Source of the DNA: a virus
Reading direction: 5' to 3' (one strand)
Virus record (IMG/VR): IMGVR_UViG_3300029908_000098
Coordinates: 1 to 33,684 of that record
Length of the DNA stretch: 33,684 nucleotides
The notes beneath the pieces are model-generated. The model saw only the letters and a program-made list of their open reading frames with translations. It had not been told where the DNA came from and ran no database searches. The position numbers and the translations under genes are program-made. Below are positions 1 to 33,684 of the stretch, one piece after another. The first letter of the stretch is position 1; each line of letters starts with the position of its first letter.

Positions 1-1086
1 AGTCAACGCATTCGGTCCGGTGCTTGTTAGACCGTTGGTAGCAGCCGCATAACTACCATTATTACACGACATTCCAAATCGTATCGGAACACCGGGGGTA
101 TAGTTTGTGCTAGGATTAGCGTTGCCGATGAGTATAGCGTTAGAATAAATCACCCACGTATTCGACATACCGGTTGGTACGGAGTAGCAGCGATTATTAT
201 ATGTTCCATCGTCAATTTCGAAAATATAGCCTTGCCCTTGCCCGCCAGCAGGTTGTTGCCAAAGTACGTCAGCAAAAAAAGTCATACCGGTTTTACCAAG
301 TGTCGGAAAAAAACTATTATTGAGATTAACTAGATCAACCGCGCGCGTTACTGAAGATGTTGTAGTTGGGATATACGGAAAGACCGTTGCACTTGCGGTA
401 AGCTGTGCACCCCACACTATCAGAGTATGACCGGAAAGACCAGAAACACCAGGGCTACGATAAACGTAAGGTCGGACTGATACGCATCCGGTTGGCGTTG
501 TGAAAGTATAGTTTACTCTAGTCCAGCCTGTTGTCGTCAACGTTGCAGTTGCTGTTGACGTTATAAATGCGGAGTTTGTAGCATCGTAAACAGCAAACGT
601 AAACTCAGATTGTAGCATCGTTCCGAGTTCGGCAAAAAACGAGAAATTATAAACAGTCGATGCAACAACAGTAATTGGCGTCGTTGGATAAACTGCATCT
701 GTGGAACCGTCTATTGTAATTGTGGTAGCCGTTGATGTGCCATCCGGAGCCGTTGCACCGACAACAGCACTTGTGCAGGAGCATTGCCACCCTGCCGACT
801 GTTGTATATTCCCTGACTGCAAACAGAGATTAACAGCTTGTCCAAATATCGCAAGACCCTGTGGAGCAAGTGTTGCAGGACTATAATCTAATGCCGGAAC
901 GTTTGTTGTAATATTTGTTAATATACCAGCGGAGTTATAAACCGATGATCCGGAGGCTCTTGTGAACGTAACTAGACTACTTAACGGTATTGACTGTAAC
1001 AATCCATTAAACCCGACTTTGTATGTTCCTGCAACCGGATTAAAATCCAAAACTGGGCGCGGCCTATTTGTCCGTTGTTGCAGCAT
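1..1086 (-). CDS. Phage tail/spike structural protein, partial at left edge
   Basis: This frame is open from an ATG at 1086 to base 1, giving 362 residues without a stop, so the C-terminus lies outside the window. The start codon shares its A with the stop of the upstream gene (TAATG). Residues about 17-240 follow the pattern of phage head-spike or fibre lectin-like domains: an early LDFNP, then VTFTRASGSSVYNSAG, an ATAPDGTSTATT stretch and a beta-rich jelly-roll-like body. From about residue 250 a second beta-rich region begins (VTRAVDLVNLNNSFFP), resembling a concanavalin-like fold. As the last gene of the baseplate-fibre run it is probably an exposed, glycan-binding virion protein. The family placement is from pattern memory and moderately sure. 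The reading frame is certain. Confidence 0.75.
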   Translation of the reverse strand, partial: MLQQRTNRPRPVLDFNPVAGTYKVGFNGLLQSIPLSSLVTFTRASGSSVYNSAGILTNITTNVPALDYSPATLAPQGLAIFGQAVNLCLQSGNIQQSAGWQCSCTSAVVGATAPDGTSTATTITIDGSTDAVYPTTPITVVASTVYNFSFFAELGTMLQSEFTFAVYDATNSAFITSTATATLTTTGWTRVNYTFTTPTGCVSVRPYVYRSPGVSGLSGHTLIVWGAQLTASATVFPYIPTTTSSVTRAVDLVNLNNSFFPTLGKTGMTFFADVLWQQPAGGQGQGYIFEIDDGTYNNRCYSVPTGMSNTWVIYSNAILIGNANPSTNYTPGVPIRFGMSCNNGSYAAATNGLTSTGPNALT

Positions 1087-2006
1087 TATTGCACGATATT
1101 GATATAGATATTAAGATCAGTCGTTGATCCGAGCGTTACAGATGCGCCGCGATTAACTATGATCGCATAGATATTACCAGAGAGTCCAGCAAATTCCAGT
1201 CCTTGTGATTGCGCTTGGACTATAGACGGCGATGAAGCACCGACCAATGATGCATCCGTTAAATGCATAATGCCTATGATTTTCGCAACGTCTGCAACGT
1301 TAACTGCAACAGCAGAAGCATCTGTTACTGTTGTTGATGTCGGTGATGCTCTGAAAAATATAATGTCAAGCGTCGGTATAATACCAGAGTTAAACGAACA
1401 CACAACGCTTTGAATCAAACCTGACGTTAACGTTGTTGCAAGCGCTAGTAAACTTCCGATCGTAGTATTAGTTGCATGTGCTACTGCGGTTACAGCAGGG
1501 GTTAATGACAGTCCAGTATAACTCGCTGTAGCTGCTCCGATGATATTTGAGCCGGTTGGTAATGCCGGCAGCGTTGTTATTGAACCAATATTCCAAGTTC
1601 CTGACTGGGTAACTGCTGGAATAGACGTGACAGTGACAGAACCGATCGCATTAGTACCGGAACTTAATGCCGGTAGCGAAGTGAGACCGACTGTCCAAGC
1701 GCCGGACTGGGTAACTGCTGGAATAGACGTGACAGTGACAGAACCGATCGCATTAGTACCGGAACTTAATGCCGGTAGCGAAGTGAGACCGACTGTCCAA
1801 GCGCCGGACTGCACGACAGCGGGCGGCGAGGCGAATGCCGGCAACGTGCCGGCCAGACCGACAGTCCAAGTTCCTGACTGGGTAACTGCTGGAATAGACG
1901 TGACGGTGACCGATCCGATCGCATTAGTGCCGGAACTCAATGCCGGCAACGTGCCGGCTAGACCGACAGTCCAAGTTCCGGTTTGTACTGATAATGCAAC
2001 GGGCAT
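1086..2006 (-). CDS. Repeat-containing phage fibre/virion protein
   Basis: A 306-residue protein. Residues 1-150 are tandem 34-35 residue units of the form TWTVGLAGTLPALSSGTNAI followed by GSVTVTSIPAVTQSG, a beta-repeat stem common in phage fibres. The C-terminal half (from about SLTPAVTAVAHATN) matches a small domain widespread in phage virion proteins, with an LIQSV strand, a DIIFF strand, ADVAKIIGI, and a final strand ending YINIVQ. It follows a fibre adaptor with a 2-base gap and its stop overlaps the next start (TAATG), so the three are translationally linked. A stalk made of repeats plus a globular tip is the natural reading. The binding target is unknown. A plus-strand ORF over the repeats mirrors them and is not a gene. 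Confidence 0.8.
   Translation of the reverse strand: MPVALSVQTGTWTVGLAGTLPALSSGTNAIGSVTVTSIPAVTQSGTWTVGLAGTLPAFASPPAVVQSGAWTVGLTSLPALSSGTNAIGSVTVTSIPAVTQSGAWTVGLTSLPALSSGTNAIGSVTVTSIPAVTQSGTWNIGSITTLPALPTGSNIIGAATASYTGLSLTPAVTAVAHATNTTIGSLLALATTLTSGLIQSVVCSFNSGIIPTLDIIFFRASPTSTTVTDASAVAVNVADVAKIIGIMHLTDASLVGASSPSIVQAQSQGLEFAGLSGNIYAIIVNRGASVTLGSTTDLNIYINIVQ
1603..1980 (-). repeat. Tandem 102-105 bp coding repeats in the fibre gene
   Basis: Units begin at 1603, 1705, 1807, 1876 and about 1981. The units 1603-1704 and 1705-1806 are identical over all 102 bases (34 codons). The 69-base unit at 1807 is shortened, and the unit from 1876 is 105 bases and diverged. All lengths are multiples of three, so copy number can change without breaking the frame. 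Confidence 0.9.
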
Positions 2007-2008
2007 AA

Positions 2009-2635
2009 TTAACTAGTCCTGACTGTTGTAATAGACGCACCCGAAATAGTAGTTGTCCATGTTTGATTAATAGGGCTACCGTATACTGCTACGATAGTGT
2101 TACTGTTCAGCGTTGTTGTAACAGTAACACCGTTGATAATCTCAGTAATAACGTTACCAACCGTTGAATACGAATACGGTGTCGCGCCGGTTAGATTAAT
2201 GATTTCAGTGAGTTCCGCCCGCGTTGTTTCAGCGGCGATTGCAGCAGAATTACCTGACGTGTCAACAAACGCCGCAGTGACAATACCCGCCGAGTTTACT
2301 GTAATTGTGTTATACGTTCCGGCGGCGACTGTTGCTAGATTATATGCAGTATCAGATGTATTAACAACGGGTAGATTAACAGACCGTTGTATTGAGCGTC
2401 CCGTGAGCGTTGTTATAGCGTATGTGACAATATACTGCGTCCCGTCAGCGCCATTGCTTATCTCAACTGCTACTAAACCGTTCGCAACAACAGGCGTCCC
2501 AACAGTTAATCCCGAAGGATTCGCTGTAACTGTTGCACTTGTTATTGTATCAACGCTGAGCCAATCGCTAAAATCGACGCTGTAGATATCGCTGTCACTC
2601 GGAGATTTTGCGTCGAAATAATCGTTGCATGTCAT
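2009..2635 (-). CDS. Fibre-tail adaptor-like protein with C-terminal extension
   Basis: I chose the ATG at 2635. A TTG at 2653 in the same frame would add six residues and overlap the upstream gene. The N-terminal 90 residues (FDAKSPSDSDIYSVDFSDWL, then SVDTITSATVTANPSGLTVG) match the small phage fibre-tail adaptor family, typically a Y-x-D-x-S-x-W-L-x-x-D-T-I pattern followed by an immunoglobulin-like strand set and YIVTYAITTLTGRSIQRSV. The remaining 110 residues are an Ile/Thr-rich beta extension with NTITVNSAGIVTA and ITEIINGVTVTT, perhaps a fibre-joining part. It is a paralogue of the gene just upstream. It probably connects fibres to the baseplate. The function is inferred from family and position. 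Confidence 0.7.
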   Translation of the reverse strand: MTCNDYFDAKSPSDSDIYSVDFSDWLSVDTITSATVTANPSGLTVGTPVVANGLVAVEISNGADGTQYIVTYAITTLTGRSIQRSVNLPVVNTSDTAYNLATVAAGTYNTITVNSAGIVTAAFVDTSGNSAAIAAETTRAELTEIINLTGATPYSYSTVGNVITEIINGVTVTTTLNSNTIVAVYGSPINQTWTTTISGASITTVRTS

Positions 2636-2904
2636 TTTTGTTATATTATCCAACGGGTAAAATTACGGTTTGCACAACGTTCTGTTCCGACGCTGTTACA
2701 ACTGTATATGTAACAATATACTCAACGGGACTGGAACCGCCGCTCAACAGAACTGTCACACAATTGTTCGCAACAACAGGTGTTCCAATAATTAACCCCG
2801 ATGGATTTGCTGCGACGGTTGCACTAACGATTGTATCAACGCTGAGCCAATCGCTAAAATCGACGCTGTAGATATCGCTGTCACTCGGGGATTTTACGTC
2901 GAAA
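2544..2904 (-). repeat. Pair of about 75-bp near-identical direct repeats
   Basis: Bases 2544-2618 and 2830-2904 (offset 286) differ at only about two positions. They encode the shared SPSDSDIYSVDFSDWLSVDT segment of two adjacent adaptor genes. Identity at silent positions shows either a recent duplication or continuing gene conversion. They are also a substrate for recombination that would fuse the two genes in frame. Confidence 0.85.
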
Positions 2905-3038
2905 CTCTGTGAAAGTGTTTGTTGAGATTTTACAGCAAAAATATTGCGTTTAGTGTCTGAAACAACAATTGTGTTGTTATTATATGCGTCAACGATCACC
3001 TGACGTTTGTTGTTGATTATCGTGACGATGTTACTCAT
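2646..3038 (-). CDS. Fibre-tail adaptor-like protein
   Basis: A 130-residue protein starting at ATG 3038, six bases after the stop of the upstream fibre-assembly-like gene. The first 45 residues (SNIVTIINNKRQVIV..., NTIVVSDTKRN) are a separate lead segment. Residues 46-130 are the adaptor domain FDVKSPSDSDIYSVDFSDWL with ANPSGLIIGTPVVANN and VEYIVTYTVVTASEQNVVQTV. It is close to the canonical family length, whereas its downstream paralogue is longer. It presumably sits between fibres and baseplate. The DNA of the core motif is almost identical to that of the paralogue. Confidence 0.7.
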   Translation of the reverse strand: MSNIVTIINNKRQVIVDAYNNNTIVVSDTKRNIFAVKSQQTLSQSFDVKSPSDSDIYSVDFSDWLSVDTIVSATVAANPSGLIIGTPVVANNCVTVLLSGGSSPVEYIVTYTVVTASEQNVVQTVILPVG

Positions 3039-3044
3039 TGCGGA

Positions 3045-3476
3045 TTACGGACGTGCGAGAATAACTGCAGGGTCTGCGCCGATGGCGTTGAGCATTGTAA
3101 TAACGTCGCGATCGGTATTTGACACCCCGTCCGACAACGTTAAAACTTCGAGCATCAACGCCGGATTTGACATCAATGCTGTTGCCGCTTGTGTCCAGAG
3201 ATTTACTGCCTGAAGGCGCGTCCGTAGCAATTGTGCAGAAACGGTCCATGATGTCGGTAACACGGGCGCTGGCAGCGCTACCCAACCCGGTTGTCCGTTG
3301 ATGTTGCCGCGTACAAACCCGTTCGGAGGATTGCCAGTGAACGTAATCCACACGTCTAACGTAACTACAACACCGTCAGCCGGCCATGTTCCGGCTGACT
3401 CATAGAGTTGGCGTAACTCGTCTGGGTAAAAACTGTTGTCTGATGGTGAATAATACTTAACGCCTGTGTTGTCCAT
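3045..3476 (-). CDS. Tail-fibre assembly-like protein
   Basis: A 143-residue protein. The first 30 residues (GVKYYSPSDNSFYPDELRQL, then PADGVVVT) resemble the start of tail-fibre assembly (Tfa-like) proteins: a YYSP-x-x-N-x-FY box, a P-x-D-x-V-x-V stretch, then GQPGWVALPAP. The C-terminal half is helical (LLRTRLQAVNLWTQAATALM, VITMLNAIGADP), like the substrate-measuring tail of other fibre-associated proteins. Tfa-type proteins act as chaperones for trimeric fibres and some stay bound to the tip. It lies directly downstream of two fibre genes, which supports the role. An overlapping minus-strand ORF (3031-3351) is a shadow. Confidence 0.65.
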   Translation of the reverse strand: MDNTGVKYYSPSDNSFYPDELRQLYESAGTWPADGVVVTLDVWITFTGNPPNGFVRGNINGQPGWVALPAPVLPTSWTVSAQLLRTRLQAVNLWTQAATALMSNPALMLEVLTLSDGVSNTDRDVITMLNAIGADPAVILARP

Positions 3477-3510
3477 TTTTCAAATACCTGAAGGGTTTAC
3501 TTTTTAATTA

Positions 3511-4176
3511 TTACCAACCAAACGCGGTCCATGAATAAGTGAAATTTCCGAGATTCCAAGAACTACCGTTCCAACCAGATGAACCTCGAAGAAAATAAAG
3601 ACGTCCTTGGTTTGCTGATCCGTGAATAGTGGGACTCAATCCGCCGTTCCATCCGCCCCAGTTTACCGCTCCTTCGTTAATTTGCACAGACGCACAAACG
3701 GTCGGGAATGCGATCGGAAAATAATGATTCGACCATCCGGAACCATCACTGAGACACCCACCTTGAATTATAAATCCGTTCGGAAACGACATATACCAAC
3801 CGTTGCTGTTAGATTGCGGAGCCGACAAGGCGGCGCAACGCGAGGTGTCCACGGGATGCACGTGATCTTGGCGAGAGAACAACGTTGATGTGCCGGTCGC
3901 AGCCGCATTATTCATCAGCGGGGCTGTAGTTGACGGCTTTGGAATCTGATTATAGATTGCGGTTTGTAACTGATTTAATACGGTTTTCGACTGTGTAACA
4001 CCGCCTGCCGTTAGTATCGCGAGTAATTCTGACTGTAACTGATTAAGCCAGTCAGCACTAACAACGGTCGCCGGTTGCGCCGAGGTGGGATTGCCGGACG
4101 TGAACCATCCTGGTGTTGCTGCAACATTGAGCGCCGGCATACTCGGAACAGCAGTTGGTGTATCAATTTGAAACAT
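3511..4176 (-). CDS. Tail fibre protein, Gp53-like C-terminus
   Basis: A 221-residue fibre. The ATG at 4176 has GGAA about ten bases upstream. Residues 1-80 (MFQIDTPTAVPSMPALNVAA, then GWFTSGNPT, ADWLNQLQSELLAILTAGG) are shared with the larger fibre upstream and probably form the attachment domain. A short link holds AAATGTSTLFSRQDHVHP, a motif very frequent in phage fibres. The C-terminal 100 residues, with NGWYMSFPNGFIIQGG, FPIAFPTVCASVQ and a final aromatic FTYSWTAFGW, match the Gp53-like fibre C-terminal domain that forms the trimeric receptor-binding tip. A short version of its neighbour, it may be the distal or an alternative fibre. Confidence 0.85.
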   Translation of the reverse strand: MFQIDTPTAVPSMPALNVAATPGWFTSGNPTSAQPATVVSADWLNQLQSELLAILTAGGVTQSKTVLNQLQTAIYNQIPKPSTTAPLMNNAAATGTSTLFSRQDHVHPVDTSRCAALSAPQSNSNGWYMSFPNGFIIQGGCLSDGSGWSNHYFPIAFPTVCASVQINEGAVNWGGWNGGLSPTIHGSANQGRLYFLRGSSGWNGSSWNLGNFTYSWTAFGW

Positions 4177-4190
4177 TGTTGTTTATTTCC

Positions 4191-5153
4191 TTACGCTACG
4201 CGCCCGCGTGTGTCTTGCCAACCGTACGTAGTGACATACATTGACGTTGATGCAACACTAGAGACAGCGCGGATTTGTGCAGATGTATTAGTTCGTATAT
4301 TAAAATTACTAGCGCTTGTAACCGACGTTGGTCCCGTCAAAGACACGTTGCCAGTCGGTGTATTTGGAACTTCTGCTGCAACATCCATCGGAGTTAATAA
4401 CAGCATCCATAGAGCGGCTGCTGATCCGGACGCTCTAATTAGAGCATTAACCCGTACGCCCACCGGAACTGTTAGCGTATATGTTGTTGCTGTTGTTCCG
4501 AGCGCTGATGTAGTGACGTTATTGACCGGAGAGTTTAACAAAAATTCATCACCAAACTGCGAAAATCCGAGAATGTGACTAGAACTATCAGTGATCACTG
4601 ATCCGATTCTGCGAGCTTGCGTATATGTAGCTGGCAACGTTGGTGTTAAACTCGTTGACGCAAACGCTGCGGTTGATCCCGGTTTTCCGATAGCAAAAAC
4701 ATGATAACACGTTGATGCTGCTAGTGATCCGGTGTCTAAGCCATTTGCACCAACGGTCGTGCAATCGAGTATCAACGGTGATGTAACGTTGATAACTCCG
4801 GTTCCGATTTCTCTAGCAGATGCCGCGCCGATTGAAATATCAACTTTTGTGTTCGGTGTTCCGGCGTCGTTTGATAGCTGTAGACCGTAGAGCATACCCG
4901 AACTTTGACCGATTTGTGCTGCAATGCTCTGTTGCAACTGATTATTAACAGTTTTCGACGGCGTAATACCACCCGCTGTTAGAACAGCTAGAAGTTCCGC
5001 TTGTAACTGATTCATAAAATCTTGTGTCAGAACCGTCGCTTGTATACCGATCGTTGGGTTACCGTTTGAGAACCATCCCGCCGTCGCGGCTGCTGATAGC
5101 GTTGGCATCGACGATGCGATTGTGTTACCGTTGGAATTATCAATTTGAAACAT
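4191..5153 (-). CDS. Tail fibre protein, baseplate-proximal
   Basis: The start is the ATG at 5153, which overlaps the upstream gp48-like stop (TAATG). A longer ORF beginning at 5231 lies in the preceding gene and its extra 26 residues are not convincing. The 320-residue protein starts MFQIDNSNGNTIASSMPTLS and has the same N-terminal domain as the next fibre (GWFSNGNPT, QDFMNQLQAELLAVLTAGG, SKTVNNQLQQSI). Its middle and C-terminus are beta-rich (NAGTPNTKVDISIGAASARE, CYHVFAIG, FASTSLTPTLPATYTQARRI, ILGFSQFGDEFLL). This resembles a common phage fibre region in which each strand ends in a surface-exposed loop. It is likely the first fibre attached to the baseplate wedge. Confidence 0.8.
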   Translation of the reverse strand: MFQIDNSNGNTIASSMPTLSAAATAGWFSNGNPTIGIQATVLTQDFMNQLQAELLAVLTAGGITPSKTVNNQLQQSIAAQIGQSSGMLYGLQLSNDAGTPNTKVDISIGAASAREIGTGVINVTSPLILDCTTVGANGLDTGSLAASTCYHVFAIGKPGSTAAFASTSLTPTLPATYTQARRIGSVITDSSSHILGFSQFGDEFLLNSPVNNVTTSALGTTATTYTLTVPVGVRVNALIRASGSAAALWMLLLTPMDVAAEVPNTPTGNVSLTGPTSVTSASNFNIRTNTSAQIRAVSSVASTSMYVTTYGWQDTRGRVA

Positions 5154-5791
5154 TAGCTGAAACTCGCTAGCACAACTGTATGCGCTGGTTTGATTTTTTG
5201 TATAATACAAAGCACGCCAGGATTGCCCCACGACTGCAGCGGATCACCGGCAGATGATTGTCCAGCACTAAAAAACACTGGTGTAGTATCTAGCGGCATA
5301 TTGATTTGCCAAGCGTGACACCAAGACGGATCATTCAACGGTTGCCCGATTCTTGACGATCCGATCTGAAACGATGTGAACTCGGTTATAGTTGCAGTTA
5401 AACCGACCGCACTGAGATAGTTTATATAATACGGAACAGAACATGATCCGGGATTTAACAACAGCTTTGCTTTAACCGCTTGACGACGTTGTTGTAGCGT
5501 CGTGCCTAAATTGAATCCACACGAATCAGGTAAACTGAGTGTTTGTTCCCACTCCGTTAGTAACTCGGTTGTATTGCCCACCGGGGGGCTTTCGTTGATC
5601 AAGTCCTGTGATCGTTGATTAACTCTGACAAAAACTCCTGCGAATGCCGTGCAAACTGTCGAAAGAACACTTCCTGATATTTTTTTCCAGATTTCACCGC
5701 GTGGTAACAACGCTAACAACGCAGACGTAAAATCAGAAACAGCGAAAATACCGTTCGGAGTGTTATCAAGCGGAGAATTTGTTGCTGTCAT
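5153..5791 (-). CDS. Mu gp48-like baseplate wedge protein (YmfQ/DUF2313)
   Basis: A 212-residue protein of the family next to the gp47 (baseplate J) gene in Mu-like tails. Typical features are LLALLPRGEIWKK near residue 27, then RVNQRSQDLINESPPVGNTT, LLTEWEQTLSLPDSC, TLQQRRQAVKAKLLLNPG and the C-terminal IGQPLNDPSWCHAWQINMP. It starts one base after the gp47 stop and its stop overlaps the fibre start. In Mu-type tails these proteins complete the wedge to which fibres attach. Identity and position agree well. Confidence 0.9.
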   Translation of the reverse strand: MTATNSPLDNTPNGIFAVSDFTSALLALLPRGEIWKKISGSVLSTVCTAFAGVFVRVNQRSQDLINESPPVGNTTELLTEWEQTLSLPDSCGFNLGTTLQQRRQAVKAKLLLNPGSCSVPYYINYLSAVGLTATITEFTSFQIGSSRIGQPLNDPSWCHAWQINMPLDTTPVFFSAGQSSAGDPLQSWGNPGVLCIIQKIKPAHTVVLASFS

Positions 5792-5792
5792 A

Positions 5793-6893
5793 TTACGAAA
5801 AATTCACTGTGCCGAGTGTTGGAAGATAGCCCAGCGCAGGAGTTATTGTTGCATTCGGAGAAAGTAGATTAAAATTTCCGATACCAGGAACGGATGCAAT
5901 CGCTTCTTCAAATTGTGATTGATACAACGACGTCCGTAGCGGATCACCAGACACTAGCAGCATATTTGAGATAGCAGCGGATATAGCAGCAGAATACGTG
6001 CTTGACGTTGATCCGAGACCTTGGATCGAAATGTTGATCGGAAACGGTATCGGAGCACTGAGATAAACGAGTGCAGTCACCGGTCGCAATGGATAGACGT
6101 AATTTGCGACTAGCAACAGATCACCAGTTGCCGCACCCGCACCGCGAGATTCTAGCGCTGCCGTGCCCATGGTGCCGGTTGGAAAACCGTAGGTGCCGTC
6201 GAACATCACATACACCGTCACTTGTCCCGTGCCGCTCAGAACGGTCCATGCGCGCGTTACGCCGACATCCGCCGCCAACGCCCAGGCGCCGTAATCAGTG
6301 GTATTCCCAGCCTGTGCGGGCGCAGCAAACGCAGCTAGCATCCGGCTACGCAGACTATTATCAGACTCGTCATCTGCGCCGCCAGTGATAGCAGACGCTG
6401 TAAACGACGTTGGTATACCGACGATCGGAGATGCTAGCGACAACGCTACACCGTACGATTGATTGCCGTTTGCTCCGAACGCAGTCGCGATAATCGGCAC
6501 ACTGATATTTCCAACGCTGTCTACAGTTGCAGCGGCGGTCGTTGAGTATTGTGTGCCGTCGCCCAGATTTAACAATGTTCCGATCGGCAAAACGCTTCCG
6601 ATCGTACCATTTTTTGCGCTACATGTTCCGACTGCTGCGCTACTATAGTTGCGTGATAATCCCCGGAAATTTGCCCAAGCGACTAACGCTGTCCCGGTTG
6701 CAGTAAACGGTACTGCTTGTTGTGCAGCGTTGTCAATATGGCCGTGTTGATGATACGATAATCCGGCTAACGCTGTTCCGAGTATTCGTAGAATATTGAA
6801 ACGACTGAGCACAGAACCACTGGGCAACTGCGCTTGAATATCGTTTATGATTTGCTGCTTTAGCGCGGTTAATGTCGGGCGGAGCCATGCCAT
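5793..6893 (-). CDS. Baseplate J-like wedge protein (Mu gp47 family)
   Basis: A 366-residue protein, the normal length for the baseplate J family (T4 gp6/P2 J type). It opens MAWLRPTLTALKQQIINDIQ, the usual family N-terminus, followed by an L-x-G-x-x-Y-H-x-H-G-x-I-D-N-A-A-x-Q helix at about residues 48-64 and the core GGADDESDNSLRSRMLAAFA, then GAWALAADVGVTRAWTV and VTVYVMFDGTYGFPTG. It forms the baseplate wedge ring that changes shape on contraction. It sits between the gp46-like and gp48-like genes in the same order as Mu. Confidence 0.93.
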   Translation of the reverse strand: MAWLRPTLTALKQQIINDIQAQLPSGSVLSRFNILRILGTALAGLSYHQHGHIDNAAQQAVPFTATGTALVAWANFRGLSRNYSSAAVGTCSAKNGTIGSVLPIGTLLNLGDGTQYSTTAAATVDSVGNISVPIIATAFGANGNQSYGVALSLASPIVGIPTSFTASAITGGADDESDNSLRSRMLAAFAAPAQAGNTTDYGAWALAADVGVTRAWTVLSGTGQVTVYVMFDGTYGFPTGTMGTAALESRGAGAATGDLLLVANYVYPLRPVTALVYLSAPIPFPINISIQGLGSTSSTYSAAISAAISNMLLVSGDPLRTSLYQSQFEEAIASVPGIGNFNLLSPNATITPALGYLPTLGTVNFS

Positions 6894-6898
6894 TTTGT

Positions 6899-7327
6899 TT
6901 ACAACTTCGATGTAATATTGATCGGAAGTAATGTTCCGTCGAGTTTAGTTACAGTAATCTCAATTGCTAGCCAGTTCACGTTGAACCAAAACGTTGTAAC
7001 AGTAAAGCTTTTGACTAGACCGTCAGAGATCAACCATTGCAGTGATTCTGTGACATAAGCCTGAGCTAAACCAAGCGTCTGCGGGAGTTTCTTATTACGA
7101 TATAGTTCTCTGAGTCTGGAACCGATCGGAATATCTTCTAAGCAGTCGTTCCAATAGCCACCGCGATCATCGTAGTTTGATGTACGCCATGTGAAAATAC
7201 TAACAAGAACGTTAGTTACGAGATCATCTGTAGCAGTTGCGAGATCATCACCGAGAGTGTTCCACGCGAGATCGCCGTCAATTGTGTCAGATAACAAATC
7301 AATTGCGAGATCAACCATGTGGACCAC
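6899..7327 (-). CDS. Mu gp46-like baseplate protein
   Basis: A 142-residue protein of the GP46 family (related to T4 gp25 in role). It begins MVHMVDLAIDLLSDTIDGDL, and holds LVTNVLVSIFTWR near residues 39-50 and DRGGYWNDCLEDIPIGSRLR, the hallmark of the family, followed by TLGLAQAYVTESLQWLISDG. It overlaps the end of the gp45-like gene by 17 bases, a sign of coupled translation. Mu gp46 and gp25-like proteins seed the wedge at the tube end. Confidence 0.92.
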   Translation of the reverse strand: MVHMVDLAIDLLSDTIDGDLAWNTLGDDLATATDDLVTNVLVSIFTWRTSNYDDRGGYWNDCLEDIPIGSRLRELYRNKKLPQTLGLAQAYVTESLQWLISDGLVKSFTVTTFWFNVNWLAIEITVTKLDGTLLPINITSKL

Positions 7328-7790
7328 CCGTGTTTGCTGCCCCTAATTGCACGCCGTTATGCACGTGATTCAATAGATCAACACTACCAGCGAAAATATT
7401 AGTTGCTGTAAGCGTTCCGGTCATTGTCATTGATCCGTTGACAATGCATCCACCGGAAGCATTGATAGTTAGCGGATTTGAACCTGCGTTAATGACGATA
7501 CCACCACGTGTTAAACGGACTTGCTGCCCGAGATCGTCGTGAATACACACTTCACCAGCCGTTTGCGCAATACGATAACGAGTATCACCGACAGCAACAA
7601 CAACACTGTTTTGACGATTATCACCAACGGTCGCGAAAACAGCTTGCGCGCCGGGGTGCGGATTGCTTGAAAAACCGTAGTGCATCAACACTGGAATATC
7701 ACTGTGTAACTGCACGCCGGACGACTGAATCTGTACGAGTTGCACTTTTCCGGTATCGTCGATGAGCGTGAGATTGCCTTGCGAAATCAT
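7311..7790 (-). CDS. Mu gp45-like tail spike (membrane-piercing)
   Basis: A 159-residue protein matching the gp45 (gpV-like) spike family. An N-terminal OB-fold-like segment (LIDDTGKVQLVQIQSSG, VQLHSDIPVLMHYGFSSNPHPGAQAVFATV) precedes a repetitive beta-helix (RLTRGGIVINAGSNPLTINASGG, then MTMTGTLTATNIF). The protein ends LLNHVHNGVQLGAANTGGPHG. The H-x-H and terminal GGPHG are consistent with the iron-binding tip of P2 gpV/phi92-type spikes. Trimers cap the hub and pierce the host outer membrane. Spacing to the hub gene is 7 bases. Confidence 0.92.
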   Translation of the reverse strand: MISQGNLTLIDDTGKVQLVQIQSSGVQLHSDIPVLMHYGFSSNPHPGAQAVFATVGDNRQNSVVVAVGDTRYRIAQTAGEVCIHDDLGQQVRLTRGGIVINAGSNPLTINASGGCIVNGSMTMTGTLTATNIFAGSVDLLNHVHNGVQLGAANTGGPHG

Positions 7791-7797
7791 CTAGTTG

Positions 7798-9267
7798 TTA
7801 TTTCGTTGATGTTGATGTTGATGTTGATGTTGATGTTGATGTTGATGTTGATGTTGATGTTGAAGCAGGAGTTGAAGCTGGTGTTGAAGCAGTTACAGGT
7901 GTTGGTGTAGCGGCGGCGCCCGGCGCAGTTGGGAAATGACTTGGAAATATAACCGCCCGATCTGCTTGTGTTAGCTGATACAAATCTGTTGGTTCCGGCA
8001 TCAACGCGGCTGGCGGCATCAACACTAGATTAGCGTGTGTTCCGTGATCATCAAAAATAAACTCAACGTCCGCAATAACCCAGTTTACGTTTGTCACGTG
8101 CAGCGTTGGAATCGAAACTGGGATCAATGTATTGATTTCCCACAGTTTGCCGGTTATGTCTCGCCAGGAATCAGTTAACACGTGTATAGATTGTGAGCGC
8201 CCTGCCCGCCGCGCGGCTTCCCATTTTGCGCGCAACATTACGATATCAATACCTTTTGGAGTAATGCGGCTGTCGGCAACTAACCATCGCGGACGATATG
8301 TTGTTGTACCTGGCTGCGCCGGAACATCAGTCGGATTACACGAGCCACCTGCATCAAATGCATGATCTACGACAACTTGTGACGGATCAACCGGTGCATA
8401 TCCACCACCGACAATTTGCGCTGGCATATCCATATTGAGATAATAATAATGCGAAAATCGTTGTGAAATATCGAAGATAGCCGCTGCTTCTTCGACGTTT
8501 ACAGTTTCTTTTACGCCGGATTTGTGAGTTGTCGTGCCGATTTTTGACATAATAACTTTGCCGTCCGGTGATTCGTAAACGAGCATCCCGGCATATTGCG
8601 CGGCTTCCGATATATGCGCCCACGGCGTATCACCGAGTTTGACTTGCACCGCGATTGCATCAATAGTAACGTCACCGGTTGGTTGCAACAACGAGATACC
8701 AAACGGCGCGATCAACGGTAGTATAAATCGCGACAACGTCTGTGCTTGAATCTGAAACATCTGATTACGGAGATCGCTTGCACAATCGACTAATCGTGAG
8801 CATAAACCACGGCCAACTATAGATACGTTGTGAGAATGCGAATTGAAACTCGGATTATACGAATCAATTTTCCCGGACAACACCAAGTCTTTTCCGAAAT
8901 AAATCGAACAATTAGCACCCGGTGCTATCTTCGGAAACTGTCCGCCAGGATATTTTTCCGAAGCAGAAAACGCAAAAACACTCGGAAATGATTCCAGAGA
9001 TCGTGACACTTGCACTGATGTCCAGCCTGTGTACGACGTGTTACCAACGGTCAACGTAACAGTGTTATCAAATTTCTTCGGCGGAGTATTCGGTTGATTA
9101 GAATTTGAATTAGAATTATCCGTTGTAGCTGTGCTGCTTGGCGTTGACGTATTCGAATTGTTTTGAGGCGGCGTAGAATTTCTATTCAGAACTGATTGCG
9201 CCGTTGCAGTATCACCTTGCGCAACTGAGTAGTTAAACGTCGCCGTATCAATTGCGTCCATCGCCAT
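7798..9267 (-). CDS. Baseplate hub protein (Mu gp44/gpP family)
   Basis: The start is the ATG at 9267, overlapping a seven-codon leader (TAATG). An ORF to 9390 exists, but its extra 41 residues lie over the end of the upstream gene. An ATG two codons later is also possible. The 489-residue product has a Ser/Asn/Pro-rich linker at about residues 28-60, then the gp44-like core: NTVTLTVGNTSYTGWTSVQV, FAFSASEKYPGGQFPKI, GTVGRGLCSRLVDCAS-type turns, and TPWAHISEAAQYAGMLVYES near residue 215. It ends with alternating Ser and Thr from a DNA repeat. Hub proteins of this family sit above the spike and bind the tape measure. The long Ser/Thr tail is unusual. Confidence 0.9.
   Translation of the reverse strand: MAMDAIDTATFNYSVAQGDTATAQSVLNRNSTPPQNNSNTSTPSSTATTDNSNSNSNQPNTPPKKFDNTVTLTVGNTSYTGWTSVQVSRSLESFPSVFAFSASEKYPGGQFPKIAPGANCSIYFGKDLVLSGKIDSYNPSFNSHSHNVSIVGRGLCSRLVDCASDLRNQMFQIQAQTLSRFILPLIAPFGISLLQPTGDVTIDAIAVQVKLGDTPWAHISEAAQYAGMLVYESPDGKVIMSKIGTTTHKSGVKETVNVEEAAAIFDISQRFSHYYYLNMDMPAQIVGGGYAPVDPSQVVVDHAFDAGGSCNPTDVPAQPGTTTYRPRWLVADSRITPKGIDIVMLRAKWEAARRAGRSQSIHVLTDSWRDITGKLWEINTLIPVSIPTLHVTNVNWVIADVEFIFDDHGTHANLVLMPPAALMPEPTDLYQLTQADRAVIFPSHFPTAPGAAATPTPVTASTPASTPASTSTSTSTSTSTSTSTSTSTK
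7805..7858 (-). repeat. Nine copies of a hexanucleotide (gttgat)
   Basis: Nine uninterrupted copies of gttgat on the plus strand encode a Ser-Thr run at the hub protein C-terminus, followed upstream by related gttgaa units that encode Ala/Pro-containing variants. Copy-number changes would alter length by two residues without a frameshift. Confidence 0.95.
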
Positions 9268-9290
9268 TAAAAAATTACTCTCACTCTCAT
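9267..9290 (-). CDS. Seven-codon leader peptide before the hub gene
   Basis: ATG at 9290 begins MRVRVIF and stops in a TAA that overlaps the hub ATG (TAATG). The ATG lies exactly four bases after the TATATT of an upstream promoter-like motif. It may be translated leaderlessly and pass ribosomes to the hub gene. Whether it is really translated is an inference from this geometry. Confidence 0.35.
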   Translation of the reverse strand: MRVRVIF

Positions 9291-9293
9291 GAA

Positions 9294-9320
9294 TAATATA
9301 GTCTCGTGCGTTGGAACTAC
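9294..9320 (-). promoter_or_regulatory. Bipartite late-promoter-like motif before the hub gene
   Basis: Read leftward: GTAGTTCCAAC, 8 bases (GCACGAGA), CTATATTA, then TTC and ATG. It matches copies at 15911-15937 and 24670-24696 in both boxes and spacing. It overlaps the last codons of the gpN-like gene, so it is not just intergenic filler. I infer a phage promoter. Confidence 0.65.
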
Positions 9321-10552
9321 GTAGACGACGGTGGATTTTGATACTGCGTAAACGCTGGGTGATACGCTGTTTGAGATACGTCTTGCACACGGTTTATATC
9401 ACGATACAACCGGAATGCTAAAACTAACCCCGGTGAACTATTGACCGGAGCAACTGACAAATATCTAACAACGGGCGCCGCCAAACCTTGTTGCACGAGG
9501 CTTTCAACTAATGTTGCGCGCAACTGTTTTAGAGCAGCATACGACAGGTCGTCTCCTGCATCACCAGCGAGAGTAATCTCAGTGTCAATAATCGGTGTAA
9601 CCGTTGCAATCAGATTCGTTGCATCTGTCCACGAGTCTACACGATACTCACTAACTGCTACCGCAAGTTCCGCAATAGCTGATCTACGCAATGCTGTTGC
9701 AACGGCTACAGAAACTATATCCGTAGCCGTCGATTGGAATTGCGCTAACGTTGAGAGAGATATTACGGCGGATGCTGGGTCAACAAACGTAGCACTAATC
9801 GCCACAGTATAAGCTGTTATTGTATCTGGATTTGTCGGGTCGATAGCAGATGCTGCTACAGCGACAGTATGCAAACATTGTTGATAAGCCTGCAAAGCAG
9901 AGGTTTCGTCGGTATATTGTGAATACGTTTGCGCTTTAGATGTGACGTAACCGTAGTCAGTCGATTTGTCAGGAGATGCTAACGATGCAACTGCACCGAA
10001 TATACCTGATGCTGAACCTATGAGACTTTGTACAACGTTTTTGAACAGCATCACCTGAGATATCGCGGAACGTACGAAGCCGTAGACTGATAGTACTGGT
10101 GACAACACGGATGCAATCGTTGCGCGAACGTTGTTGATTTTATCAAGTAGACTCTGTTTTGCGTCTGCGACCGTTGTCGGATACAATAACACCGTTGTTT
10201 CTAAGAATACTGCACGAAACGAGATTGCGCCAACTCGGTCGAAAGATTCTTCTGACTCGAATGAAACACATGATGCTGTTTTTGTGCCAAGCGCCGGATG
10301 GATGAATGTACCTGGACCGGGTTTGTTAACTGCTGAAATCAGAGTTGTTAACGCTGCAAATGAGTAATTACACGCGAGATATCCCGTGATAGAATACGCT
10401 GTCATGCCTTGGCCGAGGTCTTCGACGTAAATTGTGTCACGATTTGGATATTCATGTACCGCGGTTCTGCGGCCAGTTTTGATCGAACATTGTTGTACGT
10501 TGAACGAGATACCGTTAAACGACGCCGGCAACAATGTGTACAGAATGTTCAT
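9317..10552 (-). CDS. DNA circularisation/tail hub protein (Mu gpN family)
   Basis: A 411-residue protein. The N-terminal 100 residues are the DNA_circ_N pattern: ASFNGISFNVQQCSIKTGRR, EYPNRDTIYVEDLGQGMTAY, ITGYLACNYSFAALTTLISA, then PGPGTFIHPALGTKTASC. The remainder is helical and less conserved (RALRRS-type segments, AIAELAVAVSEYRVDSWTDA). Mu gpN, despite the family name, is a tail component lying between the tape measure and gp44 hub. Its start overlaps the tape-measure stop (TAATG) and its order in the window fits. Confidence 0.9.
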   Translation of the reverse strand: MNILYTLLPASFNGISFNVQQCSIKTGRRTAVHEYPNRDTIYVEDLGQGMTAYSITGYLACNYSFAALTTLISAVNKPGPGTFIHPALGTKTASCVSFESEESFDRVGAISFRAVFLETTVLLYPTTVADAKQSLLDKINNVRATIASVLSPVLSVYGFVRSAISQVMLFKNVVQSLIGSASGIFGAVASLASPDKSTDYGYVTSKAQTYSQYTDETSALQAYQQCLHTVAVAASAIDPTNPDTITAYTVAISATFVDPASAVISLSTLAQFQSTATDIVSVAVATALRRSAIAELAVAVSEYRVDSWTDATNLIATVTPIIDTEITLAGDAGDDLSYAALKQLRATLVESLVQQGLAAPVVRYLSVAPVNSSPGLVLAFRLYRDINRVQDVSQTAYHPAFTQYQNPPSST

Positions 10553-12015
10553 TATTTCGATGCCTGGGCAAATGTCGGCGCTACGTTTTGTTTAACGTTG
10601 ACACGACCTGTGTTAGATGTTGTTGCGATTTTTGAGTTTGGAGCGTCGCTTGTGTGTGTTATTGTGACTTGCACCGGTTGTTGCTGAATCAGCGGGAGTG
10701 CGCGTTGTGTATTAGCAATTCGCGGTGTATCGCTATCTCCGGATCGCTCAAAGTTTTTATTATAAACCCTGGCTTTCTCCGCACCTGATTTTGTATGATC
10801 GCGTAACGCACGTTCTGTTTCAGCATAATCAGGATTTAATGCTAACTCACGGATAGAAAACGCTATTTGTTCATCCGGTGATGATTGTTCCATTCGATGT
10901 CCGTACACCGATTGAAATTGTCGCTGCCGGGTTGGGTCCCACTGCGCAAGTCCAACATGTTGCGTGCCAATTCCGGATAAATGATTTAGACTAGATTCTT
11001 GTGACCAGTTTCCGATTACTGCAGCAATTGCATTGTCATCATAACCCGCTTTTCTATACGCATCGGTGATTTTCTGTCTTGTTTCCGCTGCCATCGCGGG
11101 CGTAAAGTTTCCGTTGGGATTACCACCGCCGTTTGGATTATCCCCGCCCGGATACCCAGCGCCGGAGCCTGCTCCACCCCCGCCGAACAATTGTTTGATG
11201 CTATCAATCAATGTGTCGAGTTTATGACTGAGCCACCCGCCGTCTGTTGCACCGTTGTTGTTATTGTCATTACCGGGCACGTTTGCGAACGGGTCCATAT
11301 CGGCTTTGCGTTGTGCCGCGGTTTTTGCGCGCTCTTTTTCGAGAAATTCTTTTTCGCCGACGTTAGTTGCACTCGGATGCATTATAGCTGCTGCAACTCC
11401 CACAGGACCGGCAAGCCTCGCGGCAGCGGCAGCGGCAGCGGCGGCTACCCCACCACCAGCGGCGGTTGCCGCAGCACCGGCCTCAGCACCAGCGGCGGCA
11501 GCAGTGATACCGAGTTTTGCTAGCGTCGCGCCGAGGAGCCCAAAGCCGATTCGCATTGCTACAAACGACGCCGACAATCCGCCCAGAATCGCAACTAACG
11601 GATTATCAGCGGCGGTATCTGTGAGCCAAAGTCCAAGTTCCGTTAGTTTGTGCTTCATCGGCTCAATATAAGTCGAGATTTTAACCTGTAGATTATGCAG
11701 CGCCGCGTCTAACTCAGTAGCGTCGCGTTGACTCTCTTCAGATGCTGATTGATCTTCTTTCGTAACAGGATGTACTTTGATCGCATCGGCTTTCTGTTTT
11801 AGTCCTTTACCACCGGATTTAATCATGTCCGGAACCATTTCGCGATCAACACCGAATTTCTCTAGAAAATCAGCAAGTAACTCAGCAGGAACGCCTTCGC
11901 TGCCTTTCTTTTTCGCAAAATCCCCAAGCATTTCCATTATTTGTTCAGAGTTTTTGCCCGCAAAATTCAGTCCAGCGGCTTTTGCTGCGCCTTGTTGTTC
12001 GACGGTGTCAGGGCG
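10552..12015 (-). CDS. Tape measure protein, C-terminal part with tail lysozyme domain (frame-disrupted)
   Basis: This frame opens after a TAG at 12016-12018. The first ATG is at 11937, giving 461 residues; reading from 12015 adds a segment PDTVEQQGAAKAAGLNFAGK that looks like continuous protein. Its parts are a coiled region (ELLADFLEKFGVDREMVPDM, LNLQVKIS-type helices), two hydrophobic segments (LVAILGGLSASFVAMRIGFGL and an Ala-rich stretch), a Gly/Asn linker, and a phage tail lysozyme domain near residues 265-400 (ITDAYRKAGYDDNAIAAVIG, NWSQESSLNHLSGIGT, HVGLAQWDPTRQRQFQ, Glu in QESS as a likely catalytic residue). It measures the tail and digests peptidoglycan at entry. The N-terminal part is in another frame, so the gene is split. 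A single base change or a sequencing error would explain it. Confidence 0.85.
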   Translation of the reverse strand, partial: RPDTVEQQGAAKAAGLNFAGKNSEQIMEMLGDFAKKKGSEGVPAELLADFLEKFGVDREMVPDMIKSGGKGLKQKADAIKVHPVTKEDQSASEESQRDATELDAALHNLQVKISTYIEPMKHKLTELGLWLTDTAADNPLVAILGGLSASFVAMRIGFGLLGATLAKLGITAAAAGAEAGAAATAAGGGVAAAAAAAAARLAGPVGVAAAIMHPSATNVGEKEFLEKERAKTAAQRKADMDPFANVPGNDNNNNGATDGGWLSHKLDTLIDSIKQLFGGGGAGSGAGYPGGDNPNGGGNPNGNFTPAMAAETRQKITDAYRKAGYDDNAIAAVIGNWSQESSLNHLSGIGTQHVGLAQWDPTRQRQFQSVYGHRMEQSSPDEQIAFSIRELALNPDYAETERALRDHTKSGAEKARVYNKNFERSGDSDTPRIANTQRALPLIQQQPVQVTITHTSDAPNSKIATTSNTGRVNVKQNVAPTFAQASK

Positions 12016-12452
12016 CTATGTATTGCCATCCGTTGCCGGATTTTCTCAACACCGGCGATTGATTTTGCGTATGCGTCACCAACGCCGATTGCCGCGCCAG
12101 CGGTTTTGTATCGCTGTAGCGCGGTCGTACTAGTATTTGCAAACACCGCTTGACGCTGAAGGCTTAGATTGAGTTCGGCGGTTGCCCGAGCCATCGCTAC
12201 AAGCCCGGCAACGCTTCCGACGCTAGCAAGGACGCCGGCCGGTCCAAACGTCTTTGTGAGACTCCCAAATGCGCTGCTGGCCGTGCTTCCGAGCTTCGAT
12301 AGATTCGCTTCTAGCTTGCCGAGTTGTGAGACATTTTTGCCGGCAGCGTTGGTTGTTTTTCCGAAGCCCGACATCGCTTCGTTGATTTTTTTTAACCGAG
12401 ATGTTGCATTATCAGTTACACTAACAACTACTTTCGTTGAGCCATTTGCCAT
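11967..12452 (-). CDS. Tape measure protein, N-terminal part (frame-disrupted)
   Basis: A 161-residue ORF from ATG 12452. It reads MANGSTKVVVSVTDNATSRL then KKINEAMSGFGKTTNAAGKN, LGKLEANLSKLG, a hydrophobic helix (GPAGVLASVGSVAGLVAMARA), and AVFANTSTTALQRYKTAGAA, the standard start of Mu-like tape measures. About 15 residues before its stop, the sequence stops looking like protein (after IRQRMAIHS) while the -1 frame becomes protein-like. The two parts together would be about 634 residues, the expected size for a tape measure of this type. Without joining, the tail would lack its C-terminal hub-binding part. Confidence 0.85.
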   Translation of the reverse strand: MANGSTKVVVSVTDNATSRLKKINEAMSGFGKTTNAAGKNVSQLGKLEANLSKLGSTASSAFGSLTKTFGPAGVLASVGSVAGLVAMARATAELNLSLQRQAVFANTSTTALQRYKTAGAAIGVGDAYAKSIAGVEKIRQRMAIHSALTPSNNKAQQKPLD

Positions 12453-12462
12453 TTATTTGTTC

Positions 12463-12627
12463 TCAACTAGCTAGTAAATTTCGTTGTTCTTTTGCGATGC
12501 GGTGCGCTTGATTATACCACCACAGTATTTCTGATCCAGAGAGTTTGTAACATTCCGTTGGTGACCAGTGGTATAAAAATGCGAGATCAGCTATACGCTC
12601 TCGCCAGTCATAACACCAACGGTTCAC
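12463..12627 (-). CDS. P2 GpE-like tail chaperone, -1 frame extension
   Basis: This 54-residue frame begins with GTG at 12627, which overlaps the chaperone stop (ATGTGA), and ends just before the tape-measure start. It can also be entered from the chaperone gene by a -1 shift: the frame is open from 12665. The sequence RERIADLAFLYHWSPTECYK, then LSGSEILWWYNQAHRIAKEQ, has the GpE pattern (I-A-x-L-x-x-x-H-W-x-P, then a helix LxxLxxWxxxA). In P2-like and Mu-like tails the corresponding protein is made as a frameshift fusion with the preceding chaperone and is needed for tail assembly. The missing conventional start, the tight overlap and its position between chaperone and tape measure all fit. 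Whether the GTG or the frameshift is used is open. Confidence 0.75.
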   Translation of the reverse strand: MNRWCYDWRERIADLAFLYHWSPTECYKLSGSEILWWYNQAHRIAKEQRNLLAS

Positions 12628-13124
12628 ATAAAATCCGCGAGAAAATCCATGGCATCTGTATAATCAGCAATTGATAACGCTTCGACGGCTTCGAGACAGG
12701 TACCAGATACTAACTCGATTAGTTTCACGCCTTGTAGATACGTATCAGTTGCTTTTCGCGATTTTAGGAAATCGCCGGCACATGGCTCTTCAAGTGTGAT
12801 CTGTGTATAACGATTTCCGCCGGTATTCACTGTCTTAGTTAGTGAATACGTTATTTGCTCTAGATTCTTCTCACGTTTTGAGTTTGTATTACAAACAACA
12901 GCGATCCATGCAGTAATTTTTTTGAAATCACTAAAAGCGAGCTTTTCGACTAACAGTAGATGCACGCCGGACAACAGACTGATCATAACAGCATCAATAT
13001 TGTCCTCGGTTTTTCGCGCTTGTAGCAAATCACCGACTGTCGGTTGTCTCAAAGTGATTTCAGAGACAACCGAACCATCGGACTTTTTCAACGGACGTTT
13101 TAGTGTAAACGTTTTCTCAGTCAT
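12624..13124 (-). CDS. Tail assembly chaperone (Mu gp41 family), internally duplicated
   Basis: The ATG at 13124 gives 166 residues; an ORF to 13211 merely covers the tube gene end. Two homologous halves align: residues 4-70 (FTLKRPLKKSDGSVVSEITL, RQPTVGDLLQARKTED) and about 98-166 (ITYSLTKTVNTGGNRYTQIT, LEEPCAGDFLKSRKATD), each ending in a helix before the next unit (AFSDFKKITAWI versus SIADYTDAMDFLADF). Each half matches the PF10109-type gp41 chaperone family (ITL-x-x-P-x-x-G-D-x-L-x-x-RK). Family members normally carry one copy. It starts two bases after the tube stop, and is followed by the -1 frame GpE-like ORF, so it probably acts as the G-type partner on the tape measure. Confidence 0.8.
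   Translation of the reverse strand: MTEKTFTLKRPLKKSDGSVVSEITLRQPTVGDLLQARKTEDNIDAVMISLLSGVHLLLVEKLAFSDFKKITAWIAVVCNTNSKREKNLEQITYSLTKTVNTGGNRYTQITLEEPCAGDFLKSRKATDTYLQGVKLIELVSGTCLEAVEALSIADYTDAMDFLADFM
12627..12648 (-). other. Candidate -1 frameshift window
   Basis: Read leftward, the chaperone end has two GGATTTT runs (12648-12642 and 12636-12630), the second followed by ATG TGA. A shift of -1 anywhere in this window before the TGA joins the chaperone to the GpE-like frame. Neither site is a perfect X-XXY-YYZ heptamer, so a slip on the T-run is my best candidate. No clear downstream stem was found by eye. Confidence 0.4.
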
Positions 13125-13126
13125 TG

Positions 13127-13501
13127 TTACACCGTCGTAATAGTCACTGGACCTTTGAACGTCACAGTAAACGATGCTTCTGCGGTGGATTCTTCTGGGG
13201 GTTCGACACAATACATTGGGAAGCCAGAAATGCCCTTGCCGGAAGCTGTTTCAACAACAACGTGTGCTGAATCTAATGCAGCAACGTCGGCAACGCTGTT
13301 GTTACCACGCGAACGGAGTTTCGCTTTGATCCAGCCGATTTGATATTTTTCGCCGAAATCAGCGGATGGTCCGGACATGTTCCCGAGTTCTTCTCTAGTT
13401 GCGCCACCCGGAAAGTAAGATATATCGTCCACGACGTCCCAATAACCGCCCGATATTGAAAACAAGGTGATACCAGTTAATCTATGTTGATTGTTAGCCA
13501 T
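13127..13501 (-). CDS. Tail tube protein (Mu gpM/tail tube family)
   Basis: A 124-residue protein matching the short contractile-tail tube family: MANNQHRLTGITLFSISGGY, then WDVVDDISYFPGGATREELG with the conserved G-G-x-x-R-E-E, a dgxxG segment (PSADFGEKYQIGWIK), a central VVVETASGKGISGFPMYCVE and a final TVTFKGPVTI. It is made between sheath and chaperones, with an AAGGAA Shine-Dalgarno upstream of ATG 13501. It forms the inner tube around the tape measure. Confidence 0.92.
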   Translation of the reverse strand: MANNQHRLTGITLFSISGGYWDVVDDISYFPGGATREELGNMSGPSADFGEKYQIGWIKAKLRSRGNNSVADVAALDSAHVVVETASGKGISGFPMYCVEPPEESTAEASFTVTFKGPVTITTV

Positions 13502-13554
13502 TTTAGTGTTTTCCTTATAATACTATAAAATCGTTTGTTATCAATGGCTTAGTT

Positions 13555-15114
13555 CTAACTTTTATTGAACTTAACAAGTACCGCAACACCGCGTAGCTGA
13601 TTGCAGAGATCGGGCGGCAACAGAACTGCCAGGAAACCATTCCCGCGATTTTCAACTGCGATCTGCGGGCATACAATGTCGCCATTCTGTACGATGCCGA
13701 TACCTTCATAATATCTGTAACGTTGGATAACACTGAGTCTAACGAGATTCGGGGTTACAAATCCCGACATTGATCCGACGATTTTAGTAGCATCGGAAAC
13801 CAGCTTCGAACGTGCAAACGTTGTCGAGAGCCAAGCGCGCAGATCACGGATGATCCATGCAAGAGTTCCCATTGTCTCAACGTCGAGGTAACTACTGTCG
13901 ATTGCGCCAGTCACAGGCTGCGTCTGATACGTTGTCACAACTCTTTCGAGATACACAACGCCATCGTTACCAGCAACATACGTTGACAGACCGTCATACA
14001 GCAGCGTGTTACGATCAGACAGTTGGAAACGATTCTGTATTGGTGGGGCATAAATTCCAATCAACGGAACTTGCGTCACGGGCAATGCAGGATCGGCGCG
14101 CTGTGAGATTGCAACCTGTGCACCGAATGCTGCTGCAATTTCCCAAGTTGGGCTTGGAGTGTCATACATCGGCAGCACAGACATATGCTGATCATCACGT
14201 CCAACACCGAACGTAGTAACCGTTCCGAGTGTGCCTTTGATAGCAGCGAAACCGTGACCAAATAGCGACTGAGACCATGCCCAACGGCCACTCGTGTCAT
14301 TCAAAAGATTCTGAATAGCATTGAGCGATGTAGTGTCGTTGTAAGGCACAATGATAAAATCGTAAGTTTGTGCACCGAGATTTGCAAGAGCAGTTGTTAG
14401 AGATGGATTAACAGTGCCGCCAGTGAATCCGGTTACGGTTGCTGCAATGCCTACGGGAGCGACTTCACCAGCCGGTGCGCCGCCGTAGTTTAGACGGAGA
14501 TGAGTGTCGTTACCTACGATGCAGCCGTGTAGATATTTGAAAACGATCGGAGTAGCGCTAGCGATTGTTGCAGTTGATGCATCAGTGCAAAGCAGCGGTG
14601 TCGTTGTGTTTGTCAACGCTAACTGCTTAGTTCCGATCCACACCGTCACTTGCAACGTCTGCTGACACAACGCTTTGCAGACGTTAGTAGCAACGATCAC
14701 GTCGGTATCACCAACGGAAACACCAACCGGAAAACGATCGCCGGCTACGTATAGTGCAAATGTTCCGGCTACTGTTGCAGTGCCGAGGAACGAAACGTTA
14801 GCGCTAGCTTTCGTTGATCCAGAGTCATCGGCTAACGGCAGTTCCCACAGTTCGCCGAAAGTGTCATTTTGCTGATACGTTGCAACCATGTCCGCGAGCA
14901 TTGAGCCGTTGCCGTAAATTGCAGCAGCGTTTGCGGGACCGTTGGAAATCACAGGGACGTTCGGAACACCGGTTAGACCAGTAGTACCGAGCATCTGACC
15001 GATGATCAACGTGCGATACTGAGCCTGCACGGTGTTACCATTGCTGTTGTTTACTTCTGCGTAGACGCCAGGAACACGATTTGTGAAACTGTAATGTTGG
15101 AACTGGATAGTCAT
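13555..15114 (-). CDS. Tail sheath protein (Mu gpL family)
   Basis: A 519-residue protein. Typical of Mu gpL sheaths are the N-terminus (FTNRVPGVYAEVNNSNGNTV, then AQYRTLIIGQMLGTTGLTG), the MLADMVATYQQNDTFGELWE segment and the C-terminal domain (YEGIGIVQNGDIVCPQIAVE, then NRGNGFLAVLLPPDLCNQLR). The long central insertion is common in Mu-like sheaths. The ATG at 15114 has AAGGACAA upstream. It contracts to drive the tube through the envelope. Its presence with the tube proves a myovirus-type tail. Confidence 0.95.
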   Translation of the reverse strand: MTIQFQHYSFTNRVPGVYAEVNNSNGNTVQAQYRTLIIGQMLGTTGLTGVPNVPVISNGPANAAAIYGNGSMLADMVATYQQNDTFGELWELPLADDSGSTKASANVSFLGTATVAGTFALYVAGDRFPVGVSVGDTDVIVATNVCKALCQQTLQVTVWIGTKQLALTNTTTPLLCTDASTATIASATPIVFKYLHGCIVGNDTHLRLNYGGAPAGEVAPVGIAATVTGFTGGTVNPSLTTALANLGAQTYDFIIVPYNDTTSLNAIQNLLNDTSGRWAWSQSLFGHGFAAIKGTLGTVTTFGVGRDDQHMSVLPMYDTPSPTWEIAAAFGAQVAISQRADPALPVTQVPLIGIYAPPIQNRFQLSDRNTLLYDGLSTYVAGNDGVVYLERVVTTYQTQPVTGAIDSSYLDVETMGTLAWIIRDLRAWLSTTFARSKLVSDATKIVGSMSGFVTPNLVRLSVIQRYRYYEGIGIVQNGDIVCPQIAVENRGNGFLAVLLPPDLCNQLRGVAVLVKFNKS

Positions 15115-15136
15115 TTATGATTTGTCCTTAAAATAT

Positions 15137-15155
15137 GTCGGACAAAACATCCGAC
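15137..15155. other. Stem-loop between DUF2635 and sheath genes
   Basis: GTCGGA, 7-base loop, TCCGAC at 15137-15155, immediately before the sheath leader. There is only a short T-rich tail on the leftward strand. It may be a processing or stabilising element for the abundant sheath mRNA rather than a terminator. Confidence 0.5.
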
Positions 15156-15169
15156 TGTAGTTTAGTGTT

Positions 15170-15337
15170 TTAGTCTTCGATTTTCTTCGGTTGTTCTACA
15201 ACGATAAGATCGCCATCTATTACACGACGCGTCCAGAAAAAATCGTTGTCGGGAACGTTTGTTGGATCGTTTGCAGAGAGCAAAACGTATGTGTATGGAT
15301 TTCTGATTGTGCGACCAGCGGCGGGAATGACTTGCAT
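15170..15337 (-). CDS. DUF2635 small tail protein
   Basis: A 55-residue protein from ATG 15337, too short for many ORF filters. It reads VIPAAGRTIRNPYTYVLLSA, then NVPDNDFFWTRRVIDGDLIV, the DUF2635 pattern (V-x-P-A-x-G-R, F-W-x-R-R-x-x-D-G-D). Members sit next to the sheath gene in Mu-like phages. The function is unknown, perhaps a tail-completion partner. It starts seven bases after the tail-terminator gene stops. Confidence 0.88.
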   Translation of the reverse strand: MQVIPAAGRTIRNPYTYVLLSANDPTNVPDNDFFWTRRVIDGDLIVVEQPKKIED

Positions 15338-15343
15338 CTAATG

Positions 15344-15907
15344 TTAGTCCTGGAGATTTGTAACAGTGTTAATGAGAATATCTGGCGTAACTAGCGGCAC
15401 CGCGTTTGTATCAGTGATTTGAATATCAGTTTCGATTGTGTTTAATGTATCACCAGTGATATGGAATCCATCGTCGTCTGTGATGATTCGCTCTAATACA
15501 AAACGCATCTCCCACCATAAACGCCCGCGATCAACTGTACCAAGGCCAGCGCCATCATATTCTAAACCACGCGGACAATTATTTGGATCAATGCGCCAGT
15601 TCAGCAGCGCGGCAAAAACTGCGTATTTCACAGTCTCAACAGATGTTATCGCAACAGTGCCTTGGCGATTTGTCGAGTTATCTAGCTCAATAGAGATTGT
15701 AATACTTTCTCTAACGCGCTGAAATAGACAGTTTGTGCCTTCGTTGTTACTTTCTGCGACATCACCAGTCGGTATAATATAAGCCGCAGGTAACGTTAGA
15801 AATACCTGTTTCTCAATCGACTGTGCAAACTCCGCAGCACCTGCAACACGATTACTAAAAATCGGTGCATATGTTTTGAGTTGAGAGATGACGGCTTGAA
15901 TGTCCAT
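15344..15907 (-). CDS. Tail terminator-like protein (Mu gp37 family)
   Basis: A 187-residue protein starting MDIQAVISQLKTYAPIFSNR, with AEFAQSIEKQVFLTLPAAYI, IELDNSTNRQG, VKYAVFAALLNWRIDPNN and LVRGRLWWEMRFVLE-type strands. The architecture fits Mu gp37-like proteins, placed between the HK97 gp10-like neck protein and the sheath. Tail terminators cap the finished tail and meet the head connector. The ATG lies exactly four bases after the TATATT of a promoter-like motif and there is no Shine-Dalgarno, an unusual start. Confidence 0.75.
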   Translation of the reverse strand: MDIQAVISQLKTYAPIFSNRVAGAAEFAQSIEKQVFLTLPAAYIIPTGDVAESNNEGTNCLFQRVRESITISIELDNSTNRQGTVAITSVETVKYAVFAALLNWRIDPNNCPRGLEYDGAGLGTVDRGRLWWEMRFVLERIITDDDGFHITGDTLNTIETDIQITDTNAVPLVTPDILINTVTNLQD

Positions 15908-15910
15908 GTC

Positions 15911-15937
15911 TAATATAGCGCGAAGCGTTGGAACTAC
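15911..15937 (-). promoter_or_regulatory. Bipartite late-promoter-like motif before tail terminator
   Basis: Read leftward: GTAGTTCCAAC, 8 bases (GCTTCGCG), CTATATTA, then GAC and ATG. It lies in a 48-base gap between two genes and matches three other copies in the window. There is no canonical -35 hexamer. I infer that it starts the tail operon. Confidence 0.7.
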
Positions 15938-15955
15938 TGTGTTCTATTGTTTAAT

Positions 15956-16435
15956 CTATTTTCTCGGAACTTTTTCTTTGACGAATTTGATGTCTTGTTC
16001 GATAGCGACTTGTATTCGCTGTGTGATGCTGTCGGACCGTAGCGCCAACGCTTTATCTAAAAACGGTCTACCAGACGCTTTTTCTTTTTTCGTTGCGTGA
16101 CCATATTCCAACGCACTGGACCAAAAGGCATTGGATTTTACGAAAAATCCTTCGCCGTTTTTGAACGGAACGCCTTTGATTTTTGACGCCGTGGCGCCCG
16201 TAAACTGCGCCGGGATGCCGCCAGGGGCGCTAGCGTGATGCCTTCCCGGCTTATACGGACGATCCGTATTAGCGCCACCGGAACCGTAGTACAAGCGTCC
16301 GTTCGACGGTGCGCTTCGGAGCATTTGCCGAGCTATCTGAGCAATCTCTGTCGAGGCGGCGCGAAAAATCTTTTTTAGTTCCGATGGCTTATATTCAGCA
16401 GTCGCAAAATCAGTTACTTTGATTTCGAGTTTCAT
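15956..16435 (-). CDS. HK97 gp10-like neck protein
   Basis: A 159-residue protein with the HK97 gp10 family layout: helix FRAASTEIAQIARQMLRSAP, the basic NTDRPYKPGRHHASAPGGIP, SKIKGVPFKNGEGFFVKSNA, WSSALEYGHATKK (the family Y-x-H pattern) and GRPFLDKALALRSDSI near the end. Members lie at the head-tail junction. Its start overlaps the head-closure stop by four bases. Confidence 0.8.
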   Translation of the reverse strand: MKLEIKVTDFATAEYKPSELKKIFRAASTEIAQIARQMLRSAPSNGRLYYGSGGANTDRPYKPGRHHASAPGGIPAQFTGATASKIKGVPFKNGEGFFVKSNAFWSSALEYGHATKKEKASGRPFLDKALALRSDSITQRIQVAIEQDIKFVKEKVPRK

Positions 16436-16797
16436 TGAGATTCTAACGTAGTTTCGACTACAAGAAATCTATGCAACTGTTCTATGTCCATAATGCGATT
16501 TATTTTATAGTTCTCTGTTATCGTCGAACCATTCGGCAACCTGATAGTTCTTGTGATGCCGCATTGTAGATCAATGTTCGCAACATAACGGAAACTAAAT
16601 TTGTGACTGTAGACATTGATTCCGAGTTGAATCTGATTCAACATTACGATCGGACCCGGTTGTTCGATTTTTGCGCGAGTCTGTGCAATCGTCGTCAGAG
16701 TTTCGGTTAACGTTCCGTCCGACGCTGGCGACTGTGTTATTTTGACAATCGTTATCGGATGGCGGAGTTCGCCGATGCTTGGAAATTTATCTGCCAT
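16432..16797 (-). CDS. Head closure protein (phage head-tail adaptor family)
   Basis: A 121-residue protein. The pattern IGELRHPITIVKITQSPASD, then TLTTIAQTRAKIEQ, and a late GSTITENYKINRIMD and FLVVETTLESQ is the head-tail joining (SPP1 gp16-like) family. It follows the gp6-like connector with a ten-base overlap and precedes the gp10-like gene, the usual order. It closes the portal channel after packaging. Confidence 0.82.
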   Translation of the reverse strand: MADKFPSIGELRHPITIVKITQSPASDGTLTETLTTIAQTRAKIEQPGPIVMLNQIQLGINVYSHKFSFRYVANIDLQCGITRTIRLPNGSTITENYKINRIMDIEQLHRFLVVETTLESQ

Positions 16798-17338
16798 CTG
16801 CGGAGATACTTCCGAAACTCGGGATTTTGAATGGACGAATGAGTTGCATCACAACGGCGGGAATCTCTGAAGAACTATGAACGATCTGATCATTTGTCGA
16901 GAATGCAAACTGATTGAAGATGATTGCGCTAGGCGTTGAGAGAGTATCAACATTATAATCTGTTGCAGAATTTAGCGTTGTTGATGTTCCGTAGTACTGA
17001 TGGTTTATGACGATACTTGAAACGGATTGTAGTGGAGAACGTGCGAGATTCATTCTGCGGAGCAGTGGCTGAAAGTTTGCCCATAGCGGCAGCACCGGGA
17101 TCGCGCCATTTGTTAACGGGACGCTGTTCAACGGATCGGGCGTACTAGTTGATACCATTTGATACGATGCAGTGATAAAAGCACGATTGCAGATAGTTTC
17201 GAGATATGATGTTGCCGCTTCGACGTAAGTGCTGATTATCTCATTATCCGTCGTGTTATCAACATAGAGATGCTGTGCGACTCTCGCAAGACTTACAGCA
17301 TAATTGGTTGGTGGAGTTACGAGATAATTTGCAATCAT
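16787..17338 (-). CDS. Head-tail connector protein (HK97 gp6-like)
   Basis: A 183-residue protein. VSLARVAQHLYVDNTTDNEI, then ISTYVEAATSYLETICNRAF matches the gp6-like connector, which begins with three helices. PLQSVSSIVINHQYYG and MQLIRPFKIPSFGSI lie in the middle and end. A gp6 ring sits between portal and closure protein. The start overlaps the upstream stop (TAATG). Confidence 0.85.
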   Translation of the reverse strand: MIANYLVTPPTNYAVSLARVAQHLYVDNTTDNEIISTYVEAATSYLETICNRAFITASYQMVSTSTPDPLNSVPLTNGAIPVLPLWANFQPLLRRMNLARSPLQSVSSIVINHQYYGTSTTLNSATDYNVDTLSTPSAIIFNQFAFSTNDQIVHSSSEIPAVVMQLIRPFKIPSFGSISADGR

Positions 17339-17538
17339 TATTTGCGGACTACGTTGAGACGTTTTGTGTTAGTTTTATTGTTCACCGTTTTAGTAGCGTC
17401 GGCTAGAGCGTTAGGTGGAGCGTGGTACACGGCGTAGCCAGCTTTAACTAATGCGTCTGCAACATGCGGTTCAAATCCAGCGGAATCGTTTTTGTTATAC
17501 GGTCCGTGGGATTTATTGAAAGTGATAATAGTTGTCAT
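17338..17538 (-). CDS. Small conserved phage head-region protein
   Basis: A 66-residue protein beginning TTIITFNKSHGPYNKNDSAG, then FEPHVADALVKAGYAVYH. The K-S-x-G-P-Y-N-x-x-x-x-A-G-F and the A-x-x-L-x-x-x-G-x-A spacing are typical of very small proteins placed after the capsid in many phages. They are of unknown role, perhaps a minor head part. It overlaps the stop of the homing endonuclease by 26 bases, so the inserted gene ends inside this one. It then overlaps the next connector start. Confidence 0.6.
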   Translation of the reverse strand: MTTIITFNKSHGPYNKNDSAGFEPHVADALVKAGYAVYHAPPNALADATKTVNNKTNTKRLNVVRK

Positions 17539-18205
17539 TCTTTTGTTTTTCTATCGGTGTGTAGTTAGGATCATACCAAGATTTGTTGCAAGCGATACAT
17601 GAGATATTCTGTTGGCAAATGCCATATTCGTTAGCTAAAAGAGTTTGTTCACCACGCTGGCCAGTCAATCTACCTCTAATTTCATCAACTATGGATTGTG
17701 TTACTTTTGTATAGTTTTTATGTCCGGCTGCATTGTTGTTTCCTATTTGGCCGTAGGAGATTTTATTGCGGGTGTGTTGTAATACCTCGTGGCCTTTTAG
17801 TGCATAGGAGATTTTTTGGCGTGTTTCTTTCGAGATTATTTTACCCCTAGCTGATTTAGACATCTTCTCACATGTTTCTTTGGTATGTTTCCAACCAGAT
17901 GTCCCTTCACCACCATCAGTTTCGTTAGTTAAATCCCAACCAAGGTTACGAAGTTCTCTTATCCAGTTTTTCTCTATCATTCCCCAATTCACGTTGGGAT
18001 CATCCCATGTAAAAATCGGTTGAATGATTGGTCTCAGTTTCATTCTGTATAATTGCAACAACCAGTTTGCTTTGTGTGTACCATCTCTTCGGTCAGAAAT
18101 ATGTCCACTTAACCGTTCTTCTAGGGTTTTCGTCGTGAACCCCACATACCGAATGGCGTTGTTGCGAGGGTCACGTAAGACGTAAATGTAAAATGGTTTA
18201 TTCAT
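17513..18205 (-). CDS. GIY-YIG homing endonuclease with NUMOD3 repeats
   Basis: A 230-residue protein. The catalytic domain spans about residues 1-95: KPFYIYVLRDPRNNAIRYVG (a YIY...YVG variant of GIY-YIG), ERLSGH, and the Glu in WGMIEKNWIRELRNLGWDL, a likely metal ligand. NUMOD3-type DNA-binding repeats follow (GTSGWKHTKETCEKMSKSAR, GKIISKETRQKISYALKGHE). The end has a helix-turn-helix look (QTLLANEYGICQQNISCIAC). It is free-standing between capsid and connectors, as in many phages. Such genes copy themselves into allelic phages by cutting next to their site. Its tail overlaps the next gene, suggesting invasion of the junction. Confidence 0.9.
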   Translation of the reverse strand: MNKPFYIYVLRDPRNNAIRYVGFTTKTLEERLSGHISDRRDGTHKANWLLQLYRMKLRPIIQPIFTWDDPNVNWGMIEKNWIRELRNLGWDLTNETDGGEGTSGWKHTKETCEKMSKSARGKIISKETRQKISYALKGHEVLQHTRNKISYGQIGNNNAAGHKNYTKVTQSIVDEIRGRLTGQRGEQTLLANEYGICQQNISCIACNKSWYDPNYTPIEKQKNDNYYHFQ

Positions 18206-18226
18206 AATAGCATTATTGTATCACGC

Positions 18227-18264
18227 TCCGATGATAGAGAGTTATTTGTTTCTCTATCATCGGA
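18227..18264. other. Perfect 14-bp stem-loop between capsid and endonuclease genes
   Basis: TCCGATGATAGAGA, a 10-base loop, then its exact complement. It follows the capsid stop in the leftward direction. No T-run follows, so an intrinsic terminator is not well supported. It may trim or protect the capsid mRNA or limit expression of the homing endonuclease. Confidence 0.6.
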
Positions 18265-18285
18265 AATGATAACGATATCAGCGGC

Positions 18286-19719
18286 TTAGTATAGGCACCA
18301 TGAATCTGTCTTGATATTGACGATTGAAGTCGGGTGACGACAACCGAGATCAGTTTCCTTGATTACGCGGAACAGCGTCAAATCCTGCGAGAACGCAGAA
18401 GTCAGAGTTGAACCGTTAATAAACGAAGCGGTATCAGAGACGTCCAACGCAACGTTTAGAGTATCACCGATGATAAGATCGGCGGCGTCGAGTAGGAAGA
18501 TGTCTTGACCGCGAGTGTTGCCAGCCGCACCAGCCGCTCCATAATTCGCAATGTTGTTGGGAAGCACGGAAGTTGTAAACACCGGGTAGCCAGCCAGCGT
18601 GCCCTTCGCAAGTTCTTGTTCGTAAACAAAAAAGCCACCGACTGCATCCCGTTGAGTTGCCAGGAAGTTACGAGCCATCGGGCTCATAATCCAACAGGGG
18701 TTAACGAATCTGGCGTTGGCCATTTGCAGTCGGGTTATAGCAGCATTTACCGCGTAAGTTACGTCAGAAAGATTTGACGTAGCAGCAGAACCGAGCGAAC
18801 CAGCAGCACCAGATGTTGCAGCGTAAAAATTCTGAATACCAGTGATGTTCTTGATACCGACAGGATTAGAGCCACCTGTTGCACCAGTGAGAAATGCGAG
18901 GTCTTCAGCACGGGCAACAACCTGAAGTAGATCATCGCGCACGATCGCATCAACACCAACCGGCGAACGACGGATAAGATCGTTTGATACCGGGACAAGA
19001 GCAGTCAACTTGTGATTACCGAGAACAACGTCGCTAAACGTTTCGACAGACGAAGCAATGTCTGCATTTTCCGTCTGCCACGACGCGGTTGCGGCACCTG
19101 AGAGAGCAGGAATGGTTAGATTTCCACCGGTCGTATCAACAATCATCGTTCCGATATTACGAACAACTACGAGCGGACGAAGTAGTTCGATAATGTCAGT
19201 TGAGAAATAAGTTGGGATTACGTTTGAGCCTGCGGCACCAACGCTCAGAAGACTCTTAGCAACCATTTCGTCGTTGAAACGCTTTGAGATAATGTCAGCA
19301 GCAGCGCGTTCGCCATGGAAACGGCTCAACGCCTTACCGATGACGAACCGGGCGGCCTGTAGACCCTTCTCGATCTTCACTGCGGGCTGCGCAGCTACGG
19401 TCGGGCGACCATAACCAAACTGCTTCGTTGCCAGTCCCTGAAGGCTCTTTTCACCGAATGACGGAGACTCTTCATCCGGATCGGTGCCGTCTTCAGCGCT
19501 CTTCGTAACCTGTTCGCCATCGTCGAGAGACTCGGCCTTAGACATAGCGGCGAGCTTCGCGTCGAGTTTCGCAATGCTGGCTTCAATCGCCTTCAGACGA
19601 TCAGTCTCTTCGACCGGAGTTGCTTCATCGTCGGGGCGATCAGCGTCCTTCGCTACGATCGCCTTAAATTCGTCAACAAGCTTCGTACGCTTGTTCTTTA
19701 GTTCAAAAATTCTGCTCAT
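18286..19719 (-). CDS. HK97-type major capsid protein
   Basis: A 477-residue protein. Residues 1-80 form an acidic coiled-coil delta domain (IFELKNKRTKLVDEFKAIVA, LKAIEASIAKLDAKLAAM), cut off by the protease in this family. The rest is the HK97 fold: TTGGNLTIPALSGAATASWQ, ASSVETFSDVVLGNHKLTAL, VPVSNDLIRRSPVGVDAIVR, LAFLTGATGGSNPVGI, CWIMSPMARNFLATQ, LAGYPVFTTSVLPNNI. It forms the icosahedral shell. The ATG 19719 has AGGA upstream. The composition (more GC-rich, few rare codons) fits high expression. Confidence 0.96.
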   Translation of the reverse strand: MSRIFELKNKRTKLVDEFKAIVAKDADRPDDEATPVEETDRLKAIEASIAKLDAKLAAMSKAESLDDGEQVTKSAEDGTDPDEESPSFGEKSLQGLATKQFGYGRPTVAAQPAVKIEKGLQAARFVIGKALSRFHGERAAADIISKRFNDEMVAKSLLSVGAAGSNVIPTYFSTDIIELLRPLVVVRNIGTMIVDTTGGNLTIPALSGAATASWQTENADIASSVETFSDVVLGNHKLTALVPVSNDLIRRSPVGVDAIVRDDLLQVVARAEDLAFLTGATGGSNPVGIKNITGIQNFYAATSGAAGSLGSAATSNLSDVTYAVNAAITRLQMANARFVNPCWIMSPMARNFLATQRDAVGGFFVYEQELAKGTLAGYPVFTTSVLPNNIANYGAAGAAGNTRGQDIFLLDAADLIIGDTLNVALDVSDTASFINGSTLTSAFSQDLTLFRVIKETDLGCRHPTSIVNIKTDSWCLY

Positions 19720-19787
19720 TTTTATAATGATCCTGTTTTGATAGTTGTTGAAAATAATGTGGTCAAGTCAGTGTTGCGCGGAATGCG

Positions 19788-20465
19788 CTAATGACGGTTA
19801 GAGAGACAGAGAGACGCCGACCGCCTAGAGCGCCGTGCACGCAACATAGCATTGCTATTATTTTTCAATGATTTTGTTGCGTCATCAGGAGTCACAATGG
19901 ACTCCGGAATTTCGTTAGATGTTCTTTCAATGAGTGCTTGCGGATTTGCTGGAACAGTTACTAATGACAGTTCAACAAGAGCCTGTTTCGTAATGTTCAG
20001 CCCAGGCTCATTTCCATTCCAGCGGTCAGATACGCTTGATTCAATAACGTTGAATCCTACCGACGTTGCCGAGAGGAATCCTGTTTTATAATGCTGATAC
20101 AAGCCTTCTGCTAACGATCCGACCGCAGGATTATCAGACGGTGCAAATTGCACTACGGCTTTGAGTTTATTATCTTCTATACCGATTTTCGTAACACGGC
20201 CAACGGGAACTGATTCGAGATTGTGTACCCACAGTACGACAGGATTTAACAGAAAATCAGCGAGTTCCCAACCCATTTGATCTATTGTATCTAACGATCT
20301 ATCTACAGCGTTTGTTGAGATCACGAACAGCAATGAACGGTCGTCATCTGTAGTTGCAACCGTTGATGCAAAATCCTTGCGCACGATCGCTGTCCGTTGA
20401 ACATCCGGAGCGAGGCTCTTGTATTCTGTTGCGCTATACGTCTTCGTCACTGTCATTAACGTCAC
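19788..20465 (-). CDS. Prohead protease (HK97 family S78)
   Basis: A 225-residue protein. FVISTNAVDRSLDTIDQMGW, then LNPVVLWVHNLESVPVGRVT carries the catalytic His (WVHN) and the S of LSATSVGF near residue 125 is the nucleophile. A second conserved region is ALVELSLVTVPANPQAL. The C-terminus is basic (RARRSRRSASLCL) and may contact the scaffold. It processes the capsid delta domain and itself. Its start overlaps the portal end by 32 bases. Confidence 0.9.
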   Translation of the reverse strand: MTLMTVTKTYSATEYKSLAPDVQRTAIVRKDFASTVATTDDDRSLLFVISTNAVDRSLDTIDQMGWELADFLLNPVVLWVHNLESVPVGRVTKIGIEDNKLKAVVQFAPSDNPAVGSLAEGLYQHYKTGFLSATSVGFNVIESSVSDRWNGNEPGLNITKQALVELSLVTVPANPQALIERTSNEIPESIVTPDDATKSLKNNSNAMLRARRSRRSASLCLSNRH

Positions 20466-21729
20466 TGTTATTGTTCTTTGGTTTATCGTTTGGTAGCGTT
20501 TGTACTGATACTCTGTATTCGTCGCCGCCTGCGATTGGTGCTAACTGTTCCCGTGCACGGACTTCGTTTCGACTGTACCAACCGTTGTTTAACGCTGATT
20601 GATAAAATTCAGCACGATCCATTTCCGTGCCCTTAGTCAAAGTATCGTAATCAAACCGGATGCGGGTTGTTTGCCGTTCGTCTAGCATCAACAGTTTCCA
20701 CTCTGCTTCTTCTTCAAAGCGTTCGGTGAAGGGTCTCAACGTCTCATCAATATATTGTCTGTGTTGCACTTCGATCATTTTTCCAGCAGCAGATTCACCA
20801 GCGCCAGATTCAATCATCATTAGTTTGTGCGGTGGCACTCGGAAAATACGCGCAATATCCGTTAGTGCAAATTGTCTTGATTCGAGAAACTGAGACTCTT
20901 CGTTAGTCATTGCGATTTTTGAGAATTTACCGCCGCCGTCGATAATAGCAGTTTTAGCAGCGTTAGTTACTCCGCCATAACTTTGACGCCATATTTCGGC
21001 GATTTGTGACATTTCGGCGGCGCCGACCGTGTCGGGATATTCGATGATACCAGCGATGTTTGCGACGTTACTAAATGTTCGCGCCGCTGTTTGTTGTAAT
21101 GCTATTGATAATCCCACTGATTCTGCGAGTAGTGCGATCGGACTAATACCAACGTAACCGTTGCCTGACATCCCTTTGATGTGCAACATGTCCTCTTGCC
21201 GCACCGGAATGCCGGCTGATTCTTGCAACAGCGGGTGCGAAATCATGTAAAACACGCGGCCATCGGCCATGAGACACACGCTGCAACTATCCGGCGAAAT
21301 CGGGACTAGAAACGCTGGCGTTCCGTCGTTGTTTCTGATAATGACACAATATGCGTTGCCGCGTAGTGCATATGACGATGCGAGGAAACTGATTGCATCA
21401 TACTTGCCTTGCCACATGTTCCAACGCCGAAACAATTGATTCAGCGGGTGCACGATAGTTTCAAAACAGTTAGTACTAGTTTTGCGCTCAACGTTCAGTG
21501 ACATTCGCGCGATGTCTTCGGAGATCACACGAGTGGCACAATAAATTGCGGGCACTGTCAGTGCTGTGAACGGTGTAACGGCTACACCAGAACTGGACAA
21601 CGACGGTCCGAAGAAACGTCCAGTCGCAGGATCGCTAGACCAACCTGAGCCGGACTTTTGAGTGATTACACCAGCGCTTGGTTTTTGTTGATTTGCGCGT
21701 AATTGTGCACGTCGAGATTTACGGCTCAT
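20434..21729 (-). CDS. Portal protein (HK97 family)
   Basis: A 431-residue protein, the usual length. Typical segments are VYFLSS-type helix turns, TVPAIYCATRVISEDIARMS, FLASSYALRGNAYCVIIRN, LHIKGMSGNGYVGISPIALL near residue 165, GGKFSKIAMTNEESQFLESR, ARIFRVPPHKLMMIESGAGE and a C-terminal MDRAEFYQSALNNGWYSRNE. Twelve copies would form the packaging and ejection ring. A promoter-like motif lies in its short upstream gap and no Shine-Dalgarno is obvious. Confidence 0.95.
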   Translation of the reverse strand: MSRKSRRAQLRANQQKPSAGVITQKSGSGWSSDPATGRFFGPSLSSSGVAVTPFTALTVPAIYCATRVISEDIARMSLNVERKTSTNCFETIVHPLNQLFRRWNMWQGKYDAISFLASSYALRGNAYCVIIRNNDGTPAFLVPISPDSCSVCLMADGRVFYMISHPLLQESAGIPVRQEDMLHIKGMSGNGYVGISPIALLAESVGLSIALQQTAARTFSNVANIAGIIEYPDTVGAAEMSQIAEIWRQSYGGVTNAAKTAIIDGGGKFSKIAMTNEESQFLESRQFALTDIARIFRVPPHKLMMIESGAGESAAGKMIEVQHRQYIDETLRPFTERFEEEAEWKLLMLDERQTTRIRFDYDTLTKGTEMDRAEFYQSALNNGWYSRNEVRAREQLAPIAGGDEYRVSVQTLPNDKPKNNNSDVNDSDEDV

Positions 21730-21750
21730 AAAATATTACAATGCTTATAT

Positions 21751-21777
21751 CTGATATAGTCTCGGGTGTTGGAACCC
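21751..21777 (-). promoter_or_regulatory. Bipartite late-promoter-like motif before portal
   Basis: Read leftward: GGGGTTCCAAC, 8 bases (ACCCGAGA), CTATATCA. It lies in the 52-base gap between the large terminase stop and the portal start. Four bases after TATATC comes AT (ATA, not ATG); the portal ATG is downstream at 21729. It is the least exact of the four strong copies but keeps the spacing. Confidence 0.6.
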
Positions 21778-21781
21778 CGTA

Positions 21782-23473
21782 TTAAAATACAAAAATCGTT
21801 CGCTTTGGTTTTTCTGCGAATCCGTATTCAATCGCAAGCGCCATTGCTATAATAGTTGCAACTGCAAGATCAATCTTATTCGATGGCACTGATTTTCTCG
21901 GAAACCAGTTTGCGTTACGATCTTCAACGAAACCGACGTTTGACATACACCAGTCGAGAATCGGATTATTGTGATGCAACCTTCCTTGTAACGTCAGCGA
22001 AAGAATAGCTTTCATGGGTTCTGATAAACTACGAACGTTCATCGGAACTTCAACCATTTTGATATTTTCAGCAATCATCCGTTGTGCTAGTTGTTGAGCG
22101 TGCCATGGATCATAACCAACGTTTAGCACCTGGAAATCTTTAGAATCCTGTATCAGATCGCTTTCAATCTCTGCAAAATCTGTGACTTCACCGGGTGTAA
22201 CCGTTAGTAAGTTCTGCCGCTCCCAACCTTTGTACTGACTATTACCAGACGTTTGAACGGCTAGTTCCGGTAGATAAGCTGTTGGGAAAATATAGTAATG
22301 GAGCTTACCGTCGATCATCCGTGAGAATATTTTGATTTTAGCAGCAATATCAGACCGTGTTGCTAAGTCTAATCCGATGTAGCATTGTTGACCTTTGAAT
22401 TGATCTATCGTTAGATTCGGATCATGCATCTGATTCCATTTTGGCATGTCCATCCAGGCACTATCGGCGTTGCACCAGACACAAAGATGTTTGACTAAAA
22501 ACGAGTTTACGGCAGATGGCGTAACTTTAGCTTTCTCGGCAAGCTGTGAAATAACTTCGGGCATAACCATTCGACCGAAACCCGGATTAGCTGCTTTCCA
22601 GACGTTTTCATCTGCAAAGTTTTTTTCTTCACCGTCGGGAGCGCAATAGATAATACCCCACGTCGATTCGTCTATATGTTGTTTTTGAAGGATTTTGGTA
22701 ATATACGTCCGGAGTTCATACGCTAATGATGCCGTGTTAAATCCTGCGGTACCGACTACACACATTAACGAGTTATCACGTTTTGCTGTTCCTGTCTCTA
22801 AACTCTCATAGAGTGTTCGTGTTGGAAATGCCCAACATTCATCAAAAAGACAAAAATGTAAATTTTTACCGTCAGATGTTTTAGCGTCTGCTGATATTGG
22901 ATTAAACCGTGATGCTGTTTTGCGTTGTATTATTGAGTGTGCAAGAATCTCAACGCCTAACGCCTTCATAAATTTTGGCTCACGACGCGCCATTTCAGCA
23001 GCAGCTAACCAACTGATTTTTGCAACATCTCGGCTAGTCCCTGCGGCAACACACTGCGCCCCGCCCTCGCCGTCACATGCCAGCATCCAGAGGCTCAGGA
23101 GCGCGCCCATCGTGCTCTTGGAGTTACCACGCGGTATTTCAAGCAACATGCGGCGGAACCGTCTCTTGCCGTCCCTTTCGCCGCCATCACATAGCCATCC
23201 GAGGACCGAGAACACAAACATCTGCCAGGGCATCAACTCGATGTTCTGTCCGGTCAACGGTCCCTCGAAAATATGGAACGTCTCACAAAATCGGCAGAAT
23301 TTATTCAACGCGGCTTCTGAGAATTTGTATGGGAAACCCGGTGTTGATTGTCTCTGAAGATCGTCTAGATGGCGTTGGCAGCTGAGGATGGTCCATTTTG
23401 ACGCATAGATTTTACCTGATACTATATCACGGCAATATTGTTCGGCTGTTGCTGCATAGTTCTTTTGCGCCAT
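21782..23473 (-). CDS. terL: Terminase large subunit
   Basis: A 563-residue packaging ATPase and nuclease of the type found with P27-family small subunits. Walker A is RGNSKST at 115-121 and Walker B is LFDECW at 209-214 (D211, E212). The nuclease domain begins YIGLDLATRSD (D369), has GYDPWHAQQLAQRM at about 450 and a closing IDLAVATIIAMALAIEYG. The motor drives DNA into the head. Its start overlaps the small-subunit stop. Confidence 0.97.
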   Translation of the reverse strand: MAQKNYAATAEQYCRDIVSGKIYASKWTILSCQRHLDDLQRQSTPGFPYKFSEAALNKFCRFCETFHIFEGPLTGQNIELMPWQMFVFSVLGWLCDGGERDGKRRFRRMLLEIPRGNSKSTMGALLSLWMLACDGEGGAQCVAAGTSRDVAKISWLAAAEMARREPKFMKALGVEILAHSIIQRKTASRFNPISADAKTSDGKNLHFCLFDECWAFPTRTLYESLETGTAKRDNSLMCVVGTAGFNTASLAYELRTYITKILQKQHIDESTWGIIYCAPDGEEKNFADENVWKAANPGFGRMVMPEVISQLAEKAKVTPSAVNSFLVKHLCVWCNADSAWMDMPKWNQMHDPNLTIDQFKGQQCYIGLDLATRSDIAAKIKIFSRMIDGKLHYYIFPTAYLPELAVQTSGNSQYKGWERQNLLTVTPGEVTDFAEIESDLIQDSKDFQVLNVGYDPWHAQQLAQRMIAENIKMVEVPMNVRSLSEPMKAILSLTLQGRLHHNNPILDWCMSNVGFVEDRNANWFPRKSVPSNKIDLAVATIIAMALAIEYGFAEKPKRTIFVF

Positions 23474-23862
23474 CAGTTCACAAATTCAGCGTATAGATTG
23501 TCAGTATCTTTTTTGTCTGGTGTTGCAGATAGTCTCGTGCGATCAACTGGTGTCATTCCGAGTTTAGATAGACACGTGACTAATAGTGACATTTCGTTTC
23601 CATGCATATTCTCACGTCTGCGCATTTTCGCCATGATGATACACGCGGTTTCCGCAACCCAGCGGTCGGCACCTGTCAACACTCCTGGGAGGGCGTTTTC
23701 TAGTATTTCTTTCCAGCATTTTTTTTCATCAGCCGCAAAATACTTTGGCGGATTACCAAATGGATTTTCAGATTTCGGTGTGCCTGTTCTGCGACGATTT
23801 GGGTTTTTATCCCATGCTCCGGTGATTACGTGCAGTTCGTCGGGGAGTCTTGGCCGTGCCAT
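23473..23862 (-). CDS. terS: Terminase small subunit (P27 family)
   Basis: A 129-residue protein. It opens MARPRLPDELHVITGAWDKN and has a typical basic segment (NRRRTGTPKSENPFGNPPKY), then a helix-rich region (FAADEKKCWKEILENALPGV, LTGADRWVAETACIIMAKMR) and the late SKLGMTPVDRTRLS. It recognises the phage end sequence and partners the large subunit. A neighbouring HNH protein is typical of cos-type phages of this class. Confidence 0.93.
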   Translation of the reverse strand: MARPRLPDELHVITGAWDKNPNRRRTGTPKSENPFGNPPKYFAADEKKCWKEILENALPGVLTGADRWVAETACIIMAKMRRRENMHGNEMSLLVTCLSKLGMTPVDRTRLSATPDKKDTDNLYAEFVN

Positions 23863-23967
23863 AGGTTAATCTCAAAACTAAAAATTATGTGGATGCGTAA
23901 AAAGAGGGACCGTGCGGTCGATGTAGACGTAGCCTAGACTTTTTGGGGTTGCCCCTATACTTGTAGA
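23863..23967. other. Terminase-HNH intergenic gap, possible cos region
   Basis: This 105-bp gap holds a GGGG-TTG-CCCC hairpin near 23945-23955 and two TGTAGAC copies around it. In HK97-like phages the cut site lies close to terS and the HNH gene, so this gap is a candidate cos region. I see no proof of overhangs or box repeats. Confidence 0.3.
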
Positions 23968-24282
23968 CTATGACTGCAACTTATCATCGTTAGTATGTAG
24001 TTGTTGATGGCATGATGGACAAACTGAAGTCAGATTTGACATTGTTAATCGTAACTCAGGATTAGTATCAACGTGTTTAATATGATGAACTATTGATGCT
24101 TCAGTAACAACATCATTTACATCACATAGTTCACACAGTGGGTTCAATGATAGTTTGAGTTTACGTACACGTTGCCATTTGTAATCATAACCACGTTCTG
24201 TTGATGATACTCGCCATTTATCATACTGATTGTGACGGTCAACAGAACGTGATGTATGTAGAGTTGGTGGACGTTGTGGCAT
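23968..24282 (-). CDS. HNH endonuclease, packaging-associated
   Basis: A 104-residue protein. RGYDYKWQRVRKLKLSLNPL, followed by CELC, VHHIKHVDTNPELRLTMSNL and SVCPSCHQQLH is the HNH family next to terminases: a CxxC...CxxC zinc knuckle and HH-N-H catalytic residues. Known HK97-type HNH proteins work with terminase at cos. It lies four bases downstream of the sigma-like gene and upstream of terS, as expected. Confidence 0.9.
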   Translation of the reverse strand: MPQRPPTLHTSRSVDRHNQYDKWRVSSTERGYDYKWQRVRKLKLSLNPLCELCDVNDVVTEASIVHHIKHVDTNPELRLTMSNLTSVCPSCHQQLHTNDDKLQS

Positions 24283-24285
24283 CTG

Positions 24286-24666
24286 TTATTCATCACTATT
24301 ATCAAACGGACTATAACTATCAATACTCGCAACGTCTGTTAACGTTGATACCAACTCTGACTGACGATACTCTAGTGACGCACGCTTCTTAAACGCATTA
24401 AGACAGACTGTTGACATATATGCAAAAGCATTAGTGCCAACCGTCGGATCAAATACACGCCACGCGGTGCACATTGTCATCAATGCGTCCGATTTACATT
24501 CGTCGATGGCGTAAAACTGTCTCCATGCAATGCTTCTGCTATAGTTTTCAACCAGTTGCATACACAGCGTGGCCAGACGATCTGTCATGCGGTTTCGCTC
24601 GCGGGACTTCTCAATCTCGCTCAATAGTTCTTGATTCTCAACTCGCATTGTGTTTTTCTTCGCCAT
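24286..24666 (-). CDS. T4 gp55-like late sigma factor (region 2)
   Basis: A 126-residue protein. Recognisable from gp55 are NQELLSEIEK (residues 11-20; gp55 NKELLQAI), a helix LATLCMQLVENYSRS, then CKSDALMTMCTAWRVFDPTV (57-76), GTNAFAYMSTVCLNAFKKRA (77-96). The FDP..(G)TNAFAY and NAF+KR blocks align with gp55 [21 protein letters not shown]. Gp55 holds the sigma region 2 that binds core polymerase and the -10 element of T4 late promoters. The size fits a compact region-2 sigma without a -35 domain. Its ATG lies four bases after the TATATT of a motif found before other late genes. Assignment by motif comparison, not a search. Confidence 0.75.
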   Translation of the reverse strand: MAKKNTMRVENQELLSEIEKSRERNRMTDRLATLCMQLVENYSRSIAWRQFYAIDECKSDALMTMCTAWRVFDPTVGTNAFAYMSTVCLNAFKKRASLEYRQSELVSTLTDVASIDSYSPFDNSDE

Positions 24667-25030
24667 GGTTAATATAGTTCATGGCGTTGGAACTACTACT
24701 ATCAACGTGACATGGGACTTCCAAATTCTTCGCGAACCGCTGCAATGATCTGATAAACCGTTTGCGTGCAGTGTGATGCGATTTGTGTATAACGCGTCCG
24801 ATCGCCGAGTAAGAACAACGTAGGCCAATAGACGCTACGAGATTGTTATAATCTTGTGCGCCGATGTCTTCTCGGAATACACCTAGGACTACCAACGCAT
24901 CACGCCGAATGTGTTCGATCGGATTGATTGCATCGTCGTAAATTTGTTGAAAAAACAGTGCACATTCGTATTCGCCGGCCGTGATTTGTCCGAGTTGAAA
25001 CAGTGTCTCTAGTCGATTATTGTAGTTCAT
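24638..25030 (-). CDS. Helix-turn-helix-like regulator candidate
   Basis: A 130-residue protein of no family I can name. It begins NNRLETLFQLGQITAGEYEC, a small helical head, and has RRDALVVLGVFREDIGAQDY in the middle. The C-terminal IGLRCSYSAIGRVIHKSHHT, then ARKRFIRSLQRF looks like a helix-turn-helix followed by a basic helix. Its start overlaps the upstream gene stop (TAATG) and its end overlaps the sigma gene and its promoter motif. Being just ahead of the sigma gene, it could be a coactivator or late regulator, but nothing proves it. Confidence 0.55.
   Translation of the reverse strand: MNYNNRLETLFQLGQITAGEYECALFFQQIYDDAINPIEHIRRDALVVLGVFREDIGAQDYNNLVASIGLRCSYSAIGRVIHKSHHTARKRFIRSLQRFAKNLEVPCHVDSSSSNAMNYINHGEEKHNAS
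24670..24696 (-). promoter_or_regulatory. Bipartite late-promoter-like motif before sigma gene
   Basis: Read leftward: GTAGTTCCAAC, 8 bases (GCCATGAA), CTATATTA, then ACC and the sigma ATG. It overlaps the C-terminal codons of the upstream gene, which therefore encode SSSNAMNYINH. It shows the sigma gene may control itself. Same boxes and spacing as at 9294, 15911 and 21751. Confidence 0.7.
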
Positions 25031-25203
25031 TATTTTGTACTCCGCATTGCAAGTATTTCATCACGTGCCTGCCGCAGCATCTCTAGAGCCTTGTCGCAAG
25101 CGTCCAGTGCAGCGTCTAAATGAGCGTCAAAATCAACGTCGCGTTTAAGTGCATCACTTAGAGCGTGTGCACGAACGTTTTTGAGAGATTCATGTGTGTT
25201 CAT
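25030..25203 (-). CDS. Small acidic-helical protein, unknown function
   Basis: A 57-residue product from the ATG at 25203 (MNTHESLKNVRAHALSDAL...). A TTG at 25224 after CGGAG could add seven residues. It looks like two helices with a coiled coil (DACDKALEMLRQARDEIL). Its stop overlaps the next start. I do not recognise it. It may be a partner of the following helix-turn-helix-like protein. Confidence 0.55.
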   Translation of the reverse strand: MNTHESLKNVRAHALSDALKRDVDFDAHLDAALDACDKALEMLRQARDEILAMRSTK

Positions 25204-25226
25204 GATTGTTGTCTTTCGTTGCAACT

Positions 25227-25249
25227 CCGGAGTTATTTTGAAACTCCGG
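25227..25249. other. Stem-loop CCGGAGTT...AACTCCGG upstream of small gene
   Basis: An 8-bp perfect stem with a 7-base loop lies between the HNH nuclease stop and the small gene. The CGGAG arm could be a hidden ribosome site for the TTG start at 25224. Weak T content follows, so it is not a normal terminator. Confidence 0.45.
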
Positions 25250-25275
25250 GTTGCTATTGTTGTTATTGTTATTGA

Positions 25276-25716
25276 TTATCGTGTGTGACGGTCGATGCGA
25301 ACGTATGGCATGTTAGCTGCGGCCATGGTCCGAGAGACTGTCGGTTGCGATACATTAAACTGTTCGGCGATAAATCGTTGCGAAACTCGCCCGTACAATG
25401 CAACGATCGCGTTGCGCATCTCTGTTGTTAGACGTTTGCCGCCGACGTATTTTCGACGGTTGCGCTGCTGTTCCGTGCGGGTTGCCCAACGCACGTTGCC
25501 GGGCTCATAGTTGCCTTCGTTGTCGATGCGCTCAATACTATGTGCAGCGGACGGGCGTGGTCCGACATAAGCAAAAAATGCTGCGAAATCGTTGTACCAA
25601 GCGTCGCAGATATTAATACCACGGGCGCCGTAATCAGGATATGACGCATGTTCCAGGTTGCGTGTTCTGTGCTTGATATTAACCCAACAGGCGTATTCAG
25701 GTGATTTGATAGACAT
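25276..25716 (-). CDS. HNH homing-type endonuclease with C-terminal HTH
   Basis: A 146-residue protein of the family SPEYACWVNIKHRTRNLEHA, then YPDYGARGINICDAWYNDFA, FFAYVGPRPSAAHSIERIDN, EGNYEPGNVRWATRTEQQRN. The Ser-Ile-Glu-Arg-Ile-Asp and N-V-R-W-A-T boxes are common to phage HNH/AP2-related nucleases. The last 60 residues (RNAIVALYGRVSQRFIAEQF, then NVSQPTVSRTM) form a helix-turn-helix that presumably sets the target. It sits between endonuclease VII and the small genes and is probably a mobile gene. Confidence 0.85.
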   Translation of the reverse strand: MSIKSPEYACWVNIKHRTRNLEHASYPDYGARGINICDAWYNDFAAFFAYVGPRPSAAHSIERIDNEGNYEPGNVRWATRTEQQRNRRKYVGGKRLTTEMRNAIVALYGRVSQRFIAEQFNVSQPTVSRTMAAANMPYVRIDRHTR

Positions 25717-25741
25717 AATATGATACTCATCTCTAATATGC

Positions 25742-25818
25742 CTCGTCTTTTGTTTATAGTTAGTTGGGGATGCATCCCCAATCTAACCGAGACGAGTGTG
25801 AGTATTTCTTTCTCACAC
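25742..25818. other. Two adjacent inverted repeats in the gap upstream of the HNH gene
   Basis: The first is nested: CTCGTCT (25742-25748) pairs with AGACGAG (25790-25796), GTTAG with CTAAC, around the 18-bp perfect palindrome TTGGGGATGCATCCCCAA (25764-25781). The second is GTGTGAG, a 9-base loop, CTCACAC (25796-25818). Together they fill most of the 178-bp gap. A perfect TATAAT on the leftward strand at 25838-25843 may start transcription of a structured leader. Confidence 0.7.
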
Positions 25819-25893
25819 ACCTATTTACGCAACGAATATTATAGTAAACACAGGATTTAACCCGTTTTGACCCTGTTTTGGCTTTATAGTCGA

Positions 25894-26274
25894 TCACTTT
25901 TTCGTGATGATTGTTACAGACTTCGTAGAACGTGTTTTTGCTATCCGGTTGCGGCGTATTTTGCTCTTGATACTGCCGGCAAATTCTGGCTTCGGTGTTG
26001 CATAATGTTGCACAACATCCCAGAAACTCGCATAGAGATACGCTTGCAGCAGCAGTGCAGGATCATCTCTAACTGTTCCGAGTAGTTTGTTGCAACGATG
26101 ACAGAGCCTGCCGCGCACGTTGCCATCCGTATGGTTGTGATCTATTGCTAACGCACGCACTTTCGGCGGATTGTTGCATATCCAACAGTTACCAGCATTT
26201 TGTGCTAATAGATTATCCGCGGTCTCTTCGCTGATGCCGTATGTTCTCTGACAATAATTTTCACGTGTCGTCAT
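25894..26274 (-). CDS. Recombination endonuclease VII-like (HNH)
   Basis: A 126-residue protein from the ATG at 26274; an ORF to 26310 would add 12 poor residues. It has CWIC (30-33), the DHNH catalytic box at 45-48 (AIDHNHTDGNVRG), then CHRC (58-61), which together form the zinc knuckle and HNH of the T4 gp49 family. The start YCQRTYGISEETADNLLAQN is also family-like. It resolves branched DNA before packaging. It is the first gene of the leftward operon from a divergent promoter region. The basic tail (SKIRRNRIAKTRSTKSV) probably binds DNA. Confidence 0.88.
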   Translation of the reverse strand: MTTRENYCQRTYGISEETADNLLAQNAGNCWICNNPPKVRALAIDHNHTDGNVRGRLCHRCNKLLGTVRDDPALLLQAYLYASFWDVVQHYATPKPEFAGSIKSKIRRNRIAKTRSTKSVTIITKK

Positions 26275-26300
26275 TGTTATTGTTCTTTCGATACTCGTAG

Positions 26301-26330
26301 AATATACCACAAAAACGTGGAACTTTGCAA
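26301..26330 (-). promoter_or_regulatory. Leftward promoter, extended -10
   Basis: Read leftward: TTGCAA (26330-26325), 18 bases, TATATT (26306-26301), with TGG just before it (extended -10). An inverted repeat CCAC-N6-GTGG (26307-26320) lies between the boxes, perhaps an operator. The inner AGTTCC with 12 bases to TATATT also matches the phage motif. It faces the SANT gene promoter across a 20-base gap. Confidence 0.65.
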
Positions 26331-26350
26331 TATTTGACTACATTTTACAG

Positions 26351-26378
26351 TTGACAACGCTGATGCAGACGCTATTAT
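26351..26378 (+). promoter_or_regulatory. Rightward sigma-70 promoter for the SANT gene
   Basis: TTGACA (26351-26356), 16 bases, TATTAT (26373-26378). The -35 lies in a GTTGACAAC palindrome (26350-26358), a possible operator. An AGGAG ribosome site at 26412-26416 precedes ATG 26423. Confidence 0.7.
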
Positions 26379-26422
26379 CAGTGCACAGCAAAGATGCTGA
26401 ACACAATCAACAGGAGACTACG

Positions 26423-26926
26423 ATGAACACACAGATTGAGATTATGGCACCAACGGTTGCACCCCAGGGTCTGCTAGCACATGCAGCATTGGTAACGGGG
26501 TCCGAGACTGTCCCCGCGCTTCACGAGACCATCAAACAAATGGGAGTCATCCATAGTATGAAGATGGCTTTGGTCGGGCTTTCTGGATATTCTTACTTCG
26601 CTGCACGGAAAATTGGTGGAGAACTTAGCAACGCCAAGGCTCACGTAGAGACGCTTCACGGCCACGTACAGACCCTCACCGAAGCGAACATAGCGTTGCA
26701 AGTTGAGCTAGAGCGTCGGGCTACAGTCTCTGCTAATGCGTCGGAAAAGCCTGCCAAGAAGCGTTCGGCCAAGAGTTCTGGCGCACGATGGAGCCAAGCT
26801 GATGAACAACGGTTGCTCACCCTTGGCGCCAACCGTCAGGGAACTAGTTGGGAAATGATTTCGCGACAGTTCGCCGGAAGGTCTGCTGCAAGCGTTCGGT
26901 CAAAGTACGCGGCACTATCTAAGTGA
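26423..26926 (+). CDS. SANT/Myb-like DNA-binding protein
   Basis: The ATG at 26423 has a strong AGGAG six bases upstream; an ORF to 26351 overlaps the promoter. The 167-residue protein has an N-terminal part of unknown fold (IMAPTVAPQGLLAHAALVTG), a hydrophobic stretch around GVIHSMKMALVGLSGYSYFA, a coiled coil (KAHVETLHGHVQTLTEANIA, LQVELERR), a Lys-rich linker, and a C-terminal SANT/Myb-like domain (ARWSQADEQRLLTLGANRQG, TSWEMISRQFAGRSAASVRS, KYAALSK). The W-x-x-x-D-E and R-S-x-x-S-V-R-S-K-Y pattern is clear. It is the only plus-strand gene in the leftward early region, and transcribed divergently, so an early repressor or switch protein is a reasonable guess. Confidence 0.75.
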   Translation: MNTQIEIMAPTVAPQGLLAHAALVTGSETVPALHETIKQMGVIHSMKMALVGLSGYSYFAARKIGGELSNAKAHVETLHGHVQTLTEANIALQVELERRATVSANASEKPAKKRSAKSSGARWSQADEQRLLTLGANRQGTSWEMISRQFAGRSAASVRSKYAALSK

Positions 26927-26934
26927 AGAGCGTC

Positions 26935-26959
26935 CTGCCCAACGCGGAGCGTTGGGCAG
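26935..26959 (+). terminator. Stem-loop after the SANT gene
   Basis: CTGCCCAACG, 5-base loop, CGTTGGGCAG: a 10-bp stem. It lies between convergent genes. No T-run follows, so it may block transcription from both sides without being a classical terminator. Confidence 0.5.
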
Positions 26960-26977
26960 CAAGCGTCTAATCAAATA

Positions 26978-27286
26978 TCAATCGGCTAGCATTTCGGCAA
27001 AGCGTATTGCAAAAAGCGTTAGATCAGCGTCGGAGCGAAACCATAATTCACCGTGATATCCATCATAACAAAATCCGTATGGAACAATCGCAGGCTCATA
27101 TCCGAGGTATTCTTCTGACCACTTCCACGGAAGAACATCAAGCAAATATTCCTTGACAATTTCTAAACCAGAACCCGTGTGATCATTTTCACGTTGTGGT
27201 ATGAACATACTTTTTGTTGCGAAATATTTCAGGCGCAACTTCTTCGCGGTATCATCCCATCGTGGCCGATTATTGTTGTTAATCAT
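26978..27286 (-). CDS. Hypothetical early phage protein
   Basis: A 102-residue protein starting MINNNNRPRWDDTAKKLRLK. It has aromatic- and acidic-rich GYEPAIVPYGFCYDGYHGEL, then WFRSDADLTLFAIRFAEML. The C-terminal DGY....(F)RSD.DL....RF resembles the end of the next upstream gene (DGYISSDTDLSWIVLRF), so they are probably paralogues. No function is known. It overlaps the small membrane ORF by eight bases. Confidence 0.6.
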   Translation of the reverse strand: MINNNNRPRWDDTAKKLRLKYFATKSMFIPQRENDHTGSGLEIVKEYLLDVLPWKWSEEYLGYEPAIVPYGFCYDGYHGELWFRSDADLTLFAIRFAEMLAD

Positions 27287-27423
27287 TTTTCGACGCTGCT
27301 CTAAATGCCATCTGAATCATACAGACAACAAACATCACTACCCATAGTCGCCAATCACACCATACGACTAGGTAGATTGACAACGTAGCTCAACGTTAAT
27401 AGCAATAATGCGTAAAAAGCCAT
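27279..27423 (-). pseudogene. Small membrane protein, likely frameshifted
   Basis: Two short frames overlap. From ATG 27423 (AAGGA upstream) reads MAFYALLLLTLSYVVNLPSR to a TGA at 27355; another frame, from 27383, reads IYLVVWCDWRLWVVMFVVCM then IQMAFRAASKND and stops in the next start codon (ATGATTAA). Read as one, they would be a 47-residue two-helix membrane protein. Either a base is lost or the second frame starts at a TTG (27383). The role is unknown, and short membrane proteins of early phage regions may act on the host. Confidence 0.35.
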
Positions 27424-27526
27424 TGTCTAAAATCCTTTTTGTTATACGCTTATATATCCTGCCAGAAAATCCATTATCTCCGGCGTTAACCTGATCGTTG
27501 ATCACATATTGTTGCAATGAATTGCA

Positions 27527-27964
27527 TTACTGATGGCGCTTGCGAGCCATTGATAATATTGTCCATACTTTAAGAGCGTTTTCGCTGACAATGCCTAGAG
27601 GATAACCGTCAGGGTGGCGCGAGAGTTGAAAGCGATCGTCACCGGTAAAGCGTAATACGATCCATGATAAATCGGTATCGCTGCTGATATAACCGTCGCA
27701 ACGATATTTGTTATCGGATACCCAAACATCGTTAGCAAAATCTTCTTCGGTTGCATATGGGTCATCGTCGGTCCGATTATACCAGTGACCAGTTGGTGTA
27801 AATTTGATTTCAGTTGCTGTGAGATTGTCCTGAAATTCATAGTGCAAATCTTCGTGATCATATGTTGTCAGATCAACTAATCTGAAACGATGCGTCGGTT
27901 CGATTTTGTCGGAGTGATCAAATCCGGGTTGCGACGGAATAAATTTGGATAATGCGTGTGTAAT
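27527..27964 (-). CDS. Hypothetical early protein, ATT start candidate
   Basis: The only in-frame start with a ribosome site is an ATT at 27964, with AAGGA upstream. The first standard start is a TTG at 27847, which leaves out 39 clearly protein-like residues (THALSKFIPSQPGFDHSDKI, EPTHRFRLVDLTTYDHEDL). The 145-residue form has FTPTGHWYNRTDDDPYATEE, then VWVSDNKYRCDGYISSDTDL. Its C-terminal section parallels the downstream 102-residue gene. Twenty bases separate it from the helicase-primase stop. The role is unknown. Confidence 0.55.
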   Translation of the reverse strand: MTHALSKFIPSQPGFDHSDKIEPTHRFRLVDLTTYDHEDLHYEFQDNLTATEIKFTPTGHWYNRTDDDPYATEEDFANDVWVSDNKYRCDGYISSDTDLSWIVLRFTGDDRFQLSRHPDGYPLGIVSENALKVWTILSMARKRHQ

Positions 27965-27984
27965 TTTGTTTTCCTTTTTGTTGG

Positions 27985-30471
27985 TTAGTATCTTCTGATG
28001 TTGTCGATAATGCTTTTGATCTGATTCAAACGATCTTTCGGAGTGTGTGCGTAGCCAGATTCTTGGCGGAGTATATCACGGATTGCTGGTAGTTCTAAAC
28101 CAAATCGTTTCAGCTTAGCGCCGAGAATAAAGTAGCCATGATTTTGCAATCCGGATGGACACGTGCGCCAGTCATTGATTGCGGATGTTATACGATGTTG
28201 GTGCACCGTGTTCATTTCTGCATCATGTTGCGCTTGTAGTCGTTGGATCATTCCGCACATCTTATCAGAGACGTTAGCAGGGATTTCGGGACGCGGAGTC
28301 GGCAGTAATAACTCCGGTGTCAACGGTTCCGGATCACGCTGTTGCGGTGTAATGCTATGTTCAATCCAGTCCGGGACGCATAATGGTTTTCTGTTGCCGT
28401 CTTTGAAATCCAGGAAGAAACTAGAGTTGGGATCAGTGTCGCCAGCTTGGCACGGGAGATACATTAGATTTTCTGGATACGTCTTAGACCAGTCGAAGCC
28501 ATGATTCTGATACGGTAGCTCAGATGCGTTTTCGTTACGCTTGAACCATTTATAGAGCCATTGTTCCGATCGGTAGCCGACACCGTGTTGTTCAACGACT
28601 TGTTTGATTTGTGTTGTGATGTCTATGTAAAGTTCTGTTGTCATTGCATGCGTAGTCGGGATGAAAACGCGCCAACGTGGTGCTGCCGCAGTTGACTTAA
28701 ACGAATTGTAAACAACAATACGCAGTTGCGGGAAAAGCGCCGTGAACTCGTTGATTGTCATATCACCGCCATCATTGTCTAACCAGATGCCGATTGATGA
28801 CGTGATGTTGTGTCTGCCCCTGCGGGTTTCATCTGACAACTCGTTGAAGATAGAGGGGCTGATCAGCTTGTTGTCTTCTTTGGTTGCGTATCTAGTTGCA
28901 TGTAGACCTGATAAGTAGTTAATGAAATCATCAGGAGTGGTCCACGGGATCACATGGCTTGCTGTCATGGCTCTTGTGCTGTTAAAAACAGACATACCAA
29001 TCGGCTTAAAATATGTCCCACGGGGTATATTATCTATAGTGTGTGGGACACTTTTTAAGCTACCTACGTCTTCACAATGTAATAAGGCGACTCCCATAGC
29101 AAGACGGAGTTGTTTTTCATCACGGAACTCTTTTTTCCGTACTGCTGACGATACGTCCCTACTACGTCCCTTAGAAATCCGCTTCTCTGCCTTGATGGCA
29201 GTCGGCAACAAAGCGATTTCGGAACCGGGAAACAAAGCGGAAATGTATTCAGCGCAACCCCTATCTTGCACAACTATATTCTTTTTTGTTGAGCTATCGG
29301 GATTACGGAGCGAAATCCTCAATGCCGCCTGATACGTAGCTTGATACGTGATTGCACATCTGATTTCATCGCTGGAAACGTTGCACGTATGCCCCAAAAA
29401 CTTAATGTGTGCAGGTGATAGATTGAGAGCAGAATAAACAACTGCATTATTGAGATGTTGAAAATCATTTAGGCCGTGTGGCGTATTGGGTAGTTGAATA
29501 CCGCTATATTCTGTCACTAGCCCGGAAATCGTTTCTGCTATATCAACGTTGACCATGTAAGCGTGTTCAGCGAAGCCGAACAGCTTCATCGACGCTAAAA
29601 TCATTTCATCTAAGTTTGTATTATTTTCGGAGATTTCGGCATCGCGGAGTTTTTTTGACCAGTCACGTTCCGTTGCATAATGTATTGTGAGCAATCCGCC
29701 GTTGGTATGCTCAGTGCTCCGCAGACGCTTTGTGATGGCCTTCCGTTCGCTCCATTCAACGCCATAAGCCGTCCACACGCGGAACAGCAGAGTGTCTTTG
29801 AGACAGGCAGACATCACCGTGACACTCCGCCAATCGTCAAGTGCATCAGGATTCAGCGTTGCGAAAAACGTTATCTGCCTATCATCGCTAGACAACTTCC
29901 AACCGCGTGTGATAACTCTTACGGTCCATTTTTTCGACAGGAGTATGTTACAGAGTTCGCGGTACGGCGCGAAAACCGCACTAGCTTCACCGCGTGAAAC
30001 CCGTTTGATCAGATGCTTGTTAGCGATTTCGATGCGGGAGTATTGAGCACCTTCCGGCATGGCTCTTAACGCAATCATTAAACCGCGCGGTAACGTATCA
30101 AACTTGTAGCACGGTGAAGCGTTCGGCACTTCATCGACGATCAATGACCATTCGTTCTGTCTCTGAAAATATGGTAACCGCAGAATAGCTGAATGCGTCA
30201 CGAAAAGGATTTCTCCGTTGCTGCGCTCAGATGCTTCCCGCGAAAACTTGATGACATCTCCAACCACCCTCATCGGACTGGTGCCTGAGTGTATAACACT
30301 TACCGCAACGTCAGGATGACGCGCACACATATCAGCATACGATTGATCAATGAGATCGCGCGATGGCTGGGCAATGACGATCTTACGTCCCTTGCGCGCC
30401 TGATCAGCAGCAACATCAATAGCCGCGTAGGTCTTACCGCCCCCGGCAATAGTATCCACAAAATATTTCAT
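27985..30471 (-). CDS. Helicase-primase fusion (replication)
   Basis: The ATG at 30471 is the likely start; a longer ORF to 30531 adds 20 weak residues. The 828-residue protein starts MKYFVDTIAGGGKTYAAIDV with Walker A (AGGGKT, 9-14) and DEVP at 113-116 (DEAD-like Walker B), an SF2 helicase N-half. From about residue 530 comes an archaeal-eukaryotic primase-like part: LDNDGGDMTINEF near 563 (acidic pair), then YNSFKSTAAAPRWRVFIPTT near 590-605. Near 770-795 HGYFILGAKLKRFGL and a final NQIKSIIDNIRRY resemble a PriCT-type domain. It would open and prime phage replication in one chain. The primase assignment is based on motif order and is less sure than the helicase. Confidence 0.75.
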   Translation of the reverse strand: MKYFVDTIAGGGKTYAAIDVAADQARKGRKIVIAQPSRDLIDQSYADMCARHPDVAVSVIHSGTSPMRVVGDVIKFSREASERSNGEILFVTHSAILRLPYFQRQNEWSLIVDEVPNASPCYKFDTLPRGLMIALRAMPEGAQYSRIEIANKHLIKRVSRGEASAVFAPYRELCNILLSKKWTVRVITRGWKLSSDDRQITFFATLNPDALDDWRSVTVMSACLKDTLLFRVWTAYGVEWSERKAITKRLRSTEHTNGGLLTIHYATERDWSKKLRDAEISENNTNLDEMILASMKLFGFAEHAYMVNVDIAETISGLVTEYSGIQLPNTPHGLNDFQHLNNAVVYSALNLSPAHIKFLGHTCNVSSDEIRCAITYQATYQAALRISLRNPDSSTKKNIVVQDRGCAEYISALFPGSEIALLPTAIKAEKRISKGRSRDVSSAVRKKEFRDEKQLRLAMGVALLHCEDVGSLKSVPHTIDNIPRGTYFKPIGMSVFNSTRAMTASHVIPWTTPDDFINYLSGLHATRYATKEDNKLISPSIFNELSDETRRGRHNITSSIGIWLDNDGGDMTINEFTALFPQLRIVVYNSFKSTAAAPRWRVFIPTTHAMTTELYIDITTQIKQVVEQHGVGYRSEQWLYKWFKRNENASELPYQNHGFDWSKTYPENLMYLPCQAGDTDPNSSFFLDFKDGNRKPLCVPDWIEHSITPQQRDPEPLTPELLLPTPRPEIPANVSDKMCGMIQRLQAQHDAEMNTVHQHRITSAINDWRTCPSGLQNHGYFILGAKLKRFGLELPAIRDILRQESGYAHTPKDRLNQIKSIIDNIRRY

Positions 30472-30619
30472 AACAATAATCCATAAACAATAACCTAAAA
30501 GCCTATTCCCTTTGAGAGTTCGCAAAACCATTTGGAAGGGATGGTCCGGAGATTTTACCCTCCGGACCGGCTTTCGTATGGATTATTCGATACAGGTAGC
30601 TACTCCTGTCTCTCATTAC

Positions 30620-30643
30620 TATATAGCATAACACGCCAGAACT
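30620..30643 (-). promoter_or_regulatory. Leftward promoter candidate for helicase-primase
   Basis: Read leftward: AGTTCT, 12 bases, TATATA. Spacing equals that of the late motif, but the upstream box is weaker. The same stretch can also be read as a sigma-70 promoter: TTGATG, 18 bases, TATGCT with a TGT extended -10. A host-RNA polymerase early promoter is the safer reading. Confidence 0.5.
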
Positions 30644-30773
30644 CGGTACATCAATATTCAACAACAATACCACATATAGTGTCCAAAACCGTGTTTTACA
30701 CATTGTTAGCAGATTTTACCAAAAAACGCAAATCTTTGCATAAATCTCCTCACCCGATAATCGCAACGAAAAA

Positions 30774-30798
30774 TCCCGCTCACTAAAAATGGGCGGGA
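30774..30798. terminator. Bidirectional intrinsic terminator
   Basis: TCCCGC, 13-base loop, GCGGGA flanked by AAAAA on the left and CTTTTT on the right. Either strand gives a GC stem followed by a T-run. It separates the leftward early promoter from the plus-strand cassette. Confidence 0.7.
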
Positions 30799-30944
30799 CT
30801 TTTTGTGTTCAACTCTGTAAACAAATTTTCATGCGATTTACGAAACATTACATTCGACAATTTATAAAACGCTGTTACAATAACAACTGTCGAACAAACG
30901 CAACGCAACGATGAACACAACGAACCGAAACCGGAGTTATCAAA

Positions 30945-31154
30945 ATGAACGCGATGAACATAATAGACGCCGAACTGAGAATACGCTCGGTGCCGACACT
31001 CTGTGAGAAAACTGGCAGGTGTCCCTGCGACGATCCGTGCAACGCTGGTAAAATCGTTGTACAGGAACTGCTTCGGCAACGTAACAACGACGATGAAATG
31101 CAACGCGCAATTGATAATCTGTACTCGTCGTCCAGGAGATTCAAATCTGGTTAG
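30945..31154 (+). CDS. Small Cys-rich hypothetical protein
   Basis: A 69-residue protein with GGAG eight bases before ATG 30945. It reads MNAMNIIDAELRIRSVPTLC, then EKTGRCPCDDPCNAGKIVVQ. Four cysteines within 14 residues (C-x5-C-x-C-x3-C) suggest a metal-binding knuckle. The rest is helical (LLRQRNNDDEMQRAIDNLYS). No family is recognised. It heads the plus-strand cassette. Confidence 0.6.
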   Translation: MNAMNIIDAELRIRSVPTLCEKTGRCPCDDPCNAGKIVVQELLRQRNNDDEMQRAIDNLYSSSRRFKSG

Positions 31155-31185
31155 AGTCTACGCAGACCCTTTTTGAAAAATCTGC

Positions 31186-31213
31186 TTGACGCTACGAAAA
31201 TCCGTGGTAGAAA
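31186..31213 (+). promoter_or_regulatory. Promoter candidate for DUF3846 gene
   Basis: TTGACG (31186-31191), 16 bases, TAGAAA (31208-31213). It follows an imperfect GCAGA/TCTGC hairpin (31162-31185), so the cassette may have two promoters. Confidence 0.5.
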
Positions 31214-31253
31214 ACGTTATCGCAACAGATTATCAGCAAAGGATTTTTGAAAA

Positions 31254-31676
31254 ATGGCTAAGAAAATCAATGGCGTCAAGGTTATCATCGTTGATCCGGA
31301 CGCTGAGACAATCACGGTGCAGCGTATTCCTAACACATTGGAAGCGATGCAGGTGATCGTTGGTGGTGATATTCAGTATGTTCCGATCAATGATAATGAA
31401 GACTTCATCGCTAACGAAAATGGTCTAGCAACTATCAAATCCGACAACTTCACAATTTTTTGCGGCCATTTAGTCCCAGGAAAGTTTTTCGTAATCGGGA
31501 CAACACCTGATGGCGGCAATCAGGACACTCGGATGACGGTTGCGAAAATCAAAAAGATGGTGCGATGGGCAGATAGAAAGACGCTCAAGGCAACCATTGG
31601 CAACAAGCCTGCTGCGTGGTCTACTAGTGCAGACGGTAATGTGAAAGTCCACACCACTTGGTCAGAAATTCTGTGA
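31254..31676 (+). CDS. DUF3846-like protein
   Basis: A 140-residue protein with AAAGGA ten bases before ATG 31254. VKVIIVDPDAETITVQRIPN, then LEAMQVIVGGDIQYVPINDN and a later FIANENGLATIKSDNFTIFC, GHLVPGKFFVIG closely follow the DUF3846 pattern (V-I-D-P...L-x-x-Q-x-x-V-G-G-x-I-x-x-V, N-E-x-G, G-x-x-x-V-x-G). Members are common in phages and plasmids and have no known function. An extra 50-residue C-terminal part (TVAKIKKMVRWADRKTLKAT) is basic. Confidence 0.75.
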   Translation: MAKKINGVKVIIVDPDAETITVQRIPNTLEAMQVIVGGDIQYVPINDNEDFIANENGLATIKSDNFTIFCGHLVPGKFFVIGTTPDGGNQDTRMTVAKIKKMVRWADRKTLKATIGNKPAAWSTSADGNVKVHTTWSEIL

Positions 31677-31692
31677 ACAAAAGGAACGGAAA

Positions 31693-32037
31693 ATGTTCAA
31701 CTTCAGTGATTATGATACATCAGAAGACGGTTTGATAGAGTGGTCGGAAAAAATGTGTCCAAATGCTACAGAAACCACACCAAGGGATATGGACTTTGAA
31801 GATTTTGAAAACGATCATCAAATGCAACTGGTGATCTGTGATAATGTCTCGTTCCTTGCAGCTTATTCAACACTTTCACTTTTTGGAACAGAAGTCTCAA
31901 GATTTAGTGTATGGAACGATACGCTACAACTGCTGTTTGATAACAATGTTGTTAGCGACAACGCAAATGGTTTCTACATACAGTCTATCGAGACACAAAA
32001 GGTTTTGGACAAACTCTATGGAGAATACAATGCGTAA
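31693..32037 (+). CDS. Hypothetical acidic protein
   Basis: A 114-residue protein starting MFNFSDYDTSEDGLIEWSEK. AAGGA lies eight bases upstream of ATG 31693. It is rich in Asp/Glu (DMDFEDFENDHQMQLVICDN), and has VSFLAAYSTLSLFGTEVSRF in the middle. Acidic small proteins in phage cassettes are often inhibitors of host DNA-binding factors, but I see no family match. Its stop overlaps the secreted-protein start (ATGCGTAA). Confidence 0.55.
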   Translation: MFNFSDYDTSEDGLIEWSEKMCPNATETTPRDMDFEDFENDHQMQLVICDNVSFLAAYSTLSLFGTEVSRFSVWNDTLQLLFDNNVVSDNANGFYIQSIETQKVLDKLYGEYNA

Positions 32038-32413
32038 CGTGAATAAGCTGATTTTGGCTGCTACGGTGGCACTGACGATCGCTGCACCAGCGTATGCAGA
32101 ACTTAGTGACGAAACAGCTATCGAACAAGCCACGGCACTAGCCCAACAAAACTACCCGTTGTCTGTGCTAGACGATGTAGCTGTATCAACCGTAAGTAAT
32201 CTGGATAAAATCGTTTGTATCAAGTTGCACCAAACGCCTCGATGGGGGCAAGGTGTCGGACAACCGTTGAACTATCCCCCCGGTGCATATCCTTTCCGGG
32301 TGATTGAACGCGACGTCTCGGTTTATGGCGGAAAATACGTGCAATCGACAGTACAAGCATACTTTGCTGGCAGCCCGGCAACGGCACAACTCTGCAAAAA
32401 ACTACTACCGTAA
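32030..32413 (+). CDS. Secreted protein with signal peptide
   Basis: The start is ATG 32030 with GGAGA five bases upstream. A longer ORF from 31838 overlaps the previous gene and is rejected. The first 23 residues (MRNVNKLILAATVALTIAAP, AYA) form a typical Sec signal peptide cleaved before ELSDE. The mature 104 residues hold two cysteines (VCIKLHQTPRWG, LCKKLLP) and a Pro-rich PRWGQGVGQPLNYPPGAYPF. A small exported protein made by a phage is unusual. Superinfection exclusion or envelope modification are possible. The family is unknown to me. Confidence 0.75.
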   Translation: MRNVNKLILAATVALTIAAPAYAELSDETAIEQATALAQQNYPLSVLDDVAVSTVSNLDKIVCIKLHQTPRWGQGVGQPLNYPPGAYPFRVIERDVSVYGGKYVQSTVQAYFAGSPATAQLCKKLLP

Positions 32414-32432
32414 CCATCAGCCTAACGATCCT

Positions 32433-32459
32433 GGGAGACGTTCTTAAAAAGCGTCTCCC
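32433..32459 (+). terminator. Intrinsic terminator of the plus-strand cassette
   Basis: GGGAGACG, 11-base loop, CGTCTCCC, followed by TTATTTT. An 8-bp GC-rich stem with a T-rich tail, twenty bases after the secreted-protein stop. Confidence 0.85.
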
Positions 32460-32476
32460 TTATTTTCTCCGCATTG

Positions 32477-32614
32477 TCAGCCCGGATCATCCTCGCGACT
32501 GTCCATGATCCTCTTCCGCATCGCTTGCATTTTCGGTGAAAGCCGTAGCATTTTTGCAACAGACTGTTCCGCAACACTGGATACAGCACTGAGATTTGGG
32601 CTGCGAAATTTTAA
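32477..32614 (-). other. Open frame downstream of integrase, possible remnant
   Basis: A 45-codon open frame after the integrase stop reads RSPNLSAVSSVAEQSVAKML, then RLSPKMQAMRKRIMDSREDD and has no clear start (first ATG 24 codons before the stop). The composition looks protein-like. It may be a leftover of a longer integrase C-terminus or a short unidentified gene. Otherwise the gap 32460-32619 shows nothing I can name. Confidence 0.3.
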
Positions 32615-32619
32615 TCAGG

Positions 32620-33684
32620 CTATGCATCTATAATCCGCTCACGTTCCCGCTCAATCCGGGTAACGGTTGCGCCAACGTTCGGTTGAGCCTTGGGCGATAG
32701 TCCCTCCAAGCGTCTCACAGCAGCGTATACCAGATCATCTGTCCATGCTGGATCGTCGATTATTAACGGATATTCCGCCACACCGGTTTCAGTGTTGACG
32801 CCCAAAATCCAAAGCAATTGTCCCTTCCTGACTCCAGCAAAACGGGTTCCGTTTCCGATTTCGACAATGATCAATCCATCAGGTCTAAATCCTACCAGAG
32901 AGACAATAGATCGGATTTCCGCTGCAACCTGGACTCTAGCATCAGGATCATGATCACGCGCACGCTGTATCAACGCTACGGCCACATCAGATGCTAACGT
33001 CTCAGGACGCATCATTGATATAGATCGCGTCCGTTCTGCATCTGATATTTGAGATTTCAGACCAGCTATCAGAGACTTCCCGTCAGCTAAACGATTTAAC
33101 AATGCAGGATCATCATCACCGTTTGCATACAGATCATACAGCCTTCCATGCCGCGTTTCTGCGGACTTCAGATCAGTGATCAGCTTTGATATTTGTTCGT
33201 CCAGTTTTTTGACGTTGGAATCAGGAGACGATAAATCATCACAGAGTATCCTACGCAGTACCGTTAAAGTGATTTCTTCAAACTGTTCGTATGCATAGTT
33301 TCCACCTGTCGGGCAGGATTTTCTGACATACCTGTTATGACATCTGAGATAATGATTCCGTTTATTACGATGACATACGATTTCCATTGTACCGCCGCAA
33401 TCAACACAACGGCATAATCTGGCAAAAAGATTTACAGGCGCCGTTGCGCGCGTCTTCATTCCGGGTGATGCAGAAGACCTGATGGCCATCTGATGCTGCG
33501 CACGCTCCCATAGATCATACGGTATGATCTGAGGGTAATAATCCCGAATTGGTTCACCAGTCGGAACAGGCTTTTTTTCCGTATCATAGTTGCAAAAATA
33601 CAACTGCTTTTCACCGATAACGGAACGGTCAGTTAGGATTTGACGGATGTATGCAGGTGACCATCGCTTTGATCGGCCAAACGA
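32620..33684 (-). CDS. int: Large serine integrase, C-terminal part
   Basis: The frame is open to the right edge, so 355 residues are seen and the catalytic domain lies outside. The visible part begins with the recombinase domain (SKRWSPAYIRQILTDRSVIG, then YYPQIIPYDLWERAQHQM), followed by a zinc ribbon (CRCVDCGG, CHRNKRNHYLRCHNRYVRKS with C), and a coiled-coil segment (KLDEQISKLITDLKSAETRH). The end is a beta region with RFAGVRKGQLLWI. It splices the phage into the host chromosome. The ORF from 33603 begins at an internal TTG and is a shorter version. Being the outermost gene, it suggests an attachment site beyond the right edge. Confidence 0.93.
   Translation of the reverse strand, partial: SFGRSKRWSPAYIRQILTDRSVIGEKQLYFCNYDTEKKPVPTGEPIRDYYPQIIPYDLWERAQHQMAIRSSASPGMKTRATAPVNLFARLCRCVDCGGTMEIVCHRNKRNHYLRCHNRYVRKSCPTGGNYAYEQFEEITLTVLRRILCDDLSSPDSNVKKLDEQISKLITDLKSAETRHGRLYDLYANGDDDPALLNRLADGKSLIAGLKSQISDAERTRSISMMRPETLASDVAVALIQRARDHDPDARVQVAAEIRSIVSLVGFRPDGLIIVEIGNGTRFAGVRKGQLLWILGVNTETGVAEYPLIIDDPAWTDDLVYAAVRRLEGLSPKAQPNVGATVTRIERERERIIDA

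Follow-up and report, generated by a model that had tools for sequence, protein, structure and literature searches.

A conserved tail-assembly frameshift, known from lambda (G/GT) and P2 (E/E'), is expected at the chaperone gene (reviewed in PMC5009743). Frameshifts in tail genes have also been described in damaged prophages, and a frameshift in a tail assembly gene has rendered Salmonella prophage ST64B defective, with no infectious particles (PMC7067206). For the tape measure protein (TMP), deletions within the N-terminal 154 aa abolish infectivity in phage TP901-1, a different phage that serves here as an analogy only, and internal deletions of the same protein are known to yield shorter but formed tails (PMC5099701). 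Here we describe a TMP gene split between two reading frames in a metagenome-derived IMG/VR phage contig (IMGVR_UViG_3300029908_000098), and the whole stretch of 33,684 nt that was analyzed is referred to as the window.

Tail operon and phage type

The structural genes of the window lie on the minus strand in the order terminase, portal, major head protein, connector, sheath, tail tube, tail assembly chaperone, tape measure, baseplate hub, and baseplate wedge. According to profile matches, the TMP gene sits between the tail chaperone gene and a baseplate hub gene of a contractile tail operon, with the hub gene (9317..10552, minus strand, phrog_184) immediately 3′ of it. At the right edge of the window, the gene of an integrase-type serine recombinase, represented by its zinc-ribbon part (32620-33684), is cut off by the end of the contig, and the genome in the window is thus incomplete. 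A recombinase of this kind in that position points to a temperate phage. Beside it, the window shows no host flank, and a search for relatives in GTDB species genomes found none, giving neither a host nor an integrated copy. The phage is unclassified and contractile-tailed, and is probably temperate.

Several other features were observed along the window. Direct repeats near its left end (1592-1980 and 2480-2904) were detected as secondary self-like matches, and their copy number may differ between contigs. Compared to sister contigs, there is an in-frame 9-base indel in the terminase gene (22722-22730) and a 12-base repeat-unit indel (7805-7816) in a baseplate hub gene (7798-9390).

The tail assembly chaperone gene (Phage_TAC_7, E/41/14; 12627..13124, minus strand, profile match) has GGATTTTATGTGA at its end, and a GpE-type extension is found in its -1 frame (12466..12663, minus strand), as indicated by the frames, by GGATTTTATGTGA, and by a match to PF06528 with an E-value of 2.1e-8. 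Judged from these features, it is likely the GpE extension, rather than the TMP split, that represents the programmed frameshift product of this tail operon. The -1 GpE frame is open in the window. By eye, it is open in the sister haplotype as well, where a 4-base indel close to the end does not interrupt it.

Two reading frames of the tape measure gene

The N-terminal part of the TMP gene lies in frame 0 (11967..12452, minus strand) and is an ORF of 161 codons in the ORF list, with an ATG start and matches to phrog_9570 and phrog_2854. The C-terminal part, determined by frame analysis and profile matches, lies in the -1 frame (10552..12015, minus strand) and contains a Phage_lysozyme2 domain (PF18013, E-value 5e-17). 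A TAG (12016..12018, minus strand) closes this downstream frame on its 5′ side, and the two frames, whose relation is -1 or equivalently +2, overlap by about 15 codons (12018-11967). ORF and frame analysis agreed with the original prediction, in which the N-terminal frame ends at 11967 and the lysozyme-bearing frame opens at 12015. Its view that a single gene had been split by a frameshift was also borne out, since both parts match one TMP profile, phrog_9570, in successive order, with the N-terminal part at profile positions 12-150 (E-value 1.6e-4) and the C-terminal part at positions 166-642 (E-value 4e-25).

Compared with the unbroken sister haplotype, the frame switches at 12015..12026 (minus strand) in both DNA and protein alignments. 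The sister haplotype aligns with frame 0 until about 12026 and with the other TMP frame from 12015 on, and about 15 of the 161 codons of the N-terminal part fall outside the ancestral frame. The switch in protein-like character, which had been predicted around 12010-12020, was found between 12027 and 12015 in these alignments. The shift had further been described as one of a single base. While the -1 frame relation stands, the loss of a single base is uncertain, as either -1 or +2 fits and, at the junction, the window is longer than the sister haplotype by two bases.

Relatives with and without the split

IMG/VR queries with either TMP part returned the same six contigs, and a gapped DNA pattern over the TMP junction again found those six and none further. 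The junction of the window is identical in three IMG/VR contigs, from metagenomes 3300029939, 3300031788, and 3300031524, which show 0-1 substitutions relative to the window across the 2.3 kb compared, with differences lying elsewhere. We refer to this allele as haplotype A, for which the assemblies of four metagenomes all have the TMP split as their consensus. In comparison, the unbroken gene that the original prediction had suggested looking for among relatives is present in three sister contigs, from 3300030508, 3300029922, and 3300029953 (haplotype B), as a single TMP gene of 633 codons. TMP is therefore one continuous chain in haplotype B and not in the four haplotype A contigs. In the half of the gene that holds the junction, the haplotype B contigs have 82-88% DNA identity, and the N-terminal part shares 91.5% amino acid identity with the unbroken sister TMP.

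Acetobacter phage phiAP1 also has a single-ORF TMP, of 645 aa, with a lysozyme domain and a match to phrog_9570, and its gene order of sheath, tube, chaperone, TMP, and hub is that of the window. A tblastn search with the TMP C-terminal part and a blastn search with the tail region gave no close relative among 50,697 phage records, and sheath and hub queries in IMG/VR led back to the few contigs already found, without an intermediate outgroup. Since the three sister contigs and phiAP1 carry a single TMP, these comparisons indicate that the split is most likely derived from an ancestral unbroken gene.

The split could also have come from a sequencing or assembly error in the window, given that metagenome consensus sequences of single contigs do contain errors and that an in-frame gap of 105 bases in the connector gene is a further indel seen in the window alone. 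However, the TMP junction is not a homopolymer, and it is identical in three other assemblies that differ elsewhere. The recurrence of this junction in three further metagenomes makes an error in reads or assembly very unlikely, unless all four contigs share raw reads. The original prediction had favored mutation or sequencing error over programmed frameshifting; mutation remains favored and a programmed shift unlikely, but the error part does not agree with a split common to four metagenomes. What appeared to be a frameshift error in one contig proved to be a shared allele, which calibrates such readings.

The connector gap is found in the head-tail connector gene (16787-17338) with its breakpoint near 16879, and is a gap of 35 codons private to the window. 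The missing stretch is retained in contigs of the same haplotype (G002, G003, and L047) and in the sister haplotype, and the gap is possibly a second lesion or an assembly fault.

Related contigs combine both haplotypes. One contig (G001) follows haplotype A as far as 14201 and haplotype B beginning at 14239, whereas two others (G004 and G006) follow B until 13025 and switch to A by 13070. Split and unbroken TMP genes are each found beside both kinds of neighbour, and at least two mosaic backgrounds carry the split allele. The mosaics likely reflect recombination in a mixed population. They may instead be assembly chimeras, as the identical runs at the switch points (13025-13070 and 14201-14239) span only 37-44 bases. 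A recombining mixed population would be odd for a dead relic, and a split shared by four metagenomes and two backgrounds would fit a phage that is still replicating.

Search for recoding signals at the junction

As the original prediction had noted, a classic slippery heptamer is absent, and neither a canonical X XXY YYZ heptamer nor a close variant was found in the TMP overlap (12018-11967). The best re-pairing in the -1 frame of the overlap is a lone A-site AAG to AAA, and no codon pair re-pairs well. Folding of the overlap showed no stimulatory RNA structure beyond shuffled sequences, with a z-score of +0.43 for pseudoknot-free structures. A homopolymer run for slippage is absent from the junction, and the frame overlap itself is absent from haplotype B and phiAP1, both of which are single-frame. 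Programmed frameshifting at the TMP split thus appears unlikely from the sequence features of the overlap. An unusual form of recoding, such as a non-canonical -1 slip, a +2 slip, or transcript slippage, could restore a single TMP chain, and the two frames overlap by about 15 codons and stand in the -1 relation that is typical of bacterial frameshifting. The host ribosome would also support -1 shifting at the upstream chaperone gene, if the predicted E/E' shift is real. Such recoding would nevertheless have to act with no well re-pairing codon pair, homopolymer run, or stable structure, in an overlap that haplotype B and phiAP1 do not have, and we consider it distinctly improbable.

Possible function of the two parts

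The first ATG of the downstream TMP frame (11935..11937, minus strand) has no convincing Shine-Dalgarno sequence, its anti-SD pairing being weak (-2.1 kcal/mol; random median, -1.7). Several true starts of this phage have equally weak SD sequences, and because many of its genuine starts lack a good one, internal initiation within the TMP gene is possible. Between haplotypes, dN/dS was 0.11 for the N-terminal part and 0.08 for the C-terminal part, compared to 0.06-0.08 for the intact neighbours hub, chaperone, tube, and sheath. The C-terminal part has no further stops, and decay is not visible. Low dN/dS in both halves indicates that the lesion is recent relative to the haplotype split or that selection is still acting, the variation among split contigs being too little to separate a recent lesion from continuing selection.

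The split TMP might still function, either in the form of two proteins or by acting as a shortened tape measure, with the C-terminal part made from ATG 11937 or nearby and setting, alone or with the N-terminal stub, a roughly normal or reduced tail length. This would be consistent with low dN/dS in both halves, with an allele common to four contigs and two backgrounds, and with the shorter formed tails of TP901-1 carrying internal TMP deletions (PMC5099701). However, position 11937 lacks a convincing SD sequence and about 26 conserved codons would stay untranslated, while N-terminal TMP deletions abolish infectivity in TP901-1 (PMC5099701) and the relatives use one chain, which makes such an arrangement unlikely.

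Discussion

The preferred explanation, to which we give a probability of roughly two in three, is that a recent small indel, fixed in haplotype A, broke the TMP gene about 142 codons in, and that the phage is probably tail-defective or impaired. A plain indel is supported because the split is real, common to four contigs, derived compared to haplotype B, and without recoding signals, and it ranks above programmed frameshifting, an internal start, and sequencing error. Ribosomes would stop at 11967 to leave a 161-aa stub, and the lysozyme-bearing C-terminal part would be made poorly or not at all, so that haplotype A particles may be tailless, abnormally tailed, or poorly infectious. The split allele could persist via prophage carriage or by recombination with intact relatives. 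The defective prophage of the original prediction is a plausible candidate reading: the frame is broken, but dN/dS is not relaxed, and an integrase-type recombinase lies at the contig edge with no host flank seen.

Some observations speak against a plain inactivating indel, namely dN/dS near that of intact neighbours with no further stops in the C-terminal part, a split assembled as the consensus sequence of four metagenomes and found in two mosaic backgrounds, and the possibility of internal initiation given the many weak genuine SD sequences. There is a slim chance that haplotype A is a viable lineage whose tape measure is shortened or in two pieces, or whose frame is rescued by a non-canonical shift, while the unbroken sister haplotype circulates and recombines with it. 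If haplotype A does prove viable, the case would be relevant to the question of whether tape measures need to be a single chain.

Among known systems, the tail module of Acetobacter phage phiAP1 resembles that of the window in gene order, in a TMP of about 640 aa with a C-terminal tail lysozyme domain, and in phrog_9570, although its TMP is one unbroken ORF and its sheath is only 38% identical. Lambda G/GT and P2 E/E' share the operon region and the -1 relation with the TMP split, and a P2-type E/E' pair lies directly upstream of the TMP gene of the window; in contrast, the TMP split is in another gene, has no slippery sequence at its overlap, and does not occur in the sister haplotype. Salmonella prophage ST64B, which is SfV-like, is likewise temperate and contractile-tailed, with a related sheath at 34% identity, but there the frameshift affects a tail assembly gene and the defect has been demonstrated by experiment, whereas in the window it affects TMP and the tail defect is predicted. 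Since prophages with a frameshifted tail gene, such as ST64B, are already known, the split in haplotype A is ordinary in kind.

Follow-up and report, generated by a model that had tools for sequence, protein, structure and literature searches.

A gp55-family sigma factor, a bipartite late site and a candidate partner protein in a small, probably temperate phage

The late sigma factor gp55, known from large lytic phages, is the textbook case of a sigma factor for which a required replication clamp takes the place of a -35 element. The locus described here raises the question of whether a small and probably temperate phage possesses a sigma factor of this kind, and how its late promoters would be recognized. 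The window, i.e. the whole stretch of 33,684 nucleotides which was analyzed (IMG/VR virus record IMGVR_UViG_3300029908_000098), contains on its minus strand an ORF of 126 residues (24286-24666). The initial annotation had taken its product for a gp55-like sigma, which acts in the manner of T4 gp55 on a single box shared by the late genes.

Assignment of the 126-residue protein to the gp55 family

The sequence blocks quoted in favor of this assignment (N11-QELL, FDP, TNAFAY, and NAFKKR) are present in the ORF. Among the PHROG families, phrog_234 (late sigma transcription factor) matched with an E-value of 6.5e-14 and phrog_12791 with 1.9e-8. The Pfam match to Sigma70_r2 was below the cut-off, and a phmmer search of the PDB gave T4 gp55 as a single match with a non-significant E-value of 0.15. 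A family profile, which comprises the window protein and 49 relatives (50 sequences), matched T4 gp55 in the PDB with an E-value of 3.6e-31 and other sigma factors weakly. From the same family alignment, an AlphaFold2 model with a mean pLDDT of 90.6 was built. The best Foldseek match of this model was 7d7c_F, which is gp55 in an RNA polymerase open complex (E-value 7e-4, probability 1.00, TM-score 0.70). It was the sole match at E < 0.001, and the next ranks were mostly region 2 domains of sigma factors; structure prediction, which had been proposed as a check, led to gp55 and not to a non-sigma fold. When the protein is aligned with nine gp55-type sigmas, T4 gp55 among them, the residues N11, L15, F72, N79, A82, Y83, and E99 are invariant. 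A comparison with the relative on contig L122 gave a dN/dS value of 0.12. Because three routes agree, namely PHROG, the comparison of the family profile with the PDB, and the fold, we consider the question settled: It is near certain that the ORF encodes a member of the T4 gp55 late-sigma family, which consists of region 2 only.

In T4 gp55, the residues E70, D74, and E77 touch the clamp helices, and Y97 stacks on and holds the adenine at position -12 (PMC7892883). According to the alignments, the corresponding residues are E56, D60, M63, and Y83; three of the four are kept, and among the acidic contacts to the clamp helices two of three (E56, D60), the third being M63. Arg 114 of the T4 helix-loop-helix corresponds to Y100, with R101 adjacent. 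In the model, residues 80-116 form a single long helix, with no counterpart of the second helix in the helix-loop-helix of gp55; moreover, the aligned sequence stops well short of the C-terminal tail of T4 gp55, which binds the sliding clamp. This does not disqualify the protein as a member of the family, because the C-terminal clamp-binding similarity is not kept in all T4-family phages (PMC2988020). The missing tail is no argument against a working sigma factor either: Basal activity is reported for the clamp-free gp55-RNAP complex, and truncation at the C-terminus leaves gp55 able to bind RNA polymerase and to initiate basal transcription (PMC7892883), so that a tail-less gp55 is mechanistically possible. 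Note that the short length is not unique, since gp55-like proteins of 114-124 residues are also encoded on other IMG/VR contigs, some of which are from large genomes. A scan with PHROG and Pfam detected neither a sliding clamp gene nor a gp33 gene among the ORFs of the window, which holds part of the genome. Of the T4-like mechanism assumed initially, the family assignment was borne out, whereas a direct transfer was not, as the clamp-binding tail is missing and neither a clamp nor a gp33 gene was found. As a separate observation, tandem pairs of gp55-like genes, i.e. duplicated late sigmas, occur on the IMG/VR contigs L021 (5527-6087 and 6068-6451), L130, L142, L167, L188, and L190.

The bipartite site in front of late gene blocks

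The box CTATATTA occurs three times in the window as an exact match, in all cases on the minus strand (9294, 15911, and 24670). The box alone is not enriched if one mismatch is allowed; 27 occurrences were counted with 22.3 expected, and 15 of 100 shuffles reached 27. Inspection of the gaps which precede late genes revealed that the three exact boxes, as well as a near-exact fourth one, have a common upstream half. The complete site can be written as GTTCCAAC-N8-CTATATTA; it exists in four copies, each of which deviates at no more than one of the 16 positions and lies on the late strand. Allowing for up to three mismatches, we found five matches compared to 0.19 expected, which none of 100 shuffles reached. 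A de novo search for 8+8 bipartite repeats with differing spacers resulted in this site and one low-complexity repeat and in nothing else; the same search on 12 shuffled genomes returned none. A scan with promoter and terminator consensus sequences gave no excess over shuffles. The initial annotation had proposed a shared late box and the lack of a -35 element. A motif common to the late genes and to the front of the sigma gene does exist; the lone -10 box, in contrast, is actually one half of a bipartite site. The lack of a -35 element is not right, because the conserved upstream element GTTCCAAC is present at a fixed spacing of 8 bp, though at an unusual distance.

Each site heads a block of genes, and three of the four are intergenic. 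Site 1 (GTTCCAACgccatgaaCTATATTA, 24670-24693, minus strand) is located in the overlap of the gene o130 and the sigma gene, in front of the block sigma-hnh2-terS-terL. Site 2 (GTTCCAACacccgagaCTATATCA, 21752-21775, minus strand) lies in the gap between terL and the portal gene and precedes the genes for portal, protease, major capsid protein (MCP), and adaptors. Site 3 (GTTCCAACgcttcgcgCTATATTA, 15911-15934, minus strand) is found between o159 and o187, ahead of a block which contains o187, sheath, tube, and tape measure and extends to the hub-like o411. Site 4 (GTTCCAACgcacgagaCTATATTA, 9294-9317, minus strand) occupies the gap between o411 and the hub gene and is followed by hub, baseplate, and fibers. 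This four-block layout matches the expectation for late promoters.

In relatives with changed surroundings, the two halves are kept at 63 of 64 positions, the spacer at 20 of 32, and the flanks at 164 of 240. Fisher's test for halves versus spacer gave P = 3.7e-6, which is a rough value because aligned positions were taken as independent and the flanks were ungapped. At site 1, all 16 positions are identical in L122 and L236 despite an altered spacer, and although the site resides inside the coding sequence of o130. Its conservation is partly that of the amino acids (NYINHG); the synonymous positions are unchanged as well. At site 4, both halves are intact in L009, L254, and L298, with the spacer changed at five of eight positions. 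This change is oddly local: The spacer (9302-9309) reads gcacgaga in the window and gtctcgga in these three contigs, and the flanks are near-identical. In the collection viral_contigs, the exact bipartite pattern was found in 69 stretches; the only record with at least two exact copies is of the window phage lineage. Other contigs of this lineage have one or two bipartite sites each, and matches in unrelated contigs are singletons, mostly in AT-rich contigs. The bipartite site is likely to be a late promoter.

The distance to the start codons differs between the sites. In front of sigma and o187, CTATATTA ends 3 nt before the ATG; in front of hub and portal, the bipartite element is 22-27 nt from the start codon. 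A box located 3 nt before an ATG necessitates a leaderless start or, in the case of sigma, initiation at a second ATG (24648); o187 has no second ATG. A survey of Shine-Dalgarno sequences found none at sigma, none at o187, and none at several other genes, which is why their absence was rejected as proof of leaderless starts. These data bear on the positive feedback which the initial annotation had predicted: A site does precede the sigma gene, but the geometry demands either a leaderless start or the ATG at 24648. With this proviso, positive feedback of sigma on its own gene appears plausible.

The overlapping gene o130 and the recognition of the site

The sigma gene is immediately preceded by o130 (24638-25030, minus strand), with an overlap of 29 nt; the product of o130 is a helical protein of 130 residues with a putative sigma-region-4-like helix-turn-helix (HTH) motif at residues 72-99. 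Nothing significant was found for o130 in Pfam, PHROG, NCBIfam, the PDB sequences, or the fold search. The AlphaFold2 model is mediocre (pLDDT 69), and the search for relatives among isolated phages found none. The one type of relative (L122, L236) is 57% identical overall; the HTH block GLRCSYSAIGRV-xx-KSHHTARKRF (residues 69-80 and 83-92) is unchanged. By means of hhalign, this block was compared with several HTH families. The P-values were 3.9e-4 for Sigma70_r4_2 and 1.6e-3 for Sigma70_r4; GerE (0.017), HTH_3 (0.15), and TetR (0.73) gave poorer values and were rejected as HTH types of o130. The matches to sigma region 4 were in each case above all 40 shuffled controls. No NCBIfam match indicative of a late activator of the ArpU/RinA type was obtained up to an E-value of 10. 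The comparisons modestly support a sigma-region-4-like HTH in o130, the binding of DNA or RNA polymerase being putative. We infer that o130, which the initial annotation had missed, is the likely partner of the gp55-like sigma.

A comparison of the window type with L122 and L236 yielded dS values above 2 for o130 and sigma and of 0.2-0.5 for hnh2, terS, and terL; for both o130 and sigma, dN/dS is about 0.12. The co-exchange of the two genes is weak evidence of a partnership, because the exchanged segment exceeds the o130-sigma pair and begins near the 3' end of the helicase gene. In the comparison with L236 (window 24286-28508), an early segment of several kb, which reaches from the 3' end of the helicase gene to the stop codon of sigma, is swapped for a diverged version in phages which are otherwise near-identical.

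Family membership and fold of the sigma factor, as well as the existence, the positions, and the conservation of the site are observations. From them, we infer the promoter function, the assignment of each half to one protein, the autoactivation, and the order of events. In our preferred reading, the gp55-like protein (region 2) and o130 (region 4-like) probably constitute a split late sigma factor, which would drive four late operons and itself. Early transcription through o130 and sigma would yield both proteins from the overlapping genes. The gp55-like protein would then bind the clamp helices of the host core RNA polymerase and would read and melt CTATATTA. The HTH of o130 would bind GTTCCAAC 8 bp upstream and would recruit or stabilize the polymerase; o130 would take over the role played in T4 by the sliding clamp and gp33. 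The same site heads four late operons, and as one of them starts at the sigma gene, sigma would reinforce its own synthesis. Note that GTTCCAAC would extend from about -29 to -22, if CTATATTA covers -13 to -6. This is too close for a region 4 at the canonical flap position; therefore, o130 may be placed next to the polymerase in the manner of an activator. Only tentatively do we go one step further and propose a clamp-independent, two-gene split sigma factor of a small temperate phage, in which a region 2 of the gp55 lineage may cooperate at a bipartite late promoter with a sequence-specific, region-4-like partner from an overlapping gene, the upstream element being read by this partner.

Alternatively, o130 could be a late activator which cooperates with the host sigma-70 at CTATAT boxes without a -35 element, the gp55-like sigma being accessory or acting elsewhere. 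Small HTH activators are often encoded just upstream of terminase genes. CTATAT is the -10 element of the Sinorhizobium meliloti sigma-70 consensus CTTGAC-N17-CTATAT (PMC2573895), and the host looks alphaproteobacterial. This explanation is a serious rival, which we nevertheless regard as rather unlikely, since it leaves a gp55-type sigma under purifying selection without a job, though its gene starts at a site. In addition, a CTTGAC-like hexamer 17 nt upstream of CTATAT does not exist at any of the four sites, and o130 fits no family model of ArpU, RinA, or Q.

It is improbable that the gp55-like protein reads the sites alone in the T4 manner, with GTTCCAAC being bound by a host factor, a phage repressor, or the Myb-like protein encoded at 26351-26926. 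The basal activity of gp55-RNAP by itself (PMC7892883) and the presence of genes for further DNA-binding proteins nearby are in line with this possibility. However, o130 is the only HTH gene which overlaps sigma, and within the otherwise diverged o130 conservation is highest in the HTH block.

The chances are poorer for the assumption that the repeated element, rather than being a promoter, marks a recombination boundary, is the target of a homing endonuclease, or serves as a translational element at gene starts. The sites are located at gene boundaries of a mosaic genome which contains several HNH and GIY-YIG endonucleases, and at two of the four sites the element directly precedes an ATG that has no Shine-Dalgarno sequence. 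Yet a boundary of homologous recombination would be one unbroken block, whereas here the spacer varies and the halves are fixed. The orientation always agrees with late transcription, and the four sites split the late genes into four blocks. Several further starts also have no Shine-Dalgarno sequence, and at hub and portal the distance of 22-27 nt to the start codon argues against a fixed translational signal. That the ORF is a non-sigma protein which resembles gp55 by chance is hardly credible: It misses the curated sigma-70 cut-offs of Pfam and NCBIfam, but the PHROG match, the PDB match of the profile, the fold match, and the low dN/dS value in the relative contradict this notion.

The proposed split sigma factor has parallels in known systems. 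It shares with T4 gp55 the homologous region 2, the same core and -10 binding block, and an A/T-rich box of 8 bp; in T4, gp55 drives the late genes. T4 late promoters consist of the TATAAATA-like box alone and have no upstream element (PMC2988020), whereas the window sites add the conserved GTTCCAAC. Further differences concern the phages: T4 is a large lytic myovirus with a clamp-binding tail and a second helix in the helix-loop-helix of gp55, a clamp, and gp33; the window phage is small and probably temperate. In T4, gp55 forms a split sigma factor with gp33; the two genes are invariably far apart, and it has been asked why this is so and why no fused form exists (PMC2988020). The putative partner gene of the window, in contrast, overlaps the sigma gene. 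Genes 33 and 34 of SPO1 resemble this arrangement, as the accessory gene comes first and overlaps the sigma gene (by 4 nt), and as both serve late transcription from two-element promoters. The SPO1 late promoter CGTTAGA-N17-19-GATATT (PMC3601020) has a spacing of 17-19 bp compared to 8 bp in the window. The SPO1 proteins were rejected as homologues, with hhalign P-values of 0.77 for o130 versus gp33 and of 0.015 for the gp55-family profile versus gp34; as read from its sequence, gp34 itself has a C-terminal HTH. In the SigO/RsoA system of Bacillus subtilis, the functions of regions 2 and 4 are likewise distributed over two small proteins encoded by neighboring genes; this split sigma factor is cellular and outside the gp55 family, and its likeness to the window pair is one of layout.

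If our reading is true, this compact natural case makes the question testable which the distant genes of gp55 and of the region 4 mimic pose in T4, and it shows a temperate phage which times its late genes by a sigma switch rather than by an antiterminator. The four sites are a ready-made set of candidate promoters for such experiments. A literature search found no paper on a gp55-type sigma in a small temperate phage; coverage was partial, and this absence is therefore weak evidence of novelty.

Phage context, relatives and host

The predicted late region (1086-24282, minus strand) was annotated by means of PHROG and comprises genes for HNH, TerS, TerL, portal, protease, MCP, adaptors, Mu-type sheath and tube, tape measure, hub, baseplate, and tail fibers. 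The HK97-type head and the Mu-type tail reported earlier were confirmed, the former by terminase, portal, protease, and major head protein, the latter by sheath, tube, and baseplate. The serine integrase was also found again: The C-terminal part of a large serine recombinase is encoded at 32620-33684 (minus strand; phrog_95, E-value 5.5e-26; Zn_ribbon_recom, E-value 7.7e-8). The window ends within its ORF, so that the 5' end, and with it the N-terminus, is missing from the window.

Contig G007 is 99.7-99.9% identical to the window in the long blocks compared and contains, beyond the window start, genes for a glycosyl hydrolase 108 lysozyme and a BRO-N antirepressor. Its end (L333:19173-19520) is DNA of 71% GC content with a gene for a class I/II aminotransferase; in the plasmid collection, the best matches of this gene (55-59%) come mostly from Alphaproteobacteria. 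This high-GC end is a probable junction of prophage and chromosome; alternatively, it may be an assembly chimera. The window phage is a small myovirus; the serine recombinase together with the probable phage/host junction on G007 indicates that it is temperate, and its host is probably an alphaproteobacterium.

The best matches among isolated phages are 34-42% identical (TerL 36-42%, sheath 34-40%) and include those of the SfV, ST64B, and BgVeeders33 type, temperate phages of a known mosaic type which also combine an HK97-type head with a Mu-type contractile tail. In BgVeeders33, which was inspected closely, no sigma is annotated next to the packaging genes, unlike in the window phage. A tblastn search for gp55 homologues in isolated phages gave 522 records. 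Of the approximately 100 matches listed, almost all come from T4-like or jumbo phages with at least 166 kb; the shortest is an 89-kb marine fragment. The closest homologues among the matches listed (31% identity) belong to XacN1, CM1, and other jumbo phages; the genomes of this type have 319-385 kb, and their gp55 homologues are with about 200 residues longer than the 126-residue protein of the window. Among gp55-bearing loci from IMG/VR and genomes, many of which are short, head and tail genes like those of the window are found beside sigma only in the window lineage. In 299 sampled Pseudomonadota genomes, no gp55-like gene was detected beyond the T4-like contig used as a start, and a scan of genome_contigs gave 13 matches, none of which has structural genes similar to those of the window phage nearby. 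A match of sigma on a Salipiger plasmid was rejected, as the proteins of the plasmid fit no sigma family.

Several further genes were observed in the window. Four endonuclease genes are contained in the 34-kb stretch (23968-24282, 25276-25716, 17513-18205, and 25894-26310); the types are two HNH, one GIY-YIG with NUMOD3, and one endonuclease VII. Just upstream of the GIY-YIG gene, there is an inverted repeat (CGATGATAGAGA ... TCTCTATCATCG). A helicase-primase-like protein of 848 residues is encoded at 27985-30531 (minus strand); its best PHROGs, 31024 and 2467, have no assigned function. The gene at 26351-26926 (plus strand) encodes a protein with a Myb-like DNA-binding domain (Pfam E-value 3e-4, below the cut-off; no PHROG match); it is located on the opposite strand, at a promoter-like site of the form TTGACA-16-TATTAT.

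Follow-up and report, generated by a model that had tools for sequence, protein, structure and literature searches.

An opposite-strand group of small phage genes with a DUF3846 member and a predicted exported protein beside a serine integrase

Introduction

Four small ORFs (69, 140, 114 and 127 aa) lie on the plus strand between a helicase-like ORF and a serine integrase in the window, which is the whole stretch of DNA analysed here and makes up one complete 33684-base virus record. The window contains 17 closed ORFs of at least 200 aa, every one of them on the minus strand, so the four ORFs oppose the main direction of the phage. The question is what such a cassette does, and the original prediction proposed genes expressed in the lysogen that modify the host or act against other phages. 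According to PMC7067206, a position antisense to the lytic genes is characteristic of moron loci, and sequence alone is described as hardly able to separate accessory genes from divergent genes of the phage life cycle. The cassette presents the same difficulty.

Results

Layout of the locus

The features of the locus are the following.

30771..30803, both strands: two-way terminator-like hairpin 5' of the cassette (energies -14.7 on plus, -14.5 on minus)
30854..30881, plus strand: possible promoter TCGACA-16-TACAAT with TG ahead of the second hexamer (weak; 3 TG-extended sites of this kind observed, 4.0 expected after shuffling)
30945..31154, plus strand: 69-aa ORF with C-x5-C-x-C-x3-C, a doubtful gene without codon support
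31254..31676, plus strand: DUF3846 protein, 140 aa (Pfam, alignment, predicted model, BFVD)
31693..32037, plus strand: acidic orphan protein, 114 aa, pI 4.05 (ORF, codon use, composition)
32030..32413, plus strand: exported orphan protein, 127 aa, signal peptide 1-23 (codon use, signal rule)
32432..32460, plus strand: terminator-like hairpin closing the cassette (hairpin-plus-T scan)
32620..33684, minus strand: serine integrase, C-terminal part, cut by the window end (Pfam, PHROG)

The hairpin at 32432-32460 (energy -16.6) was the strongest of the 93 hairpin-plus-T sites in the whole window (52 plus, 41 minus), and the two-way hairpin at 30771-30803 ranked third and fourth. These energies are merely moderately unusual because the best values of four random single-strand controls (-12.7, -16.3, -14.4 and -14.4) reach down to -16.3, and the argument therefore rests on the positions of the two hairpins, both intergenic. 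The closing hairpin is convergent with the integrase, and the predicted strong terminator beside the integrase is thus borne out at the level of sequence evidence.

The integrase ORF is open at the window end, and its C-terminal 354 aa carry Recombinase and zinc-ribbon Pfam domains above the cut-off and match an integrase PHROG at 3.5e-31. Its relatives were not found among 9 pattern matches in viral contigs, and matches were present in 6 of 299 host-family genomes at 26-31% identity. On the other side, the helicase-like ORF is listed on the minus strand at 27985-30531, with a likely start at 30471. The Pfam DEAD match of this protein (21.8 bits) is below the cut-off of 26, its best PHROGs are of unknown function, and we are not sure of its putative helicase identity; there was no relative among 17 pattern matches in genome contigs. 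No Rfam family at the gathering threshold and no tRNA gene was detected in the window.

Three of the four ORFs are supported as genes

Codon use was scored against 24 chosen training genes (0.044 to 0.242) and 71 wrong-frame segments, of which the maximum was 0.179 and at least 15 scored above the weakest training gene. The DUF3846 ORF scored 0.235 (reached by 0 of 71 wrong-frame segments), the acidic ORF 0.163 (1 of 71) and the exported ORF 0.151 (2 of 71), and these three plus-strand genes, encoding the DUF3846, acidic and Sec-signal proteins, are well supported. The 69-aa ORF scored -0.001, under all 24 training genes, in a test that has low power for 69 codons. It has GGAG ahead of its start and four Cys, its sole relative found in viral contigs is an identical copy, and no phage match was detected at E 1. 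Of the four small genes predicted to run opposite to the phage, strand and ORFs thus stand for all and codon use for three, and the fourth, proposed to encode a Cys-rich protein, is a doubtful gene and may not be a gene.

Related records and integration

One related record (G001) is 99.4 to 100% identical to positions 1-28744 of the window; it starts within the helicase-like gene, and the cassette is outside its coverage. At its far end this record enters a G+C-rich reading frame for an aminotransferase, and the four best genome contigs with relatives of this aminotransferase (Rhodospirillales twice, Acetobacteraceae and Asaia; 84-87% protein identity) read NSFSKYFSMTGWR unbroken across the junction place. 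Since the record runs into a gene that is unbroken in the relatives, we conclude that the phage integrates. The prophage end is inside the aminotransferase gene (L008:13100-13520, from G001) and coincides with, or is close to, the conserved lysine motif SFSK-YFSMTGWR, which we take to be the cofactor site. At or near this lysine-motif region would be the attachment site of a serine-integrase phage of Acetobacteraceae-like hosts. The junction on the side of the integrase is outside the window.

A second record (G002, 7556 bases) is the sole relative covering the place of the cassette and contains it up to the end of the contig. It is 100% identical to window positions 28625-31750 over 3126 bp, a block of helicase-like gene and cassette; the 18 differences within 28508-31750 all fall in 28522-28624, and the other matching stretches are just 69-83% identical to the window. 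The identity block may represent either recent movement between phages or a chimeric contig.

Elsewhere in the window, another likely plus-strand gene is at 26351-26926; its product has a C-terminal Myb/SANT-like domain just below the Pfam cut-off, and G002 retains this stretch with 75% DNA identity. ORFs resembling homing-type endonucleases (GIY-YIG and HNH, by eye) were noted at 17513-18205, 23968-24282, 25276-25716 and 25894-26310, and these putative endonuclease ORFs are scattered among head and early genes.

The 140-aa protein is a member of DUF3846

The 140-aa protein belongs to DUF3846 (PF12957), with 48.2 bits (1.4e-12) against a cut-off of 27.5, and it is the sole cassette protein with a family above the cut-off, as had been anticipated. 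A degenerate scan of viral contigs detected 46 loci, one of them the identical relative; 35 were examined, 31 had a usable ORF and 26 were aligned, which together with the window protein made 27 sequences. The window protein keeps 6 of 7 nearly invariant residues (T28, E30, A31, E55, G57 and N65) and has N instead of E at position 56, giving NENG where most relatives have NEEG. The seven fully invariant columns of this alignment are no test, the window protein itself being a row. The C-terminal tail of the window protein is longer than that of most of the 26 aligned relatives. The closest relatives, read as ORF lists, are at loci L187 and L188.

The model predicted from the 27-sequence alignment had a mean pLDDT of 77.1. 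In BFVD, which holds viral proteins only, it gave 13 matches with E of 1e-3 or lower, 7 of them named DUF3846, with TM of 0.49-0.68 by query length, so that its predicted fold agrees with that of viral DUF3846 proteins. Weak matches to giant-virus proteins (Gaeavirus, Edafosvirus and Cafeteria roenbergensis virus; E 0.003 to 0.07) were observed as well. Against the PDB, Foldseek gave nothing at 1e-3 and the sequence profile gave none at E 1; the best candidate of a second look, 8ts1_A (Z 4.8, rmsd 2.8, 69 residues aligned), was not meaningful and was rejected as a fold relative.

Two weak matches to the DUF3846 protein, one interrupted by stops, were found in the 299 host-family genomes. In the putative host's class it was detected in 0 of 385 sampled genomes, yet 14 control genomes were likewise blank, and this zero is therefore no sign of absence.

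DUF3846 neighbourhoods in other phages

Six of the 46 loci, picked for visible long adjacent ORFs, were scanned for their neighbours. Families of DNA metabolism (SbcC-like ATPase, Sak4 annealing protein, helicase or DNA polymerase) were neighbours in 4 of the 6, and the scanned long neighbours at the other two (L201 and L225) gave no DNA-metabolism family. Among annotated phages, the DUF3846 gene of Faecalibacterium phage FP_oengus is amid DNA polymerase, single-strand annealing protein and DEAD helicase genes. Three others have it away from replication genes: a Ruminococcus phage, near amidoligase and terminase; Mycobacterium phage Silverleaf, amid hypotheticals and tRNAs; and Sinorhizobium phage ort11 (72113-72502; 42.8 bits, cut-off 27.5), flanked by tRNA genes and small hypotheticals. 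The tie of DUF3846 to replication is thus frequent in the loci examined and not general.

Phage ort11 is one of eight phages termed virulent by their authors (PMC6992544); on this description, DUF3846 cannot be a lysogen-only gene there. DUF3846 is broad, has DNA-metabolism neighbours in several phages and occurs in at least one phage so described, and for these reasons this general phage family probably serves infection and not just the lysogen. In the one paper found under its name, the family is only listed among domains of unknown function (PMC10343443).

The acidic and exported proteins are orphans

The acidic protein has a pI of 4.05, with 21 D/E versus 5 K/R in 114 aa, in agreement with its predicted character, and no family was found above the cut-off in Pfam, PHROG or PADLOC. 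One of its 4 pattern matches in viral contigs was an identical 19-residue piece at the end of G002, and phages and plasmids gave none at E 1. In the 299 host-family genomes 5 weak matches (E 0.002 to 0.009 per genome) were found; they sit within frames of 700-789 codons and are unconvincing.

The exported ORF at 32030-32413 starts with an ATG within a longer GTG frame (31838-32413); GGAG precedes this start, which overlaps the stop of the acidic gene by 8 nt (ATGCGTAA). The N-terminus reads MRNVNK-LILAATVALTIAAP-AYA, with E following the cleavage point and AYA at residues 21-23, leaving a mature part of 104 aa with two Cys. By a simple home-made rule, its signal was the best of 217 ATG starts of ORFs of at least 60 aa (3.62; next 3.09; 11 passed), and the expected signal-peptide protein is thus found with a Sec-type signal. 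The single-sequence model was poor (mean pLDDT 50.6), and a fold claim is therefore withheld.

Relatives of the exported protein were absent from the 11 pattern matches of a close-relative scan of viral contigs, and tblastn of phages and plasmids, like the search of PDB sequences, gave none at E 1. The best match in 4 near host genomes had E 0.18; the 299 host-family genomes gave 3 weak matches (best 3.0e-4 per genome), 2 of the 3 with internal stops, which are unconvincing. Matches to Pfam LTM (16.2 bits, cut-off 27.5; residues 28-46) and to PHROG 1859 'major head protein' (E 0.0019, PHROGs being searched without a cut-off; residues 2-46) were dismissed by judgement because neither reaches past the signal sequence and the beginning of the mature region.

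A family of small proteins with the motifs LKDPxSAxF and VNAKN was also considered. It is a real family, found in 7 phage records, six of Klebsiella phages and one of a Paracoccus phage; three of the Klebsiella records were examined and have it among tail genes, directly before the tape-measure gene in two, and the Paracoccus gene adjoins a tape-measure gene. The exported protein resembles it in being small and, by eye, in having a hydrophobic segment close to the N-terminus or more internally, as do 3 of the 4 aligned members. Both motifs are missing from the exported protein, the hhalign probability was 0.3% (profile of 4 sequences), and membership was rejected.

Discussion

We regard the unit as a probable accessory or early operon of an ordinary kind. 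Our preferred reading, which we hold tentatively, is more specific: an insulated accessory or early operon of a temperate tailed phage, in which a coupled pair of acidic and exported proteins acts on the cell envelope. The operon would be transcribed independently, as a single transcript with its own terminator, between the helicase-like gene and the integrase. The DUF3846 protein would work inside infected cells, with early takeover or DNA metabolism as its probable role. Its two neighbours, the acidic and exported proteins, would be produced together through translational coupling and form a pair; the exported protein would be cleaved and reach the periplasm, its most likely target being the entry of a second phage (superinfection exclusion) or the timing of lysis, and its acidic partner would act inside the cell.

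Several observations argue for this reading: the strongest hairpin of the window closes the unit and a two-way hairpin is upstream; the exported start overlaps the acidic gene by 8 nt and has GGAG before it; codon use matches phage genes in 3 of the 4 ORFs; and DUF3846 membership comes with DNA-metabolism neighbours elsewhere and with presence in a phage described as virulent. Against it, the promoter match is at chance level, DUF3846 is remote from replication genes in three annotated phages, no DNA-metabolism family was found at 2 of the 6 picked loci, and the acidic and exported proteins are without convincing relatives, the model of the latter being poor. The place of DUF3846 in ort11 led us to lower the preferred reading slightly.

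The preferred reading is favoured over a pure lysogenic-conversion cassette (moron), which we consider rather unlikely and in which genes expressed in the lysogen would protect or alter the host, the exported protein for example blocking DNA entry of other phages. As in prophage moron loci, the cassette runs against the lytic genes, has a terminator-like end with hairpins flanking it on both sides, and is close to the integrase, here of an integrating phage; a small protein carrying a signal sequence would fit as well. The cassette differs from such loci in including one general phage protein: DUF3846 is spread across many phages, is beside DNA-metabolism genes in several, and occurs in ort11, the phage described as virulent. 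The PADLOC models gave no defence-family match at E 1 for any of the four proteins. The moron-like layout in an integrating phage therefore keeps part of the original proposal, and the anti-phage part is not matched by the PADLOC result or by the general character of DUF3846.

It is improbable that one of the small proteins is instead a recombination directionality factor or a regulator of the adjoining serine integrase. The cassette is directly convergent with the integrase, and neither a repressor nor a directionality factor was found among the nine window proteins scanned with Pfam and PHROGs; however, the four cassette proteins have no DNA-binding family, and such a factor may be encoded elsewhere in the window, beyond the nine scanned. 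Least probable is a periplasmic regulator that would bind holin, endolysin or spanin and so hold back or set off lysis; the signal sequence, the AYA cleavage site and the two Cys of the mature part would suit it, but the exported protein has no family match and its gene is far from the lysozyme-like ORF at the other end of G001 (L008:10921-11457, by eye).

Returning to the accessory or early operon, we give a low probability to the stronger proposal that the acidic and exported proteins constitute a new two-part system of no described family, in which cytoplasmic and periplasmic partners with coupled translation would exclude phages or time lysis. If the pair does act in exclusion or lysis, it would be an additional phage envelope factor from a little-studied, Acetobacteraceae-like host group; otherwise the cassette is a cluster of orphan genes of a sort typical for phages, and its best use would be as a test case for the widespread phage family DUF3846.
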